A DNA stretch of 64,000 nucleotides from Halapricum desulfuricans (GCF_017094465.1 NZ_CP064791.1:2232001-2296000); one strand, 5' to 3'. Numbered from the stretch's first letter, positions 1 to 64,000 are shown. Translations and numbers: made by a program. The notes: a model not told the origin generated them from the letters alone.

Positions 1-1
1 C

Positions 2-907
2 GCGAACTTCCTCGGTGTCGATCCCGAAGGGATCGCACTCACCAAAAGCACGGCCGACGGGATGAACCTGCTCGCCGCGGCGATGGACTTCCAGCCCGGC
101 GACGTCCTCGTGCGAACGGACCTGGAACACCCGGCCGGGATACTGCCGTGGAACCGGCTGGCGGATCTCGACGACATCGAGGTCCGCGTGCTCGAAACCG
201 AGAACGGCCGGGTCGATCTCGATTCGGTCGCGGCTGCCGCCGAGGACGCGCGGCTGTTCGCGCTCAGTTCGCTCACCTGGACCCACGGGACGCGCCTGCC
301 GATCGGCGAGATCAGCGACATCGCACACGACGCCGGCGCGCAGGTCCTCGTCGATGCCGTCCAGTCACCCGGCCAGTATCCCGTCGATCTCACGCAGTGG
401 GGCGCGGACTTCGTCGTCGGAGCGGGACACAAGTGGCTACTCGGCCCGTGGGGCAGCGGCTTCACCTACGTCGATAGCGACGCGATCGACACGCTGGAAC
501 CGCGCCGGATCGGCTACCGATCCGTCGAGGAGCCGTCTGATCGCGACTACACCTACCACGAGGGGGCGTCCCGCTTCGAGGTCGGCACCGCCTCGCCGCT
601 GCCACACGTCGGGCTCGCCGAAGCGATGGACCTCCTCGAGGAGATCGGGATGGACACCGTCGAATCCAGGATCGAACGGCTGACCGATCGGCTCAAAGAC
701 GGAATCGACGACGAGCGGCTGCTCAGCCCCCGGGAGTACGAGTCCGGCCTGGTGACGTTCCGCGTCGACGACCCCGAATCGACCGTCGAGCGGCTCCGCG
801 AGCGGGACGTAATCGTCCGGTCGCTTCCGTATCCGAAGGCGGTTCGGGCGTCGGTCCACGCGTTCAACACGGCCGAGGACGTGGACGCATTGCTGGACGG
901 ACTGTAG
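2..907 (+). CDS. Aminotransferase class V (cysteine desulfurase-like), 5' partial
   Basis: Fold-type I PLP enzyme of the class V family (cysteine desulfurase, kynureninase and isopenicillin N epimerase relatives). The reading frame is open from base 2, so the true start lies upstream of the window. Visible features are an SxxTW segment, a DAVQSPGQ segment whose Asp should contact the PLP pyridine nitrogen, and GAGHKWLLG, in which the Lys encoded at 431-433 is the expected Schiff-base residue. The C-terminal small domain is complete and ends in LLDGL. No active-site Cys loop typical of true SufS/IscS is evident, so a general class V lyase or aminotransferase role is safer than cysteine desulfurase. 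Substrate unknown. Confidence 0.85.
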   Translation, partial: ANFLGVDPEGIALTKSTADGMNLLAAAMDFQPGDVLVRTDLEHPAGILPWNRLADLDDIEVRVLETENGRVDLDSVAAAAEDARLFALSSLTWTHGTRLPIGEISDIAHDAGAQVLVDAVQSPGQYPVDLTQWGADFVVGAGHKWLLGPWGSGFTYVDSDAIDTLEPRRIGYRSVEEPSDRDYTYHEGASRFEVGTASPLPHVGLAEAMDLLEEIGMDTVESRIERLTDRLKDGIDDERLLSPREYESGLVTFRVDDPESTVERLRERDVIVRSLPYPKAVRASVHAFNTAEDVDALLDGL

Positions 908-932
908 CCTCGGGGACGGAGAACACTCCTGG

Positions 933-1595
933 TTACTCGTCACCGACCGGTCGACGACGAAGCTCGTCGATCCGGGCGCGGAGCTGGTCGAGTTCCGACT
1001 CCAGTTCCTCGCGGCGGTCGATCAGCCCGCTCAGCTCCTCGGTGTTGACCGAGTGGTCCTGTTCCAGTGACGCCTCCAGGGAGTCGTTAGTCGCCTGCAC
1101 GAGATAGATCGCGACCTGCAGCACTTCCTGGGGGGACTCGGTGGCCTCCAGCAGCGGCAGTTCCCCGGACTGCATCGCATACCGGATCAGCGGGACCTCC
1201 TCCTCGGCGTGGTAGGTCGTCGTCGTCGAGAGCCCGGTCACGGGGTTGTACCGGTCGTGAGACTGCTCGGTGCGGACGACGTTGAAGGGTTCCTCAAGGG
1301 ACGGATAGGTGTCGGCGAGCTCCCGGAGTGTATCGGCAGCAGTCACGTCCAGCTGGGCTTCGACATCGCCGAAGAACTGCTTGGAGCCGGTGAGACTCAG
1401 CGCGACCGCGAAGAACACGCCGGGACTGTTCTCGGCGAGCGCCCGGATTCGCTCCCGTGCCTGCTCGCGTTCGCCCTCAAGGACGAGCCGTTCGAGTTCG
1501 TCCAGCAGCGCGTGTGTCCCGGATTCCCGTTCGAGAAACTCCGTCACGAGCGCTCCGGGGAGTTCCGTCTCGTCAGCGTCGTCCCGGCTGTCCAT
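933..1595 (-). CDS. Hypothetical acidic protein with C-terminal coiled coil
   Basis: Protein of 220 residues that I do not recognise. The frame stays open well upstream, but the start at 1595 (MDSRDDADE) gives a typical acidic haloarchaeal N-terminus and avoids Arg-rich antisense-like sequence. The first 60 residues are helical and charged; the middle contains an SHDRYNPVTGLSTTTTYH segment. The last 40 residues (EELSGLIDRREELESELDQL) are a clear heptad-rich coiled coil, suggesting oligomerisation. No signal peptide or membrane segment. It is convergent with the aminotransferase and divergent from the zinc-ribbon gene at 1716. Confidence 0.7.
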   Translation of the reverse strand: MDSRDDADETELPGALVTEFLERESGTHALLDELERLVLEGEREQARERIRALAENSPGVFFAVALSLTGSKQFFGDVEAQLDVTAADTLRELADTYPSLEEPFNVVRTEQSHDRYNPVTGLSTTTTYHAEEEVPLIRYAMQSGELPLLEATESPQEVLQVAIYLVQATNDSLEASLEQDHSVNTEELSGLIDRREELESELDQLRARIDELRRRPVGDE

Positions 1596-1715
1596 ATCTA
1601 TCCGTTCGATTACCGGGCCTAAACCTTTGGTGCATCGCTCTGCCCGCGTTCGCGGTACCGAGGCAGCGCTGCGTCTGGCACAACCCTCTTGACCGACCGG
1701 CCTGGATGGCCCAGT

Positions 1716-2153
1716 ATGTCCGAGTGTCCCTACTGTGGCGGGCCGATCGCGGAGGACGATCGTTACTGTCCGCGCTGTGGCGAGCGCCAGACCGACCGCG
1801 GCGACCGCGAGGGGTTCCTCGATCCGGCCGTCGTCCAGTACCTCGACGGGATTCGCAACGGCGCGCGCACCTTCGACCCGGACTCGCCGTACCACGATCG
1901 CTTCGAGCGGGAAGTGGCCGCTGCCATCGGCGATTTCGCGCACCTGCTGGGCGCGGGCGTCGATCTCCACGACGTACTGACAGTCGATCAGTCGGCGCCG
2001 ATCGAGTCGCCGGTCGATCCAGTCGAAGCCGACCCTGCGACCCGACAGCTGCTTGGACTGGCCGTGCTGCTCGGGCTCGCCACGGAATCGTTCTCCGGCG
2101 TCGACAGCGACGAGCTGCTCGCGAGCTACCACGAATTGCAGGACCGGGATTGA
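1716..2153 (+). CDS. Zinc-ribbon protein
   Basis: 145-residue soluble protein with an N-terminal zinc ribbon: two CxxC knuckles (CPYCGG and CPRCGE) within the first 25 residues. The rest is an alpha-helical acidic domain with no recognisable motif. A TTG at 1689 would extend the frame, but ATG 1716 places the first knuckle at residue 4, as is usual for such haloarchaeal proteins. It precedes the gene at 2230 by 76 bases on the same strand, and both carry zinc ribbons, so a shared transcript is possible. Function unknown; nucleic-acid or protein binding is inference. Confidence 0.75.
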   Translation: MSECPYCGGPIAEDDRYCPRCGERQTDRGDREGFLDPAVVQYLDGIRNGARTFDPDSPYHDRFEREVAAAIGDFAHLLGAGVDLHDVLTVDQSAPIESPVDPVEADPATRQLLGLAVLLGLATESFSGVDSDELLASYHELQDRD

Positions 2154-2229
2154 CAGAAACGTGCGCCGGGAGCGCGAGACTGCACGCCCGAACCACGGCG
2201 TACTTCCGGCCCCGATCCACAGGGCACCC

Positions 2230-2979
2230 ATGCCACCACGAAACACTGACGGGCGAGATCACAGAGACGAAGCGATCCTCGCACTCGCGGACGGCGATCA
2301 TCGACAGGCGGGCGACGCCTACACGCACGCGGCGTACGGTGAACTCGCAGGGCTGGAGAATCACCGTCGCGAAGCACTCGATCCCGACGCGCAGGGATGG
2401 GCCGGCGATGCCCTGTCGGCGCTGTGTCTGGCCGGCGTCTGCTATCGAATCGCGGGACGGGATCGGCGAGCCGAAAACCGAGCTACGCAGGGCCGGACGA
2501 TTGCGACCGACCAGCGGGAATTCGTCCTTGCGGACCCGATCGATCAAGCCGAGGCGACGGCGTTCATCGGGGACTTTTACGTGCTCGCTGGCGACCAAGA
2601 ACAGGCGGCGGCCGCCTACGATGGGGCCGCCAAGCGATACGCCGACGCTGCTCCGACGGATCCCGCCGGCGCGACCACGCGCCCCCTGCTCCAGGCGGGA
2701 ACGGACCTGCTCTTGCAACTCTCGCGGCCGGACGATGTTTCCTGGGACGACATTCACGGCACCGGGAGCGACGCGCTCCATCGGCGCGTTCGCTTCCGTC
2801 GGACTCGCCTGCCGGAACTGTTCGACGACCGACTCGAAGCGAGTCGTCTGCACCCGCCGCGCGGTTCGACCGAATACAACGCCGACTTTCGGTGCCCCGA
2901 CTGCGGGGCGACCGATGTCAACTACATCGCCGACGCGGTGCTCTGTCTCCGGTGTGCGAGTGTGATCGAACAACGCTGA
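2230..2979 (+). CDS. TPR-like helical protein with C-terminal zinc ribbon
   Basis: 249-residue protein. The N-terminal 170 residues are Ala-rich helical hairpins resembling tetratricopeptide repeats (for example ALADGDHRQAGDAY and VLAGDQEQAAAAYDGAA). The C-terminus is a zinc ribbon with CPDCG and CLRCA knuckles. ATG 2230 was chosen because the upstream extension is out of character (Arg/Ser-rich). Probably a soluble scaffold or adaptor; no enzymatic motif is seen. The gene is convergent with the amylase-family gene, with 31 bases between stops. Confidence 0.75.
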   Translation: MPPRNTDGRDHRDEAILALADGDHRQAGDAYTHAAYGELAGLENHRREALDPDAQGWAGDALSALCLAGVCYRIAGRDRRAENRATQGRTIATDQREFVLADPIDQAEATAFIGDFYVLAGDQEQAAAAYDGAAKRYADAAPTDPAGATTRPLLQAGTDLLLQLSRPDDVSWDDIHGTGSDALHRRVRFRRTRLPELFDDRLEASRLHPPRGSTEYNADFRCPDCGATDVNYIADAVLCLRCASVIEQR

Positions 2980-3010
2980 CGGAAAAAGGCATCGCGCGAA
3001 CGAGACCGTC

Positions 3011-5254
3011 CTACGGCCGGTGGCTCGGTCCGAGTACGCTCGGCGTCTCGAAGATTCCGAGCGTCTCGACCTCGACGCGGGTCGCGTGGTTCGTCCCACC
3101 GGTTTCGCAGTTCTCGCCGGTAAACAGGTTACAGGGGTCGACGACGTTGCGCAGGTCGACCGTCGCCGGCCCGTCGCCGAAGTTAATCACGACGACGACC
3201 GACTGCTCGTCGGTCTCGCGACCGAACACGAGCACGTCATCCGGATCGATGTTGCTGTGTGGTGCCTGGGCGAGGTCGGCTGCCGGCTTGAGGACGTCCA
3301 GTTCGTGGTAGAGATCAAAGAGATCCTGATAGAACTGAAGATGCTCTTCTGGATACTCATCCCAGTTCATAAACGCCCGCTTGTAGGGGTCGTTTTTGAT
3401 GTCGTCGTCCGATCGATCGTCATCGTCGCCGAAGGCGCTCTCGCGTGGCATCCCGTATTCGCCGATGAGTCGCTCCTGCCCGTAGAGGACGAAGGGGACG
3501 CCCGGCAGCGTCACGGCGGCGGCCATCGCTGCCCGCTGGGCCTTGGCGACGTTCTCGCGCCGTCCCTCGGCTTTGGCCTCGTAATAGAGCCGGCGTTCGT
3601 CGTGGTTCTCTGTCGTGTTGAGAAGGCGCGTGAACGTCGGGAAGCCGTCGATGAACCGCTGTTCGATCGCCCGGACGATATCCGAAGCGGGCCGATCGCC
3701 GCGCGCGACGGCGTGAGCGGCGTCCATGAACCCGGTCGTGTCGAAGTGGGCGTCGAACTCCGATTCGGCGAAGGACGGCATCCGCGGAATCGTCTCGTCG
3801 AGCAGCATGAACTCGCTGTCCATCGCCCGGACGCGCCGGCGCAGTTCCTTCCAGAAAGAGTGGGGGACGCCCCATGCGATGTCACACCGGAACGCGTCGA
3901 CCTTCGGGGCCCAGAACTCCGCAGCGGCCATGATATGTTCTCGCAGCGCCACGTTGCCGTAGTTGAGATTGGGTTGCAGGCGCGTCCCGAAAAAGTACGT
4001 CGCCGCGGGCGGCGCGTCGGTATCGGTCCCGCCGGATTGGCGGTCGAACCAGTCGAAGTACTTCGAATCCTCGTCCCACTCCTCGACGTGTGGCAGGACG
4101 TACTTGTCCCCGATGTCCTCGCCCAGTTTGGCGATCGTATCCTGGAAGCGAGGGTTCGTCCAGCCGGCGTGGTTAATCACCAGGTCGAAACAGACCCGGA
4201 TGTCGTGATCGTGGCAGATCTCCACGAACCGCTCGTACTCTTCGAGCGTCCCCAGATCCTCGGCGACGTCGAAGTAGTCTTCTGTGGAGTAGGCGTGGGG
4301 GCCGCCCGGCGCGCGGTCGATCTGAGCGGACCAGGCGGGCACGATCGGCGTCAGCCAGACCACGTCGATGCCCAGCTCGTCGAGGTAGGGGACTTTCTCG
4401 ACGAGGAACTCGAAGTCGGTACCGGCGGGTTCGGCCGCGAACGAACGCGTGAAGATCTCGTAGACGACGGCGTCGTCGAGCCACTCCGGCGGCCGGTTGG
4501 GCAACTCGACGGTTCCGGCCTCGGGATCGAGCAGGACCTCGTCGACGTTGCCTACGACCTGCCCGTCGTAGGGAGCCCCGAACAGTCGCGTCACCCCATC
4601 CAGTGCGTCGGCCGGAATACGGACCTGCTGGCCGACGACCCCGTCCGACTCCGAAGGCGGCGTCGGCGACTCAGTGATCGGCGACTCGATCGTCACGTCC
4701 GACAGCGAGAGCCCCGACCCGGCTTCAGGGAGCCACTCGACGGTGAGGTCCTCGCGGAACGCGTTGCTCGTCGGGGACAGTTCCGCGTCGGCCAGCAGGA
4801 CGAACTCCTCGTTCTCGGCGTCGTACCGACCGTCGAGTTCGAGCCGGGGTGGCCCACCGGCGTCCTCCGGCGCTTCCGGAAAGACGCGGACGGTCTGGCG
4901 GTGCGTGCCGTCCGGAGCAGCCAGTTCGAAGACATACGTTCCGGGCACGTCCGGCTGAAACTCGGCAGTGTGGTGATCGCCGTGGTCGTACCGTTCGGCG
5001 TCGTCGTAGGGCGTCAGCGCGAACTCCACGACCGCGTCGCTGTCCTCGGGCTGGTCGGACAGCGACCACGAGAACGCCTCGGGATCGTAGGGATCCGGGT
5101 CGCGTTCGGGCGTGCCGTCGATCGTCGGTGCGAGGTTGTCCCGATCGAGACCGTGGTGGCCGTCGACGAAGATCGGGTCGACGATCGTCTCGTCGGCGTG
5201 CATGAACCGGGGTGGACCGGGGTGGTGTCCCGCGGCAGCGTCTCGGTCAGTCAT
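3011..5254 (-). CDS. GH13 alpha-amylase-family glycoside hydrolase
   Basis: 747-residue enzyme acting on alpha-glucans. Residues 1 to about 250 hold beta-sandwich material (starch-binding or N-domain-like, not assigned); the (beta/alpha)8 catalytic domain begins near residue 258 with VVYEIFTRSF. GH13 motifs are readable: DLVINHAGWTN (region I), DAFRCDIAWG with nucleophile Asp near 453 (region II), LLDETIP with acid/base Glu near 485 (region III) and NTTENHDE near 549 (region IV). A short C-terminal beta domain follows. There is no Sec or Tat signal, so an intracellular maltodextrin-degrading role is likely. The gene stands alone, with no sugar transporter nearby. Exact specificity (amylase, neopullulanase or glucosidase) cannot be decided. 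Confidence 0.92.
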   Translation of the reverse strand: MTDRDAAAGHHPGPPRFMHADETIVDPIFVDGHHGLDRDNLAPTIDGTPERDPDPYDPEAFSWSLSDQPEDSDAVVEFALTPYDDAERYDHGDHHTAEFQPDVPGTYVFELAAPDGTHRQTVRVFPEAPEDAGGPPRLELDGRYDAENEEFVLLADAELSPTSNAFREDLTVEWLPEAGSGLSLSDVTIESPITESPTPPSESDGVVGQQVRIPADALDGVTRLFGAPYDGQVVGNVDEVLLDPEAGTVELPNRPPEWLDDAVVYEIFTRSFAAEPAGTDFEFLVEKVPYLDELGIDVVWLTPIVPAWSAQIDRAPGGPHAYSTEDYFDVAEDLGTLEEYERFVEICHDHDIRVCFDLVINHAGWTNPRFQDTIAKLGEDIGDKYVLPHVEEWDEDSKYFDWFDRQSGGTDTDAPPAATYFFGTRLQPNLNYGNVALREHIMAAAEFWAPKVDAFRCDIAWGVPHSFWKELRRRVRAMDSEFMLLDETIPRMPSFAESEFDAHFDTTGFMDAAHAVARGDRPASDIVRAIEQRFIDGFPTFTRLLNTTENHDERRLYYEAKAEGRRENVAKAQRAAMAAAVTLPGVPFVLYGQERLIGEYGMPRESAFGDDDDRSDDDIKNDPYKRAFMNWDEYPEEHLQFYQDLFDLYHELDVLKPAADLAQAPHSNIDPDDVLVFGRETDEQSVVVVINFGDGPATVDLRNVVDPCNLFTGENCETGGTNHATRVEVETLGIFETPSVLGPSHRP

Positions 5255-5338
5255 TGTTTAGTGCCTATCGAGCGCGAGAAATAACCTTTCTGGTCCGTCG
5301 AACAGCACCGATCCGGTGACGAAAGGGGACGTAGCTGA

Positions 5339-5379
5339 TGCGATCACAGACGGAAGGGGTGCGATCACAGATGGAAGGG
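5339..5379 (+). repeat. Tandem 21-bp repeat upstream of KaiC-like gene
   Basis: Two adjacent copies of TGCGATCACAGAYGGAAGGG at 5339-5358 and 5360-5379 (period 21, one mismatch). The period is two DNA turns, which would suit a regulator binding one face. They lie about 115 bases before the start of the gene at 5493, between it and the divergent amylase-family gene, so they could serve either. Regulatory role is inference. Confidence 0.5.
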
Positions 5380-5454
5380 TTCCAGTACGCGCGACGATCC
5401 CCGTGCTGTCCTCGAACTGCTGGGATTCAGGCCGTTTCGGCTGTATTTTTCGAA

Positions 5455-5466
5455 AACATATATTCT
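5455..5466 (+). promoter_or_regulatory. Probable TATA box of the KaiC-like gene at 5493
   Basis: An AT-rich block (AAACATATATTC) sits about 27-38 bases before ATG 5493 in otherwise GC-rich DNA. This is the spacing expected for a leaderless or near-leaderless haloarchaeal transcript. Placement is by eye only. Confidence 0.45.
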
Positions 5467-5492
5467 CTCGTGGTGAGTTAACATACCATGTG

Positions 5493-6200
5493 ATGGATGG
5501 GGAGCTTTCGACGGGAATCATGGCACTGGATCGGCGTCTCGACGGTGGGCTGTATCCGGGAGATGTCCTCGTGGTCGTCGCACCGCCGGCCGCACAGAGC
5601 CATACGCTGCTCTATCAACTCATGAGCGAGCGGCCCACACTGTACGTGTCGACGCTGCGACCGGAAGAATCAGTCCAGCGGGACTTCGACAAGCACGGCG
5701 GTCTCAACGTCACCTACCGAATCGAGACGACGGGGAGCAAGCTCACGATGGAGGGCGAACTGATCCACGAACTGACCGGGAGCCGGACGTACACCGGCAA
5801 CTCAGCTGTCAAAGACGATCCGCTCGACGATCTGTACGACCTCGTCGAGACGATCGACGGGTCGATCAACGTGATCGTCGATCCGATGAACCCGCTCGAG
5901 CGCGGTGACTCGCGCGATGCGTACAACGAGACGCTCTCGTTTCTGGGCGCGAAGCTGGCGGACACGGATAGTCTAGGCGTGCTACTCTGTCACACGAGCG
6001 ATTCTCCGCCCCCGTTCCGCGATCTGACACTCATCGTCGCGGACGTCGTCTGGGAACTCGACATCGTCTCGGTCTCGAAAGACGACGTCGAGTATCAGCT
6101 TCGGGTGCCGAAAAACCGAGGTGGGAAAGTCATCACGGAGAACCTGTCGCTCGACATCCGGAACCGCACCGTGACGATCGACGACAGTCGAACGATCTGA
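5493..6200 (+). CDS. KaiC/RadA-like protein with degenerate P-loop
   Basis: 235-residue RecA-fold protein of the haloarchaeal HTR-like / DUF7504-type group. It begins like a KaiC domain (STGIMALDRRLDGGLYPGD), but where the Walker A motif should be it reads VVAPPAAQSHTLLY, without the GxxGxGK[ST] core. A Walker-B-like strand is present (NVIVDPMNPL). ATP hydrolysis is therefore doubtful and a signalling or adaptor role is inferred. ATG 5493 matches the TATA box about 30 bases upstream. The ORF can be extended to 5316, but that region is AT-rich promoter sequence with tandem repeats. Confidence 0.75.
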   Translation: MDGELSTGIMALDRRLDGGLYPGDVLVVVAPPAAQSHTLLYQLMSERPTLYVSTLRPEESVQRDFDKHGGLNVTYRIETTGSKLTMEGELIHELTGSRTYTGNSAVKDDPLDDLYDLVETIDGSINVIVDPMNPLERGDSRDAYNETLSFLGAKLADTDSLGVLLCHTSDSPPPFRDLTLIVADVVWELDIVSVSKDDVEYQLRVPKNRGGKVITENLSLDIRNRTVTIDDSRTI

Positions 6201-6227
6201 TGGCCCACTCCGCGGATCGGTGCCTCC

Positions 6228-7610
6228 CTACTCGCGTTCGCCCGCACCGACAGCGCTCTCGCCGACGGGATCGTGGCCCTCGATGACCGCCTGGCCGCCC
6301 AGGTACGGCCGGAGCGGTTCGGGCACCATCACGGTGCCGTCGTCGTTCTGGTAGTACTCCAGAATCGCGACCATCACACGCGGGAGCGCGAGGCCCGAGC
6401 CGTTCAGCGTGTGGACGTACTCGGCGGACTCGTGGCGCTCGGGCCGGTACTGGATTCCCGCACGCCGGGCCTGGAAGTCCTCGAAGTTCGACACCGAAGA
6501 GACTTCCAGCCACCGCCCGCCTTCCTCTGGACCGTCGTCCATGTCGTCACCGGGCGCCCATACCTCGATGTCGTATTTCTTGGCCTGTGTGAAGCCCATG
6601 TCACCGGTACACATCTCGAGGACCCGATAGGGGAGATCCAGCCGCTTGAGGACTTCCTCCGCTTCCTCCAAGAGGCCCTCCAGGCGGTCGTAGCTGTCCT
6701 CCGGCCGGACGAAGTTGACCATCTCGACCTTGTTGAACTGGTGGACCCGGACCATCCCGCGAGTCTCGGTGCCGTGTTCGCCGGCCTCCCGCCGGAAGTT
6801 GGGCGTGTAGGCCTGGTACTTCAGGGGGAGGTCATCGTCCAGCAGGATCTCGTCGCGATGCATGTTCGTCACGGGGACCTCCGCAGTGGGACAGAGCCAG
6901 AGATCGTCGTCGTCGTACGGTTCGTCGTTGTCCCCGCCCAGTCGGTAGGCGTCCTCGACGAACTTGGGGAACTGACCCGTGCCTTCCATGGACTTCGATC
7001 GGACGGGAACCGGCGGGAAGACCTCCCGGTAGCCCTGCTCGCGGTGGATCTCGCGCATAAACTGGATGAGCGCGTGCTCCAGTCGGGCGCCCTCGCCCTT
7101 CAGGAAGTAGAAGCCGCCGCCGGAAACCTTCGCGGCGCGGTCGAAATCCAGGATGTCGAGGTCCTCGCCGACGTCGTAGTGCGGGATCACGTCCGCGGGT
7201 AGATCCCGCAGGTCCTCGAATCTCCGGCGGTAGCGCTCGACGTTGTCGCTCTCGTCGTCGCCGACTGGAGCGTCTTCGTGGGGGATCTGTGGAATCTCCA
7301 GGAGCGCGTCTTCGAGTTTCGCTTCCAGTTCGTCGGCGCGTTCCTCGACGTCCTGAAGCTGTTCTTTGAGTTCCTGCGAACGCTCGATTGCCTCCTGGGC
7401 TTGCTCCTCTTTGCCGTCCTGTTTCAGCTCGCCGATCTCGCTGGAGACCTCGTTGCGCTGGTGTCGCAGGTCGTCGCCTTCGGCCTTGAGTTGTCGCCAC
7501 TGTTCGTCGATCTCCAGAACCCGATCGAGATCGACCCCCTCGACACCCTTCGTTTCGATGGCGTCCCGGACTTCCTCGGGGTTCTCGCGGAGATACTGCC
7601 GTGGAATCAT
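6228..7610 (-). CDS. serS: Seryl-tRNA synthetase
   Basis: Class II aminoacyl-tRNA synthetase charging tRNA-Ser, cytoplasmic, 460 residues as expected for the bacterial-type enzyme. The N-terminus (MIPRQYLRENPEEV) leads into the long antiparallel coiled-coil arm (residues about 30-110) that grips the tRNA long variable arm. Motif 2 is visible as FRREAGEHG and motif 3 as NGSGLALPR near the C-terminus. It is the last gene of a likely minus-strand unit (CNNM protein, TPR protein, DUF424 protein, serS). ATG 7610 is the family start; the upstream extension is not conserved-looking. Confidence 0.97.
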   Translation of the reverse strand: MIPRQYLRENPEEVRDAIETKGVEGVDLDRVLEIDEQWRQLKAEGDDLRHQRNEVSSEIGELKQDGKEEQAQEAIERSQELKEQLQDVEERADELEAKLEDALLEIPQIPHEDAPVGDDESDNVERYRRRFEDLRDLPADVIPHYDVGEDLDILDFDRAAKVSGGGFYFLKGEGARLEHALIQFMREIHREQGYREVFPPVPVRSKSMEGTGQFPKFVEDAYRLGGDNDEPYDDDDLWLCPTAEVPVTNMHRDEILLDDDLPLKYQAYTPNFRREAGEHGTETRGMVRVHQFNKVEMVNFVRPEDSYDRLEGLLEEAEEVLKRLDLPYRVLEMCTGDMGFTQAKKYDIEVWAPGDDMDDGPEEGGRWLEVSSVSNFEDFQARRAGIQYRPERHESAEYVHTLNGSGLALPRVMVAILEYYQNDDGTVMVPEPLRPYLGGQAVIEGHDPVGESAVGAGERE

Positions 7611-7711
7611 TGCGTGGTGATTCTGCGCGACGGGTGAAAATCGTAGCGATACCGTGCCCCGGCGTGTCACACTGACACACGTGTGGGCTCACACTGGGGA
7701 GCAGCCGGCGC

Positions 7712-8020
7712 TCACAGCCACAGCAGCTGCGCGTGCCGCGTCCCGTCAAGGTCCATGACGTTGGCCTCGTCGACGAACCCCTCTTCGACGGCCAGCCCGA
7801 CGGCCGTCTCGCCGACGAGGTTCGCCGTCGAACAGCGGGCGAGACTCGCGGCGACGGTGTCCGGATCGGCCGGTTCGCCGTCGTAGAACTCCTCGGAGAC
7901 CGTCAACGACACGTCTTCGCCCTCGAAGGTCTCCCCGAGGATGTCGGGATCACAGACCGCGACCAGCGTCCCTTCCTGGGTGTCGCGTTCGGACAGCAGG
8001 AGTTGGCGTTCGGCAGCCAT
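7712..8020 (-). CDS. DUF424 family protein
   Basis: 102-residue archaeal protein of the DUF424 type: LLLSERDTQEGTLVAVCD near the start, DILGETFEGE in the middle, and a hydrophobic NLVGETAVGLAVEEGF helix followed by a C-terminal beta strand. The biochemical role is unestablished. Only 3 bases separate its start from the stop of the TPR gene upstream, so the two are almost surely co-transcribed; serS follows after 101 bases, hinting at a translation-linked role (inference). Confidence 0.8.
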   Translation of the reverse strand: MAAERQLLLSERDTQEGTLVAVCDPDILGETFEGEDVSLTVSEEFYDGEPADPDTVAASLARCSTANLVGETAVGLAVEEGFVDEANVMDLDGTRHAQLLWL

Positions 8021-8023
8021 CCG

Positions 8024-8755
8024 TTACTCCATGAGCCGCTCTTGCTGTTCGGCCTGCAGCTGTTCGGCCTCCTCGGCGACCTCTTCGGCGCGGTCGTGCT
8101 CGCCGGTCTCCTCCAGGGCTCGCGCCTTCTCCTGGAGCACCTCAGCGTTGCGGAACCCGAGGCGGGTGGCGTTGTCGAAGGCGTCCAGCGCCTCCTCGGC
8201 GAGGCCACGCTCGAGCAGGAAAAAGCCCCTGTTGTACCAGGCCTGGCCGGAGCGCTCGTCGATCTCGACGGCCCGTTCGGCGTGTTCCAGGGCCTGCTCG
8301 GTCCGGCCGGCTTCCCAGTAGGCGTACGCGAGGTTCGTCTCGGCGGGCGCGGCGTGGACGGAGTCGTCGTCGATCCGCAGCGCTTCCTTGTAGGCACCGA
8401 TGGCCTGATCGTACTCCTCCATCTCCGCGTGGGCGACACCCTTGTTCACCCACGCCTCCTGTTCGACCAGGTCGTCCTCGGCGTACTGTGCGGCCCGCTC
8501 GAAGGTATCGACCGCCTGTTCGTTGCGGTTGATCCCCATGTAGCTGAGGCCGACGTCGAGCAGTTGCTCGGCATCGACGTCGTCAGCGCCGACGTTGTGC
8601 TCGTCGAGCAGGTCCGCCAGGGCCCGGCTGTCGACCGGATCGATCTGATCGGGGTCGACTTCGAGCTCGGGCGGATCGAGGTCGAACCCCTCGTAGGGCT
8701 CGTCGAACCCCTGCCCCTCCGAGAAGTCGTGATCGCGGCGTTCCTCGTCAGTCAT
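8024..8755 (-). CDS. Tetratricopeptide repeat protein
   Basis: 243-residue acidic TPR protein. An acidic N-terminal 60 residues precede about five TPR units (for example NRNEQAVDTFERAAQYAEDD, MEEYDQAIGAYKEALRIDDD, GRTEQALEHAERAVEIDERS) with the expected Gly/Ala and Tyr/Ala positions, then a Glu-rich tail. Likely a cytoplasmic protein-protein scaffold. It lies 37 bases downstream of the CNNM/CBS gene and 3 bases upstream of DUF424, within a minus-strand unit that may extend to serS. Confidence 0.85.
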   Translation of the reverse strand: MTDEERRDHDFSEGQGFDEPYEGFDLDPPELEVDPDQIDPVDSRALADLLDEHNVGADDVDAEQLLDVGLSYMGINRNEQAVDTFERAAQYAEDDLVEQEAWVNKGVAHAEMEEYDQAIGAYKEALRIDDDSVHAAPAETNLAYAYWEAGRTEQALEHAERAVEIDERSGQAWYNRGFFLLERGLAEEALDAFDNATRLGFRNAEVLQEKARALEETGEHDRAEEVAEEAEQLQAEQQERLME

Positions 8756-8792
8756 AGCGATAGATTGGCGAGCCGGAGGGTTAAGGGCTACG

Positions 8793-9884
8793 TCACGGCG
8801 AGAGCGACTCCGATCGATCGTCGGAGGTGGCCACGTCGATCGGATCGTCGATATCGCCCATGATCGTCTCCAGCAGATCGGTCACGGTCACCATCCCGAC
8901 GACCTCGCCGTCCTCGATGACGAGCGCGAGCTCCTGGTTTTCGGCCTGGAACTGATCGATCGCGTCGCTGACGTCGGTGTCCGGTGAGACCGTCATCGTC
9001 GGAGCAGCCACGTCGGCGAAGTCGAGGTCGCCATCGGTCAGTTCCTCCCGGTGTCGAGAGAGGATCGGCGAGTAGACGATGCCCCGGAAATCCGTCAGTT
9101 CGTCGCCGATCAACGGATAGCGCGTGTGCGGGTGCTCTTCCATACGCCGGAAGTTCTCCTCGGTCCCGACCGCCGTCGAGAGTGCGACGATCTCCTCCGC
9201 CGGGAGCATCACGTCCCTGACTGGCTGTTCGCCGATCTGGAGGGCGTTCATCACCTCGTCACGTCGCTCCTCCGAGATATCCCCCTCGTCGAGGACGGAG
9301 CCGAGCTTGTTCCGGAGGTCGGCGCGGGACTCGATGACGTCCTGTTCGGTTTCGAGCCACGCGCCCGTCATCTCGATGCCGAACAGCTTCAGCGTCGCCT
9401 TCGCGATCCAGTCGCCGAACGTGATGATCGGGGAGATCGCGTAGTGGAACCAGTATAGCGGCGGCGCGCCGTACCGGCAGACGAACCGGGACCGCTCGAC
9501 TCCGAGGTACGTCGGCGTCTGTTCGCCGTGAGTCAGGTGGACCAGGTTGATGATGAGGAAGGCGATGATCGCGCCCGAACCGACCGACGCCAGCACCGTG
9601 TTCTCGAACAGCGGTTCGAAGAGTGCCGCCAGTGCGGGTTCGGCGACGATACCCACCGCGATGCTCGAGGCAGTGATGCCGACCTGACAGGTCGTGAGAT
9701 ACAGTTCCAGGTTCTGTGTCATCTCCCACGCCCGTTTCAGTGCGGGGTGACCGTCACCGATGAACTCCGATCTGTCGAACTGGCGGGCCCGGGTCAGCGC
9801 GAACTCGATCGCGACGAAAAACCCGTTCGTCAGGATCAAGAACACACCCGCGGCTAGGCGGATCGTCAGTTCAAGTGAATTCAT
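8793..9884 (-). CDS. CNNM-domain / CBS-pair membrane protein (hemolysin C, CorC family)
   Basis: 363-residue inner-membrane protein of the CNNM/CorB family, proposed Mg2+ efflux or Mg2+ homeostasis proteins. Residues 1-150 hold the CNNM domain with about four membrane segments, including the family segment NGFFVAIEFALTRAR. Two CBS motifs follow (first containing VRDVMLPAEEIVALS, second near the end with VEDGEVVGMVTVTDLLE). The C-terminal CorC/HlyC domain seen in longer members is absent. ATG 9884 (MNSLELTIR) fits the family start; the frame is open further but is not membrane-like. Confidence 0.87.
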   Translation of the reverse strand: MNSLELTIRLAAGVFLILTNGFFVAIEFALTRARQFDRSEFIGDGHPALKRAWEMTQNLELYLTTCQVGITASSIAVGIVAEPALAALFEPLFENTVLASVGSGAIIAFLIINLVHLTHGEQTPTYLGVERSRFVCRYGAPPLYWFHYAISPIITFGDWIAKATLKLFGIEMTGAWLETEQDVIESRADLRNKLGSVLDEGDISEERRDEVMNALQIGEQPVRDVMLPAEEIVALSTAVGTEENFRRMEEHPHTRYPLIGDELTDFRGIVYSPILSRHREELTDGDLDFADVAAPTMTVSPDTDVSDAIDQFQAENQELALVIEDGEVVGMVTVTDLLETIMGDIDDPIDVATSDDRSESLSP

Positions 9885-10028
9885 CCATCGGATGCTGTCG
9901 TTCTCGACTGAAATATGTGGTGATACGATTACATTCGTCGTACGGCCGAGGAGCAAGAAGAGCCAGAAGCCACGAGACGGATCCAGGACCGGATCGGTTT
10001 TTTTATCGACGCAGGGAAAGAGAGATCC

Positions 10029-10586
10029 ATGAGCAAGCGACTGTTCGTCAGCGTCGATCTCGACGGGCTGGCCGAGGACGTGTCGGCCGTCCAGGAGCTG
10101 TTCGAAGGAGCTAGTGGGCTGAACTTCGTCGATCCCCGGCAGGCTCATCTCACGCTGAAGTTCCTCGGCGACACCGACGAGGACCAGATTCCGGAACTGA
10201 TCGATGAACTCGACGCCGCAGTCGACGCCGCCGGGGTCGATCCGTTCACGGCGCGTTTCGGCAGTCTGGGCGTCTTTCCCAGTCTGGAGTACATTAGCGT
10301 CGTCTGGCTCGGAGTTCGAACGGGCAGTGACCAGCTAACCGCCCTGCACGAAGCCATCGAGGACCGGACCGTCGAGATGGGGTTCGACCCGGAAGATCAC
10401 GACTTTACACCGCACGTCACGCTCGCGCGGATGAACCACGCCGGTGACAAGGAACTCGTCCAGGAAACCGTCCGGGAGCGCGATCCCGACGTCGGTACGC
10501 TCGCCGTCGACGAAATCCGACTCACCGAGAGTGTACTTACCGACGACGGGCCCCGGTACTCGACCGTCGAATCGTTCGAAATGTAA
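10029..10586 (+). CDS. thpR: RNA 2',3'-cyclic phosphodiesterase
   Basis: 185-residue member of the 2H phosphoesterase (LigT/ThpR) family, which opens 2',3'-cyclic phosphate RNA ends. Both catalytic HxT motifs are present: HLTLKFLG near residue 40 and HVTLAR near residue 129, with the usual spacing. The N-terminus RLFVSVDL is typical. An AT-rich box (GGTTTTTTTAT, about 9997-10007) lies some 25 bases upstream, consistent with a near-leaderless transcript. Cytoplasmic; physiological substrate in archaea uncertain. Confidence 0.93.
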   Translation: MSKRLFVSVDLDGLAEDVSAVQELFEGASGLNFVDPRQAHLTLKFLGDTDEDQIPELIDELDAAVDAAGVDPFTARFGSLGVFPSLEYISVVWLGVRTGSDQLTALHEAIEDRTVEMGFDPEDHDFTPHVTLARMNHAGDKELVQETVRERDPDVGTLAVDEIRLTESVLTDDGPRYSTVESFEM

Positions 10587-10632
10587 CAGATACGGTACAA
10601 CGATAGTATCCTCGGAGTCCGGTAGAGAGACG

Positions 10633-10678
10633 TTAGGTCGACCGAACGTCTTAGGCCGACCAAAGTAGTAATATTACT
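10633..10678 (+). promoter_or_regulatory. Putative operator region of the ZIP transporter
   Basis: Contains two direct copies of TTAGGYCGACC (10633-10643 and 10651-10661, period 18) followed by a perfect 12-bp palindrome AGTAATATTACT at 10667-10678, about 40 bases before ATG 10717. TTAGG half-sites are the signature of DtxR/IdeR/SirR-type metalloregulators, which is a sensible control for a metal transporter. The sequence facts are direct; the regulator assignment is inference. Confidence 0.45.
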
Positions 10679-10716
10679 GATAAGTCTTAAGTGCGGCCGG
10701 CCCATACGAGTGCGTG

Positions 10717-11529
10717 ATGGATCTCTGGTTCAATCTGACGCTGGTGTTCGTCGCGGGGTTCATCACCGCGCTGGCGACCGGGCTGGGCGCGATCCCGTTC
10801 TTTCTGGTCGAGGAGATCGGCGACCGCTGGAACGTCGGGCTGTGGGGATTCGCTTCCGGGATTATGCTCGCCGCGTCGTTGTTCGGACTGATCTTCGAGG
10901 GGCTGGAAAACGGCGGCAGTCAGCCGGTCCCAAAGCTCGTCGCGGGGCTGCTGACGGGTGTCGTGCTCGTCGTCGTGAGTCACCGACTCCTCAACGACAG
11001 TGATATCGACCCACAGGAGTACGAAGAAGCCGATTTCAAGAAGCTCGTGCTCATCCTCGGCATCCTGACCGTGCACAGCTTTCCGGAAGGGGTCGCCGTG
11101 GGCGTGTCATTTGCGGAACTGGGCTTCGAGGGCGTTGACGGGTTTACCATCGCTGGACAGGTCGTACCGCTGCTCGCGGTGTTCATGACGATCGCCATCT
11201 CGATTCACAACATCCCGGAGGGGATCGCCATCTCGATCCCGCTGCGGGCGATGGGCGTCAGCGAGTGGCGGATGGTCGGCTGGGCAATCTTCTCCAGTCT
11301 CCCCCAGCCGATCGGTGCCGTCATCGCCTTCTCGTTCGTCCGGGTCGCCCAGGAGTTCCTGCCCTTCGGCTTTGGCTTTGCCGCCGGGGCGATGATCTAT
11401 CTCGTGCTCACGGAGTTCATCCCCGAAGCGCTCGATCAGGGCGCCGATCTGGCCGGCGGCGGACGTCGCGAGCTGACCGCGGGAATCGCCGCCGGGGTCG
11501 CGCTGATGGTCCCGCTGGCGTTCATCTAG
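10717..11529 (+). CDS. ZIP family divalent metal transporter
   Basis: 270-residue membrane protein with about eight hydrophobic segments. The two ZIP metal-binding helices are visible: HSFPEGVAVG (TM4) and HNIPEGIAIS (TM5), the classic binuclear-centre motifs, plus an FIPEALDQG segment later. Imports Zn2+ or a related divalent metal into the cytoplasm (family knowledge). A GTG at 10714 is one codon upstream; ATG 10717 is preferred. The stop codon overlaps by 4 bases the stop of the convergent lipoprotein gene. The promoter carries DtxR-like half-sites. Confidence 0.93.
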   Translation: MDLWFNLTLVFVAGFITALATGLGAIPFFLVEEIGDRWNVGLWGFASGIMLAASLFGLIFEGLENGGSQPVPKLVAGLLTGVVLVVVSHRLLNDSDIDPQEYEEADFKKLVLILGILTVHSFPEGVAVGVSFAELGFEGVDGFTIAGQVVPLLAVFMTIAISIHNIPEGIAISIPLRAMGVSEWRMVGWAIFSSLPQPIGAVIAFSFVRVAQEFLPFGFGFAAGAMIYLVLTEFIPEALDQGADLAGGGRRELTAGIAAGVALMVPLAFI

Positions 11530-12026
11530 ATCGGGAGCGTACTCGAAACGACCTTCAGTGTAAGCTGGACCGTGAGCCGCTCGTCGTTGGCCGATGGATC
11601 GCTCTCGTAGTTCGAGTTATCGAGGACGAGATACCCCGTCCCGTCGACGTTCAACGGTTCGCGACCCTTGTTCTCGGTCGAGGCCTCGTGCAGTTCGTCG
11701 GGCGAGCCCCGGAGCATCACCGTCCGCTTGCTGAGCGAGTCGACACCGCTCGGCCGGTCGTCAGGTGTCTCCTCGTCCTCGTCGATGTACATCTTGTACG
11801 CTTCGAGGGCGCTATCACTCCCGAAGACGTACACCGAAAACGGCCTGTCGTCCCGTGCGATGTATTCGATCTCGTCACCGTCCGACGGCAGTTCGAAGAT
11901 ACGACCGTCTTCCGGAGGTACCGGGACCATTTCGTCTTTCGTGAGTATTACCTCGCCACCGATACAGCCGGCGGTTCCGACGACTGCCCCGGTCGCCGCC
12001 CCTGTCAGGAATCTACGACGCCGCAT
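11526..12026 (-). CDS. Tat-exported lipoprotein, unknown function
   Basis: 166-residue protein starting MRRRRFLTGAATG with a Tat twin-arginine signal and a lipobox (GTAGC) at about residues 17-21, so it should be exported folded and lipid-anchored. The mature part is acidic and probably beta-rich (residues 25-166) with no family I can name. A longer frame from 12062 would put residues before the Tat motif and is less likely. It converges on the ZIP transporter with a 4-base overlap of stops; a link to metal handling is conceivable but unsupported. Confidence 0.8.
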   Translation of the reverse strand: MRRRRFLTGAATGAVVGTAGCIGGEVILTKDEMVPVPPEDGRIFELPSDGDEIEYIARDDRPFSVYVFGSDSALEAYKMYIDEDEETPDDRPSGVDSLSKRTVMLRGSPDELHEASTENKGREPLNVDGTGYLVLDNSNYESDPSANDERLTVQLTLKVVSSTLPI

Positions 12027-12570
12027 TGGATGAGTATCGCTCCGTCCGGTAAATATATCCACGCCCGCAGTTCTCAGCCGTGATAGTAGCCAGCAGTCTC
12101 GGCTCGTCGTGCTTCGAACCGATGGGCTCGTGAGTCACTGTGCGCACATTCGTTCGCACCTCGCCTGCTCACGGGTCGCTGCCGCTCCCCGTTCGTGCAG
12201 TTCGCGGACTCCCGTCGGTCGTCCGCGCGCCGCTCGCTCATATGGAAACGCTCGCCACTCACGGGTCGCTGCCGCTCCCCGTTCGTGCAGTTCGCGGACT
12301 CCCGTCGGTCGTCCGCGCGCCGCTCGCGGATCCCGGCTCACGGGTCACGTTCGTTCCCCGTTCGCTCACATGGAGACGCTCGTTACACTCGCGGATCCCG
12401 TTCGCGGGTCGTTTCTCCCCGCTCACGTGTTCGAGGCCCTCACACAGTTCAGGCCTCGCCTGCTCACGGGTCACGTCCGTTCCCCGCTCGCACATTTGGA
12501 TCCGCTCGCTGACGCTCGCGGATCCCGTTCGACGGCTTTAAGTTTCGCATCGGCTTCTGATCGTACGAGA
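12027..12570. other. Repeat-rich gene-free spacer
   Basis: About 540 bases between the Tat lipoprotein start and the L1 leader with no credible gene. Short open frames here are Arg/Ser-rich and arise from repeated CTCACGGGTC / TCCCCGTTCGC motifs. These motifs recur about every 60-100 bases and include a near-perfect 70-base duplication. Confidence 0.7.
12168..12327. repeat. 70-bp direct repeat, period 90
   Basis: Bases 12168-12237 and 12258-12327 appear identical over 70 bases, separated by 20 bases. Degenerate relatives of the CACGGGTC...TCCCCGTTCGC core continue to about 12530. A related core occurs in reverse orientation inside the helicase gene (46494-46514), so this is an interspersed repeat family and not a purely local duplication. 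Confidence 0.85.
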
Positions 12571-12630
12571 CAGGCATCCGCCTGTTTCACTGACCCGTAG
12601 AAGCCATCTGGCGCACTACGGAGGTGAACA
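12571..12630 (+). promoter_or_regulatory. Structured leader of the L1-L10-L12 operon, probable L1 binding site
   Basis: Two hairpins precede rpl1. The first is CAGGC-ATCC-GCCTG (12571-12584). The second has an outer stem CCGTAG/CTACGG (12595-12600 with 12616-12621), an asymmetric AA/GCA internal loop and an inner stem GCC/GGC (12603-12605 with 12610-12612). Halophilic archaeal L1 operons are known to carry an untranslated leader that mimics the 23S rRNA L1 site for autogenous control; this stem with its asymmetric loop fits that. A GGAGGTGA ribosome-binding site (from 12620) overlaps the stem's 3' side, so L1 binding would mask it. Confidence 0.6.
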
Positions 12631-13269
12631 ATGGCAGATCAGGAAATAGAGAACGCAGTCTCGCGCGCACTCGAGGAAGCACCTGACCGGAATTTCCGGG
12701 AGACGGTGGACCTCGCGATTAACTTGCGCGATCTTGACCTCAACGATCCATCGAACCGTGTAGACGAAGGTGTCGTCCTGCCGGAGGGGACCGGCCAGGA
12801 GACGACGATCGTCGTCTTTGCCGAGGGCGAAACGGCCATCCGGGCCGAAGACGTCGCGGACGACGTCCTCGACGGCGACGACCTCGAAGACCTGGGCGAC
12901 GACGACGGCCAGGCCAAAGATCTCGCCGAGGACACCGATTTCTTCATCGCGGAAGCGTCCATGATGCAGGACATCGGTCGATACCTCGGGACGGTCCTCG
13001 GGCCGCGCGGGAAGATGCCCGAACCGCTCCAGCCGGACGACGACGTCGTCGAGACCGTCAACCGAATGAAAAATACGGTCCAGCTTCGCAGCGGCGAGCG
13101 GCGGACCTTCCACACCCGCGTGGGTGCCGAGGACATGTCCGCCGAGGAGATCGCCGACAACATCGACGTCATCCTGCGCCGACTTCACGCCAACCTCGAG
13201 AAGGGGCCGCTGAACGTGGATTCGGTGTTCGTGAAGACGACGATGGGGCCGTCCGTGGAGGTGGCCTAA
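12631..13269 (+). CDS. rpl1: 50S ribosomal protein L1
   Basis: 212-residue L1, which binds the L1 stalk of 23S rRNA and represses its own operon mRNA in archaea. Family signatures are visible: [17 protein letters not shown] at the N-terminal strand, [10 protein letters not shown] in the middle domain and [13 protein letters not shown] at the C-terminus. Length is normal for archaea. A strong GGAGGTGA ribosome-binding site lies 4 bases before ATG. First gene of rpl1-rpl10-rpl12, with 1 base between its stop and rpl10. Confidence 0.98.
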
Positions 13270-13270
13270 C

Positions 13271-14323
13271 ATGAGCGCCGAGTCCCAGCGTAAGACCGAG
13301 CACATCCCCGAATGGAAACGCGAGGAGATCGACGACCTCGTCGCCACGATCGAGTCCTACGACAGCGTCGGAATCGTCGATATGACCGGTATCCCGAGCC
13401 AGCAGCTCCAGGACATGCGCCGTAACCTCTACGGTACGGCCGAGCTGCGCGTCAGCCGCAACACGCTACTGGCCCGCGCCCTGGAGGAAGTCGACGACGG
13501 CTTCGGACAACTGACCGACTACATCTCGGGCCACGTCGGGCTCATTGGCACGAACGACAACCCCTTCGGGCTGTACAAGCAACTGGAAGCCTCCAAAACG
13601 TCCGCCCCGATCAACGCGGGCGAGGTCGCGCCCAACGACATCGTCATCCCCGAGGGTGACACGGGCGTCGATCCGGGACCGTTCGTCGGTGAGCTCCAGG
13701 CGATCGGTGCGAACGCACGCATCCAGGAGGGCTCGATCCAGGTCATGGAGGACAGCAAGGTCCTCGATGCCGGCGGAGAAGTCTCCGCGGACATGGCCAA
13801 CGTCCTCTCGGAGCTGGGCATCGAGCCCAAGGAAGTCGGGCTGGACCTGCGCGCCGTCTACGCGGAGGGCGTACTCTTCGAGCCCGAGGATCTCGAACTC
13901 GATTCCGAGGAGTACCGCTCGGACATCGAGACGGCCGCCGCGCGCGCTCGGAACCTGGCACTCAACACCTCGTTCCCGACCGCTCAGACCCTGCCGGCAC
14001 AGCTCGGCAAGGCCAGCGGCGAGGCCAAGAACCTCGCGATCCACGCGTCCATCGAGAACGAGGACGTCATGCCGGACCTCCTCAGCAAGGCCGACGGTCA
14101 GGTCCGGGCACTTGCCGCCCAGATCGAGGACCAGGAGGCGCTTCCCGAGGAACTGCGTGACCTCGAACAGCCGGACACTGAATCGAGCGACGAACAGACA
14201 GCAGACGACTCCGAGGACGCCGACGACGAAGCCACTGACGCCGACGAGGCGGCAGACGAAGACGCTGGCGAGTCGGAAGACGACGACGGTGACGCCGGCG
14301 CGGCGCTCGGAGACATGTTCTAA
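13271..14323 (+). CDS. rpl10: 50S ribosomal protein L10 (P0)
   Basis: 350-residue archaeal L10/P0, the base of the ribosomal stalk. The rRNA-binding domain (about residues 1-105, with [19 protein letters not shown]), an inserted domain, and the long helical region that docks L12 dimers (about 225-300) are recognisable. The last 60 residues are an extreme Asp/Glu/Ala tract ending in ALGDMF, a stalk tail shared with L12 that recruits translation factors. Lies between rpl1 and rpl12 in one operon. Confidence 0.97.
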
Positions 14324-14335
14324 TAGGTGACAACA

Positions 14336-14674
14336 ATGGAATACGTATACGCAGCACTCATCCTGAACGAATCGGGCGAAGAGATCAACGAAGACAACCT
14401 CACGGACGTCCTCGACGCCGCGGGCGTCGATGTCGAGGAGTCCCGCGTCAAGGCACTCATCGCCGCCCTCGAAGATGTCGACATCGACGAGGCCGTCGAA
14501 GAGGCCGCCGCCGTCCCCGCGACGGGCGGCGCCACGACGACTGAAGCAGCCGAGCCCGCCGACGACGGCGACGAGGAGGCCGCCGACGAAGACGAGGCCG
14601 CCGACGAGGAAGACGACGGCGACGACGAGGACGACGAGGCCAGCGGCGAGGGCCTCGGCGAACTCTTCGGATAA
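14336..14674 (+). CDS. rpl12: 50S ribosomal protein L12 (P1)
   Basis: 112-residue archaeal P1/P2-type stalk protein. [19 protein letters not shown] is the conserved dimerisation helix start; an Ala-rich hinge and a very acidic tail ending GLGELFG complete it. A GTG at 14327 is in frame, but ATG 14336 gives the universally conserved N-terminus. Last gene of the operon, 12 bases after rpl10. Confidence 0.97.
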
Positions 14675-15000
14675 CCGCGATTACCACATCGTTTCTTTCG
14701 AGCGCGATCGGATAGCGGCGCGATTGGCATCACACTCCTCGAATTTCTCCAGCAGTCGCTCGTAGAACCCATCGCCGTCTTCGGCCAGTTTCTCGACGAT
14801 CAACTCCGGTGTCGAACGGGCGAGTTTCCCCGTTCACTGGCGAGCGGTTGACAATCATTTCCCAGTCTCCCAGCCCGATGACCGATTCCTGGCGATAAAT
14901 AACAGTATTTCGTATAACGTTCTGGATTGGCTTAAGATTGCTGTGCGATCACCGCATTTTGGGAAGCGATCGTCCGGTTATATCTACGGACATTCAACCT
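14675..15000. other. Intergenic region with a mutS-like gene fragment
   Basis: A 326-base gene-free stretch after rpl12. It holds a copy of the 3' end of the mutS-like gene (14733-14848, described separately), then AT-richer sequence leading to the dehydrogenase promoter. A TTATATCTA box near 14978-14986 lies about 15-23 bases before ATG 15001. Confidence 0.7.
14733..14848 (-). pseudogene. Copy A: duplicated 3' end of the mutS-like gene
   Basis: Bases 14733-14831 match 16490-16588 exactly (99 bases), then after one extra G at 14832 identity resumes to 14848 / 16604. The fragment corresponds to the last 38 or so codons of the mutS-like gene at 16489-18519. It is non-functional: the extra base shifts the frame, and the stop codon is altered (TGT GAT where the parent has TGA). 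The near-perfect identity implies a recent duplication. Confidence 0.9.
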
Positions 15001-16074
15001 ATGCAGTGCATGGACGCAGCCAGATATTACGGACAGGAAGACATCCGCGTCGAAGACGTCGAACCGGACGCAGTCGGACCAGAGGAAGTTCGGGTCGACG
15101 TCGAGGCCTGCGGGATCTGTGGTTCGGATCTCCACGAGTACACCGCCGGTCCGATCTTCGTCCCCGGGGACGCACCGCACCCCGTCTCGGGCGCACAGGC
15201 ACCGCTCACGATGGGGCACGAGTTCAGTGGCGTCATCTCGGAGGTCGGCTCGGACGTCACCGACCGCTCGGAGGGCGAGGCCGTCGCGGTTAACCCGATC
15301 ATCTACTGTGGGGAGTGCCCCCGCTGTGAGGCTGGAGAGTACCACCGGTGTGAATCGCTCGGGTTCGTCGGCCTGGCGTCGAACGGCGGGTTCGCCGAGA
15401 ACGTCGTTGTCGACGCCGAGCAGGCCGTCCCGCTCGGGGATATGCCAGTCGAACACGGGGCGCTCGTCGAACCGCTGGCGGTCGCGCTGCACGCCGCGCG
15501 TGTCGCCGACGTTTCGCCCGGGGACTCGGTCGCCGTGTTCGGAAGCGGTCCGATCGGCCTCTGTGTGATCCAGGCCTTGCGTGTGGCCGGTGCCGGCCCG
15601 ATCATCGTCTCTGAGCCGCGCGACCAGCGACGCGAGCGTGCCGAAGCGTGCGGTGCGGACGTGCTGATCGACCCGGCCGAGGAGGCTGCACTTGAAGCGA
15701 TTCGCGCAGAGACCGGCGAAGGTGTGGACATCGCGTTTGACGTCGCCGGCGTCGAGGCGACGTACAACCAGGCGATCGACAGCACGCGCCCCGGCGGACG
15801 CGTCGCGGAAGTCAGCATCTTCGAGGAGAGCGTCGAGACCCAGCCGAACGACCTAGTTATTCCGGAGCGCGAACTCGTCGGCTCGATCGCCTATCAGGGC
15901 GGCCCCCGATCGGCCGAGGAGTTCGGAATGGTCATCGATATGCTCGAAGACGGTCGGTTCGACCCCGATCCGCTAATCACCGACCGGATCGAACTCGACG
16001 ATATCTCCGAGAAGGGCTTCGAGCGTCTCATCGATCCCGATAGCGATCAGGTGAAGATTCTCGTAAAGCCCTAG
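15001..16074 (+). CDS. Zinc-dependent alcohol dehydrogenase, 2,3-butanediol dehydrogenase-like
   Basis: 357-residue medium-chain dehydrogenase, NAD(P)-dependent. Catalytic zinc site: CGICGSDLHEY (Cys40) and GHEFSG (His and Glu near 73-74). Structural zinc cluster: Cys at about 103, 106, 109 and 117 (CGECPRCEAGEYHRC). The Rossmann motif GSGPIGL starts at residue 181. The overall pattern resembles (R,R)-butanediol dehydrogenases and related sorbitol dehydrogenases. ATG 15001 is preferred over upstream codons because a TATA-like box sits about 20 bases before it. The gene is bracketed by copies of the mutS-like 3' end (14733-14848 and 16113-16168), so it appears to be an inserted cassette. Confidence 0.9.
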   Translation: MQCMDAARYYGQEDIRVEDVEPDAVGPEEVRVDVEACGICGSDLHEYTAGPIFVPGDAPHPVSGAQAPLTMGHEFSGVISEVGSDVTDRSEGEAVAVNPIIYCGECPRCEAGEYHRCESLGFVGLASNGGFAENVVVDAEQAVPLGDMPVEHGALVEPLAVALHAARVADVSPGDSVAVFGSGPIGLCVIQALRVAGAGPIIVSEPRDQRRERAEACGADVLIDPAEEAALEAIRAETGEGVDIAFDVAGVEATYNQAIDSTRPGGRVAEVSIFEESVETQPNDLVIPERELVGSIAYQGGPRSAEEFGMVIDMLEDGRFDPDPLITDRIELDDISEKGFERLIDPDSDQVKILVKP

Positions 16075-16112
16075 TCGGGTCACCGACCATCGATAATCGA
16101 TTTGACCCGCTG

Positions 16113-16168
16113 TGGCATTCACGGTTCGAACTTCTCCAGCAGTCGCTCGTAGAATCCGTCGCCGTTCG
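16113..16168 (-). pseudogene. Copy B: degenerate third copy of the mutS-like 3' end
   Basis: Bases about 16126-16168 match the end of the mutS-like gene (CTCCAGCAGTCGCTCGTAGA core) with a few mismatches and then diverge. A TGGCATYCAC sequence just before (16113) is shared with copy A (14725) but not with the parent end, so copies A and B share an outer boundary. It is too short and diverged to encode anything. Confidence 0.75.
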
Positions 16169-16186
16169 CGCGGTACTTAATCCCAT

Positions 16187-16223
16187 AATTATATAATCTT
16201 ACAAAATACTGTATATCTACAGT
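16187..16223 (+). promoter_or_regulatory. Promoter and operator-like palindrome of the small membrane gene
   Basis: AT-rich TTATATAATC (about 16188-16198) lies roughly 26-35 bases before ATG 16224 and should be the TATA box of a leaderless transcript. ACTGTA-TATC-TACAGT, a perfect 6-bp inverted repeat (16208-16223), abuts the start codon and so would overlap the initiation site, the arrangement of a repressor operator (inference). Confidence 0.5.
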
Positions 16224-16463
16224 ATGAAAATGAGAGAAGGACTAAAAGACAGGATGCTCAGGACCGATCACCAGGGATGGGACCGCCAGTGGTTGCCATA
16301 TCTTAATGCCGTCACATTTGTTCCGTTGGGTGTGATTCTCGCTTGGTTGTTGGTGCCAGCTGGAATTAGTCCAGTCTGGGAAGGTCTTAGCTATGGTCTC
16401 GGTGCAGGAGTTGGGAGTGTAATCGGAGGGCTGATCCTAGCTTCTATTGACATACATATGTGA
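16224..16463 (+). CDS. Small two-helix membrane protein
   Basis: 79 residues. A basic N-terminus (MKMREGLKDRMLR) is followed by two hydrophobic helices (about 30-47 and 52-73), the second Gly-rich (GLGAGVGSVIGGLILAS). The base composition and codon use are noticeably more AT-rich than in neighbouring genes, and the protein is basic rather than acidic, both signs of recent transfer. It lies between copy B and the true end of the mutS-like gene. Family unknown. Confidence 0.65.
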   Translation: MKMREGLKDRMLRTDHQGWDRQWLPYLNAVTFVPLGVILAWLLVPAGISPVWEGLSYGLGAGVGSVIGGLILASIDIHM

Positions 16464-16488
16464 CTAAGCCGGTCTCTGGCCGACTGTC

Positions 16489-18519
16489 TCACTCCTCGAA
16501 TTTCTCCAGCAGTCGCTCGTAGAACCCATCGCCGTCTTCGGCCAGTTTCTCGACGATCAACTCCGGTGTCGAACGGGCGAGTTTCCCCTTCACTGGCGAG
16601 CGGTCGACGATCAACTCGCCGTCTTCCAGGCCGACGGCCTCGATGCCGTCGACGGCGATCTCGGTTGCGGCGACGTCACGGATCTCGCCCGCCAGGTGGG
16701 AGACGAACACGGCCGTCGCGCCCCGCTGTTCGAGGGCTTCGAGGATGCCGGCCATGATGTTCGCGCTCGCGCCGGGTTCGGTGATGCTCTCCAGTTCGTC
16801 CACGAGAACGAGCGTCTCCCGGTCCGCGGCGACACCGGTGACGAGATCGCCGAACTCCCGAAGCGTCGTCTCGAAGGCCCCGGCATCGAGGGTGCCCTGG
16901 GTCTTGGCGTAGTAGTGGAATTCGTCGATCCGCCCCACTCGGGCGGCGTCGGCGGGCACGGGCAGCCCCATGTGTGCGAGGACGACCACCAGCGCGATGA
17001 GATCGAGCGTCGAGGTCTTCCCGCCGCTGTTGACCCCCGACAGCAACGCGACACCGTCGACGTGGTAGTCAATCGGCTCGACCTCGCCGAAGGGCACGTC
17101 CAACAGCGGCGAGCGCCCGCCCTCGATGGCGACACCTGTTGTCGGTGCGCCCGCGTTTTCGTCCGCCTGCGAACCGTCGGGGGCAGCGACATCTCCGATC
17201 GCAGGTAGCGTGCAGTCGAAATCCGCGGCGAAGCGGGCGACCGCAAGTTCCATGTCCAGTTCCAGCGCCGCGTCCACGAGCGCCTCGGCGTCCGCCCGGA
17301 GGTCAGCGAGATTGCCGGCCAGTTCTCGCTTCAGGCGGGCCGCACGCCGGTCGCGAGCCGTCGTCAGTTCCTCCCGCAGGCGAGCGACGACGTCCTCGAT
17401 GTGCTCGACCGGGTAGGTCGGCTCGTCGGGAAACGCACGGCGGGCGATGGCTTCGGTGTCCTGCAGTTGTAGGGTGTCGATCAGATGCTCACGGGCAGCC
17501 GCGATAGCGGCGTCGTACTCGTCGGCGAGCTCGCGAGAGAGCAGCGAATCGACGCCCGCGCCGCGCTCGACCAACGAGAGCAGATCTGTGCCCTCGATAG
17601 TGACATCGCGCTCTTCAATGGCCTCCCGGAGATGGTCGTTAGCGACCGACTCAGCGGTCGAGACGGCGGCATCCAGATCGTCGACGGCCGTCGCAAGCCG
17701 ATTTAGTTCGTCGTCACCGCGGGGCCGGCCGTCCTCGTCCAGCGTCTCCAAGGCCGACTCGAGCGTGTCCAGACCACAGGGGGGATCGAGGTCGGCCGCG
17801 CGGTGGACCGCGACGGCCGCCCGTAGCGGCTCGCGGTTGGCAGCGAAGAAGGCGAGCGGGCGCTCGGGGACGACTTCCTCGGGCCGCTCCAGGGCGTCAG
17901 GTTCGACTCGCACGTCGCCCTCGATGTCGACGCCCGCGAACTGTTCGTCCAGCACGACGACAGTCGCGTAGCTGCGGGCGAGTTCGGCGACCTGTCGGGT
18001 GTCCTCGACGACCTCGACGCTGACCTCCGGGATGGCCTCCTTGGCCTCGGCGTAGCGCTCGGCGTCGCTCGTGGCGAGACAGCGATCCCGGACCCGCACG
18101 TCACCGGGGACAGAGAGCGGCTCGACTCCGGCGAGTGCCTCCAGTATCGCAGGGTCGGGATCGCGCTCGATCGCCGCGCCGGTGAACGACCGCACTTCCC
18201 GGATCCGGCTCTCGGTGGCGCTGGGATAGAGCGTCTCCAGGCGGGCGGCCGCGTCGTCGGTGACGGTCCGCGCTTTGAGTAGCGCGATCGCGTCCCGGTA
18301 GATCTCACGGGCACGGTCGGTCGCCAGAAAGTCGCCGTGGTCGCCGTGGCGCCGTCGGATCGCACCCCGGGCGATGCGAGCGGCCCGACCCTCGCTGATC
18401 CCCGGGGCGCGAGCGAGCGCGGCGACGTCACCTGTTTCGAGTGCGCGCTCGGGATCGTCGAGCTGCGAGAGCGCCTCGGCCGTCTTGGCTCCGACGCCAG
18501 GCACCGACTCCAGGTCCAT
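16489..18519 (-). CDS. MutS-like ATPase with N-terminal helix-hairpin-helix
   Basis: 676-residue MutS-family protein of the archaeal MutS5-like group, not classical mismatch-repair MutS. Residues 5-60 hold helix-hairpin-helix motifs (VPGVGAKTAEAL and PGISEGRAARI); residues about 100-430 are the helical lever/clamp region; the ATPase domain has Walker A GVNSGGKTS near residue 495 and Walker B LVLVDELES near 570. No mismatch-recognition domain and no Smr nuclease domain are visible. A role in recombination or branched-DNA processing is inferred. The last 38 codons have been duplicated downstream twice. ATG 18519 is preferred over the 18552 extension. Confidence 0.88.
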   Translation of the reverse strand: MDLESVPGVGAKTAEALSQLDDPERALETGDVAALARAPGISEGRAARIARGAIRRRHGDHGDFLATDRAREIYRDAIALLKARTVTDDAAARLETLYPSATESRIREVRSFTGAAIERDPDPAILEALAGVEPLSVPGDVRVRDRCLATSDAERYAEAKEAIPEVSVEVVEDTRQVAELARSYATVVVLDEQFAGVDIEGDVRVEPDALERPEEVVPERPLAFFAANREPLRAAVAVHRAADLDPPCGLDTLESALETLDEDGRPRGDDELNRLATAVDDLDAAVSTAESVANDHLREAIEERDVTIEGTDLLSLVERGAGVDSLLSRELADEYDAAIAAAREHLIDTLQLQDTEAIARRAFPDEPTYPVEHIEDVVARLREELTTARDRRAARLKRELAGNLADLRADAEALVDAALELDMELAVARFAADFDCTLPAIGDVAAPDGSQADENAGAPTTGVAIEGGRSPLLDVPFGEVEPIDYHVDGVALLSGVNSGGKTSTLDLIALVVVLAHMGLPVPADAARVGRIDEFHYYAKTQGTLDAGAFETTLREFGDLVTGVAADRETLVLVDELESITEPGASANIMAGILEALEQRGATAVFVSHLAGEIRDVAATEIAVDGIEAVGLEDGELIVDRSPVKGKLARSTPELIVEKLAEDGDGFYERLLEKFEE

Positions 18520-18575
18520 TATCGACCCTGTATGTAGCCACCCCCAATACACTTTTTCAGTGCACGCGCTCGGGG

Positions 18576-19757
18576 TCAGAAGATCGAAGCCTGCTGGTAG
18601 ACGTCGATGCCGTCGAGCGTGATGTCATAGGGCTTGGTCGCCCGGGAGTGGTTGGCGTTGCGGATCTTCTGGATCTCGATCGCCAGACGCGTCTCCTGGG
18701 TGTCCCCACGGACGTACTGCAGGACGAACACGGCGTCGGTGAGATACTCGATGATGCCGTGCCGGGACGCGTAGGGGTTGTCCTCACTGGCCTCGCTGAC
18801 GAGCATCGTCGTAACCCCGGCCTCCTTGAGCGACCGCGTGAAATCGAACACTTCCGTCCGGCGTTTGGACTGGTCGTCGTACATCATCTCCAGCAGCGAC
18901 ACCGAGTCCAACACGAGTCGTTCGGCGTCGAACTCCCGGATGAGTTGCGGGAGTTCGCCGCGGATGTTGTCCAGACTGTTGGCCATCTCGACGGGGTCGA
19001 GGTCGACGATCGCGAGGGAATCCTCGCGTTCGTAGCGGTCGAACTCCCAGCCGCGCTCGTTGGCGGTGTCGAGGATCGCCCGGCGGCTCTGCTCGAGCGT
19101 GATGAACACGGCGTTATCGCCCTGTTGGAGCCCGTGATAGAGAAACTGCAGGCCGAAGGTCGTCTTCCCCGTCCCGGGCGCGCCGATCGTGACCATCAGG
19201 TGCCGTTCGGGAACGCCGCCCTGTATCATATCGTCGAGCCCGGAGATACCCAGATCGATCCGCGGGATCTCCGTCTCGAAGTCCTCGTCCTCGAAGTCGT
19301 CCGAATCGCCGCCGTCTCCGGGGCCGGCGTTGCGCATCGCGCTCGCGAAGTCGTCGTCGAACAGCGATCCGCTACCTTCGGCTTCCCCGGACGCGATCGG
19401 ATCGTTATCGCTACTGAACGGGTCGTCCGTCTCGGTGTCGGCGAACTCCGCTGTCTCGTCTGTCCCAGAGACGCTGCCACCGCTCTCGAACGAGCCCTCA
19501 CCCGTCCCGAAACTGTCGCCCTCGGTCGCGGCACCGTCGAACGGGTCCGCATCGGGGGCGTCGGACCCTTCGAACGGGTCCGCGCCGGTCTCCTCAGACC
19601 CACCGGAATCACCGTCCTCGAAAGCGTCTGTCTCGTCTTCCTCGAAGGCGTCTGTCTCGTCGTCTTCGGGAGCCTCCTCGTCGGAGACGGGATCGTCCGC
19701 AGCGTCCGCATCAGTCTCGTCCTCGAAGGCGCTCTCGAACCAGTCGTCGTCGCTCAT
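18576..19757 (-). CDS. KaiC-domain ATPase with long acidic DPF-rich N-terminus
   Basis: 393 residues. Residues 165-393 form a complete KaiC/RadA-type domain (GISGLDDMIQGGVPE start, Walker A GAPGTGKTTF, catalytic Glu region ITLEQS, Walker B RLVLDSVS). Residues 1-160 are a disordered Asp/Glu/Ser/Gly-rich tail with repeated acidic-Phe motifs: SAFED, DAFEE, DAFED, DPFEG, DPFDG, DPFSS and LFDDDF. Such tails are docking platforms in other systems. Likely a cytoplasmic signalling ATPase. It ends 56 bases upstream of the mutS-like start on the same strand and is divergent from nadK. Confidence 0.85.
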   Translation of the reverse strand: MSDDDWFESAFEDETDADAADDPVSDEEAPEDDETDAFEEDETDAFEDGDSGGSEETGADPFEGSDAPDADPFDGAATEGDSFGTGEGSFESGGSVSGTDETAEFADTETDDPFSSDNDPIASGEAEGSGSLFDDDFASAMRNAGPGDGGDSDDFEDEDFETEIPRIDLGISGLDDMIQGGVPERHLMVTIGAPGTGKTTFGLQFLYHGLQQGDNAVFITLEQSRRAILDTANERGWEFDRYEREDSLAIVDLDPVEMANSLDNIRGELPQLIREFDAERLVLDSVSLLEMMYDDQSKRRTEVFDFTRSLKEAGVTTMLVSEASEDNPYASRHGIIEYLTDAVFVLQYVRGDTQETRLAIEIQKIRNANHSRATKPYDITLDGIDVYQQASIF

Positions 19758-19875
19758 CGACGGACACCACGGCCGTTGGCCATACCTACCGTATTATCCT
19801 TCGGTGAATTAAGCTTGTCCGTGGGAGGAGCAGTTCGCCTGGCTTTATTCGTCTGGATGAACAACCCTCCCGGGT

Positions 19876-20748
19876 ATGCAACTCGGGATCGTCGGTCAGA
19901 AGGGGAACCCACGTGCACAATCGCTCGTCGAGGCCATCGGCCGTAGTTTCCGGGACGACGGCGTCGAGGTGCTCGTCGACTCGGTGACGGCCGAGACCCT
20001 CGCGGACGAGCAAGGCCGAGGGTACGGACCGAGCGGCAGCGAGCGGTTCGAACCCGACGCGATCGCGGTACAGGATCTCGACACCTGCGATCTGGTCGTC
20101 TGTATCGGCGGCGACGGAACCTTCCTCTATGCGGCCCGCGGCGTCGGCGATACGCCAATCATGGGCGTCAACCTCGGCGAGGTCGGCTTCCTGAACGCCA
20201 TCGCGCCGGACGACGCGATCGAAACGGTCCACGAGGTGGTCGACGACCTCCGGACGGACGGCGAGACATCCACACGGGAGATGTCCCGCGTACAGGCCAG
20301 CGGCGAGGGCTGGGAGCTGCCGCCGGCGCTCAACGAGGTCGTTATCCAGGGGCCCCAGCGCGGGCACGGCAACGGCGTCGGCGTCACTGTCCGCGTCGAC
20401 GGCTCGCTGTACACCAGCGGCCACGCCGACGGCGTTCTCGTCGCGACGCCGACCGGCAGTACGGCCTACAACCTCAGCGAGGCCGGCCCGCTGGTGCATC
20501 CCGACGTCGATGCGCTGGTCGTCACCGAGATGGCCGCCGAACTGGAGATGCCGCCGCTCGTCGTCGGCGAGGACAGCCAGATCACCGTCCGCGTCGAAGG
20601 CGACGACAGCGCGACCGTCGTCAGCGACGGTCGGGTCTCCCGGGACATCGACACGCCATCGCAGATCACCCTGCAGCGAGCCGAGGACAGCGTCCGCGTC
20701 GCAGGCCCGCCGCTCGATTTCTTCACTGCGCTGGGCAAGCTGGAGTAG
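19876..20748 (+). CDS. nadK: NAD kinase
   Basis: 290-residue ATP-NAD kinase making NADP+. The GGDGT nucleotide-binding motif is at about residues 78-82 ([15 protein letters not shown]), [11 protein letters not shown] follows, and [19 protein letters not shown] is the conserved NAD-binding region. A C-terminal beta domain is present and length is usual for archaea. Transcribed divergently from the KaiC-domain gene. Confidence 0.95.
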
Positions 20749-20760
20749 ACTCTCTAGCGA

Positions 20761-21051
20761 CTACCGTCTGGCCGTGACATACAGGATGGGCGCGGCGAAG
20801 ACGAGCACCAGTCCGAGAGACTTGTACGCGATCGGCTCGCTCAGAAGGCTGTTTTCGGCCGCAACGAGCATCGACGTCGGTGTGGCGACGAAGATGACAC
20901 CGAACAGCCCCGACTGCAACGCCAGCACCTTCCGCGAGCGGACGACCAGCGCAGCGACGAGTGCCAGCCCGAAAACCAGCAGTAGCGCGTCCCCGACGTT
21001 GTACTTCAACAGAAAACTATCGATCGCCTGCAGCGGTACTGGCGTCGCCAT
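20761..21051 (-). CDS. Small membrane protein, unknown
   Basis: 96 residues with three hydrophobic helices (about 20-37, 44-63 and 75-93) and a short RSRK basic loop between the first two. Starts at ATG 21051 (MATPVPLQA). It converges on nadK with 12 bases between stops. No family recognised. Confidence 0.7.
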   Translation of the reverse strand: MATPVPLQAIDSFLLKYNVGDALLLVFGLALVAALVVRSRKVLALQSGLFGVIFVATPTSMLVAAENSLLSEPIAYKSLGLVLVFAAPILYVTARR

Positions 21052-21193
21052 ACCTGCTATGCAGTGGCCGCGTTTCGCTGTTTAAACTTCCGCTAGCGGC
21101 AACCAGTGAGATCACTATCCGGTCGATCTAGCACGGACTCACGACCGACCGTATGACAGGAACGTATTTACGGCCTATTGCCCAGAAACGAAT

Positions 21194-22141
21194 ATGGAAC
21201 TGACCGACAAGCGACTGCTCGTAACCGGCGGTGCCGGCCTGATCGGGACGGCACTCACCCGGCGGCTGGTGGCGGACAACGAGGTGCGCGTGGTCGATGA
21301 CCTCTCGAACGGGATCCGCGACGCCGTGCCCGAGGCGGCGACGTTCGTCGACGGCGACCTCACCGATCCGGACGTGGTCGCGGACGTTTTGACGAGCGAT
21401 CTCGACGCGGTCTTTCACCTCGCGGCGGACAAGTACGTCGACGCCGACCGCCCGCGCGAGCAGTTCGAGGTCAACGAGGCGATGACGTACAACGTGCTCG
21501 AACGGATGGACGAGGTCGGCGTCGACAACGTGCTCTTTACCTCCTCGTCGACGGTGTACGGGGAAGCACCGCGGCCGACGCCCGAGGATTACGCCCCGCT
21601 GGAGCCGATCAGCGAGTACGGTGCAGCCAAACTCGCCGAAGAGGGGCTGCTGTCGGTCTACGCGAATACGCGCGGGTTCACCGTCTGGAACGTCCGGTTC
21701 GCGAACATCGTCGGCCCCCGATACGGCGCGGGTGTCGTCCCCGATTTCGTCTACAAACTCCGGGAGAATCCGGACTCGCTGACCATCCTCGGAGACGGAC
21801 GCCAGGAGAAGTCCTACATGTACCTCGCGGACTGCATCGACGCGATGTGCCACGTGGTCGAACACACAGACGGCGGGATGAACACGTACAATCTCGGAAC
21901 CCGGACGACGACGTCGGTGACCCGGATCGCCGACATCGTCAGCGACGAGATGGGACTGGATCCCGAGTACGAGTACACCGGCGGCGACCGGGGCTGGGAC
22001 GGCGACGTGCCCAAGATGCGACTCTCGATCGAGAAACTGTCCGCGCTGGGCTGGGAACCGTCGTACGCGAGCGACGAGACAATCCGCCAGGGAGTTCGGG
22101 ATCTGCTCGACAGTCCCGAGAACGAGCCACACTTGCGTTGA
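21194..22141 (+). CDS. NAD-dependent epimerase/dehydratase (extended SDR)
   Basis: 315-residue extended short-chain dehydrogenase of the UDP-glucose 4-epimerase type. Glycine motif GGAGLIG at residues 12-18; catalytic YxxxK with Tyr142 and Lys146 (SEYGAAK); SSSTVYGEA precedes it with the active-site Ser/Thr. The C-terminal substrate domain ends with the usual GWEPSYASDETIR. Probably a sugar-nucleotide enzyme in glycan synthesis, though no glycosyltransferase neighbours it. AT-rich TATTTACGG near 21166 is a likely promoter element. Confidence 0.92.
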   Translation: MELTDKRLLVTGGAGLIGTALTRRLVADNEVRVVDDLSNGIRDAVPEAATFVDGDLTDPDVVADVLTSDLDAVFHLAADKYVDADRPREQFEVNEAMTYNVLERMDEVGVDNVLFTSSSTVYGEAPRPTPEDYAPLEPISEYGAAKLAEEGLLSVYANTRGFTVWNVRFANIVGPRYGAGVVPDFVYKLRENPDSLTILGDGRQEKSYMYLADCIDAMCHVVEHTDGGMNTYNLGTRTTTSVTRIADIVSDEMGLDPEYEYTGGDRGWDGDVPKMRLSIEKLSALGWEPSYASDETIRQGVRDLLDSPENEPHLR

Positions 22142-22225
22142 ACGGCGGGTGTGGTCGAATCGAGACGGTCGACAAGCTCTGGGACGAGGCGGAACGGATT
22201 TGGTGGTCTCGCCGATAGACCGGGC

Positions 22226-24568
22226 GTGGACGAGACGATCGACTGGCTTCGCGAGCGCCCGTACTACGACGGCCAGATCGCCGCCGAGCGAACGCTCCCG
22301 GGTCGCGACGCGACGTTCGCGGACGTGGAACTGGACGCCCGGGTCGGGAGCGTCCTCGAATCGGCGGGCATCGACAATCTCTACAGCCATCAGGCAGAGG
22401 CAATCAACGCCATACGGGACGGCGACGACGTCGTGCTGGCGACGCCGACCGCCAGCGGGAAGAGCCTCGCCTACACCGTGCCGGCGTTCGAGCGAGCCCT
22501 GGAGGACCGACGGACGACGCTGTACGTCGCGCCCCAGGTCGCGCTCATCAACGACCAGGCCGAAACGCTGTCGGAGCTGGCTCGGGGGCTCGGGTTCGCT
22601 TCGGGGGTCACCGTCGATCGATACACCGGTCGGCTGTCGAGAAGCCAGAAAGAGGACGTGCGCGAGCGCCAGCCGACCGTCCTGTTGACCACTCCCGACA
22701 TGCTCCATTACGGGATATTGCCCCACGCCCACCGGCTGTGGGAGTGGTTTTTCGATCGACTGGAGACGATCGTCCTCGACGAGGTGCACGAGTACCGCGG
22801 GATCTTCGGCAGCCAGATCGCGCTCGTCCTGCGGCGACTCAACCGCGTCGTCCAGCGATTCAAAGGCGACGGTCGGGGACCGGGCGAGACGGTCGAGCAG
22901 CCCCAGTACGTCTGCTGCTCGGCGACGATCGGGAACCCGGTCGAGCACGCCGCGACCGTCACCGGACAGGACCCGGACGCGTTCACGCTCGTCGATCGGA
23001 GCACCGCGGCGACGGGCCCGACTCACTGGCTGCTGTGGAATCCCCCGACGTACGACCACGGCGGCGGAACCATGGGTCGTCGCAAGTCCAGCCACACCGA
23101 GGCAAAGCGGCTGTTCGTGGACCTGCTCCAGCGCGGGCTCCAGACCGTCGTATTCACGTCCTCCCGGCAGGTGGCCGAGCGATACGCGACCGAGAGCGCC
23201 GACGCGTTGGTCGATCGCGGCGAACACGACCTGGCGGCGGGTGTCGGGGCCTACCAAGCGGCGCTGGGAAGCGACCGCCGGCGGGAACTGGAGAGCGGGC
23301 TGCGCGAGGGGTCGATCCGCGGGCTCTGGAGCACGAACGCGCTCGAACTCGGCGTCGACATCGGCGGACTGGACGCGGTTGTCCTGGACGGCTATCCCGG
23401 GACGCGGATGGGCGCCTTCCAGCAGGCCGGTCGCGCCGGTCGCGGGACCGATCCCGCGCTGGTCGCGCTCGTCGCCAGCGAGGATCAACTCGACCAGTAT
23501 CTCATGTCCAACCCCGACGCGCTGTTCGAGCAGGAGCCCGAGCGGGCAATCTCGAACCCGGACAACGAGCAACTGCTCCCCAGGCACGTGCTGGCGGCCG
23601 CCAGGGAGAACTGGCTCAACCCCGACGACGACGCCCACTTCGGGACTCGATTCCCGGCCGTCGTCTCCGATCTCGAAGCCGCGGGCGAACTACAACGCCG
23701 GGAGACCGACAGCGGGATCCGCTGGACGTACGCCGGCGACGGCAGCCCACAGCACGAGATGTCCCTTCGAAGCGCCGACGATCGGGAGATCACCCTCCAG
23801 GCCCGGAATCGTGAGGACCCCATCGCGACGCTGCCGCTCGGCGACGCTTTGCGGGACGCCCACCCCGGCGCGATCTACCACCACCAGGGGACGAGCTACG
23901 AGGTGACCGATCTCGATCTGGGGCACGACGTGGCCACGCTCCAGCGAACCTACGCCGACTACTACACGAAGGTGTTACACGACAAGGAGATCACGGTCGA
24001 GCGCGACCGCGAGGAGAAGCCCTTCCCGACGCGCGAGGACGTGACTGTCCGGCTCGCGGACGTGACCATGCACAAGCAGATCACGGGCTTCGAGCGGCGG
24101 GATCGGTCCTCCGGGGAGGTCCTGGGACGCGAATCGCTGGATCTGCCCGAGACGAGTCTGGAGACGACGGCGCTGTACTACACGCTCCCGCCGGCGCTGA
24201 CCCGACACCTGGAGACGCTGGGCGATTTCGCGGGCGGGATTCACGCCGCCGAGCACGCCATGATTTCGCTGTTCCCCTTCGAGTTTCTCTGCGATCGACG
24301 GGACATCGGCGGGCTCTCGACGCCGATCCACCCACACACCGACCGCAGCACGATCTTCATTTACGACGGCTACCCCGGCGGCGTCGGACTGGCCGAGAGC
24401 GGCTACGAGACGATCGGCGACCTCGCGTCGAGGACGCTGGAACTGCTGCAGTCCTGTGGCTGTGCGGACGGCTGTCCGGCCTGCGTGCAGTCGCCCCACT
24501 GTGGCAACGCGAACGAGCCGCTTGACAAGGGCGTCGCGACCGCGCTGCTGGAAGCACTAGCCGAATGA
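22226..24568 (+). CDS. DEAD/DEAH superfamily 2 helicase with DUF1998 domain (MrfA/Hrq1-like)
   Basis: 780-residue DNA helicase. Motif I is ATPTASGKSL, motif II LDEVHEY (DEVH box), motif VI QQAGRAGRG. The C-terminal DUF1998 zinc domain has the four-cysteine cluster CGCADGCPACVQSPHC. Bacterial MrfA and yeast Hrq1, with the same architecture, act in mitomycin or crosslink repair, so a DNA-repair role is likely. The GTG at 22226 (VDETIDWLRERPYY) is chosen as start: the frame before it is Ser/Arg-rich and overlaps the inter-gene region. It follows the epimerase by 84 bases. Confidence 0.9.
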   Translation: MDETIDWLRERPYYDGQIAAERTLPGRDATFADVELDARVGSVLESAGIDNLYSHQAEAINAIRDGDDVVLATPTASGKSLAYTVPAFERALEDRRTTLYVAPQVALINDQAETLSELARGLGFASGVTVDRYTGRLSRSQKEDVRERQPTVLLTTPDMLHYGILPHAHRLWEWFFDRLETIVLDEVHEYRGIFGSQIALVLRRLNRVVQRFKGDGRGPGETVEQPQYVCCSATIGNPVEHAATVTGQDPDAFTLVDRSTAATGPTHWLLWNPPTYDHGGGTMGRRKSSHTEAKRLFVDLLQRGLQTVVFTSSRQVAERYATESADALVDRGEHDLAAGVGAYQAALGSDRRRELESGLREGSIRGLWSTNALELGVDIGGLDAVVLDGYPGTRMGAFQQAGRAGRGTDPALVALVASEDQLDQYLMSNPDALFEQEPERAISNPDNEQLLPRHVLAAARENWLNPDDDAHFGTRFPAVVSDLEAAGELQRRETDSGIRWTYAGDGSPQHEMSLRSADDREITLQARNREDPIATLPLGDALRDAHPGAIYHHQGTSYEVTDLDLGHDVATLQRTYADYYTKVLHDKEITVERDREEKPFPTREDVTVRLADVTMHKQITGFERRDRSSGEVLGRESLDLPETSLETTALYYTLPPALTRHLETLGDFAGGIHAAEHAMISLFPFEFLCDRRDIGGLSTPIHPHTDRSTIFIYDGYPGGVGLAESGYETIGDLASRTLELLQSCGCADGCPACVQSPHCGNANEPLDKGVATALLEALAE

Positions 24569-24598
24569 CGGTCGGGGTGGATAGCGTCCGTCGGGTCC

Positions 24599-24952
24599 CT
24601 ACCGCGTCACGAGCAGGACGCCGGCGCTGACGACGAGGCCACCCCCAGCCCCCACGAGCAGGGCGAACGGCAGGTCGGCACGCATGCCGTAGGTGAGGAC
24701 GAACAGTCCGAGAAACGTCGTGCCGAACGCGCCGCTGGCGAACGCGATGCGGAACTCCAGGCTCCCCGGCGTTGCGGCCAGCCCGACGTACGTAGCGGTC
24801 ATCGTGGCCGCGCCGAACCCGAGGCCGATCGGCATGCTGATCACGCCGGGGTCGGGAAAGACCGTTCCGAGCGCGGTGGCGGCGGCCACAAACACGAGCG
24901 CGAACACGGCGATTCCCGCCGAGGTCGAGAGGACGGCGTCGACGTAACTCAT
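24599..24952 (-). CDS. Small four-helix membrane protein
   Basis: 117 residues, nearly all hydrophobic, with four predicted helices (about 7-28, 38-52, 60-80 and 90-113), Gly/Ala-rich. ATG 24952 (MSYVDAVLST) is preferred; the longer frame to 25171 is Arg-rich antisense of the next promoter. Convergent with the helicase. Function unknown. Confidence 0.75.
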   Translation of the reverse strand: MSYVDAVLSTSAGIAVFALVFVAAATALGTVFPDPGVISMPIGLGFGAATMTATYVGLAATPGSLEFRIAFASGAFGTTFLGLFVLTYGMRADLPFALLVGAGGGLVVSAGVLLVTR

Positions 24953-25047
24953 CAGTCGACACGTCGAACGAACGCGGCAAATAGCTTCTGACGGACAGGA
25001 TGCCGTAGCTGTTTTGTACGCACGAACCGTCGCTGCACGTGACAGGA

Positions 25048-27747
25048 ATGACGGACGACACTCACAGCGGTCGGGAGTACGGCCGCGTCGTGTTCGTCCT
25101 CGGCAGCGTGCTCGCGGTGCTGGTTGCCGGCGCGCTGTTGCCGACGCTGATCGGCCCGCTCGGGGCGGCACCGCTCGAATCGCTCATCTCACCGCAGAGC
25201 GGGGCCGGCGGAGACAGCGGGGGGCTCGGGGCGCTCAATCCGGGCGACTCGACCGATATCGGCGGGTTCAGCAGCGACGGTGACACGAACGCGCTACAGT
25301 CACAGAGCACCGAGACGCACTTCACGGTCACGGCCACTGAGGGGGCCTACTGGCGGACCGGAGCCTACGACACCTACACGGGGAGCGGCTGGGAGCGCAC
25401 CGGCGAGACGACCGCCTACGACGGCGGGATCAAGACCGACGGACTCGCCGGCGAGGAGATTACCTACCAGGTCGAGCTACGGCGAGCGGCGACGGCACTG
25501 CCGACGGCCTGGCGCCCGAAGACGGTCGACGCCGGGACGCCGATCGAGGTGACCGACCAGCGGGCGATTGCCGCACCGCGCGGTCTCGCAGCCGGAACGA
25601 CCTACGAGGCGACCAGCGTCCGCCCGTCCAGAGACGCGGAGACGCTCGCGGCCGCGGGCGAGGAGTACCCGACGACGATCGAACAGCGGTACACGCAACT
25701 ACCGGGATCGACGCCCGACCGACTCGGTGCGTTCACCGATCAGTTGACCAACGACACCGAAACGCAGTACGAGACGGCAGTCACCATCGAGCGATGGCTA
25801 GAGACGAACAAGGACTACTCGCTTGGCGTTTCCGCGCCGGGCGGCAACAGCGTCGCCAGCGATTTCGTGTTCGGGATGGACGAGGGGTACTGTGAGTACT
25901 TTGCGACGTCGATGGTCGCGATGTTGCGCACACAGGGTATTCCATCCAGATACGCCGTCGGGTACTCGACCGGCAATCAGACCGGCGAGAACACCTACAC
26001 GGTCCGGGGGATGAACGCCCACGCCTGGACGGAAGTGTACTTCCCGGACGTCGGCTGGGTCAAATTCGATCCGACGCCCGGCCAGGAGCGGCTTGCGACC
26101 GAACAGCGGGCAATCCAGGAGCAGGAAGGAATCACGAACTACGACCCCACCGAGGAGGGGAGCCCGGGCGAGCAGTTCAGCCCAGACGAGTCCGGAACGC
26201 CCGACGACCCCACGCAGGACGACGGCGATCCCGGAACCGATCCGGGGGACGACGGTCCGGGAATAGATCCCGGTGACGGTGACGGACCAGGCTCCGGTAC
26301 CGGCACTGACACGGGCGGTGAGAACCAGTCGGGGCCGTACGACGTGTCGCTGTGGGGGGATCCCGTGCCTGGAACGGACGTGACGGTACGGGTGACCCGT
26401 GACGGCGAGCCGGCGAGCGGCGTCGTCGTGCGCTTCAACGGTGAGCCGATCGGGACCACTGCCCGCGACGGCACCATCACCGGCCAGGTTCCCTACGAGG
26501 CGCCGACGCTGAACGTGACGGTGCAGGCGCAGTCGACGGCGTCGATCGACGCGACGGCTCCTGCGATCAGGGTGGACGACGACCGCAAGTACGCGCTGGA
26601 CTCGCCCGTGGGGGACGAACCACCGCCGACCGCGAACCGCAGCTTCGAGGTGCCGACCAACGCGACGCTGTCAATCGCCGGGACAGCCGTGACAGGCGAG
26701 ACGGTCACGCTGACAGCGACTGTCGCCGGGGAGCCCGTGCCGAACGCGACGGTCGAGGTGGACGGCGAACCGGTCGCGACAACCGACGAGAGCGGACGCA
26801 CAGACGTGACACTGCCGGCGGATCCCGGTTCGACGACGGTCTCGGTTCGGCGGGGTGCGGTCGCCGGGAACCGGACGCTCCGGCTCGCGGCACTGACCGT
26901 CGAAGCCGAGCCGCAGCTGCCGGTCGCGCTGCCCTGGACCGGCGTGACCGTCACGGCCGAGCTCGGTAACGAAACGGTCTCCGGTGTGCCGGTCTCAATC
27001 AACGGCGAAAGCGTCGCGACGACCGGTATCGACGGCACGGCCGCGGCGTCGCTGCCGTTCGCGGACAGCGCGTCGCTGGCCGTGAGCGCCCACGGCCAGC
27101 GTGCGACAGCGACGGTGGGAGGCCTCTGGCGGAACCTGGCGGTCCTGCTGGGCACGTTCGCGGTGGCGGTCGCCGGAGCCGTCTTCGCGATACGGCGGGT
27201 CGACGTTCGCCTCGGGGCGATACTCGATCGGCTCGTCGGGACCGTCCTGGCGTTGCCGCGCTATCTGCTGGTCGGACTCGTCACCGGCGTCGACAGGGTC
27301 GTCGACGGAATCGACCGCGCACTCGAAGCGGGGCTGGACGGGCTGCGTTCGCTGTGGACAGGGGACAAACAGGCGATTTCGGCAGCGATCCGACAGCGGA
27401 TCGAGACGGTAGCTACCAGGATCCGGTCGATACGGTCGGGGCCGGAGACGGCCAGCCGGACGGAGATGTCATCCGCACGGGTGACGATCCGCGAGGCCTG
27501 GGAGCGGTTGCTCGATCACGTGTCGGTTCGCGACCCGGGGACGAAGACGCCGGGCGAGATCGCCACGCACGCGGTCGATCGCGACGGACTCCCGGCGGAC
27601 GCGGTCGCGACGCTCAGAGACACCTTCCGCGCAGTCGAGTATGGAGCCCGGTCGCCCGAACAGCGCCTCGAAGCCGTCCAGTCCGCCGTCGAACAACTCG
27701 ACGGTGAGCGCGAACGAACGGACGACGAACGACCGGACGAGCGATGA
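25048..27747 (+). CDS. Transglutaminase-like membrane protein with Ig-like repeats and DUF4129
   Basis: 899 residues. A membrane helix (about 12-35), an extracellular domain, then a transglutaminase core with Cys in GYCEYFATSM (near 281), His in NAHAWTEVYFP (near 325) and Asp in KFDPTP (near 341). An acidic Pro/Gly linker leads to three beta-sandwich repeats (about 430-690, each with a GxPV...G...TT pattern), a second membrane helix (near 700) and a cytoplasmic DUF4129-like helical domain ending the protein. Likely a cell-envelope peptidase or cross-linking protein. First gene of a cluster whose three downstream genes overlap by ATGA, indicating translational coupling. A GTG at 25039 is an alternative start. 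Confidence 0.9.
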   Translation: MTDDTHSGREYGRVVFVLGSVLAVLVAGALLPTLIGPLGAAPLESLISPQSGAGGDSGGLGALNPGDSTDIGGFSSDGDTNALQSQSTETHFTVTATEGAYWRTGAYDTYTGSGWERTGETTAYDGGIKTDGLAGEEITYQVELRRAATALPTAWRPKTVDAGTPIEVTDQRAIAAPRGLAAGTTYEATSVRPSRDAETLAAAGEEYPTTIEQRYTQLPGSTPDRLGAFTDQLTNDTETQYETAVTIERWLETNKDYSLGVSAPGGNSVASDFVFGMDEGYCEYFATSMVAMLRTQGIPSRYAVGYSTGNQTGENTYTVRGMNAHAWTEVYFPDVGWVKFDPTPGQERLATEQRAIQEQEGITNYDPTEEGSPGEQFSPDESGTPDDPTQDDGDPGTDPGDDGPGIDPGDGDGPGSGTGTDTGGENQSGPYDVSLWGDPVPGTDVTVRVTRDGEPASGVVVRFNGEPIGTTARDGTITGQVPYEAPTLNVTVQAQSTASIDATAPAIRVDDDRKYALDSPVGDEPPPTANRSFEVPTNATLSIAGTAVTGETVTLTATVAGEPVPNATVEVDGEPVATTDESGRTDVTLPADPGSTTVSVRRGAVAGNRTLRLAALTVEAEPQLPVALPWTGVTVTAELGNETVSGVPVSINGESVATTGIDGTAAASLPFADSASLAVSAHGQRATATVGGLWRNLAVLLGTFAVAVAGAVFAIRRVDVRLGAILDRLVGTVLALPRYLLVGLVTGVDRVVDGIDRALEAGLDGLRSLWTGDKQAISAAIRQRIETVATRIRSIRSGPETASRTEMSSARVTIREAWERLLDHVSVRDPGTKTPGEIATHAVDRDGLPADAVATLRDTFRAVEYGARSPEQRLEAVQSAVEQLDGERERTDDERPDER

Positions 27748-28313
27748 GCCGGATCCGAACGCTTGTCGGAGTCGTCGGCCTGCTGGGCGCAGCGGTCGCG
27801 CTCGGGCTCGTCGTCGCACCGGGATCGCTCGCGTCGATCCGGCCGGTGGCCGTCCTGACGGACGCGCTGCCGGCTGGCAAACCCGATCTGCTGTTGCTGG
27901 GACTCGGCGCGGTCGTCGGGCTGGGCGCGGTGACGATCGCCTACTCCGTGAGCGGCGACGGACGGGCCGGCCCGCTGGTCGATCACCCGCCCGAAGCCGT
28001 CAACGCGCGGACGCCGTCCCGGCCCGGACGGGCGTTCGACCGCCAACTCGCCGGGGACGGCGAATCGAACGTTCGGGAACCACTCCGGGCGGCCGCGGTC
28101 GAGACGCTCGTTCGCCGAACGGGCATTGATCCGACGGACGCCAGCGAAGCCGTCGACCGCGGGACGTGGACGGACGACCGGGTCGCGGCGGCGTTTCTGG
28201 GTGCGCCCAGCCAGTCGCTGGGTGCCAGGTTGCGCCGCTGGCTCGACCCGGACGGCGAGCGGCGACGGCGCGTCGAGCGAACGATCGCGGCGATCGAACG
28301 GGTGCAACGATGA
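27744..28313 (+). CDS. Two-helix membrane protein of the transglutaminase/DUF58 cluster
   Basis: 189 residues. Two N-terminal hydrophobic helices (about 5-30 and 47-70), then a soluble domain (80-189) with ETLVRRTGIDPTDASEAV and a basic C-terminus. It overlaps the transglutaminase gene by 4 bases and the DUF58 gene by 4 bases. In haloarchaea a small protein of this shape (DUF7269-like, name from memory) regularly sits between those two. Function unknown but surely tied to the cluster. Confidence 0.8.
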   Translation: MSRIRTLVGVVGLLGAAVALGLVVAPGSLASIRPVAVLTDALPAGKPDLLLLGLGAVVGLGAVTIAYSVSGDGRAGPLVDHPPEAVNARTPSRPGRAFDRQLAGDGESNVREPLRAAAVETLVRRTGIDPTDASEAVDRGTWTDDRVAAAFLGAPSQSLGARLRRWLDPDGERRRRVERTIAAIERVQR

Positions 28314-29626
28314 CCCGATACAGCCACCACAGATGGAGCGTCGGCCTCGCAGCCACCCTGTTGCTGGTGAGCGTCGGGCTGCTGTACGGCTCGTCGGCGC
28401 CGTTCCTGCTCGCGGTCGTCCCGCTGGCCTATGTGGCCTACGGGGCGCTGTCGAGCTACCCCGAGCCGGTCGTCGGCATCGAGCGATCGCTCTCGCCGGA
28501 GACGCCGACGCCCGGATCGACCGTGACCGTCGCAGTGACGGTCACCAACGACGGGGACCGGACGCTCGCGGACGCGCGAGTCGTCGACGAGGTCCCGGAC
28601 GAACTGGCAGTCGTGAGTGGGACCCCGCGGGCGGGGTTGTCGATCCCACCCGGGGAATCACGGACGTTCGCCTACGAGGTGATGGCCAAACGCGGGGAGT
28701 ACGCGTTCGGGTCGCCGACGATCAGGGTGCGGTCGATCAGCGGGTCACGCATCGTGACCGAAACTGTCGAGCCCAGCGGGGCGAGCACGCTCACCTGCTC
28801 GACGACAGTGGAGGGGACACCGCTCGAGCGGACGGCACGCGAGCGGACCGGGACGCTCCCGACCGATTCGGGCGGGCCGGGACTGGAGTTTCACTCGACG
28901 CGGGACTACCGGCCGGGCGATCCGATCAACCGGCTCGACTGGCGTCGCCTCGCCCGGACCGAGGAACTGTCGACGGTCAACTTCCGCGAGGAACGTGCCA
29001 CGCGCCTGATCGTCGTGCTCGACGCACGAGCGCCGACCCGAATCGCGCCCCATCCGGGCTACCCGACCGGGGCTGGACTGGCGGCCTACGCGGGCGAACG
29101 CGTCTACGAGGCGCTGCGGTCGGCCGGCCACCAGGTCGGCGTGACGGCACTCGGGCTTGAAAGTACCGACCTCGCGAGTGAGGGGCGGCTACCGTGGGTC
29201 GAGCCGCCGGCGGAAGGGGGCTCAACCGCGGCCGCGCGGACGCTGTTCGAGGCCGCTGCCCGCGCCGAAAGCAACGCGAGCGAGGTCCCGGACCCGACAC
29301 AGCGGACGGAGGACGCGACCGAGAGCGCCTTTGGCGAGCAGTTGCTGGCCAGACTGACGCCCGGAGCACAGGTGCTCGTGGTATCACCGCTGCTCGACGA
29401 GGAGCCGGTCGCGCTGACGGGGACACTCCGGACCCACGGCGTCCCCGTGACGGTGTTGAGTCCTGACGTGACAGTCTCTGACACAGCCGGCGGTCGGCTG
29501 GCGGCGGTCCGGCGTCGAAACGCCGTGACGACGCTGCAGTACCGCGGCGTGACCGTCATCGAGTGGCCGCCGACCGAGTCGCTGGAGGTCGTGCTGGATC
29601 GATCGCTCCCGGCGGTGATACCATGA
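28310..29626 (+). CDS. DUF58 domain membrane protein
   Basis: 438 residues. Two membrane helices (about 11-45), a beta-sandwich region (60-150), then the DUF58 domain with its hallmark FHSTRDYRPGDPINRLDWRR near 200-220, followed by a von Willebrand A-like fold (LIVVLDARAPT). DUF58 proteins typically work with MoxR AAA ATPases and transglutaminases in envelope assembly or stress (family knowledge). ATG overlaps the previous stop by 4 bases. The DxSxS metal site of true VWA domains is not intact. Confidence 0.87.
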   Translation: MTRYSHHRWSVGLAATLLLVSVGLLYGSSAPFLLAVVPLAYVAYGALSSYPEPVVGIERSLSPETPTPGSTVTVAVTVTNDGDRTLADARVVDEVPDELAVVSGTPRAGLSIPPGESRTFAYEVMAKRGEYAFGSPTIRVRSISGSRIVTETVEPSGASTLTCSTTVEGTPLERTARERTGTLPTDSGGPGLEFHSTRDYRPGDPINRLDWRRLARTEELSTVNFREERATRLIVVLDARAPTRIAPHPGYPTGAGLAAYAGERVYEALRSAGHQVGVTALGLESTDLASEGRLPWVEPPAEGGSTAAARTLFEAAARAESNASEVPDPTQRTEDATESAFGEQLLARLTPGAQVLVVSPLLDEEPVALTGTLRTHGVPVTVLSPDVTVSDTAGGRLAAVRRRNAVTTLQYRGVTVIEWPPTESLEVVLDRSLPAVIP

Positions 29627-31254
29627 GCGAGACAGTAACCGACACCGACGCGGCAAATGGGACGTCTGACAGCGTCGGGAACACGAAACCCACCGGCGGT
29701 ATCGAGCGTACGACGGCCGCAAACGGTGCCGAAGACACGACCGAGCGGCCGACGCGGCTGAGCACGGCCGTCGTCGTGGGCCTGACGCTGCTGGTGACGG
29801 TAGAGCTGGTCACAGCTGTCGGCCTGGGCCAGCGAGCGACGTACGGAGTGGTCGGTGCAGTCGCACTCGCGGCCGTGCTCGGACTGCTCGCAAACGACCG
29901 ACTGGAGCCGATCGGCGTCGCGCTCGTCGGCCCGGTCTTCCCCGTCGTGTCGCTCGCGGTGATCGCCGGTGCTGGAATTACGCTCGTAGCGCAGTTACGG
30001 AACGCGCTCTCCGTCGGCTCGGTATTCGTGGTGCTGGGGGCGACGGTCGCCGTCTTCGGGGCCACGCTGGCCGTTCGGGACGTTCTCTCTCACGACGCGC
30101 TCGCCCGGGCGGTCGCTGCCGGCGTGCGCACGACAGTCGTCGTCGCCACGGCGGCGGTCGGGGCGCTCGCGATCCGGTTCGGGCCGGCCAGGACCCGAGC
30201 CGGTCCGGTGCTCGGCGACATCGTGACGTGGGTGTTCGCGCCGACAGCGCCGGTCCCGCTCGCGTCGTTGCTGGCCCTGACTGTCGCTGTCGTGTCCCTG
30301 ACCCGGACGACAGTCGTGGCGCTGCCGATCAGCGAGTTGCTCGGCGACCGGGTCGGCGAGCCCACGCGAGCGAGGCTGTCGCGGTTCGATCGTGCCCTCA
30401 AACTGACCGCGCCGCTGGCGCTGACGGTCGTCGCCGCGGCGGTCGGGATCGAGGCAGTCGCGACGGAACCGTACGGGTGGCTTCCCGGCGGTCTCAGGGA
30501 GTTCCTCGGCGGGCTGGCACGCGCCGAAACGCTACGGCTCCTGCTCGTGGACGCCGTCGTCGCCGAGGGACTGATCGTCGCCACAGTCACGGGCCTCAAG
30601 CGAGCGTATCGTGGCTCCGGGCGTGCGGCACTCGTGGGGACGCTCCCGTACGTCAGCGGCGCCCTGGTCGTCGCGGCGGTACTCCAGTACCGGGAGCCGT
30701 TCGTCGCGGCGATGATCGGGGAGATCGAACGGCGACTGCCGATACAGCTACTCGATGAATTCAGACGGCTCTCGACGCAGGCCATCGATCTCTACGGCGA
30801 GGCCGCGATCGGGCTGATGGTCGTGACACTGTTGTCCGGACTGACGCTCGTCGTCGTACTGGCACTGTTCGTGAGTTCGACGTTGGGCGTGCTCACCGAG
30901 CGGGCGAGCGGAGCCGGACTCGCCGGGGCCGGCCTGTGTCTCGTCGCGGCGTTCGCGTCGACGCTGGGGGTGTCACTGCTCGTCGCGCTGGCCGGCGTCG
31001 TCGCGGCCTTTGTCGTCTGGGACACCGGCACGTTCGGCGTCACTCTCGGAGCGGAACTCGGAGACAAAGCGAGTACGGTACGGACCGAGTTGGTCCACGG
31101 CGGCGCCACAGTGCTGATCGGGGCTGGAGCCGCCGGCGTGGCGATCTGGCTCGACCGTATGACTGGCCCGGTCACGGCCAGCGGCGTCCCCGTCGTGGTG
31201 GCGCTGGTCGGCGCGATCGGCGGTCTGTTGTTGCTCGCGGTCGCCAGCCGCTAG
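29623..31254 (+). CDS. Polytopic membrane protein (DUF7519-like) of the DUF58 cluster
   Basis: 543 residues. A 45-residue hydrophilic Thr/Asn-rich N-terminus is followed by about 13 hydrophobic segments in Val/Ala/Leu-rich sequence. No transporter motif is recognised. It overlaps the DUF58 gene by 4 bases and its stop overlaps that of the convergent moxR gene by 4 bases. The position at the end of a TGase-DUF58 operon suggests it is the membrane core partner of that system (inference). Its name is from memory of haloarchaeal annotations. Confidence 0.8.
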   Translation: MSETVTDTDAANGTSDSVGNTKPTGGIERTTAANGAEDTTERPTRLSTAVVVGLTLLVTVELVTAVGLGQRATYGVVGAVALAAVLGLLANDRLEPIGVALVGPVFPVVSLAVIAGAGITLVAQLRNALSVGSVFVVLGATVAVFGATLAVRDVLSHDALARAVAAGVRTTVVVATAAVGALAIRFGPARTRAGPVLGDIVTWVFAPTAPVPLASLLALTVAVVSLTRTTVVALPISELLGDRVGEPTRARLSRFDRALKLTAPLALTVVAAAVGIEAVATEPYGWLPGGLREFLGGLARAETLRLLLVDAVVAEGLIVATVTGLKRAYRGSGRAALVGTLPYVSGALVVAAVLQYREPFVAAMIGEIERRLPIQLLDEFRRLSTQAIDLYGEAAIGLMVVTLLSGLTLVVVLALFVSSTLGVLTERASGAGLAGAGLCLVAAFASTLGVSLLVALAGVVAAFVVWDTGTFGVTLGAELGDKASTVRTELVHGGATVLIGAGAAGVAIWLDRMTGPVTASGVPVVVALVGAIGGLLLLAVASR

Positions 31255-32207
31255 GTGTCCGCCACGGCGGGCACCGGAACCTCCTCGAGAACGTCCGCGA
31301 GCACGTCGTCAGGTGCGACGCCGCGGACGCTGGCCTCTGAGGTGAGCACGAGCCGGTGGCGAAGCGTCGGTCCGGCGACGCGTTTGACGTCGTCCGGTAC
31401 GACGTAGGTCCGCCCGGCCAGGACTGCGTTCGCACGGGCCGTCTCGAAGAGTCGCTGGACCCCGCGCGGAGAGACACCGACGTCGACCCGCTCGTCCTCC
31501 CGGGTCGCCCGTCCGAGATCGACCACGTAATCACGTATCTTCCCGTCGACGCGAATCGTCTCGGGAACGGTCTGGAGTTCGGTGACGGCCTGCCCGTCGA
31601 GCACCGGCTGGATGGTCGGGATCTTGGCGTCGCGGTCGGCGCGGCGGTCGATGAGTTCCCGCTCGCCGGCCCGTTCCGGGTACCCCATCTCTGCTTTGAC
31701 CGCGAAGCGATCCCGCTGGGCCTCCGGCAGGGCAAAGGTTCCCTCCTGTTCGATCGGGTTCTGGGTCGCGATGACGAAAAACGGGTCCGGCAGTTCGTGC
31801 GTGTCGCCGTCGACGGTGACCTGGCCTTCGCCCATCGCTTCCAGCAGCGCGGCCTGGGTTTTCGGTGGCGCACGGTTGATCTCGTCGGCCAGCACGACGT
31901 TCGCGAAGATCGGCCCCGGCGAGAACTCGAAGTCGCCGGTCGATTTGTCGTAGATGTGCGAGCCGGTGATGTCCGCGGGCAACAGATCCGGCGTGAACTG
32001 TACGCGGCGAAAGGACAGCCCCAGCGCGTTCGCGAAGGTCCGGGCAGTCAGCGTCTTGCCCGTCCCGGGGACGTCCTCGAGGAGGACGTGTCCGCGGGCG
32101 AGAATCCCGGTCAGAACCGTTTCCAGGAACTGTTCGTCGGCGATGACGGCTTCGCCGACCCGGTCGAGTACGTTCCGGCAGGCCAGCGCCGCGTCCTCGG
32201 CGTCCAT
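31251..32207 (-). CDS. moxR: MoxR-family AAA ATPase
   Basis: 318 residues. Walker A EDVPGTGKTLTAR near residue 45, Walker B with the family hallmark VLADEINRAPPKTQAALLEAM, sensor 1 VIATQNP, and the arginine-finger region FALPEAQRDRF. MoxR ATPases act as chaperones for VWA/DUF58 partner proteins. Here the gene is on the opposite strand from its presumed partners, convergent and overlapping the last one by 4 bases, so the two halves are not one transcript. Confidence 0.94.
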   Translation of the reverse strand: MDAEDAALACRNVLDRVGEAVIADEQFLETVLTGILARGHVLLEDVPGTGKTLTARTFANALGLSFRRVQFTPDLLPADITGSHIYDKSTGDFEFSPGPIFANVVLADEINRAPPKTQAALLEAMGEGQVTVDGDTHELPDPFFVIATQNPIEQEGTFALPEAQRDRFAVKAEMGYPERAGERELIDRRADRDAKIPTIQPVLDGQAVTELQTVPETIRVDGKIRDYVVDLGRATREDERVDVGVSPRGVQRLFETARANAVLAGRTYVVPDDVKRVAGPTLRHRLVLTSEASVRGVAPDDVLADVLEEVPVPAVADT

Positions 32208-32312
32208 AGCGGCGGCTAGTGCTGGGTTGGCCTAATACTGACGGTCGGGCCCACTATCAAAAGTGATGAACGAGGGTGACCATTAAGAGCCCGCTCCAAG
32301 GATATACGGATA

Positions 32313-34079
32313 ATGTCGAACGCAGCCGACCGCGACCGCGTCGAAGAGCAGCTCACGGCCGTCAGTGAAACGCTCTCGCTGCCGAGCAGCACCGTGCAGA
32401 TCACACGCGTCCGACTCAACCAGCTCGGATCCGAGCCGGAGATCGAGGACAGTTCGCTGGCGATCGTCGGTGCGACGACGCTCGCGCTGTCCGCACGCGA
32501 GGACGGCCTGCCGGTGACAGTCTCGGACATCGCGGACGCATGGTCGGAGGCCCTGGAGGGGACGACGATCGATCCCGGCGCGATGACGGCACTGTTCGAC
32601 GATATCGCGTCGAACCTGGACATCGAGGGAGTGCCGCCGGAGCCGCGAGCGTTGATCGAGCGGTTCGGAACCGAACTCGATCTCCCCGACGGGATCGTCG
32701 TCGTGGCGAAGCGGATCCTCGAAGACGCCTTCGACGCCGACCCGCAGGCGATCGCCGGCGGCACCTCGCCCGCCGGGACCGCCGGTGCGGTGCTCTATCT
32801 CGCCGCCCACGTCAACGACATCGACGGCGTCGAGGAGGACGCTCTCGGCGACGTCACCGACACGAGCCAGGTCACCGTCCGAAACCGGTACAAGGAGTTG
32901 CGCGACCTGCTGGGCGAGGACCGCCTCGAGACCGCACAGCGATACCGGCTCGATCCCGACACGGGAGCGCCGATGGCGACCAACAGCGGGGCCGGTGGCG
33001 ACGAAAACAGCCAGGCAGAATCGGAGACCGGCGATGCCGTGGACGCGGGCGACGGCGAAGGGAGCTCGGCAGTCGAAGACGGGGACAGCACGAGCGCGAC
33101 GGCCGGCGGAGGCGGCCCCCAGACGAGAGACGGGGCGGAACTGAGCGATGTCGTCGGAGAGCTGTTCCCCGCGGAGCTCCCGACGACCGATCGCGTCGCA
33201 GCGGAGGGGGACGCTGACGCCCAGGTGGTCGAGGACGAGCTGGACGCGCTGGCCGAGAGGGGCGTCGTCGAGCGCAAGCGTGCCGGTTCGACCGACGTCT
33301 GGTTGCCCGGAGACCGGGACGTGCTCGGCCCGGACCTCACCGAGGACGCCGTCCAGCGAGAGGTAGACACGATCGCCGAAGCGCTCGATCTCGACGCGTC
33401 GATACGGCTGTTCGCCCGCGGGCTCGTCAGCGACGTCGTCGAGGACGTCGACGTCGAGAACGCGGACGAACTCGGCGGCGCGGCGCTGCTTGCGGCCTGT
33501 CGGATCAACGACGCCGAGATCGAGGCCAGCGAGATCGCCGAGGCGGGAGCGTTCCGGAGTCGGGCGCTGTACGACTGGCTGGAGACGCTCGAGGCGGCGA
33601 CCGACGTCGACATCCCCACAGCGGACGCCGAGACCTACGTCGACCGGCTCGCGGGCGCGCTCGATCTCAACGAGTCGGTCCGTACGGAGAGCCTGCGCGC
33701 GCTCGAACAGTACGAGCCGCGGCTCGACGAGCGCGAGTTCACGCCGCCGGAACTGGCCGCCGGCGCGACCGTCTTCGCTTCGACGGTAGGCGGAGCGGGC
33801 GTCGAACCGGAGGAACTGGCCGACGCGAGCGGTGCCGACCCGGAATTCGTCTCCGAGGCGACTAACGCCGTACTGGTCTCGCTGTGTCTCGGCCTCGTCC
33901 AGGAGGACATCGACTACGAGGAAACAGCCTGGACAAGTGACCTACTGGATTCGGAGCTGTCTCCGGAGTTCGGCGACTCGGAGACCGGCGCGGCGATCGC
34001 GCTGGCGAAAGCCTACGCCGCCGGCCGCGAGTCTCAGCCCGTCGACGAGACCACCATCGACGTGCTGGTCGGCCGCTGA
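32313..34079 (+). CDS. TFB-like protein with apparently four cyclin folds, no zinc ribbon
   Basis: 588 residues. The N-terminal half (about 25-210) looks like the TFIIB/TFB core: its second repeat carries TSPAGTAGAVLYLAAH and VTVRNRYKELRDLL, the classic TFB repeat-2 signature. An acidic low-complexity linker (about 220-275) and a possible winged helix (about 275-345) follow. The C-terminal half (345-560) again looks like two cyclin repeats (ADELGGAALLAACR and PPELAAGATVFASTV align with the TFB helix-3 pattern). The zinc ribbon and B-reader needed for polymerase recruitment are absent. It may be a TFB-derived regulator rather than a general factor. The start is preceded by a short leader with possible TATA. 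Confidence 0.75.
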   Translation: MSNAADRDRVEEQLTAVSETLSLPSSTVQITRVRLNQLGSEPEIEDSSLAIVGATTLALSAREDGLPVTVSDIADAWSEALEGTTIDPGAMTALFDDIASNLDIEGVPPEPRALIERFGTELDLPDGIVVVAKRILEDAFDADPQAIAGGTSPAGTAGAVLYLAAHVNDIDGVEEDALGDVTDTSQVTVRNRYKELRDLLGEDRLETAQRYRLDPDTGAPMATNSGAGGDENSQAESETGDAVDAGDGEGSSAVEDGDSTSATAGGGGPQTRDGAELSDVVGELFPAELPTTDRVAAEGDADAQVVEDELDALAERGVVERKRAGSTDVWLPGDRDVLGPDLTEDAVQREVDTIAEALDLDASIRLFARGLVSDVVEDVDVENADELGGAALLAACRINDAEIEASEIAEAGAFRSRALYDWLETLEAATDVDIPTADAETYVDRLAGALDLNESVRTESLRALEQYEPRLDEREFTPPELAAGATVFASTVGGAGVEPEELADASGADPEFVSEATNAVLVSLCLGLVQEDIDYEETAWTSDLLDSELSPEFGDSETGAAIALAKAYAAGRESQPVDETTIDVLVGR

Positions 34080-34137
34080 CTCATCTGGCAGTCAGTTATC
34101 TCTGTTTCTCAGTTAATCAAAACGTAAAATCTCTCTC

Positions 34138-34147
34138 TTTAATTAAA
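34138..34147 (+). promoter_or_regulatory. Putative TATA box for a candidate ncRNA
   Basis: TTTAATTAAA, a perfect 10-bp AT palindrome in GC-rich DNA, lies about 25 bases upstream of the hairpin-dense segment beginning near 34166. It is too far from the next coding start (34340) to serve it directly. Confidence 0.4.
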
Positions 34148-34165
34148 CTACAGTCCGATGCCCAA

Positions 34166-34303
34166 TTGCGGAGTCCGCAACACGTGCTTCTGACAGATTG
34201 ACGCGAACTCGCGGACTCCCTGCTGTATTCACTCGATAGACAGCGTGGCGTCGAGACGCCACGAGCCGACGGCGAAACCGTCAGCACCGAGATGCTCTCG
34301 GTG
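34166..34303 (+). ncRNA. Candidate structured RNA, intergenic
   Basis: A gene-free segment unusually dense in exact inverted repeats: TTGCGGA-G-TCCGCAA (34166-34180); GGAGTCCGC (34170-34178) also complementary to GCGGACTCC (34211-34219); then three consecutive hairpins, CGTGGCGT-CGAG-ACGCCACG (34244-34263), GACGG-CGAAA-CCGTC (34268-34282) and CACCGAGA-TGC-TCTCGGTG (34285-34303). The first element can pair either locally or with the distal arm, as in a conformational switch. An AT box sits at the right distance upstream. Orientation is assumed from that box. No known RNA family is recognised. Confidence 0.35.
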
Positions 34304-34339
34304 AATTAATACGCGTCGACGGTGATCCTCAAAGCGAGA

Positions 34340-34678
34340 ATGGCCGACGACGACATCGACGACATCGCGGACGCACTGGGTGCGGTCAAGGCGGGGACAG
34401 ATCTCTCGACGCTGCCGGTCAAATCGGTCAGCGACGACGGCAACGTCGTGCGAATCATCCTCGAGACGCCGGCCGGGAACGTCTTCGAACGCGAACTGAA
34501 GCGTCCACCGGTGTGGGGTCCTAACTGCGATCTGAAGACGCTGCTTTCGGCCTACGATCTCGGCCCCGACGAGGTGGAAGCTCTGGAGGGGACGGACCTC
34601 CCCGTCCGGCGGGAGGTCGCCGACGGGCGGCCGCGGTTCGAACTCGACCTCGACGCGCTCAACGAGAGGAGTGCGTAA
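34340..34678 (+). CDS. Hypothetical small acidic protein
   Basis: 112 residues. MADDDIDDIADALGAV begins a short helix; the middle is beta-rich (VVRIILETPAGNVFERELK, then PPVWGPNCDLKTLL) and the end helical. No membrane segment, signal or metal motif. An AT-rich GAATTAATACG lies about 28-38 bases upstream, supporting ATG 34340 and a leaderless transcript. Looks like a conserved haloarchaeal protein, but I cannot name the family. Confidence 0.7.
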   Translation: MADDDIDDIADALGAVKAGTDLSTLPVKSVSDDGNVVRIILETPAGNVFERELKRPPVWGPNCDLKTLLSAYDLGPDEVEALEGTDLPVRREVADGRPRFELDLDALNERSA

Positions 34679-34837
34679 CACGCACCGAATTGCCCCGCCT
34701 CGACACCGGCCTGGAGCCGACGCGCCGGAGATGGCAGCCGGTCGCGATACACCGCTTCGCGTATCAATTCGTCTGTGAACACCAACCGTGACATGGCCAG
34801 TCACTGCTGTTCAGTCGTGCGGTTTGTCCCAGTTAAC

Positions 34838-34900
34838 TCCGTTTTATCGGTCGAAAACGGAATCAAAGCGGGCGTAACCGGTCGGAAGGCCTGACCGGTT
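34838..34900. promoter_or_regulatory. Two inverted repeats upstream of the glycosyltransferase gene
   Basis: TCCGTTTT-n8-AAAACGGA (34838-34861) and AACCGGTC-n9-GACCGGTT (34876-34900) are both perfect 8-bp inverted repeats, in a 252-base spacer otherwise lacking genes. The second ends 31 bases before ATG 34931, where an operator would be expected; the first could be an operator or an upstream structure. Confidence 0.45.
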
Positions 34901-34930
34901 CAAGGGGGTGTAGCGACTGGATCGGGTACG

Positions 34931-36178
34931 ATGAACACGGAACGACTCGCACTGCTCGCGGTCACACTGGCGCTGCTCGTCGGTGGGGTCGCGACGCTGC
35001 TGGCACCGACGGTCGTCTCCGGACCGGGCGCAGCCCCCGGTCACGCGGACGCGGTGACGACGATCACTGCCGACGCCGGTCTCGGCTCACTGTTCGGAAT
35101 CGCGCTGTGGGGAGTGACGATTCTCTTTGGCGGTACCGCACTCCTGTGGGTCGTGTTGACCTACGTGATCGGCGCGGGGTACGAGGCCCCGCCCGTCGAA
35201 TACGGCCCCGAAGCAGTACAGGTCCGGATTATGACTGTCGACGCCGCCGCGGTCGTCCAGGAGACGGTCGACTCGCTCCCGGACGGGCTTGACGACGTAC
35301 ACGTGATCGCCGAGGAAGCTATCGACGTGGCCGGCGCGAGCGTCCACGTCGTTCCCGAGGACTTCGAGTCCCGGGCCGTCCGGAAGGGCCGCGCCCAGGA
35401 GTGGGCGCGTCGAGCGATCGACACCGACCGGGAGTTCGTCCTCTACCTTGACGAGGACAGCGTCGTCGAGTCCTTCGAGGGACTTCCCGACGCGGACATC
35501 GTCCAGCTTCGGGAGCAGCCGCGGCGGACGGATTCGAGTCTGAGCTTCCTCGCGGACGTCTACCGGATGGGCGTCCAGATCGAACAGCGAGCGTTCGCGC
35601 GACTTTCGATCCCGCTTTTCGCCTGGGGCGGCGGGATCGCCGTCCGGAGCGACGTCGAGGACGCGGTCACCTGGGATCGGGAGACGCTCGTCGAGGACAC
35701 CGCCTTCGTCTGGGCGGCTTTCAGTGAGTACGACATCGACTTCGCGCTGTCGGAGTCGGTCTGTCGCAACGAAGCCCCGCCGTCGCTGTACGAGATCGGC
35801 CAGCAGCGCCGGCGCTGGTCGGCCGGCAACGTCCAGGCCGCGAAGTTGCTCCCGCGTCGCTACGAGCTGCTGACCCGTGTCCGCAATTACGCGTGGGCGC
35901 TGTCGCCGATCGTGACCCTGCTCGTGTTGCCGCTGTCGATACTCGGCGCGTCGGTCGCATACGGCGGCGCGCTGCTACTGGCATCGGTGGGGCTGGGGCT
36001 GTTCACGGCCTTCTGGTTCCTCCGCGGGGTCGCGTACTACGGGGAGGGCCACGCCGGCTGGCTGCTGGCGCTGCCGCTGGCTCCGCTCGTGACCGTCGTC
36101 CACTCGATGGGGACCGTCGCCGGCATCGTCAACCCGCCCGAGCACTTCCGGGTGACGACGAAGGTCGGCGGGGATTGA
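34931..36178 (+). CDS. Membrane glycosyltransferase family 2 protein
   Basis: 415 residues. Two N-terminal helices (about 5-28 and 50-75), a cytoplasmic GT-A domain, then three C-terminal helices (about 320-405). Catalytic signatures: FVLYLDEDS (DxD-type metal site, near 175), [11 protein letters not shown] (near 255) and [10 protein letters not shown] (QxxRW acceptor motif, near 293), as in processive beta-glycosyltransferases and N-glycan synthases. Probably transfers sugar to a lipid or polysaccharide at the inner face of the membrane. Followed by pyrG after 62 bases. Confidence 0.88.
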
Positions 36179-36240
36179 CAGTCGTCCACGAACGCTGTCG
36201 CTCCCGAAATCGTTTTGACCCGCGCGGGCGCACCGTCAGT

Positions 36241-37893
36241 ATGCCCACTGACTCCGACACGGGGTACGACCCCACACTCGGGAACAAGTTCGTCTTCGTG
36301 ACCGGCGGGGTGATGTCCGGTCTCGGCAAGGGGATCACGGCCGCCAGCACCGGCCGACTCCTGAAAAACGCCGGGTTCGACGTCACCGCCGTCAAGATCG
36401 ACCCGTACCTGAACGTCGACGCAGGCACGATGAATCCCTTCCAGCACGGCGAGGTGTACGTGCTCAAGGACGGCGGCGAAGTCGACCTCGATCTGGGGAA
36501 CTACGAGCGATTTTTGGACGAGGACATGACCTTCGATCACAACGTGACCACGGGGAAGACCTACCGGCACGTGATCGAGAAGGAACGCGCCGGCGACTAC
36601 CTCGGCAAGACCGTCCAGATCATTCCCCACATCACCGACGACATCAAACGACGGATCCGCGAGGCAGCGGAAGGAACTGACGTCTGTCTGGTCGAGGTCG
36701 GCGGCACCGTCGGCGACATCGAGGGGATGCCCTATCTGGAAGCACTGCGGCAGTTCGCCCACGAGCAGGACGACAACGACATCCTCTTCGCGCACGTGAC
36801 GCTGGTGCCCTACTCGAAAAACGGCGAGCAAAAGACCAAGCCGACCCAGCACAGCGTCAAGGAATTGCGCTCGATCGGCCTCCAGCCGGACATCCTAGTC
36901 GGACGGTGCGAGGACCGACTCCACCCCGACGTCAAGGAGAAGATCGCGCTGTTCTGTGACGTGCCGACGGAGGCGGTCTTCTCGAACCCGGACGTCGAGG
37001 ACATCTATCACGTCCCGCTGATGGTCGAGGAGGAGGGCCTCGACGAGTACGTCATGCAGGAACTCGGGCTGGCCGAGCGCGCGCTGCCCGAAGACGAACG
37101 CGACAACCAGTGGCGGAAACTCGTCACACAGGAGACCACCGGCGAGGTCGACATCGCCCTCGTGGGGAAATACGACCTCGAAGACGCGTATATGTCCGTC
37201 AACGAGGCGCTGAAACACGCCGGCCTGGAGAAGAACGTCGACGTCAACGTCCGGTGGGTCGATTCGGACAAAGACGACGTCACCGAGAGCGCGAACCTCA
37301 CCGAGGCCGATGGGGTCGTCGTCCCCGGCGGCTTCGGCGCTCGCGGGACGGAAGGCAAGATCGAGGCGATCCGCTACGCCCGCGAGAACGACGTGCCGTT
37401 CCTGGGGCTGTGTCTGGGCTTCCAGATGGCCGTCGTCGAGCACGCCCGGAACGTCCTCGGCTACGGGGAGGCCCACTCCGCGGAGATGGACGAGGAGACG
37501 CCCGATCCGGTCATCGACATCCTGCCCGAACAAGAGCACACCGAAGATATGGGCGGCACGATGCGGCTGGGCGCTCACAAGACCGACATCACACCCGGGA
37601 CACTCGCCGAGGACATCTACGAGTCGACGGTCTGTACCGAACGACACCGTCATCGCTACGAGGTCAATCCCGAGTACTTCGAGGACTTCGCCGAGACCAG
37701 CATGGTCTTCTCCGGGCGTGCCGGTCGTCGGATGGAGATTCTGGAACTCGACGATCACCCCTACTTCATCGGAACGCAGTTCCATCCGGAGTTCCGCTCG
37801 CGACCGACGCGTGCCTCGCCGCCGTTTGTCGGCCTGCTCGAAGCGGTGCTGGGCGAACGGGACTGGGCGGACCAGCAAGAGATCGAAGTCTGA
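36241..37893 (+). CDS. pyrG: CTP synthase
   Basis: 550 residues, full length. The synthetase domain has [14 protein letters not shown] near the N-terminus, [18 protein letters not shown] and the UTP/CTP site [12 protein letters not shown]. The C-terminal class I glutamine amidotransferase domain carries LGLCLGFQ with nucleophile Cys391 and the His/Glu pair in TQFHPEF. Converts UTP to CTP using glutamine. The start at ATG 36241 gives a short [11 protein letters not shown] extension typical of haloarchaea; the frame continues upstream through the previous gene but is not used. Confidence 0.98.
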
Positions 37894-37952
37894 GAGGATA
37901 GCAGCTCCCCGTGGTCGTCACCTTCTTTCCGAACCGGACCGAAGCGGCGCCT

Positions 37953-39287
37953 ATGAACTACGACGGGTCACGCGATCTGTACGATCGTGCGCTGTCGGTC
38001 ATGCCCGGCGGCGTCAACTCCTCGGTGCGGGCCACACAGCCGTATCCCTTCTTCGTTCAGAAGGGTGACGGCGGGCACGTGATCGACGCCGATGGCAACC
38101 GGTATATCGATTTCGTGATGGGGTATGGACCGCTCTTGCTCGGCCACGACCTGCCCGAGTCGGTCCAGTCAGCAGTCCAGCGACGCGCCAGCGAGGGTCC
38201 GATGTACGGCGCGCCGACCGAGGTCGAGGTCGAACTCGCGGAGTTTCTCGCCCGACACGTCCCGAGCGTCGAGATGGTCCGGTTCGTCAACAGCGGCACC
38301 GAGGCGACCGTCTCGGCCGTCCGGCTGGCTCGCGGGTACACCGGCCGGGACAAGATCGTCATCATGGAGGGGAGCTACCACGGCGCACAGGAATCGACGC
38401 TCGTCGAGGGCAAGCGCGACGAGACCGCCCCGTCCAGTCCGGGGATCCCCGAGAGTTTCGCCGAGCACACGGTCACCGTTCCCTTCAACGACGAGGACGC
38501 AGCTCGCGAGGTCTTCGAGGAACACGGCGAGGACATCGCCGCCGTCCTGACCGAGCCGATCCTGGGCAACCACGGCATCGTCCATCCGGTCGAAGGCTAC
38601 CACGAGACGCTCAGAGAACTGACAGCGGAACACGGTGCACTCCTGATATTCGACGAGGTCATCACGGGCTTTCGCGTCGGCGGCCTCCAGTGTGCCCAGG
38701 GGACGTTCGGCGTCGAGCCCGATATCACGACCTTCGGCAAGATCGTCGGCGGCGGCTTCCCGGTCGGGGCGATCGGCGGCAAAAGCGAGATCATCGAACA
38801 GTTCACGCCCGCCGGGGACGTGTTTCAGTCCGGTACCTTCTCGGGCCATCCCGTGACGATGGCCGCCGGGCTCGAAACCCTGCGCTATGCCGCCGAGAAC
38901 GACGTCTACGAACACGTCAACCGGCTGGGTGAGGAGTTGCGCTCAGGTATCGCCGATATTCTTGAGGATCAGGCACCGAACTACACCGTCGTCGGGACTG
39001 ATTCGATGTTCAAGGTTATCTTCACCCGCGAGGGGGCGTTCGGCGACGGCCACTGTGAGGGTGGCTGTACGCAGAATCCGAGTTGCCCGCGCTACGAACA
39101 CTGTCCCAAGAACGGGGCCGACGTCGACCGCGCCGAGACCGAGCGCTGGGAGCGGCTGTTCTGGCCCGCGATGAAAGAACAGGGCGTGTTCCTGACCCCG
39201 AACCAGTTCGAATCACAGTTCGTCTCGGCCGCTCACACCGAGGCCGACATCGAGGAGGCACTCGAAGCGTACAAAGAGGCACTGTAA
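37953..39287 (+). CDS. hemL: Glutamate-1-semialdehyde 2,1-aminomutase
   Basis: 444-residue PLP enzyme making 5-aminolevulinate for heme, siroheme and cobalamin. [12 protein letters not shown] at the start, [20 protein letters not shown], and [14 protein letters not shown] with Lys263 as the PLP lysine. Unusual is an insertion near residues 367-385 with four cysteines ([18 protein letters not shown]) that bacterial HemL lacks, possibly metal-binding. The start at ATG 37953 ([14 protein letters not shown]) matches the family; the frame is open to 37911. The nearby cobalamin salvage genes at 60 kb use the same tetrapyrrole product line. Confidence 0.97.
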
Positions 39288-39328
39288 CGGCTAGTCGTCA
39301 ATATCAGCAAGCCAGTCGGCGGTCTAGC

Positions 39329-39589
39329 TCACTCGAAGAGGTACTCGTCGCCCTCACCGATCGCGATCGCAGCCCCGACGGCGAGCAACGCGACGCCGGC
39401 CGCGAGCAATCCGATCGCGATGGCGAGATTCGATTCCGCCAGCAGCGTCACGGTACCCGCAACGAGAGCCAGAAAGCTCGTCGCGAGGACGACCGCGAAG
39501 ACGACCGATCGCTGACGACCGTGTTCGTCCGATTCGACCAACTGCTCATCGCCGATTTCGACCATATTCTGTGATATACGATCATTCAT
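39329..39589 (-). CDS. Small membrane protein, unknown
   Basis: 86 residues. A 28-residue hydrophilic N-terminus is followed by two hydrophobic helices (about 29-48 and 54-77) and a short acidic tail (GEGDEYLFE). Start either 39589 or the Met eight codons in (39565). Convergent with hemL, 41 bases between stops. No family recognised. Confidence 0.65.
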   Translation of the reverse strand: MNDRISQNMVEIGDEQLVESDEHGRQRSVVFAVVLATSFLALVAGTVTLLAESNLAIAIGLLAAGVALLAVGAAIAIGEGDEYLFE

Positions 39590-39959
39590 GAATAATGTTG
39601 GGGCCCGGACGCTGTCGGTTTACTGTCCATCGACCACGATCCGATAGTGACGTGCCCGCTCGCTCCGATCGTCGCTCGCGCAAAAACGTGGTTCTCGCGA
39701 GCGAAGCGAGCGAGAGCAGGGAAGGCGCAGCCCGCATAGCGAGTGCAACGAGCGGGCAGGACCGCCTTCCCGTGGGAAAAAGACCCCACCCACCTACACA
39801 CGTTCGCTCGGCTTTGCCACCCTTCAGTTGCCACTTTTTCCGCTCGCTCCCATCGTCGCTCGCGCAAAAACTTGGGGAAAAAGACCCCACCCACCTACAC
39901 ACGTTCGCTCGGCTTTGCCAACCTTCTTGAGTGAGTGCGCCCAACCCTGTTTCGATCGA
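39590..39959. other. Repeat- and hairpin-rich leader of mcm
   Basis: A 370-base gene-free stretch. It contains two pairs of direct repeats and a long two-part stem-loop: outer arms GGGAAGGCG/CGCCTTCCC (39719-39727 with 39763-39771) and inner arms GCCCGC/GCGGGC (39730-39735 with 39752-39757). Short open frames here are repeat artefacts. It may be a non-autonomous repeat element or an autoregulatory region for mcm. Confidence 0.6.
39657..39926. repeat. Interleaved direct repeats upstream of mcm
   Basis: Repeat 1: 39657-39691 and 39841-39875, a 35-base CGCTCGCTCC...CAAAAAC unit with two mismatches. Repeat 2: 39774-39825 and 39875-39926, 52 bases (GGGAAAAAGACCCC...GCTTTGCCA...) with one mismatch. 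The second copy of repeat 1 ends where the second copy of repeat 2 begins, so the segment 39841-39926 looks assembled by duplication of both flanks of the stem-loop. Confidence 0.8.
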
Positions 39960-42900
39960 ATGGCCACCGCGGACAACACGGAACTCATCGATCGTTTCGA
40001 GGAGTTCTACCGGGACTACTATCGCAACGAGATCGGCGAACTCGCACAGAAGTACCCCTCCGAACAGAAGTCGCTATTCGTCGACTGGCAGGACCTCTAC
40101 CGGTTCGACCCGGATCTGGCAGAGGACGTCCGCAACCAGCCCGAGCAGCTGCAGGAATACGCCGAGGAGGCGCTGCGACTCTACGACCTCCCCGTCGACG
40201 TGAAACTCGGGCAGGCCCACGTCCGCATCGAGAACCTCCCGGAGACGACAGGCATCCGGGACATCCGCGCGGACCACCGCGGCCAGCTCATCAGCGTCCA
40301 GGGGATCGTCCGCAAGGCCACGGAGGTCCGCCCGAAGGTGACGACCGCGGCCTTCGAGTGCCAGCGCTGTGGCACGCTGACCCGTATCCCCCAGACGACG
40401 GGCGATTTCCAGGAACCCCACGAGTGTCAGGGTTGTGAGCGTCAGGGCCCCTTCCGGATCAACTTCGACCAGTCGGAGTTCATCGACGCCCAGAAGATCC
40501 GCGTCCAGGAGTCCCCCGAAGGGCTGCGCGGCGGCGAGACCCCCCAGTCGATCGACGTCAACATCGAAGACGACATCACCGGCAACGTCACCGCGGGCGA
40601 TCACGTCCGCGTGAGCGGCATCCTCAAACTCGACCAGCGGGAGAGCGGCAACGAGAAGACCCCCATGTTCGACACGTACATGGACGGGATGACCGTCGAG
40701 ATCGAGGACGAGCAGTTCGAGGAGATGGACATCACCGACGAGGACAAAAAGGAAATCGTCGAGCTCTCAAACGAACCCGACATCTACGAGCAGATGGTCG
40801 GCGCGATCGCCCCCTCGATCTACGGCTACGAGCAGGAGAAGCTCTCGATGATCCTCCAGCTGTTCTCGGGCGTCTCGAAGGACCTCCCCGACGGCTCTCG
40901 GATCCGTGGGGACCTGCATATGCTCTTGATCGGTGACCCTGGTACAGGAAAGTGCCTCGCAGGCGACACGAGCGTGACACTCGGAGACGGCACGACACGT
41001 CCGATTCGAGAACTCGTCGAGTCAAATCTTGACGATCGCAAGCCGGTCGATGATGGGGTGTGGGACACAGCTGAGTTCAGTGTTCCCTCACTGCAAGCCG
41101 ATGGACAGATTGAACAGCGACAGGTGACCAAGGTCTGGAAGCGAGAAGCGCCGGAGAAGCTGTACCAGATCCGAACGTCAACAGGGCGTGAAGTCGAAGT
41201 AACGCCGTCACATCCCCTGTTCGTCCGGACGAACAGGGGATTTCAGGCAGTTCGGGCAGACAACCTCAAAGACGGGCAGCGGGTTGCCGTCGAGCCAGCC
41301 GCTACGGACACCGCCAGTGAGGTCGCTGACGCGATAGCGGACGGTGGGGCCGCTCTTGCAGGAACGGATGTCATCGATCGCATCGAGCGCCTCGAACCCG
41401 ACGACGACTGGGTATACGATCTCGAAGTCGAGGGAACGCACAACTACATTTCGAACGGGATCGTCTCTCACAACTCTCAGATGCTATCATATATCCAAAA
41501 TATCGCCCCGAGATCCGTCTATACGTCGGGGAAAGGATCCTCGGCGGCTGGGCTCACCGCTGCGGCTGTTAGAGACGACTTCGGAGACGGCCAGCAGTGG
41601 ACGTTAGAGGCTGGAGCGCTCGTTCTCGCCGATCAAGGGATCGCGGCAGTCGACGAACTCGACAAGATGGCCGCGGACGATCGATCGGCAATGCACGAAG
41701 CACTCGAACAACAATCCTACCACCCGAATTCGGAGATACTGCTCGCTGACGGTCGACGGGTCGAGATCGGGCAGTTCGTCGACGAGCGGATGGACGACAA
41801 CCCCGGAGACGTCGTCGACGGCGTCGACTGCGAGATTCTCCCGATCGACGACGCCGGCGTTCATACGGTCGATCTAGAAGACAACGACGTACAGAAGACG
41901 TCGATCGACCGGATGAGCCGCCACGAGGCACCCGAAGAGTTCGTTCGGGTCACGTTCTCGAACGGCCGCGACGTCATCGTGACGCCCGAACACCCGATGT
42001 TCGCCGACGTCGACGGCGAGATTCGGACGGTTGCCGCCGAGAACATCGAGGAGGGAACGTACGTCCCCGCACCGCGGAAGCTCCCCAACAGCAGCGCGGC
42101 AGTCGAACTCGACGACGAAGCACGCATCGGCAAAGAGAAAGACGTCTCGCTGCCCGAGGAGTTGTCGCCCGATCTGGGTGAGATCCTTGGCTTGCTGACA
42201 GCCGAGGGCCACAGCTACGCCGGCTCGGCACACGAGATCGGCTTCTCGAACCAGGACGAGCGCCTCCTCGGCCGGATGGACAGACTCATGGACGACGTGT
42301 TCGGGATGGAGAGCACCGACACGACGAACGAGGCGGGAACCGTAACCAAACGGTGGGTCTCGACGAAGCTCTACCGCTGGTTCGAACGCAACTTCCCCGA
42401 GATGATGCACACTGCACGCGACAAGCGGATCCCGTCTGTCGTCCTCGGAGCGTCGGAAGAAACGATCCGCCGGTTCCTCGTCGGTGCGTTCGCCGGGGAC
42501 GGCGGAGTCGAGAGCGAGGCGATGTCGTTCTCGACTGCATCGGACGGACTCGCCGAAGACTACGCCGACGCCCTTTCGAAGATCGGCGTCGGATCTCGCA
42601 TCCATCACGATAGCGCAGAGGACGCCTGGAAGGTCTACGTGATGGGTGACTCAACCGGGGAGTTCGTCGAACGCGTCGTCGAACCAGCGGACGACCGCTA
42701 CGAGGAGGCCGTCGCGTTCGCCGAGCGAAGCGACGAGACGGTACGCCACCACGACGTGTTGCCGCCGGGTGCGGCCGAGGAGTTGCGAACACTGCGAACG
42801 CTACTGGGGCTGGCCCTGACCGGTCGGTATCGACCAAATCTGGACGAATCATACGGCGTCCAGATCGAGACAGTCAAGGACGAACTCGCGACGTTGCGCG

Positions 42901-44147
42901 AACGGATTGCCACCGTGCGCGAGGGGGCTGAACGAGCCGACACGCTTGGAGAACTCAGGACAGCAATCGGCTGGTCCGGTCGACAGCTAGCCGACCGTCT
43001 GGACGGCGAGACGGCCAGCGCGGTCCACTACGCAGAGGACGGAGGCTACGACCAACAGCGTCGTGACGAGCTCGCGACCGTTGCGGAGGGAGCGATCGAG
43101 GACGCACTCCAGGAAGCCCAGCGTCGGATCAACGCCCTCGAAGAGAAGTGTGACCTCCGATACTACGAAGTCACGGATATCGAGACGGTTTCCAACGAAG
43201 ACGAGTACGCGACCGAGTGGGTCTACGACGTGACCGTCGAGCCGACCAACACGTTCGTCAGCCAGGGCGTCGTCCTGCACAACTCGATCAGCGTCTCCAA
43301 GGCCGGAATTAACGCGACACTGAAAAGTCGCTGTTCGTTGCTCGGCGCGGCAAACCCCAAGTACGGCCGGTTCGACCAGTACGAACCGATCGGCGAGCAG
43401 ATCGATCTGGAGCCCGCCCTCATTTCTCGGTTCGATCTGATCTTCACGGTCACGGACAAGCCCGACGAGGAGAAGGATCGAAAGCTGGCCCAGCACATCC
43501 TGACGACCAACTACGCGGGCGAGTTGCACACCCACCGTCAGGAGAACGCGACGCCGGACTTCTCGGCGGAGGAAGTCGAGACTGTCACCGAGGAGGTCGA
43601 TCCGACGATCGAGCCCGAACTCCTGCGCAAATACATCGCTTACGCCAAGCGCAACTGCTTCCCGACGATGACCGAGGAGGCCAAAGACGAGATCGAGTCG
43701 TTCTACGTCGACCTGCGCTCGAAAGGCCAGGACGAGGACGCCGCAGTCCCCGTCACCGCCCGGAAGATCGAGGCGCTCATCCGGCTGGCGGAATCCTCTG
43801 CCCGAGTTCGTCTTTCGGACACTGTCGAGCAACGCGACGCCGAGCGAGTGATCGAGATCGTCCGCTCGTCGCTGCAGGACATCGGCGTCGACCCCGAGAC
43901 CGGCGAACTCGACGCCGACGTCATCGAGACCGGAACCTCGAAAAGTCAGCGCGATCGCATCCAGAACCTCAAGGGAATCATCGCCGACATCCAGGACGAG
44001 TACGACGACGGCGCGCCGGTCGAGGTCGTGATCGAGCGTGCCGAGGAGGTCGGCATCGACGAATCGAAGGCCGAACACGAGATCGAGAAGCTCAAACAGC
44101 AGGGCGAGATCTACGAGCCGACCAACGGGAACCTGCGGACGACGTGA
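39960..44147 (+). CDS. mcm: Replicative helicase MCM with two inteins
   Basis: The precursor is 1395 residues; removing both inteins leaves 698, the normal archaeal MCM length. N-terminal domain with a zinc finger (CQRCG...CQGC, near 140-165), AAA+ core: Walker A IGDPGTGK immediately before intein 1, Walker B AAVDELDKM, sensor 1 AANP, arginine finger SRFDLIF, and a C-terminal winged helix. Homohexameric 3'-5' helicase for chromosome replication. ATG 39960 (MATADNTEL) is preferred; the frame extends into the repeat leader. Codon use around the first intein and in the 80-residue extein between the inteins (41475-41714) looks less GC-rich than elsewhere. Confidence 0.97.
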   Translation: MATADNTELIDRFEEFYRDYYRNEIGELAQKYPSEQKSLFVDWQDLYRFDPDLAEDVRNQPEQLQEYAEEALRLYDLPVDVKLGQAHVRIENLPETTGIRDIRADHRGQLISVQGIVRKATEVRPKVTTAAFECQRCGTLTRIPQTTGDFQEPHECQGCERQGPFRINFDQSEFIDAQKIRVQESPEGLRGGETPQSIDVNIEDDITGNVTAGDHVRVSGILKLDQRESGNEKTPMFDTYMDGMTVEIEDEQFEEMDITDEDKKEIVELSNEPDIYEQMVGAIAPSIYGYEQEKLSMILQLFSGVSKDLPDGSRIRGDLHMLLIGDPGTGKCLAGDTSVTLGDGTTRPIRELVESNLDDRKPVDDGVWDTAEFSVPSLQADGQIEQRQVTKVWKREAPEKLYQIRTSTGREVEVTPSHPLFVRTNRGFQAVRADNLKDGQRVAVEPAATDTASEVADAIADGGAALAGTDVIDRIERLEPDDDWVYDLEVEGTHNYISNGIVSHNSQMLSYIQNIAPRSVYTSGKGSSAAGLTAAAVRDDFGDGQQWTLEAGALVLADQGIAAVDELDKMAADDRSAMHEALEQQSYHPNSEILLADGRRVEIGQFVDERMDDNPGDVVDGVDCEILPIDDAGVHTVDLEDNDVQKTSIDRMSRHEAPEEFVRVTFSNGRDVIVTPEHPMFADVDGEIRTVAAENIEEGTYVPAPRKLPNSSAAVELDDEARIGKEKDVSLPEELSPDLGEILGLLTAEGHSYAGSAHEIGFSNQDERLLGRMDRLMDDVFGMESTDTTNEAGTVTKRWVSTKLYRWFERNFPEMMHTARDKRIPSVVLGASEETIRRFLVGAFAGDGGVESEAMSFSTASDGLAEDYADALSKIGVGSRIHHDSAEDAWKVYVMGDSTGEFVERVVEPADDRYEEAVAFAERSDETVRHHDVLPPGAAEELRTLRTLLGLALTGRYRPNLDESYGVQIETVKDELATLRERIATVREGAERADTLGELRTAIGWSGRQLADRLDGETASAVHYAEDGGYDQQRRDELATVAEGAIEDALQEAQRRINALEEKCDLRYYEVTDIETVSNEDEYATEWVYDVTVEPTNTFVSQGVVLHNSISVSKAGINATLKSRCSLLGAANPKYGRFDQYEPIGEQIDLEPALISRFDLIFTVTDKPDEEKDRKLAQHILTTNYAGELHTHRQENATPDFSAEEVETVTEEVDPTIEPELLRKYIAYAKRNCFPTMTEEAKDEIESFYVDLRSKGQDEDAAVPVTARKIEALIRLAESSARVRLSDTVEQRDAERVIEIVRSSLQDIGVDPETGELDADVIETGTSKSQRDRIQNLKGIIADIQDEYDDGAPVEVVIERAEEVGIDESKAEHEIEKLKQQGEIYEPTNGNLRTT
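40953..41474 (+). other. Intein 1 in MCM (mini-intein, Walker A site)
   Basis: 174 residues (332-505 of the precursor). Begins with Cys1 (CLAGDTSVTLGDG), has a block B TPSHPLF, block F WVYDLEVEGTHNYISNG, and ends VSHN with Ser+1. No LAGLIDADG motif, so it splices but cannot home by itself. Inserted directly after the Walker A lysine, a well-used intein site in archaeal MCM. Splicing restores GKSQMLSYI. Confidence 0.95.
41715..43283 (+). other. Intein 2 in MCM (with LAGLIDADG homing endonuclease)
   Basis: 523 residues (586-1108 of the precursor). It starts with Ser1 (SYHPNSEILLADG), block B TPEHPMF, two LAGLIDADG-type helices (LGEILGLLTAEGH and FLVGAFAGDGG), block F EWVYDVTVEPTNTFVSQG, and ends VLHN before Ser+1. 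It is inserted in HEALEQQ/SISVSKAGI downstream of Walker B. The acidic residues of both endonuclease motifs (Glu and Asp) are retained, so it may still be an active homing element (inference). Confidence 0.95.
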
Positions 44148-44168
44148 TAACGGCTGGCCGCCGCGGAA

Positions 44169-45089
44169 TCACCGACCGGCGTCGATCGTGTGTTCGTCGG
44201 AGACGAAATCGAGCGCCGTCGCGGCGTGCGCAAGCAGGAGTTCGAGCAGTTGCACGTCCTCGTCGTTGAAGCCGTCCGGATCGTCAGCCAGCGCGAGCAG
44301 GACGGCCGAGCCACCGTCGAGTTCGGTGATCCGAAGCGAGAGTGCGCCGTCGGCCCGGTCGCTGAGCGGACCGGGAAGCGAGTCGTGAATCACGACGGTC
44401 GTCGGCTCCTGGTCGCGCGAGCGCCGGGCCAGTTCGGCGAGCGCGCTGTCGGGGACGTCGACCATCGTGCTATCGACGAGGCGGTAGTCCTCGTCGCCGA
44501 CGACGACAAAGGCCGTCTCGGTCAGGCCGAGAAATCCCTGGAGGGCCTGGATACAGAGCGCGCTCACGGCGTCGACGGAATCGCTACGGGTGAGCTCCCG
44601 GCCGTAAGTGTTGATGTCCATGGCCTTGTTGGCGAACTGCTCGGTGCGGTCGCGCTCGGCTTCGAGCGCGCGCTGGTGTGCCCGGCCGCGGGCGTCGTAC
44701 AGTCCGACGAGGACGCCGACGACGACGCCGATAGTGACGTGGTTCACCGCGATGTACCGGGCCTGATCGAGGATATCGACCGTCGGCTTGACCTGTTGGC
44801 TGAAGACGATCAGTGCCGAAACCGAGGCGAACAACAGCCCACCGCCGAGACCCCACAGGGCGATCCGCGGGAGATCCGGTTCGTACTCGTCCTGTAGACT
44901 CAACCAGTAGCCGACGTAGGTCAATGCCAGCCCGACCAGCACGAACGGGACCGTCTCGACGCTGAAGACGATCCCCCTGGTCTGGCCCTCGAAGCCGTCG
45001 AGTTGCTGAACTCCGTGGACGAGCTGGATTGCAGTGAGAACGAGCCCGGTGAGTGCAATCGCGCCGCCGAAGACGTGCCGTCGCTCCAT
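44169..45089 (-). CDS. Membrane protein with C-terminal GAF-like domain
   Basis: 306 residues. Four N-terminal membrane helices (about 8-27, 38-57, 70-90 and 110-130), a short charged coiled linker (RGRAHQRALEAERDR) and a soluble GAF-like sensory domain (about 150-295) rich in beta strands (TAFVVVGDEDYRLVDST). No histidine kinase or cyclase output domain follows. Possibly a signal sensor or regulator of a partner in trans. ATG 45089 (MERRHVFGG) lies right at the membrane helix; divergent from the XPD-like helicase. Confidence 0.75.
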   Translation of the reverse strand: MERRHVFGGAIALTGLVLTAIQLVHGVQQLDGFEGQTRGIVFSVETVPFVLVGLALTYVGYWLSLQDEYEPDLPRIALWGLGGGLLFASVSALIVFSQQVKPTVDILDQARYIAVNHVTIGVVVGVLVGLYDARGRAHQRALEAERDRTEQFANKAMDINTYGRELTRSDSVDAVSALCIQALQGFLGLTETAFVVVGDEDYRLVDSTMVDVPDSALAELARRSRDQEPTTVVIHDSLPGPLSDRADGALSLRITELDGGSAVLLALADDPDGFNDEDVQLLELLLAHAATALDFVSDEHTIDAGR

Positions 45090-45185
45090 GTCTGCTCGAT
45101 AGGTGAAAGGCGAGGACAATCAAACTACCCGACCACTTGCTCCGGTGGGCGAACGTTTTTGCCCGCGAGCGGTCAATCTACGGGC

Positions 45186-47471
45186 GTGGCAACAGAGCCG
45201 TCGTACCTCCGGTTTTTCCCCTACGACCAGCCCTACGACCACCAGCGAGATGCGATGGGGCGGATCCACGACGCGCTCGGGGACGGCCGAGACGTGCTCT
45301 TCGAGGGGGCCTGCGGGACGGGCAAGACGCTGGCGTCGCTGACGCCGGCCCTTGAGTACGCCCGCGAGACCGACAAGACCGTCGTCATCACGACGAACGT
45401 CCACCAGCAGACGCGGCAGTTCATCGAGGAAGCCAGTGCCATCGCACAGACGGAGGACCTCCGGGCGCTCGTCTTCCGCGGAAAGGCCTCGATGTGTCAC
45501 ATCGACGTGGGCTACGAGGAGTGTCAGGCGCTGCGAGACACCACGCGCGAGCAGGTCGAACTCGAACGTGACCGAGCCGAACTCGAGCGTCGCCAGCGGG
45601 AACTGCTCGAGGCCAGCCAGGCCGGCGAGGGCGAGGCCGCCGAGGCCCGGTCGGCCGTGATGGACGACCTGGAAGCGATCGAAGACGACCTCTCGGAATT
45701 CGAGGACCGTGCGACCTGCGAACACTACTACCGGAATCTGACCGTGGATACGGAGGAGTTCTACGCGTGGCTGTACGACGACGTCCGCACGCCCGAAGAC
45801 ATCTACGAGTACGCCGACCGAGAGGGGCTGTGTGGGTACGAACTCCTCAAGGAGGGAATGGACGGGGTCGATCTGGTGATCGCGAACTACCATCACCTGC
45901 TGGATCCGATGATCCGCGAGCAGTTCTTCCGGTGGCTGGGTCGGGACCCCGAAGACGTGATCGCGGTCTTCGACGAGGCACACAACGTCGAGGACGCCGC
46001 CCGCGAGCACGCCCGCCGGACGCTCACCGAGAACACACTCGGGCAAGCGCTAGACGAACTCGCTGACACTGACGACCCGCGCGTCGAGGCTGCCGAAAAC
46101 GTCATCGAGACCTACCGGGACGCGCTCGAAGCGACCTACCGGGAGACGATGGGAGCCGACACGGTCCGGGAAGCGGAGGTAGACGATCAGTGGACGGATC
46201 TGCCGATCGACAGCCCCGACCGGAAGGACGATCTGACGCTGTCGTTCCTGCGGTCCTACACCGGTCCTGGCTACCGAGAAGAGCTAGAGCGAGCGCTCGA
46301 ACTCGGCCGTGAACTCGACCAGCAGTACGAACAGGCCTACAAGGACGGTGAGACCACCGTCCGGAAGGAGTGTCAGACGCTGCAAGCGGCGACGTTTCTG
46401 GACGCGTGGTTCGACGAGGGCGACAGCCAGGGGATGTATCCCGTCATAAGCGTTCGGCGTGATGGCGAACGAAGTGAGCCATCAACGGGAGCAAGCGGGG
46501 AGGAACGACCCGCGAGCCGCGCGGACGACCGTGAGGGATTCACAGGCAGACAGGACGGCCTCGGAGACGGTGGGGCCGGAGAAATCTACGGGCGTGCCGA
46601 GTTGTACACCTGTATCCCCGAGCGCGTGACCCGCTCGCTGTTCGATGATCTGCACGCAGCGGTGCTGATGAGCGCGACGCTGCGACCGTTCGAGGTGACC
46701 GAGGACGTACTCGGACTTGAGGACCCGGAGACGATGGCCTACGGCGCGCAGTTCCCCGAGGAGCGACGCCGGACCTACGCCGTCGAGGCGCCTGCGCTGT
46801 TTGCCAGCGAGCGCGACGATCCGTCCACGCAGGACACGATCACGGGCGTCTTGGAGGACGCCATCAAATTCACGCCGGGAAACACGCTCGCCTTCTTTCC
46901 GAGTTACGCCGAGGCCGAGCGGTACTACCACCGCGTCGAGACCGACGGGAAACGGTATCTCGACGAGCCAGGGGTATCCGCACAGGAGTTGCGCGAGGAG
47001 TTCACCGACGGTGACGACGGCGTCCTCTTTTCGTCGCTGTGGGGAACGCTCACCGAAGGCGTCAGCTACGACGGCGACGACGCCCGGACGGCCGTGGTCG
47101 TGGGCGTCCCCTATCCGCATTTAGACGAACGAATGGACGCCGTCCAGGACGCCTACGGAGCGGCCTTCGGCGGTAGTGACGCCGAGGACGCCGGCTGGCG
47201 CTACGCTGTCGAGATCCCGACGGTCCGGAAGACCCGACAGGCGCTGGGACGAGTCGTGCGCTCGCCGGCCGACTTCGGGGCGCGGGTGCTCGTGGACAAA
47301 CGCTACACCCGCAGCGGCGAAGTAGAGATGCAGGGGTACGCCGTCCGCAAGACCTTCCCGGCCGAAGAGCGTGCCGAGATGATCGACGTCGGGCCGGAGA
47401 AGCTACAGTTCGGACTCCTGAACTTCTACAACGACCTGGACGCCTACGACGGCAAGCCGCCACAACCCTGA
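45186..47471 (+). CDS. XPD/Rad3-like superfamily 2 DNA helicase
   Basis: 761 residues. Motif I EGACGTGKTLASL, DEAH box VFDEAHNVED, motif VI QALGRVVRSPADFG. Four cysteines in the region between motifs Ia and II (SMCHIDVGYEECQ, ATCEHYY and GLCGYEL) match an XPD-type 4Fe-4S cluster domain, though spacing differs; a charged arch-like helical insertion lies at about 120-190. Acts in repair or R-loop/damage sensing. GTG 45186 (VATEPSYLRFFPYD) fits the family start. Residues about 424-462 form a basic, Ser/Gly/Arg-rich insertion derived from an interspersed repeat (46461-46580), still in frame. Confidence 0.9.
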   Translation: MATEPSYLRFFPYDQPYDHQRDAMGRIHDALGDGRDVLFEGACGTGKTLASLTPALEYARETDKTVVITTNVHQQTRQFIEEASAIAQTEDLRALVFRGKASMCHIDVGYEECQALRDTTREQVELERDRAELERRQRELLEASQAGEGEAAEARSAVMDDLEAIEDDLSEFEDRATCEHYYRNLTVDTEEFYAWLYDDVRTPEDIYEYADREGLCGYELLKEGMDGVDLVIANYHHLLDPMIREQFFRWLGRDPEDVIAVFDEAHNVEDAAREHARRTLTENTLGQALDELADTDDPRVEAAENVIETYRDALEATYRETMGADTVREAEVDDQWTDLPIDSPDRKDDLTLSFLRSYTGPGYREELERALELGRELDQQYEQAYKDGETTVRKECQTLQAATFLDAWFDEGDSQGMYPVISVRRDGERSEPSTGASGEERPASRADDREGFTGRQDGLGDGGAGEIYGRAELYTCIPERVTRSLFDDLHAAVLMSATLRPFEVTEDVLGLEDPETMAYGAQFPEERRRTYAVEAPALFASERDDPSTQDTITGVLEDAIKFTPGNTLAFFPSYAEAERYYHRVETDGKRYLDEPGVSAQELREEFTDGDDGVLFSSLWGTLTEGVSYDGDDARTAVVVGVPYPHLDERMDAVQDAYGAAFGGSDAEDAGWRYAVEIPTVRKTRQALGRVVRSPADFGARVLVDKRYTRSGEVEMQGYAVRKTFPAEERAEMIDVGPEKLQFGLLNFYNDLDAYDGKPPQP
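46461..46580 (-). repeat. Interspersed repeat copy inside the XPD-like helicase gene
   Basis: A roughly 120-base in-frame insertion. It starts with an inverted repeat GATGGC-n11-GCCATC (46461-46483), and 46494-46514 is the reverse complement, with one mismatch, of 12403-12423 in the repeat-rich spacer upstream of rpl1. The encoded residues (RRDGERSEPSTGASGEERPA...) are unlike the acidic surroundings. The end at 46580 is approximate. Confidence 0.65.
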
Positions 47472-47503
47472 TCTGCGGGAATGGTTCGATGCAGGGTGTC
47501 CGA

Positions 47504-47896
47504 TCAGACGTCGTCGACGCCGTCAGGTTCGTCCTCGACGGAGCGTTTCATCGAGTCGCGACGGGCCTTGGCGTCGCGTCCGGTCGCCTCGAGCAGGAAC
47601 TCGTTTTTCAGCGAGACGGCTTCCTCGGCGGCTTCGACGTCGCCGGAGGCGATGACCTCTTCGGCGGGGCGCTCGTCGATGTCCAGCGCGAGCTTGTCTT
47701 TCTTGCTGCCGTACTCGACGGTCCCGGCGACGACACGGTTGAACACCGCGTTGTCGGGGTCCTCGACGACGTACAGCTCGGTGTCCCTGTACTCGTCAGT
47801 TCCGGTGATGGGGCCGAAATACTCCTCGATGGTCGCTTCCATGTCCGGGATGCGGTCGGAGAGGTACTCGCCGCGCCGCATCTTGTATTCTCGCAT
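47504..47896 (-). CDS. DUF5611 family protein
   Basis: 130 residues. MREYKMRRGEYLSDRIPDM and GTVEYGSKKDKLALDI are conserved in this haloarchaeal family (name from memory), whose function is unknown. The C-terminus is charged and helical (EATGRDAKARRDSMKRSV), ending in an acidic tail. Soluble; no metal or nucleotide motif. ATG 47896 is preferred over the 47980 extension, which is Arg-rich. Convergent with the XPD-like gene. Confidence 0.8.
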   Translation of the reverse strand: MREYKMRRGEYLSDRIPDMEATIEEYFGPITGTDEYRDTELYVVEDPDNAVFNRVVAGTVEYGSKKDKLALDIDERPAEEVIASGDVEAAEEAVSLKNEFLLEATGRDAKARRDSMKRSVEDEPDGVDDV

Positions 47897-47937
47897 GAAC
47901 GGCCGTTGGCCGGGGGACGGTATACCCTTTTCGCGTT

Positions 47938-48798
47938 CTAGTTGCCGTCCTGGGCGTGAACGAGCGTCCCGCGGTGACACTCCGGACAGAAGTCGCCTTC
48001 ACGCAGCGAGGATTCCTCGACCGGCGTCGAGAACCCGCACTCCCGACAGACGTACGACCCGTCCGGTGCCGTGACAGCGCCGGGGCCAGCCGATTCCGGT
48101 TCGCCCGCGGCGTCAATCTCGTCTTCGGAGGGCCACTCGTTAGTCTGGGTCTCGCCCTCGTCGGCGACGAACTCGGCGTCGGTCTGCTCACCCCCTTCCG
48201 AATCCGATTCCGCCCCGGTGAGGATGTCCGCGTCGGGTTGTGACTCGGATTCGTCGTCCTCCTGTGGCCACTCCCCCGGCTCCCGATCCGACGTATCGGA
48301 ATCGTCGTCGAGAATCTCGGCATCGTCGGTGACCGGCGGTTCGTCGTCGATATCCGACGTGCCCGAAGCGCTCGGCCCCGAATCCCGGGTAACGTCAGCC
48401 GGGGGGGACTCCACCTCCTCAGTCGGAGGTTCAGTCCCGACAGCATCGCTCGATGTGTCCGCGATCGTGTCGTCCGTCGCGCCGGAGGACGCCGACCCCG
48501 TCTCGGGCTGTGGACTCTCCATGGCTGCCTCCGGCTGGGTGGGTCCGGCCGTGTCCGGTGGGGACGACTCATCTGTCTCCGTATCGACAGCGTCGTCCGG
48601 GGGCTCCGCACCCACATCGTCGGGCGTTTCGAGCGTCGTCACCTCCTTGTTCTCGGAGACGATACGCGTCTCACCGCAGCGCGTGCACGTCTGAACCTCC
48701 CGGATAGTGATCACCACCTCGCTCCCCTGTTCCTCACGCTCACGTTCGACGGTGGAGTCGTCGAAGGAGTGGCCGAACAGCGAACACTTGATACTCAT
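47938..48798 (-). CDS. Zinc-ribbon protein with long acidic linker (DUF7093-like)
   Basis: 286 residues. N-terminal domain KCSLFGHSFDD plus CTRCGETRIVSENKEV suggests a zinc site (Cys4, His9 and the CxxC pair). A 190-residue Asp/Glu/Ser/Pro-rich disordered linker follows, then a C-terminal zinc ribbon (CRECG and CPECH, about 258-280). Probably a protein-interaction module; function unknown. ATG 48798 (MSIKCSLFGHSF) matches the family start. The family name is from memory. Confidence 0.75.
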   Translation of the reverse strand: MSIKCSLFGHSFDDSTVEREREEQGSEVVITIREVQTCTRCGETRIVSENKEVTTLETPDDVGAEPPDDAVDTETDESSPPDTAGPTQPEAAMESPQPETGSASSGATDDTIADTSSDAVGTEPPTEEVESPPADVTRDSGPSASGTSDIDDEPPVTDDAEILDDDSDTSDREPGEWPQEDDESESQPDADILTGAESDSEGGEQTDAEFVADEGETQTNEWPSEDEIDAAGEPESAGPGAVTAPDGSYVCRECGFSTPVEESSLREGDFCPECHRGTLVHAQDGN

Positions 48799-48879
48799 TG
48801 TCACTACGTGGCCGCCTTCGGACCATAAGCGTACTGCTTGGGGGACAAGTGTAAGAGAATCGCGGCCGAACGAACGCGC

Positions 48880-49170
48880 ATGCAAGCCAAGCCGGAGTAC
48901 CGCGACCGCGACGACGACGAAGTCGCGGTGCTCGACGCCCTCGCCGACAGGGCCGAGGACGGAATGACGGTCTTCGAACTGCGCTCACACGTCGACCTGG
49001 AAATCGACGATCTGGAGACGGCGCTGGCCGAACTCAAGGCTGACGGCCTGATCTCCGCCGACGAAGACGACGAGCGGACGGTCGTGGTCCCCGACGAACG
49101 CGTCGTCGGGACCCAACAACAGGACGAGGACTCGTCGCTGAGCTGGCTTCGCGATCGACTGCCGTTCTAA
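48880..49170 (+). CDS. Small winged-helix-like protein (DUF6432-like)
   Basis: 96 residues. A DEVAVLDALADRAEDGMTVFELRSHV segment followed by ETALAELKADGLISADE forms a helix-turn-helix and wing typical of compact winged helices; the C-terminus ends LRDRLPF. Could bind DNA, but no partner is evident. ATG 48880 is preferred to 48838, since the intervening residues are basic and out of character. Divergent from the DUF7093-like gene with a short shared promoter. Confidence 0.75.
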   Translation: MQAKPEYRDRDDDEVAVLDALADRAEDGMTVFELRSHVDLEIDDLETALAELKADGLISADEDDERTVVVPDERVVGTQQQDEDSSLSWLRDRLPF

Positions 49171-49206
49171 CGGCGACGTTTTGCCTCCGGGACCCGAACC
49201 GCGTGT

Positions 49207-50106
49207 ATGCGCGTCGTGTCGCTGTTGCCCTCGGCTACGGAGATCTGTTTCGCACTGGGCGTCGAACCCGTCGGCGTCTCCAGTGGGTGTGATTACCCGC
49301 CGGCCGCCGAATCGATCCCCGCCGTCGAGCGGTCCCGAATCGACGAGGCCGCCGACAGCGCCGATATCAACGCGCAGGTCGCGGCCGCCGAGGAAAACGG
49401 CGGCGTCTACGAGATCGATACTGACCTGCTGGCTGACCTCGATCCGGACCTGGCGATCACGCAGGGAATCTGTGACGTCTGTGCCGTCGACGAGGTGCAG
49501 GTGGCGACGGTGGTCGACGATCTCGGACTGGAGACGGATATCCTGACGACGGACCCACATTCACTGGCGGACCTCTACGAGGACGTTCGGCGGATCGGGC
49601 GCGCGACCGACACCGAACCGGCCGCAACCGAGCGTGTCTCGGCGTGGAACGATCGGATCGCCGCGATCCGCAACCGGTCGCAGGCGATCGAGCCGGAGCC
49701 GACAGTCGCCGTTCTCGACTGGATGGACCCCGTCATGGGTGCCGGTCACTGGATACCCGAACTCGTCGAGATCGCCGGCGGCGAGTATCCGCTGGCCGAG
49801 CCCGGCGATCGGTCGCGACCCCACGAGTGGCGCGAGATTCGCGAGATCGATCCGGACGTGCTGATCGCCGCCCCGTGTGGGTACTCCATGGAGGAGACGC
49901 TCGCGAACCGAGACGAGCTCACCGACCGTCCGGGCTGGGACGAGCTGACTGCCGTACAGGAGAGCAGAGTGTACGCGTTTGACGGAGACCACTACGTCAA
50001 CCGACCGGGACCGCGGCTGATCGAAACGGCCGAGTATCTAGCTGGAGTGCTCTATCCCGAGGAATTTCCACGTCCGCCGGGCGACGTTGCCACCGCGCTC
50101 GACTGA
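49207..50106 (+). CDS. BtuF-like helical-backbone metal-receptor protein, no signal peptide
   Basis: 299 residues with the BtuF/FecB two-lobed fold: RVVSLLPSATEICFALG at the N-terminus, QGICDVCAVDEVQVA (cobalamin-protein type CDVC) and VAVLDWMDPVMGAGHWIPEL. There is no signal peptide or lipobox, so unlike the BtuF at 62150 it should be cytoplasmic. Such solitary forms may bind a corrinoid or metal complex in the cell (inference). Convergent, stop to stop, with the DUF5658-like gene. Confidence 0.85.
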   Translation: MRVVSLLPSATEICFALGVEPVGVSSGCDYPPAAESIPAVERSRIDEAADSADINAQVAAAEENGGVYEIDTDLLADLDPDLAITQGICDVCAVDEVQVATVVDDLGLETDILTTDPHSLADLYEDVRRIGRATDTEPAATERVSAWNDRIAAIRNRSQAIEPEPTVAVLDWMDPVMGAGHWIPELVEIAGGEYPLAEPGDRSRPHEWREIREIDPDVLIAAPCGYSMEETLANRDELTDRPGWDELTAVQESRVYAFDGDHYVNRPGPRLIETAEYLAGVLYPEEFPRPPGDVATALD

Positions 50107-50472
50107 TCACGCGACGGCGGCGAGCCCGACGTAGACGTTCCCGGCGACGATGATCGAACCGACCGCGAGCAGCGAGCCGAACCAGAGACGCCACCCGGGC
50201 ACGCTCTCGATGAACGCACGCTGAGAGAGGAGGAGGCCGCCGGTGATCGCGACGACAGCAGCCTTGACGACGATCAAAAGCGCCGGGTCGTACGCCAACA
50301 CCGCGTGGATCCAGGGGTTGGCCTCGCCGCTGATCGAGCCCGTCGCCTCGATCGCCCACAGCGTCGAGACCGCGTCACCGAGCCCCCACACTGCGACGAG
50401 CGCAACGACTAGCCCGACGTACCCGGGCAACCGGACGTCGAATTTCGACTGTGATAGCTGTCGGGCCGGCAT
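50107..50472 (-). CDS. DUF5658-like membrane protein
   Basis: 121 residues with about four hydrophobic helices. GDAVSTLWAIEATGSISGEANPW contains the polar D-T-E-NP pattern of this small membrane family (name from memory). Starts at ATG 50472 (MPARQLSQSK). Function unknown. Confidence 0.75.
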   Translation of the reverse strand: MPARQLSQSKFDVRLPGYVGLVVALVAVWGLGDAVSTLWAIEATGSISGEANPWIHAVLAYDPALLIVVKAAVVAITGGLLLSQRAFIESVPGWRLWFGSLLAVGSIIVAGNVYVGLAAVA

Positions 50473-50597
50473 CGGAGTTACGCTCCGAATAGAGGACTGA
50501 AACGGTCATAAATCACATCGTTAAATTCTCAGTATTGATACTTGGAGAGGGTGAGCGAGGAAGCGACCACCTGAAAGAGGACAGCCACACGCCGTCG

Positions 50598-51419
50598 TCA
50601 CTCGCTCGCGATCCGGCACCGATCCGGGTAGTCGACGTCGTCGACGGACGTGACCACGGGATCGTCGCCGCAGACCGGACAGTCGGGGTTTCGGCGGATC
50701 GGGACCGTCTCCACGTCCATCGCGGCGGCGTCGAAGCTCCACAGTCGACCTTCGAGGGACTCGCCGTACCCGAGGAGGAGTTTGATCACTTCAGTCGCCT
50801 GGATCGTCCCGATCAGGCCCGGGACGACGCCGAGGACGCCGGCGGTCGCACAGTCCGGGACGGCACCCTCGGGCGGGGCCTCGGGAAACAGACAGCGGTA
50901 GCACGGCGAGTCCGCCCCGCGTTCGAAGGTGGTTACCTGTCCCTCGAAGCGGTAGACGGCACCGTGTGACAGCGGCGTGTCCGTCAACACGCAGGCGTCG
51001 TTGAGGAGAAACCGGGCCTGGAAGTTGTCGGTCGCGTCGACGACGACGTCGTAGTCCCCGATCAGATCCAGCACGTTGTCGGGACTGACACGCACCTCGT
51101 GTGTCCGGACGGTCACGTCGGGGTTCAACTCGGCGACGAACTCGGCCGCGCTGTCGACTTTCGGCCGATCGATGTCGGACTCGCCGTGGATGACCTGTCG
51201 CTGGAGGTTGCTGCGCTCGACCACGTCGTCGTCCGCGACGCCGAGTCGTCCGATGCCGGCGGCCGCGAGGTACTGGATGACCGGCGACCCCAGCCCGCCG
51301 GCTCCAACGACGAGCACGGAGCTATCCAGCAGCGCGGCCTGTCCCTCCGGACCGACGTCGTCGAGGATGACGTGGCGGGAGTAGCGATCGAGTTGCGTCT
51401 GATCGAGCCCGAGCGACAT
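50598..51419 (-). CDS. ubaA: SAMP-activating E1 enzyme
   Basis: 273-residue ThiF/MoeB/UbaA-type E1. RYSRHVILDDVGPEGQ at the N-terminus, ATP-binding GAGGLGSPVIQYLAAAG, DDDVVERSNLQRQ, then two CxxC zinc motifs (CYRC and CPVC). In haloarchaea UbaA adenylates ubiquitin-like SAMPs for protein conjugation, tRNA thiolation and molybdopterin synthesis (established in Haloferax). No C-terminal rhodanese domain, as expected for archaea. Divergent from the zinc-finger gene at 51503. Confidence 0.93.
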   Translation of the reverse strand: MSLGLDQTQLDRYSRHVILDDVGPEGQAALLDSSVLVVGAGGLGSPVIQYLAAAGIGRLGVADDDVVERSNLQRQVIHGESDIDRPKVDSAAEFVAELNPDVTVRTHEVRVSPDNVLDLIGDYDVVVDATDNFQARFLLNDACVLTDTPLSHGAVYRFEGQVTTFERGADSPCYRCLFPEAPPEGAVPDCATAGVLGVVPGLIGTIQATEVIKLLLGYGESLEGRLWSFDAAAMDVETVPIRRNPDCPVCGDDPVVTSVDDVDYPDRCRIASE

Positions 51420-51502
51420 GAGAGAGAGTTTGCCCCCTGAGGCGAATAAACGACCGGATCGACAGCGGGGGAATTATATTCCTCACAGTTGTACCCGCCC
51501 GT

Positions 51503-52054
51503 ATGGACTGTTCCCGGTGCGGGGGCGACCTGGAGGTCTACTCGCTTGGCGAGGAAGAGGCGTACGTGTGCGCCGACTGTGGATTCGTCGACACGCCAGT
51601 CGACCACGAGGTATCGACACAGCCGGATCCGGAACCGTGGGAGCGGGCCCTACGGCGGTTCTACGAGAAACACGTCGACGGAGACGCCGCGATCGTCGGT
51701 TCAGGTGAGACGGCCGCTCTGGTCGAGATCGACCGTTCCCAGAAGCCCGCTGTCGTGCCGACCGACGACACGGGCGCCGAGCACGCGACGGCGGGGCTGG
51801 TCGGCGGTGGAAACGAACGGACGGCGGGCGGAGACGAAGCGGACGGCGAAGACGAGGCGAGTAGCGACCCTGGGGACGAGGAGACTGACGAGGAAGCCGA
51901 AACAGGCGACGAAAGCGATGCGGACGGTGGGACTGGCGAGGAAAGCGACGCTGACGACGAGGCCGATGCGAGCGAAGGGACTGGCGAGCAAGCCGAAACA
52001 GACGACGAAAGCGACGCGGACGACGGCACCGCGGGCGACGAGCAGGCAGCGTGA
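51503..52054 (+). CDS. Zinc-ribbon protein with acidic repeat tail
   Basis: 183 residues. N-terminal zinc ribbon (CSRCGGDL and CADCGF, residues 3-30), a short helical segment (PEPWERALRRFYEKHV) and then about 80 residues of Asp/Glu/Ser/Gly repeats (GDESDADGGTGEESDADDEAD). Probably disordered under high salt. Function unknown; TFIIB-type or transcription-associated ribbons look similar, but no further domain is present. ATG 51503 lies just after an AT-rich GAATTATATTCC promoter element. Confidence 0.75.
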   Translation: MDCSRCGGDLEVYSLGEEEAYVCADCGFVDTPVDHEVSTQPDPEPWERALRRFYEKHVDGDAAIVGSGETAALVEIDRSQKPAVVPTDDTGAEHATAGLVGGGNERTAGGDEADGEDEASSDPGDEETDEEAETGDESDADGGTGEESDADDEADASEGTGEQAETDDESDADDGTAGDEQAA

Positions 52055-52109
52055 TCGCTCGGTCGACACTCCCGAAAGCGCGGCCTCGAAACGAAACAGC
52101 AGGTGACGG

Positions 52110-53141
52110 TTAGTCTTCGGCCTCGACGGCTTCGGCGTCCTCTTGCTCTTCTTGCTCGGGCTGTTCCTCGTCGGAGCGGGCGGCGACGAGGCCACCACGG
52201 GCGACCGAATACATCGGCTCCTCGACGTGGGAGACACCGCTGATCGAGAACGGAATGTTGGCCTCTTCGAGGTGGCGCTCGAACAGCTCGGTGAACCCGT
52301 CGGGGGTCGAGGTGCCGCCAGTAACGACGACCGGCACGTCCAGTCCCTCCTCGACGTCTTCCTCGTCGATCTCGCGCTGGATGAGATCGATGACGTAGTC
52401 CAGCAGATTCTCGTAGTAGATGCTGAGTGCGCCTTCGACGCCGCCGACGTCGGTCGTGAAGTCCAGCTCGAAGTCCTCCTCCTTGATCGAGGTGACCTTG
52501 TCGACGGGCGTCCCCGTCGCCTGGGCGGCCTGCTCGTCGATCCAGTCGCCACCGCGTGCGACCGAGAACTTCATGACGGGCACCGCGTAGTAGGCCAGAC
52601 AGACGTTGGTCATCCCGGCACCGAAGCTGATCCCCAGTCCGGTGAAGTCGTTGTCGGCCAGCTCGGAGTAGATGACGGACATCCCCTCGTTGATGGGTTC
52701 GGCGTCGTAGCCCATGTCGTCGAGGAAACTCTCGATCGTCTTCTGGTGATACAGCGTCGACAGATCCGAGTCGATCGGATCCGCGGGCGTCGAGAAGTAC
52801 ACCTTCTCGTTGGGATGGTCCGGGGAGCCGACGACCTGCTCGATGATGAGTTTCATCATCGGAATGGCCGACTTCTCGTCACTCGAGAGAATCCCGTGTT
52901 TCATCGGCCGCCGGGTCTCCTTGTTGAAGATGTTCGCGAAGTTCAGCGCGTCGTCGCCGACGACGTATACCTTGTCGTCCTTGCGGATGTGGAGTACGTC
53001 CGACCGACTGAGCATCTGCTCGGCCATATCGGAGTACTCGATCTCGACGAACGAGTTGCGCTGCTGGACGAAGACAGTCTCGTTGCCTTCCTGCTGTGCC
53101 GAAATGATGTTCATTGTGCCGACGTCTAGTCCTTTCGCCAT
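52110..53141 (-). CDS. Actin-like (MreB/salactin-type) ATPase
   Basis: 343 residues of actin-fold sequence: phosphate-1 loop [11 protein letters not shown] at residue 4, phosphate-2 region [16 protein letters not shown] (near 170), adenosine motif [11 protein letters not shown] (near 272). The acidic C-terminal tail (about 320-343) is Glu/Gln-rich. Halophilic archaea encode dynamically unstable actin homologues (salactin, volactin); this protein fits that group better than bacterial MreB, though which homologue cannot be settled here. Likely forms cytoplasmic filaments for cell organisation. Transcribed alone from a promoter shared with nothing. Confidence 0.8.
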
Positions 53142-53253
53142 GTTCTGGACAACTATGGGCGGTCTAATAAAACTATGTGAAATGGGCTAAATAGATTATG
53201 ACTGTAAGTTTCCGCTGGCTGAAATCGGGCGACTGAGACGGTGTACGGCCGTT

Positions 53254-54177
53254 CTATCGCGAGAGACCGGCCAGGAAAGATTTGATCCGTTCGAGGAGCC
53301 CCGCCTCGGACTCCGGGGCCGATGCGGCCGTCTCCTGTTCGTCCTTCCGGCGCTGTCTGAGTTCGTTGAGTTTCGTGGTCTGATCGTCGACCGTCGACTC
53401 GGACGTGGCCGTCTTCTTTTCGCCGCCTTTCAGAGCCTTCAGGCCCTGTACCTGTGTATCAGTCGAAGAAGTGCTGGTGATCCGTTCGGCCTCGACATCC
53501 ATGCCGGAGAGATCGTAATCGTCGTCGATGTCCAGCTGCAACGACTGTCCCTCGTGGCGCTCGACACCGCCCCAGGTGATGTCGACGTCCGCCATCGCGG
53601 CCTCGATGTCCTGTCGGATTTCCTCGTCGGTGTAGGATTCCTCGGGTTCGGGCTCGTCCATCGGCTCGATGTCCGCGGGGCTGGGCTTGGCACGCTCGAT
53701 CTGGTGAGCGACCAGCGCCGCCCCAGTGGAGACAAGCACCAGAGACATCCCGACGGCGTATCCGAGGACGACGTGGGCCGTGTACTGGGCCCCTTCGACG
53801 TTAAACTCGTAGGGGTAGAGATAGACGAACCCGGCGACGGAGACGACAGTGATCACAGTCCCCACGAGTCCCGCGTATATCGCCCGCTCGTCGACGGGTA
53901 ACAGGACCAACACGCCGAGCAGCAGCGTCGGGACCGACAGCATTCCCATCCCGAAGGCGATCTCTCGGAACAGCCAGAACGCGTCGCTGCCGTGTCCGAA
54001 CAGATACGCCACCAAGAAGAACACGAGGCCGAACGCTGCCAGCGCGATCCCGCCGAAGAACAGCCCGAACCCGAGATAGACGTCAGTCTGGTCGTCAGGC
54101 TCGCCGATGTACTGCCGGTACAACTCGAAGAGGACGTTGTCCGGGAGGTCGTCGTCCGAAGGGTCGTCTTCCGCCAT
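53254..54177 (-). CDS. Membrane protein with coiled cytoplasmic tail (DUF7139-like)
   Basis: 307 residues. A short acidic N-terminus, five hydrophobic helices (about 38-63, 68-85, 90-108, 112-125 and 133-155), then a 150-residue soluble tail with Tyr/Asp-rich beta segments and a C-terminal charged helix (KLNELRQRRKDEQE). It sits next to the actin-like gene on the same strand, 112 bases away, so it may anchor that filament (inference only). Family name from memory. Confidence 0.75.
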   Translation of the reverse strand: MAEDDPSDDDLPDNVLFELYRQYIGEPDDQTDVYLGFGLFFGGIALAAFGLVFFLVAYLFGHGSDAFWLFREIAFGMGMLSVPTLLLGVLVLLPVDERAIYAGLVGTVITVVSVAGFVYLYPYEFNVEGAQYTAHVVLGYAVGMSLVLVSTGAALVAHQIERAKPSPADIEPMDEPEPEESYTDEEIRQDIEAAMADVDITWGGVERHEGQSLQLDIDDDYDLSGMDVEAERITSTSSTDTQVQGLKALKGGEKKTATSESTVDDQTTKLNELRQRRKDEQETAASAPESEAGLLERIKSFLAGLSR

Positions 54178-54504
54178 TAAACTGTGTTTCCCGCCCCTCT
54201 GTAATTATTGTTCCCCCATATGTGGGCGTTCCAGTAGTAAAATATTACATATCTTTGGGCCGTGATTATATTGGACTCGGGAGCGTCGGAGGGGCCTAGC
54301 TGGAAGAGAGGTGCTGAAGGCAGCGACGGTAATCCGTCCAACATGGTTGGATCAGCGGGACACGGCAGATCCAGGCGTTCGAATCGTGTGTGCCGAGACG
54401 TATCGGCAAATATTGTAGGGATAGATCGGGCCGGAGCGGATCTGCGACGGTTTTTCTCGGACGTTTTCAACAGCTTTGTATCGGCGCCCGTCCGAAGCAC
54501 GGGT
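54178..54504. other. Intergenic region upstream of NDH-2-like gene
   Basis: A 327-base gene-free stretch between divergent promoters. It holds the candidate RNA below and AT-rich boxes near 54199-54206 and 54237-54250. No credible gene is present; the open frame running through it belongs to the downstream flavoprotein and is not the real start. Confidence 0.6.
54271..54391 (+). ncRNA. Candidate structured RNA upstream of the NDH-2-like gene
   Basis: Consecutive short perfect hairpins at 54313-54324 (GCTG-AAGG-CAGC), 54325-54338 (GACGG-TAAT-CCGTC) and 54337-54351 (TCCAAC-ATG-GTTGGA), followed by GGATC...GATCC pairing. The second and third stems share two bases, so they would stack or compete. 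A TAAAATATTACA box (54239-54250) lies about 20-30 bases before the presumed 5' end. It could be an independent sRNA or a long 5' leader. No Rfam family recognised; extent is approximate. Confidence 0.3.
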
Positions 54505-55665
54505 ATGACTACACAGGTCGTCGTTTTGGGCTCGGGATACGCCGGTGCGGGCGCTATCAAGAGCCTCGAAGACGAGTTACGGGGGCAAGCGGATATCACG
54601 TGGATCTCGGACGTCGACTACCACCTGGTTTTACACGAGGTCCACCGCTGTATCAGCGATCCGAGCGTCCAGGAGAAGATCACGATCCCGATCGAGGAGA
54701 TCAAATCCCCGAGTACGCGATTCGTCGAGGGACACGTCAAGGACGTGGCCGTCGACACGCGGGCGGTCGAGCTGGCGGACGGACGGACGATCGAGTACGA
54801 CTATCTGCTGGTCGGTGTCGGCAGCGAGACTGCGTTTTTCGGCCTCGATGGGCTCGAAGAGCACGCACACACCCTCAACAGCCTCGAGGACGCACTGGGG
54901 ATCCACGACGCGACCAGGGACGCGGCGCGTCAGGCAACGCCGGACGATCCCGCACGGGTCGTCGTCGGTGGTGCCGGACTGTCCGGGATCCAGGCCGCCG
55001 GCGAGGTCGCGCGCTTTCGGGACGACGTCGACGCGCCACTCGAGGTGATGCTCGTCGAAGGGCTCGACTCCATCCTGCCCAACAGCGACAGCGGGCTCCA
55101 GCGGGCGCTTCGAGAGCGACTCGACGAGCGGGACGTCCGGATCCGGACCGGCGACTTCATCCGCGAGGTCGACGCGGAGTCGATCACTGTCGGCGACGAG
55201 GAGATCGCGTACGACGTACTGATCTGGACGGGCGGGATCACCGGCCGGCGGGAGATGGCAAGCGTCGATCTCGAGAAGGACCACGACTCCAACCGCGTCA
55301 GAGTCGAGACCACGTTCCGGACGAACGACGAGCGCGTGTTCGCGATCGGTGACGCGGCGATCATCGAGCAGTCCTCGGGCGAACCGGTCCCGCCGAACGC
55401 ACAGGCAGCCTGGGATGCGGCCGAGGTCGCCGGCGAGAACATCGCCCGGGCGATCCGCGGACAGCCGCTCCAGACCTGGTCGTACGAGGACAAGGGTACG
55501 GCCATCTCGATCGGCGAAGACGCCGTCGCACACGGCGTGCTAAACCTCCCGATCACGACGTTCGGCGGGCTCCCCGCACGCCTGCTGAAAAAAGCGATCG
55601 CCGCTCGCTGGATCGCCGACATCACGTCGCCGGGACGTGCGCTGGGTGCCTGGAACGACATGTAA
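54505..55665 (+). CDS. NAD(P)/FAD-dependent oxidoreductase (NDH-2 type)
   Basis: 386 residues. FAD-binding [15 protein letters not shown] at the N-terminus, a second dinucleotide motif [16 protein letters not shown] (near 155), and [16 protein letters not shown] (FAD ribityl-binding, near 280). Resembles type II NADH dehydrogenases, which pass electrons from NADH to menaquinone at the membrane face without pumping. No membrane helix, but the C-terminus has amphipathic Leu/Ala segments. The start at ATG 54505 fits the motif position; upstream frame is promoter or RNA. Confidence 0.9.
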
Positions 55666-55709
55666 AGGCAGGTCGTGAGACTTATTCCGCCCCGCGCGTA
55701 GGTAGGGAT

Positions 55710-55997
55710 ATGGATCTGCGGGTCATCGAGAAAGACGACACCGCGCTCTCGATCGAGATCGCGGGCGAGGACCACACCTTCATGAACGTACTCAAGGGCG
55801 CGCTGCTGGAGACCGACGGGGTCGCCGCCGCGACCTACGACATGAATCCCGAGCAGTCGGGCGGTCAGACCGACCCGGTGTTGACGATCAAGACCGAGGA
55901 AGGGACCGACGCGCTCGAGGCACTAGAAACCGGGACCGACCGCGTCATCGAGAAAACCGACGCACTGACCGACGCGTACGACGACGCGGCGGCCTGA
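55710..55997 (+). CDS. rpoL: DNA-directed RNA polymerase subunit L (Rpo11)
   Basis: 95 residues, normal length. [20 protein letters not shown] is the conserved alpha-like dimerisation helix shared by archaeal RpoL and eukaryotic Rpb11, followed by the second conserved strand-helix. It pairs with Rpo3 to start RNA polymerase assembly. Preceded by a TATTCCGC-type sequence about 25 bases upstream. Confidence 0.95.
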
Positions 55998-56033
55998 AGA
56001 CGCGATTTCTGGCGGGGCTCGATTTCTGGCGGG

Positions 56034-56843
56034 CTAGCAGTACGCGATCGTGACAGCGACGGAGTCGTCCGGCGTCGCGTGCGCGTCGATTCCGAGTTGT
56101 GCAACCTCGCCATCAGTGGTCGAGGGGTAGTCAGCCAGTAACTGCAACAACAGCCCCGACACGACGCTGTCAGCGGTCGCGTTCGCGCCTGCCGGGCGTG
56201 CGGCCCCGCCGAAGACGATCTCCTCGTCACACGTCGTGTCGAACTGCCGGAGCTCCGACTCGCTCGTGACGTTCTCGGCGCCCGTGTAGGCCTCCTTGAC
56301 CGCGCCTCTGTTGAGGTACGTCGCCATCGCGTCGAGTCCGTCAGTTCGGTCCGGCGACCCGGTTCGGTTGCTCGCGAGCGCTTCAAACAGACGTGACTCG
56401 ACTTCGGACAGGTCGACACCGTTGACGGTCGCCGGATCCCCGGGCACGTCGTCGATCGTGGGTTGCGCCTGGGGGGTGAGACCCGGCACGTCGACGACGC
56501 CAGTGACACCGAGTGCGGCGACGACAAGCAACGCCACGATTGCCAGGGCGGCCGCCAGTTCGAACCGGCCAGCGAGATCGAAGTAACTGGCGGAGCGGCC
56601 GGAGTCGTCGTCGTACGTGAGCGGTTTCTTCTCGAAGGTCGTCCCGCCACAGCGGCTACAGGGCGGGTTGTTGCGCTGGTGGTGGCGCCCACAGTCCGTG
56701 CAGGCCCAGACGAACTGTTCGCGGCCCTCCTCGGCGGTCGTCTGTGGGACGACTGCCCGCTCGAACGCGTGGTGTCCGCAGTTGTCACACGGCGGGTCGT
56801 TGCGCTCATGGGGTTTGCCACACTGCGGGCAGCGCCATTTCAT
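56034..56843 (-). CDS. Double zinc-ribbon membrane protein with extracellular domain
   Basis: 269 residues. Two zinc ribbons in tandem at the N-terminus (CPQCG/CDNCG at 5-23 and CTDCG/CSRCG at 48-66), one membrane helix (about 93-115), and an external domain (130-269) with SEVESRLFEALASNRTG and DAMATYLNRGAVKEAY, reminiscent of CAP/SCP-type helices, plus Cys near the end. The topology is cytosolic zinc domain outward to secreted domain. Function unknown; CAP assignment is tentative. Confidence 0.7.
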   Translation of the reverse strand: MKWRCPQCGKPHERNDPPCDNCGHHAFERAVVPQTTAEEGREQFVWACTDCGRHHQRNNPPCSRCGGTTFEKKPLTYDDDSGRSASYFDLAGRFELAAALAIVALLVVAALGVTGVVDVPGLTPQAQPTIDDVPGDPATVNGVDLSEVESRLFEALASNRTGSPDRTDGLDAMATYLNRGAVKEAYTGAENVTSESELRQFDTTCDEEIVFGGAARPAGANATADSVVSGLLLQLLADYPSTTDGEVAQLGIDAHATPDDSVAVTIAYC

Positions 56844-56922
56844 AGTGACCGTTGTACCGATTTACCGGCACAACTGCACGCCGTCGTACGGTCGATTCGA
56901 AACAGCCGGACAACGGTCAGTA

Positions 56923-57735
56923 TCATAGCCGGACGGGCACGTCACGCTCGTCCAGGTACTCCTTGGTCTCCTGAATCGAGTACTCGCCGAAGTGGAAGAT
57001 CGACGCCGCCAGCCCGGCGTCGGCGTCGGCCTCGGTGAACACCTCGTACATGTCCTCGGGGCCGCCACAGCCCGACGAGGCGATCACGGGCGTCGAAACG
57101 GTGTCGGTGACGGCTTTCGTCAGCGGGATGTCGTAGCCCTCCTTGGTGCCGTCGGCGTCGATCGAGTTGACGAACAGCTCGCCCGCGCCGCGCTCTTCGG
57201 CTTCCTGAACCCACTCGATGACGTCCATGTCCGTCCCCTCGCGACCGCCCTTGACAGTGCACTCGAACCAGGCCGACTCGCCGTCGATGTCGACGTAGTG
57301 TTCGCCCCCCTCGTCGAACCGGCGGCGGGCGTCGACACTGATGACGATACACTGGTTGCCGAAGGCCCGTGCGCCGTCCTCGATGAGGTCGGGGTTCGCG
57401 ATCGCCCCCGAGTTGATCGAGACCTTGTCCGCACCGGCCCGGAGCGTTTCCTTGATGTCTTCGCGCGTCCGGACCCCGCCCCCGACCGTCAGGGGGATGA
57501 ACACCTCGTCGGCGACCCGCTCGACGGTTTCGAGCATCGTCGCCCGCCCCTCTGCAGAGGCCGTGATATCCAGAAAGACGAACTCGTCGGCCCCGGCCTC
57601 GTTGTAGCGTTTGGCCATCTCGACCGGATCGCCCGTGTACTCCAGGTCCTCGAAGTTGACCCCCGTGTACACCGCCGCATTGCCGTCCTCGTCGAGATCC
57701 ACGTCGATACAGGGGATGATCCGTTTGGTGAGCAT
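56923..57735 (-). CDS. hisF: Imidazole glycerol phosphate synthase, cyclase subunit
   Basis: 270-residue (beta/alpha)8 enzyme of histidine biosynthesis. IIPCIDVDLDEDG (catalytic Asp near 11), VGGGVRTREDIKETLRAGADKV, SINSGAI and VISVDARRR (second catalytic Asp) are the family's phosphate and catalytic sites. Works with HisH glutaminase, which is not in this window. ATG 57735 is the family start; the longer frame to 57915 is promoter of the divergent small gene. Confidence 0.96.
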   Translation of the reverse strand: MLTKRIIPCIDVDLDEDGNAAVYTGVNFEDLEYTGDPVEMAKRYNEAGADEFVFLDITASAEGRATMLETVERVADEVFIPLTVGGGVRTREDIKETLRAGADKVSINSGAIANPDLIEDGARAFGNQCIVISVDARRRFDEGGEHYVDIDGESAWFECTVKGGREGTDMDVIEWVQEAEERGAGELFVNSIDADGTKEGYDIPLTKAVTDTVSTPVIASSGCGGPEDMYEVFTEADADAGLAASIFHFGEYSIQETKEYLDERDVPVRL

Positions 57736-57827
57736 CGCTTGTCTTCGTTTCGACCGAAGCGGGTATGACGGTTTCGCTCGTTGGAGCCGTCCGACATCTA
57801 AAAGAGACCCCCGATCGAACGGCAGGT

Positions 57828-58013
57828 ATGGACGAACCAACGACCCCAGAGGGGACGTACGATCCGGGAAACGTCTCGTTGCCGTCGCGAGCGCCACCGC
57901 TCCGGAGCACGGCACCGCAGAGCCCGTTTACGGCCGGCCAGGTCGCGACCGGTGCGGTCGTGCTCGCGATCGGGCTCGCTGTCGTGTTCGGCGTGCCGCT
58001 GGCGCTGGCGTGA
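57828..58013 (+). CDS. Small single-helix membrane protein
   Basis: 61 residues: a Pro-rich N-terminus (MDEPTTPEGTYDPG) and one C-terminal hydrophobic helix (about 38-60). The stop is directly adjacent to the stop of the HTH regulator gene on the other strand. ATG 57828 lies after TCTAAAAGAG, a possible promoter element. Family uncertain. Confidence 0.65.
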   Translation: MDEPTTPEGTYDPGNVSLPSRAPPLRSTAPQSPFTAGQVATGAVVLAIGLAVVFGVPLALA

Positions 58014-58406
58014 TCACTGCTCGACCGGCGCGGACTCCCGATACTGCTCGCGGAACTCGCTGATGAGCTGTCCCATCTTGGCGTACCAGTCGTTGAGCAC
58101 TCGCTGCATGTCGTCGGCGATCTGGTCCGGATCAGTCGGGTGATAGACGTGATAGTACCCACCCTGGTCGTAGTTCACCTGTTCTTTCTGGATGAATCCC
58201 GACGAGAGGAGACGCTGCACCGACCGATAGGCCGTCGAGCGCTCGCGGCCGACTGTCTCGGCGATCTCGTCGACGGTCAGCGGCTCTTCGGCATCCGACA
58301 GCGTCCGGAACACCTCCTTGTCGAGTTCCTTGAGACCGTGAATACACTCGAGAAGCCCCTCACAGTGCATGTCCTGTGAGAGGTACTCGGTCATCGCTTC
58401 TGGCAT
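58014..58406 (-). CDS. TrmB-like helix-turn-helix transcriptional regulator
   Basis: 130 residues. ELDKEVFRTLSDAEEPLTVDEIAETVGRERSTAYRSVQRLLSSGFIQKE is a full winged helix-turn-helix of the TrmB/ArsR kind (written here as its parts: the first helix, LTVDEIAE, then ERSTAYRSVQR recognition helix). Two cysteines near the N-terminus (CEGLLECIHG) could make it redox-responsive, which suits its position 320 bases from a thioredoxin gene. A tail of Gln/Glu residues ends the protein. Target unknown. Confidence 0.75.
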   Translation of the reverse strand: MPEAMTEYLSQDMHCEGLLECIHGLKELDKEVFRTLSDAEEPLTVDEIAETVGRERSTAYRSVQRLLSSGFIQKEQVNYDQGGYYHVYHPTDPDQIADDMQRVLNDWYAKMGQLISEFREQYRESAPVEQ

Positions 58407-58730
58407 TGTGACTAGACTATTGGCGGAGCCAGCCTAAAAGCCTTGTGAGTAATGTACACTACCGCTAAATCCGGTGGAAACGCCGTTTCGATCGGGAATA
58501 CAGGAGTATCGGTGTGGCGGAATCGCGGCAGACGTACGGCAGGAATATACCCCGACCGCGGAAACGAATTAGACCTATATTGTAGTAATAGCGAATCTCC
58601 GCCGGTATAATTGGAGGTTAATAGACGGTCGCACTGGGATAGGCGGCCGTCAAAGGTCTGTTGTCCCCGAACAATATTGTACAACAAGGTCAAAACTATT
58701 AAGAAGTCTGGACGGGTAGAGAGAGGTACA
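58407..58730. promoter_or_regulatory. Divergent regulatory region of HTH gene and trxA
   Basis: A 324-base gene-free stretch between the divergent HTH regulator and thioredoxin genes. It contains ACAATATTGT (58671-58680, a perfect 10-bp palindrome) flanked by further TTGT/ACAA half-sites (TTGT at 58661-58664, ACAACAA at 58681-58687), and AAACTATTAAG (58693-58703) as a probable TATA box about 28-38 bases before trxA. The small minus-strand open frame here looks spurious. Confidence 0.5.
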
Positions 58731-59135
58731 ATGAGTGAAGCAGACGACATCGAGGAGATCAAGAAACAGAAGATGGAAGAGCTACAGTCCGAAGGAACGG
58801 AGACGGACGCGGAGGCGCCTGAGGAGCCGATTCACGTAGAAAGCTCCGATCACTACCAGGAGATCCTCGAGGACCACGACGTCGTCCTCGTCGACTTCTA
58901 CGCCGACTGGTGTGGCCCGTGCCAGATGCTCGAGCCGATCACCGAGGACATCGCCGCCGAGACCGACGCTGCCGTCGCGAAGGTCGATGTCGACGCCCAC
59001 CAGCAGCTTGCCGCGGAGTACGGCGTCCGCGGCGTTCCGACCGTGGTGCTGGCAGTCGACGGCGAGACGGCCGAGCAGATGGTCGGCGTCCGCGACAAGT
59101 CCCACTACGTCTCCCAGATTCAGCAGCACACGTGA
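58731..59135 (+). CDS. trxA: Thioredoxin
   Basis: 134 residues. An unusual 45-residue acidic N-terminal extension (MSEADDIEEIKKQKMEELQ) precedes the thioredoxin fold, with the active site WCGPC at Trp60, Cys61 and Cys64, and the cis-Pro segment RGVPTVVLAVDG later. Cytoplasmic disulfide reductase. ATG 58731 fits a TATA box about 30 bases upstream; earlier codons in the frame lie inside the promoter. Confidence 0.93.
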   Translation: MSEADDIEEIKKQKMEELQSEGTETDAEAPEEPIHVESSDHYQEILEDHDVVLVDFYADWCGPCQMLEPITEDIAAETDAAVAKVDVDAHQQLAAEYGVRGVPTVVLAVDGETAEQMVGVRDKSHYVSQIQQHT

Positions 59136-59269
59136 ACCCCCTCGGATCAAGTCCCGAGGCACTCGGCCTACTCCGCCTGTAGACCGAGACGCGGCCAGTT
59201 TCCGCGTCGGCCCATCGGACGAATTTCTGCGACCAGTCGTTTTTTGTGCGAACTAGCTGTAGCAGTCGT

Positions 59270-59707
59270 ATGCCCCGCTATTTCGAGGACATCTCCGTCG
59301 GAGACACGGAGTCGTTCGGTGCCTACACGGTCACCCGCGAGGAGATTATCGAGTTCGCCCGCCAGTACGACCCCCAGCCGTTTCACGTCGACAGCGAGGC
59401 GGCCGCACAGTCCCCGTTCGGGGGGTTGGTCGCCAGCGGCTGGCACACCGCCGCGATGACGATGCGAGTGCTCGTCGATGGCTTCCTGGCGGAGAGCGAA
59501 TCACGGGGCGCGCTGGGCGTGGACGAACTCCGGTGGTACGACCCGGTCCGCCCGGGCGATACGCTGACTGCGGAGACAGAGGTGATCGCCACGGAGCCCT
59601 GGGACGACAACTACGGAAAGGTCGAGGTCCGCGTCGAGACGCTCGTCGAGAGCGATGTCGTCTGTTCGATGATCGGGTTGATCCTGTTCGCAAAGCGGGA
59701 AGTCTGA
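59270..59707 (+). CDS. MaoC-family hot-dog dehydratase
   Basis: 145 residues, single hot-dog fold. MPRYFEDISVGDTESFG is the typical MaoC/(R)-enoyl-CoA hydratase start; EFARQYDPQPFHVDSEAA contains the catalytic Asp/His pair of the hydratase 2 motif. Probably an enoyl-CoA hydratase/dehydratase in a CoA-ester pathway; the specific pathway is not visible. ATG 59270 is the family start and follows the thioredoxin by 134 bases. Confidence 0.9.
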   Translation: MPRYFEDISVGDTESFGAYTVTREEIIEFARQYDPQPFHVDSEAAAQSPFGGLVASGWHTAAMTMRVLVDGFLAESESRGALGVDELRWYDPVRPGDTLTAETEVIATEPWDDNYGKVEVRVETLVESDVVCSMIGLILFAKREV

Positions 59708-59713
59708 CACGGA

Positions 59714-60991
59714 TCAGTCGTCGGCGGGCCGTTCAGCTGTCGCGACGGCAGTGTCGACCGCCGAGGGGAGGGCATCGAGATCCGCCGTCTCCGAGCGCTC
59801 TCGGAGTCGCTCGTATCGCCCGCGGGCACGCTCGCCGGCGTGCAGGCGTTCAGCGAGCGGCCGCGCCTCGATCAGGACCGTCGACGGCGCGCCCTCGGCC
59901 AGATCGAGCGTCCACTGACGCGGCCCGATGTCGGCGTCGGCGAAGACGAGGACAGCGGCGTCGGCGGCCAGATCGTGTGCCGCCGCGATCGCGTCCGGAT
60001 CGGCGGGACCGACTGCAGGCGTGGTCGCGACCGGGACATCGAGCGATCGTGCGGTCTCGAGTGCGAGATCGCCGTCTCTGAGAACGCCCGCGCTCGGTTC
60101 GTGGCCGGCGTCCCGGAGCGTCGCGATCGCACGTGCGCCGGCCTGGCCACCGCCGACGACGTGGACACGTCGGGCGTCGACACCGAGCCCGTCGACTACT
60201 GTCCCATCACCAGCGCCAGCGGTCACGGTCGGCGTGCCGGTGACGGGGTTGGTCGCCGTCGCCGTCGTCGTCTCGAAGGCCGGATCGAGCACCTCCGAGC
60301 GGAGGACCGACTCCGGTGGGCCGACCGCGCGGATCCCCGCGTCAGACAGCAGCGCGAGCCGGTCACAGAAGCGCGCCGCGAGTTCCAGATCGTGGATCGC
60401 GGCCAGGGCCGCCCGCCCCTCGCCGACGAGTTCCCTGACGAGTCGGAGGATCTCGACCTGGTGGTTGACGTCGAGACTGGCCGTCGGTTCGTCGAGCGCG
60501 AGCAGGGGCGTGTCCTGAGCGAGCGCGCGAGCGACGAACACCCGCTGGCGTTCGCCGCCGCTGAGTTCGTCGATCGGTCGGTCCCGCATATCAGCGGTGT
60601 TGGTCAGCTCCAGAGCGTCCTCGATGCGCCGGCGGTCGGTCTCGGTAGTGCCGAACTGCGTGCGCCGACGGTGTGGCGCCCGCCCCATCTCGACGATGTC
60701 CGCGACGCGAAACGAGAAGGAGACGCTGGTGTCCTGGGGCACGGTCGCGACCCGGCGGCTCCACTCGCGGGCCGAACAGTCGGCCCGTCGGTCACCGTCG
60801 ACGCTGACCGTCCCCTCGTCGGGGTCGCGGACGCCGTTGATCGTCCGCAGCAGCGTCGTCTTGCCAGCACCGTTCGGCCCGACCAGTCCGACGAACTCCC
60901 CGCGCCGGACGGCCAGCGAGACCGAGTCGAGTACGCGAGCGTCGCCGAACGCGGCCGAGACGTCGTCAACCGAGAGCAGCGGCTCGCTCAC
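59714..60991 (-). CDS. btuD: Cobalamin ABC transporter ATP-binding protein with C-terminal extension
   Basis: 425 residues. Residues 1-250 are a standard BtuD/FecE-type ABC ATPase: Walker A GPNGAGKTT, Q-loop VPQDTS, signature LSGGERQR, Walker B LLALDEPTA, H-loop AIHD. Residues 270-425 form a second, Rossmann-like domain (RVHVVGGGQAGARAIATLRDAG) unique to haloarchaeal BtuD, of unknown role. Start overlaps the btuC stop by 4 bases (ATGA), so the pair is translationally coupled. Confidence 0.93.
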   Translation of the reverse strand: MSEPLLSVDDVSAAFGDARVLDSVSLAVRRGEFVGLVGPNGAGKTTLLRTINGVRDPDEGTVSVDGDRRADCSAREWSRRVATVPQDTSVSFSFRVADIVEMGRAPHRRRTQFGTTETDRRRIEDALELTNTADMRDRPIDELSGGERQRVFVARALAQDTPLLALDEPTASLDVNHQVEILRLVRELVGEGRAALAAIHDLELAARFCDRLALLSDAGIRAVGPPESVLRSEVLDPAFETTTATATNPVTGTPTVTAGAGDGTVVDGLGVDARRVHVVGGGQAGARAIATLRDAGHEPSAGVLRDGDLALETARSLDVPVATTPAVGPADPDAIAAAHDLAADAAVLVFADADIGPRQWTLDLAEGAPSTVLIEARPLAERLHAGERARGRYERLRERSETADLDALPSAVDTAVATAERPADD

Positions 60992-62088
60992 AGTTCGTGC
61001 ACCTCCCGGCGACGGAGCAAAAACAGGAAGAAGGGTGCGCCCAGCGCGGCAGTGACGATCCCGACGGGCAGCTCCTGTGGGTTCGCACGGGCGATCGTGT
61101 CAGTCACGACCAGAAAGAGCGCGCCGGTGAGGGCGCTGGTCGGCAACAGCAGTCGGTGATCGGGCCCGACGACCAGCCGCATCATGTGCGGGACGATGAG
61201 CCCGACGAAGCCGATGACGCCGGCGACGGCGACCGCGGCGGCGGTCAGGAGACTCGACAGTGCCAGCAACAGGCGCTTGGTCCACTCGACCGGAATCCCC
61301 AGCGTCCGGGCGTCTTCCTCGCCGAGCATCAGCACGTTCAGATCGCGCGCGAACGGGACCAACGCGAGAAAGAGGACGGTGATCGCGGGCAGCGTCGCCC
61401 CCACATCGGCCCAGCCGGCCCCGTAGAGGTTGCCCATCAACCAGTAGACGGCCTCTTCGAGACTCTCGCCGCTCTGGAGCAACAGAAACGACACGACCGC
61501 GCCGAGGAACGTCTGGACGGCCACGCCCGCGAGCAACAGCGTCGCGACCGGCGTCCGGCCGCCCTCGGTCGCGAGCAGGTAGACGACGAAGGCCGTCACG
61601 ACCGCGCCGAGGAACGCGGCCGTCTGGAGCCCGAACGGGACGGCCATCGGGACGGCGATCGTCGCGACCGCGCCCACCGCCGCACCGGTCGAAACGCCGA
61701 TGATCGAGGGGTCCGCCATCGGGTTCCGGAAGAAGCCCTGCATGACAGCCCCGGCCCCGCCGAGCGCGAACCCGACCGTCGCCCCGAGGACGATGCGAGG
61801 CAGTCGGATCGACCGAACGATGAGCTCGCTCGTCGGGGCGATCTGAAACGCGAACGGATAGGCGTACTGCACGTCGACGGTCGGCCACGGTACGGACGCG
61901 CCCGCGACCGAGGCGGTGCCGATCGAGACGCCCAGACCGGTGGGGATCCCGACGGCGTTCAGCGCGGCCTTCGCGACGACAGCAAGCCGCAATTCAACAG
62001 GTCCGATCGTCGCGCTGGCGAGGACGGCAGCGACTAACGCCGCCAGCAAGAGCCCCGACCAGACGGCGACTCGGTATCGGATCCGCAT
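60988..62088 (-). CDS. btuC: Cobalamin ABC transporter permease
   Basis: 366-residue FecCD/BtuC-type permease with about ten hydrophobic helices. VRSIRLPRIVLGATVGFALGGAGAVMQ with FFRNPMADPSIIGVSTGAA is the signature of the family's coupling region; ARANPQELPVGIVTAALGAPFFLFLLRR ends it (each read here as short parts). Forms the membrane channel with BtuD; divergent from the substrate-binding protein gene, sharing a 61-base promoter region with an AGTCCA-n22-TGGACT inverted repeat. Confidence 0.95.
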   Translation of the reverse strand: MRIRYRVAVWSGLLLAALVAAVLASATIGPVELRLAVVAKAALNAVGIPTGLGVSIGTASVAGASVPWPTVDVQYAYPFAFQIAPTSELIVRSIRLPRIVLGATVGFALGGAGAVMQGFFRNPMADPSIIGVSTGAAVGAVATIAVPMAVPFGLQTAAFLGAVVTAFVVYLLATEGGRTPVATLLLAGVAVQTFLGAVVSFLLLQSGESLEEAVYWLMGNLYGAGWADVGATLPAITVLFLALVPFARDLNVLMLGEEDARTLGIPVEWTKRLLLALSSLLTAAAVAVAGVIGFVGLIVPHMMRLVVGPDHRLLLPTSALTGALFLVVTDTIARANPQELPVGIVTAALGAPFFLFLLRRREVHEL

Positions 62089-62149
62089 CTACTCCAAGTC
62101 CATTTGCTTTAGATAAATATTTATTGGACTGTCCGCAACGAGCGAGGTG
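62089..62149. promoter_or_regulatory. Divergent promoter of btuCD and btuF
   Basis: The 61 bases between the starts are AT-rich (TTTAGATAAATATTTATT, 62108-62125) and carry AGTCCA at 62097-62102 and TGGACT at 62125-62130, a 6-bp inverted repeat with a 22-base spacer bracketing the shared TATA region. A single regulator binding there could control both directions (inference). Confidence 0.5.
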
Positions 62150-63262
62150 ATGACGCGATCACGACTCGCGGTCGTCGCGATGGCGCTACTGTTGGTCGTC
62201 TCGACCGGCGCCGTCGGGGCGGTCGCACCGACCCAATCAGTCGAATCAGCGGACGGAGCACAGGCACACGGCGCGTCGATCGCGCCGGAGATGGATCACG
62301 GACAGGTCCTGCAGGCACAGCAGTCGAGTTGTTCGTTCCCGGTCGAGGTGACCGACGCGACCGGCGAGACGGTCACCGTCGAGGAGGAACCCGACCGAGT
62401 GGTCGCGCTGGGTGCGAGCGTCGCCCAGACGATGTGGGCGATCGACGCCGAATCGAAGGTCGTCGGGTTGCCGACCGGGTACACGACGGCGTATCTGAAC
62501 GGCTCGCAGAACCGGACGAACGTCCTCGGGACGAGCATGAACCCAATCGTCGAGAATATCGTCGATCTCGATCCCGATGTGGTGCTGGCGGCGAACATCA
62601 TCGACGAGGACGACGTCGAAACGCTCAGGGAGAACGGGTTGACAGTCGTCTACTTCGAGGAAGCGGGCTCCCTGGACGACGTGAGCGAGAAGACACGACT
62701 GACGGGCGAACTCGTCGGCTCGTGTGAAGACGCCGACGCGGTGGCCGACGAGATGGAATCGACGATCGAGTCGATCCGCGAGAGCGCCGACGACGGGGAG
62801 AACCCGACTGTCTACTACGCGATGGGCGGGGGCTACACGGCCGGTCCGGACACGTTCATCGGCGACGTGATCGCGACCGCGGGCGGGGACAACGTCGCGG
62901 CCGCGGCGGACATTCAGACGTACGGCGAGATCAGCGAGGAAGTGATCGCACAGGAGAACCCCGACTGGATCGTCATGCCGGAGGGACGGCAACTCCGGAC
63001 GAGTGCCGCGATCAACGCCACGACGGCCGTCCGGAACGACCAGATCATCAGGGTGAACGCGAACTTCATCAGTCAGCCCGGACCGCGCGTGACTGAGCCG
63101 TTTCAGGATCTCTCGGCGGCGTTTAACCCCGAAAACGCCCCCAGTTCGACGACAGACACACCGGGGACGACCGAGGCCGGCGACGGCTTCGGTCCCGGCT
63201 TCGGACCGGTCGCAGCACTGGTCGCGATCGTCAGCGCCGGACTGCTCGCGCGTCGCCCCTGA
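62150..63262 (+). CDS. btuF: PGF-CTERM-anchored cobalamin-binding protein
   Basis: 370 residues. A Sec signal peptide (about 1-25, MTRSRLAVVAMALLLVVSTG), the two-lobed BtuF/FecB domain (about 60-325, with VEEEPDRVVALGASVAQ and DPDVVLAANI), a Thr/Ser-rich stalk (SSTTDTPGTTEAG), and a C-terminal FGPGFGPVAALVAIVS helix plus RR: a PGF-CTERM sorting signal, so the protein is lipid-anchored by archaeosortase. Extracellular cobalamin capture for BtuCD. GTG 62147 one codon upstream is an alternative start. Confidence 0.93.
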   Translation: MTRSRLAVVAMALLLVVSTGAVGAVAPTQSVESADGAQAHGASIAPEMDHGQVLQAQQSSCSFPVEVTDATGETVTVEEEPDRVVALGASVAQTMWAIDAESKVVGLPTGYTTAYLNGSQNRTNVLGTSMNPIVENIVDLDPDVVLAANIIDEDDVETLRENGLTVVYFEEAGSLDDVSEKTRLTGELVGSCEDADAVADEMESTIESIRESADDGENPTVYYAMGGGYTAGPDTFIGDVIATAGGDNVAAAADIQTYGEISEEVIAQENPDWIVMPEGRQLRTSAAINATTAVRNDQIIRVNANFISQPGPRVTEPFQDLSAAFNPENAPSSTTDTPGTTEAGDGFGPGFGPVAALVAIVSAGLLARRP

Positions 63263-63263
63263 G

Positions 63264-63890
63264 ATGCACGCGGGGTCGCACGACGCAGTCTCGTTCGATT
63301 GCTTCGGGACGCTGCTATCGGTCGATCAGCCGGACGATCCGGCCGCCGCGATCGCCGAGTCGCTGGCGAGTCGCGGGATCGAGCGACCGGACGACTGGGA
63401 GCGCGCCTACGCGACGCCACACCAATCTGTCGAACCCGGCCGCGAACAGTCGCTGGTGGCCCACGTCAGTGCGGCGCTTTCGAGTCGCGGGATCGATCCC
63501 CCGGATTCGGCCGTGCGTGACGCCGTACTGGCGGCGTTCGAGTCGCCCGTCCGGACGCGTGACGGCGCAGGCGAGGCGGTCGCGGCCGCCGAGCACGTCG
63601 GCTCGGTTGGGGTCTGCTCGAACTGCAGCGTCCCCGGACTGGTCGAACGCTCGCTGGAGCGATCGGCGCTCGGCCCCGACCGGTTCGACGCGGTCGTGAC
63701 GAGCGTCGGCTGTGGCTGGCGCAAGCCCGATCGGCGGGCGTTCGAGGCCGTCGCGGACGCGCTCGGAACCGTGCCGGCCGACCTGTTACACGTCGGTGAC
63801 GATCCGGAGACCGACTGGGCCGCGCCCGAATCGGTCCTGCTTTCCGAGCGGTCGCTGTCTGAGCTGGCCGGGCGATGGAGGGGCGACTGA
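63264..63890 (+). CDS. HAD-family hydrolase of the cobalamin cluster
   Basis: 208 residues of HAD phosphatase/dehalogenase-like sequence: motif I SFDCFGTLL near residue 10, motif III in GCGWRKPDRRAF, motif IV HVGDDPETDW. One base separates it from btuF and it overlaps the next gene. Such HAD proteins accompany corrinoid salvage genes in haloarchaea and may dephosphorylate an intermediate (inference). Start ATG 63264 follows the btuF stop directly. Confidence 0.88.
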   Translation: MHAGSHDAVSFDCFGTLLSVDQPDDPAAAIAESLASRGIERPDDWERAYATPHQSVEPGREQSLVAHVSAALSSRGIDPPDSAVRDAVLAAFESPVRTRDGAGEAVAAAEHVGSVGVCSNCSVPGLVERSLERSALGPDRFDAVVTSVGCGWRKPDRRAFEAVADALGTVPADLLHVGDDPETDWAAPESVLLSERSLSELAGRWRGD

Positions 63891-64000
63891 TGGGGGCGGC
63901 TGCCGCGCTAGCGATCGGACTGGCGGTCGGCCTCGACGGGCTCGTCGGCGAGTTACCCAACCGGCTGCACCCGGTCGCGTATCTCGGCCGACTCGTCGGA
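63890..64000 (+). CDS. cbiB: Adenosylcobinamide-phosphate synthase, 3' partial
   Basis: Only the first 37 codons are in the window. GLDGLVGELPNRLHPVAYLGRLVG matches the CbiB/CobD signature (Asp/Gly-Leu...His-Pro-Val...Gly-Arg) of the membrane enzyme that attaches aminopropanol phosphate to cobyric acid. ATG 63890 overlaps the HAD stop by 1 base; an in-frame ATG at 63875 is an alternative start. It continues the cobalamin salvage theme of btuFCD. Confidence 0.8.
   Translation, partial: MGAAAALAIGLAVGLDGLVGELPNRLHPVAYLGRLVG

What the first reader, a model, noticed from the sequence alone, without database searches (positions are those of the whole stretch)
14725..16604. The 3' end of a mutS-like gene has been copied twice, bracketing inserted genes
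Copy A (14733-14848) matches the true gene end (16490-16604) exactly for 99 bases and continues after one inserted base. Copy B (16113-16168) is an older, shorter version. Copies A and B share an extra outer TGGCATYCAC that the parent lacks. A dehydrogenase gene lies between A and B, and an AT-rich small membrane gene between B and the real end. This looks like repeated cassette insertion at one gene terminus, each event regenerating or duplicating the tail, as integrases do at att sites, yet no integrase is present.
Basis: partly seen in the sequence, partly recalled or inferred. Interest (0 to 1): 0.72.

Follow-up and report, generated by a model that had tools for sequence, protein, structure and literature searches.

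The report
Old gene ends stranded by insertions
Next to a DNA-repair-like gene of a salt-loving archaeon lie two leftover copies of that gene's own last stretch, stranded when other genes were spliced in at its end; the same scar surrounds many toxin-antitoxin gene pairs in related archaea, pointing to a way of adding genes that does not rely on the usual integrase enzymes.

Summary
Tail A (14733-14848) and tail B (16113-16168) are extra copies of the 3' end of the mutS-like gene (16489-18522, minus strand). They occur only here in this genome and in none of 391 other Halobacteriales genomes scanned. Congeners supply the expected comparison: one uninterrupted tail, with the dehydrogenase (DH) directly beside it in three and no DH in two. 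Tail B plus its GGCATTCAC flank is the ancestral mutS end, still attached to DH; the 79-aa gene was inserted behind it. Tail A sits at a chromosomal rearrangement junction (rpl12 against DH). Its inner part is decayed and its outer 99-116 bp match the live gene, most simply by later gene conversion. No integrase was found. The pattern recurs: in MAG contig L038 a MNT-HEPN toxin-antitoxin pair sits at the end of the same gene behind a 95-bp tail copy, and relative L042 is the empty site. Of 30 related HEPN loci, 12 carry flanking direct repeats against 5 of 1500 control stretches; six distinct insertions (L038 included) duplicate the 3' ends of different genes. Best reading: insertion with long target duplication, probably homology-anchored import with one illegitimate end; not att-site integration.

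The parts
16489..18522 (-). Live mutS-like gene (677 aa: helix-hairpin-helix + MutS domain V ATPase); its 3' end is the source of the tails
   Evidence: Pfam MutS_V 6e-10, HHH_5 1e-7; found at full length in congeners
14725..14883 (-). Tail A: outer flank TGGCATCAC + about 150 bp of mutS 3' end, the outermost 99-116 bp identical to the live gene, the inner 35 bp decayed
   Evidence: at the rpl12|DH rearrangement junction
14884..15000 (+). DH upstream region, joined directly to tail A; homologous to DH-upstream DNA in congeners
15001..16074 (+). Zinc-dependent alcohol/polyol dehydrogenase (DH), 357 aa; adjacent to mutS in G001, G002, G005; absent at this place in G003, G004
16113..16168 (-). 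Tail B: ancestral flank TGGCATTCAC + 42-47 bp of mutS 3' end with intact stop; 4 of its 5 changed codons are synonymous
16169..16488 (.). Inserted 320-bp AT-rich segment between tail B and the live gene end, absent from all congeners
16224..16463 (+). 79-aa predicted membrane protein of unknown family inside the inserted segment
14336..14724 (+). rpl12 and its conserved 3' flank, to which tail A is joined; in congeners a TctA-like gene follows

Best explanation
The locus records gene gains at the 3' end of mutS, each of which left the resident gene end behind as a displaced direct repeat. Proposed mechanism: incoming DNA from a relative carries the gene's 3' part plus a new downstream neighbour. 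It pairs with and replaces the resident gene end by homologous recombination; its other, non-homologous end is joined by illegitimate repair inside the resident tail. The gene stays intact, the new neighbour is added, and the old tail with its old downstream flank is stranded beyond it. This is insertion with long target duplication by homology-facilitated illegitimate recombination. Shown: the anatomy, uniqueness, single-tail congeners, tail B as the ancestral DH-linked end, an independent empty-site case, and recurrence around MNT-HEPN pairs. Inferred: the recombination steps, later gene conversion of tail A, and the order of events at tail A.
For: Congeners have one tail: helicase-DH-mutS in G001, G002, G005; helicase-mutS in G003, G004. 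Tail B with its GGCATTCAC flank matches the G002 DH-mutS junction. In tail B, 4 of 5 changed codons are synonymous and the stop is intact, as in a displaced functional allele. L038 against L042: MNT-HEPN pair inserted at the mutS end with a 95-bp tail duplication, the outer copy matching the empty-site sequence. HEPN loci: 12 of 30 with flanking direct repeats against 5 of 1500 controls; 11 of 29 after merging L151 and L152, Fisher p about 6e-17. Repeats are 3' ends of unrelated genes: HerA-like, amidohydrolase, ABM-domain, and two unassigned. Second empty site: G041 for L152, the flanks meeting with a 70-bp overlap equal to the repeat. G000 mutS is unusually far from its sister clade (dS 0.76-0.86 against 0.50 for the helicase), compatible with an imported allele.
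Against: The imported-mutS idea is only suggestive: the AU test does not reject the species-tree topology (p = 0.17). Tail A could instead come from a local tandem duplication followed by the rearrangement. DH looks vertically inherited in the clade, so A need not mark a DH gain. No donor of the 79-aa gene was found. Homology-anchored import explains spread to a gene already carrying the cassette in a donor, but not the first arrival at each new gene. 18 of 30 HEPN loci show no repeat and about half of the 12 repeats are not clean gene tails.
Confidence: 0.52

Rival explanations
1. Dedicated mobility with long target duplication: small cassettes insert de novo next to gene ends by an unknown, possibly trans-acting machinery that duplicates 40-150 bp of target, as proposed for restriction-modification genes.
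For: MNT-HEPN cassettes at six or more unrelated genes; near-identical copies in L038 (one difference in 95 bp); about 100-bp target duplications reported for R-M systems (PMC3874152).
Against: No shared cassette ends; no recombinase among window proteins; diverged but in-frame displaced tails (L152, L177, window B) fit import of another allele better than a fresh self-duplication.
Confidence: 0.22
2. Tandem duplication plus rearrangement: a DH+mutS-tail segment was duplicated in tandem and a chromosomal rearrangement removed the first DH, leaving tail A; tail B is a separate event.
For: Tail A lies exactly at the rpl12|DH junction of a 3-break rearrangement; the tail A|DH junction is what a tandem duplication would leave; both tails carry the same outer flank.
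Against: Needs an extra loss of DH; does not explain tail B or the 79-aa gene; does not explain the recurrence around MNT-HEPN pairs.
Confidence: 0.14
3. Integrase-mediated insertion at an att site in the mutS 3' end, with the integrase lost or acting in trans.
For: Gene function preserved, direct repeats of the gene end, outer copy carrying the native flank; two lineages hit at the same gene.
Against: No integrase in the window proteins scanned; tail copies found in only 1 of 392 genomes; same cargo family at unrelated genes, different cargo at mutS; repeat lengths of 36-150 bp.
Confidence: 0.08
4. Assembly or chance artefact.
For: L038 is a metagenome-assembled contig.
Against: The window lies in a 2.7-Mb contig of a near-complete genome; similar anatomy in near-closed genomes (G006, G055: one contig each); 0 chance matches expected.
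Confidence: 0.02

Closest known systems
Insertion with long target duplication of restriction-modification genes (Nobusato 2000; Furuta 2010; as cited in PMC3031569 and PMC3874152)
   Same: Addiction-type gene cassettes without a linked mobile element, flanked by direct repeats in the order of 100 bp of target, found by comparing related genomes; often linked to rearrangements
   Different: Archaeal hosts; cargo is MNT-HEPN pairs, a dehydrogenase or a tiny membrane gene; in the clean cases the duplicated target is the gene's 3' end including the stop
Homology-facilitated illegitimate recombination with sequential displacement (Kirchberger 2017, PMC5361080; HFIR in E. coli conjugation, PMC3240628)
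   Same: One homologous end anchors incoming DNA, the other joins illegitimately; older 3' parts are displaced downstream
   Different: There the displaced parts are immunity genes and effector ends in T6SS clusters; here they are short tails of housekeeping-type genes
Integrase att-site insertion in gene 3' ends (general knowledge)
   Same: Gene end restored, original end displaced as a direct repeat
   Different: No integrase, no constant core, no constant target
MNT-HEPN (MntA-HepT) toxin-antitoxin modules (Makarova 2009, PMC2701414; PMC7641770)
   Same: L038 and L150-type loci carry this pair; recent insertions reported in Deinococcus and Thermus
   Different: A search of that paper found no mention of direct repeats; the window itself has no such pair

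Membership tests
Insertion with long target duplication (ILTD) | Inserted gene(s) flanked by direct repeats of target sequence, tens of bp to over 100 bp | tested here: met
   Tails A and B, L038, L151/L152, L162, L166, L176, L177
Insertion with long target duplication (ILTD) | Relative with an empty site carrying a single copy | tested here: met
   Congeners for the window; L042 for L038; G041 for L152
Insertion with long target duplication (ILTD) | No linked classical mobile element | tested here: met
   No integrase or transposase among the window proteins scanned against Pfam
Insertion with long target duplication (ILTD) | Cargo is a restriction-modification system (the published cases) | tested here: not met
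   Cargo is DH, a 79-aa ORF, or MNT-HEPN
Homology-facilitated illegitimate recombination | Gene-attached tail from a donor allele, displaced tail native | tested here: inconclusive
   Outer copy carries the native flank in B, L038, L151/152; in B 4 of 5 changed codons synonymous; mutS tree discordant at 88/84 but AU p = 0.17
Homology-facilitated illegitimate recombination | Direct demonstration of one homologous and one illegitimate junction after DNA uptake | not testable with these tools
   Needs an experiment
Integrase att-site element | Integrase gene in or near the element | tested here: not met
Integrase att-site element | Constant target/core sequence for the element family | tested here: not met
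   Related cassettes at mutS, HerA-like, amidohydrolase, ABM-domain and other genes

The most novel reading that the evidence does not exclude
Haloarchaea have an undescribed route of gene gain in which small cassettes, above all MNT-HEPN toxin-antitoxin pairs, insert directly behind host genes by swapping in a new gene end and stranding the old one. Stranded tails would then be a readable record of successive insertions across genomes.
Probability: 0.3. Interest if true: 0.8.

Novelty: new variant of a known kind. Interest (0 to 1): 0.57.

Why it matters
Toxin-antitoxin modules are known to move between genomes, but how single modules without a transposon get in is unclear. Stranded gene tails give a sequence signature that marks the insertion point, the old allele and the relative age of each event, so the mode of entry can be counted and tested genome-wide. 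If it is homology-anchored import, any gene, not only addiction modules, can enter behind a conserved gene without damaging it.

Tried and rejected
Site-specific integration: no integrase, no constant target. Tail as a general insertion hotspot: only this genome among 392 shows it. Recent gain of DH from a G002-like donor: dS of DH (0.42-0.61) is like that of the helicase (0.50), so DH is probably ancestral in the clade. Mobile origin of the 79-aa gene: no relative in plasmids, phages or viral contigs, only weak hits in five haloarchaea. Conserved cassette ends as transposon termini: none seen. Furuta 2010 not held in the library.

Full report
OBSERVATION. The live gene, 16489-18522 on the minus strand, is a 677-aa helix-hairpin-helix plus MutS domain V protein. 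Tail A matches its end exactly over 99 bases (14733-14831 against 16490-16588). One extra G follows, then 16 identical bases, and homology continues at about 79% to about 14883. Tail B has 42-47 bp of homology at about 86% and an intact stop. The shared 21-mer occurs three times against 0.00 expected. A genome search finds the tail at these three places only, apart from short weak matches.

CONGENERS. The genome is a close relative of Halapricum. In G001, G002 and G005 the order is helicase, dehydrogenase (DH), then convergent mutS and kaiC, with 40-50 bp between DH and mutS and one tail. In G003 and G004 there is no DH and the helicase faces mutS.

TAIL B. The sequence after DH in the window, GGCATTCAC followed by the tail, matches the DH-mutS junction of G002 (GGCATTCACTGCTCGAACTTC). 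Tail B is therefore the ancestral gene end, still attached to DH. The 320-bp AT-rich segment with the 79-aa ORF lies between it and the present gene end and is absent from all congeners. Four of five changed codons between B and the live gene are synonymous and the stop is kept, which fits a displaced functional allele rather than a decayed duplicate; the sample is small. The live mutS is unusually far from its sister clade (dS 0.76-0.86 against 0.50 for the helicase), and its tree groups it with G003 at 88/84, but the species-tree topology is not rejected (AU p = 0.17). Import of a mutS allele together with the small gene is suggested, not shown.

TAIL A. It lies between the conserved rpl12 3' flank and DNA homologous to the region upstream of DH. 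In congeners rpl12 is followed by a TctA-like gene and DH is preceded by the helicase. In this genome the TctA-like gene is 48 kb to the left and the helicase is at window 45105-47468; three ancestral adjacencies are broken. The inner 35 bp of tail A differ from the live gene mostly by amino-acid-changing substitutions, while the outer 116 bp are identical apart from the one inserted base. The simplest reading is an old tail, partly overwritten by gene conversion, a process documented in polyploid haloarchaea (PMC8223754, PMC11276520; abstracts only). Whether A arose by an insertion of the same kind as B or by tandem duplication before the rearrangement cannot be decided here. DH itself looks vertically inherited.

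INDEPENDENT CASE. Scanning 39 relatives' mutS loci for a second tail gave one strong hit: L038, a metagenome-assembled haloarchaeal contig. A nucleotidyltransferase gene and a HepT-like gene, a MNT-HEPN toxin-antitoxin pair, follow the mutS stop, and a 95-bp copy of the mutS tail follows them. L042, 97.7% identical, lacks the insert, and its flank continues directly from its single tail. The outer copy in L038 matches L042 exactly across the repeat; the gene-attached copy differs at one base.

RECURRENCE. I took the 30 best HepT relatives from 392 Halobacteriales genomes. Twelve have direct repeats on both sides of the HepT gene at E <= 1e-6, against 5 of 1500 random stretches of the same length (11 of 29 after merging one shared insertion, Fisher p about 6e-17). 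In L151/L152, L162, L166, L176 and L177, and in L038, the repeat is the 3' end of a different host gene: ABM-domain protein, unassigned, HerA-like, amidohydrolase, unassigned and mutS. The other repeats are of other kinds or unclear. For L152 a second empty site exists: in G041 the two flanks meet with a 70-bp overlap equal to the repeat, and the displaced copy carries the native downstream flank. The inserted segments share no terminal sequence. Limits: controls were not matched for cargo; loci were chosen by similarity to L038; L038 is metagenomic.

MECHANISM. The common anatomy is: gene body, gene-attached tail, new gene(s), displaced tail, native flank. An integrase is unlikely because the targets are unrelated and none was found among the window proteins scanned against Pfam. 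Two known concepts fit. One is insertion with long target duplication, described for restriction-modification genes with target repeats in the order of 100 bp (PMC3874152; PMC3031569). The other is homology-facilitated illegitimate recombination, invoked for sequential displacement in Vibrio T6SS clusters (PMC5361080). I favour the second as the molecular route for tail B because the displaced tail differs in the manner of another functional allele and keeps the native flank. First arrival at each new gene remains unexplained by it.

VERDICT. The locus is a new variant of a known kind. Its wider interest is the recurrent tail duplication around MNT-HEPN pairs in haloarchaea; four library searches turned up no description of it, though that library is partial.

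Noticed in passing
   Followed up: partly
L154, L159, L163, L171, L173, L178: Direct repeats flanking HepT loci that are not clean gene 3' ends; in L178 the repeat looks like the start of a nucleotidyltransferase gene.
   Followed up: no
window 39960-44144: MCM helicase ORF of 1395 aa with intein splicing and LAGLIDADG domains.
   Followed up: no
window 12168-12237 and 12258-12327: Exact 70-bp direct repeat in GC-rich DNA upstream of rpl1.
   Followed up: no
window 14724/14725, 47471/47507; G000:C1 2196220/2196234: Three-breakpoint rearrangement relative to congeners, with tail A at one of the junctions.
   Followed up: partly
L078 1213-3224: In G004 the mutS-like gene is split by a frameshift (two tblastn pieces in different frames).
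   Followed up: no
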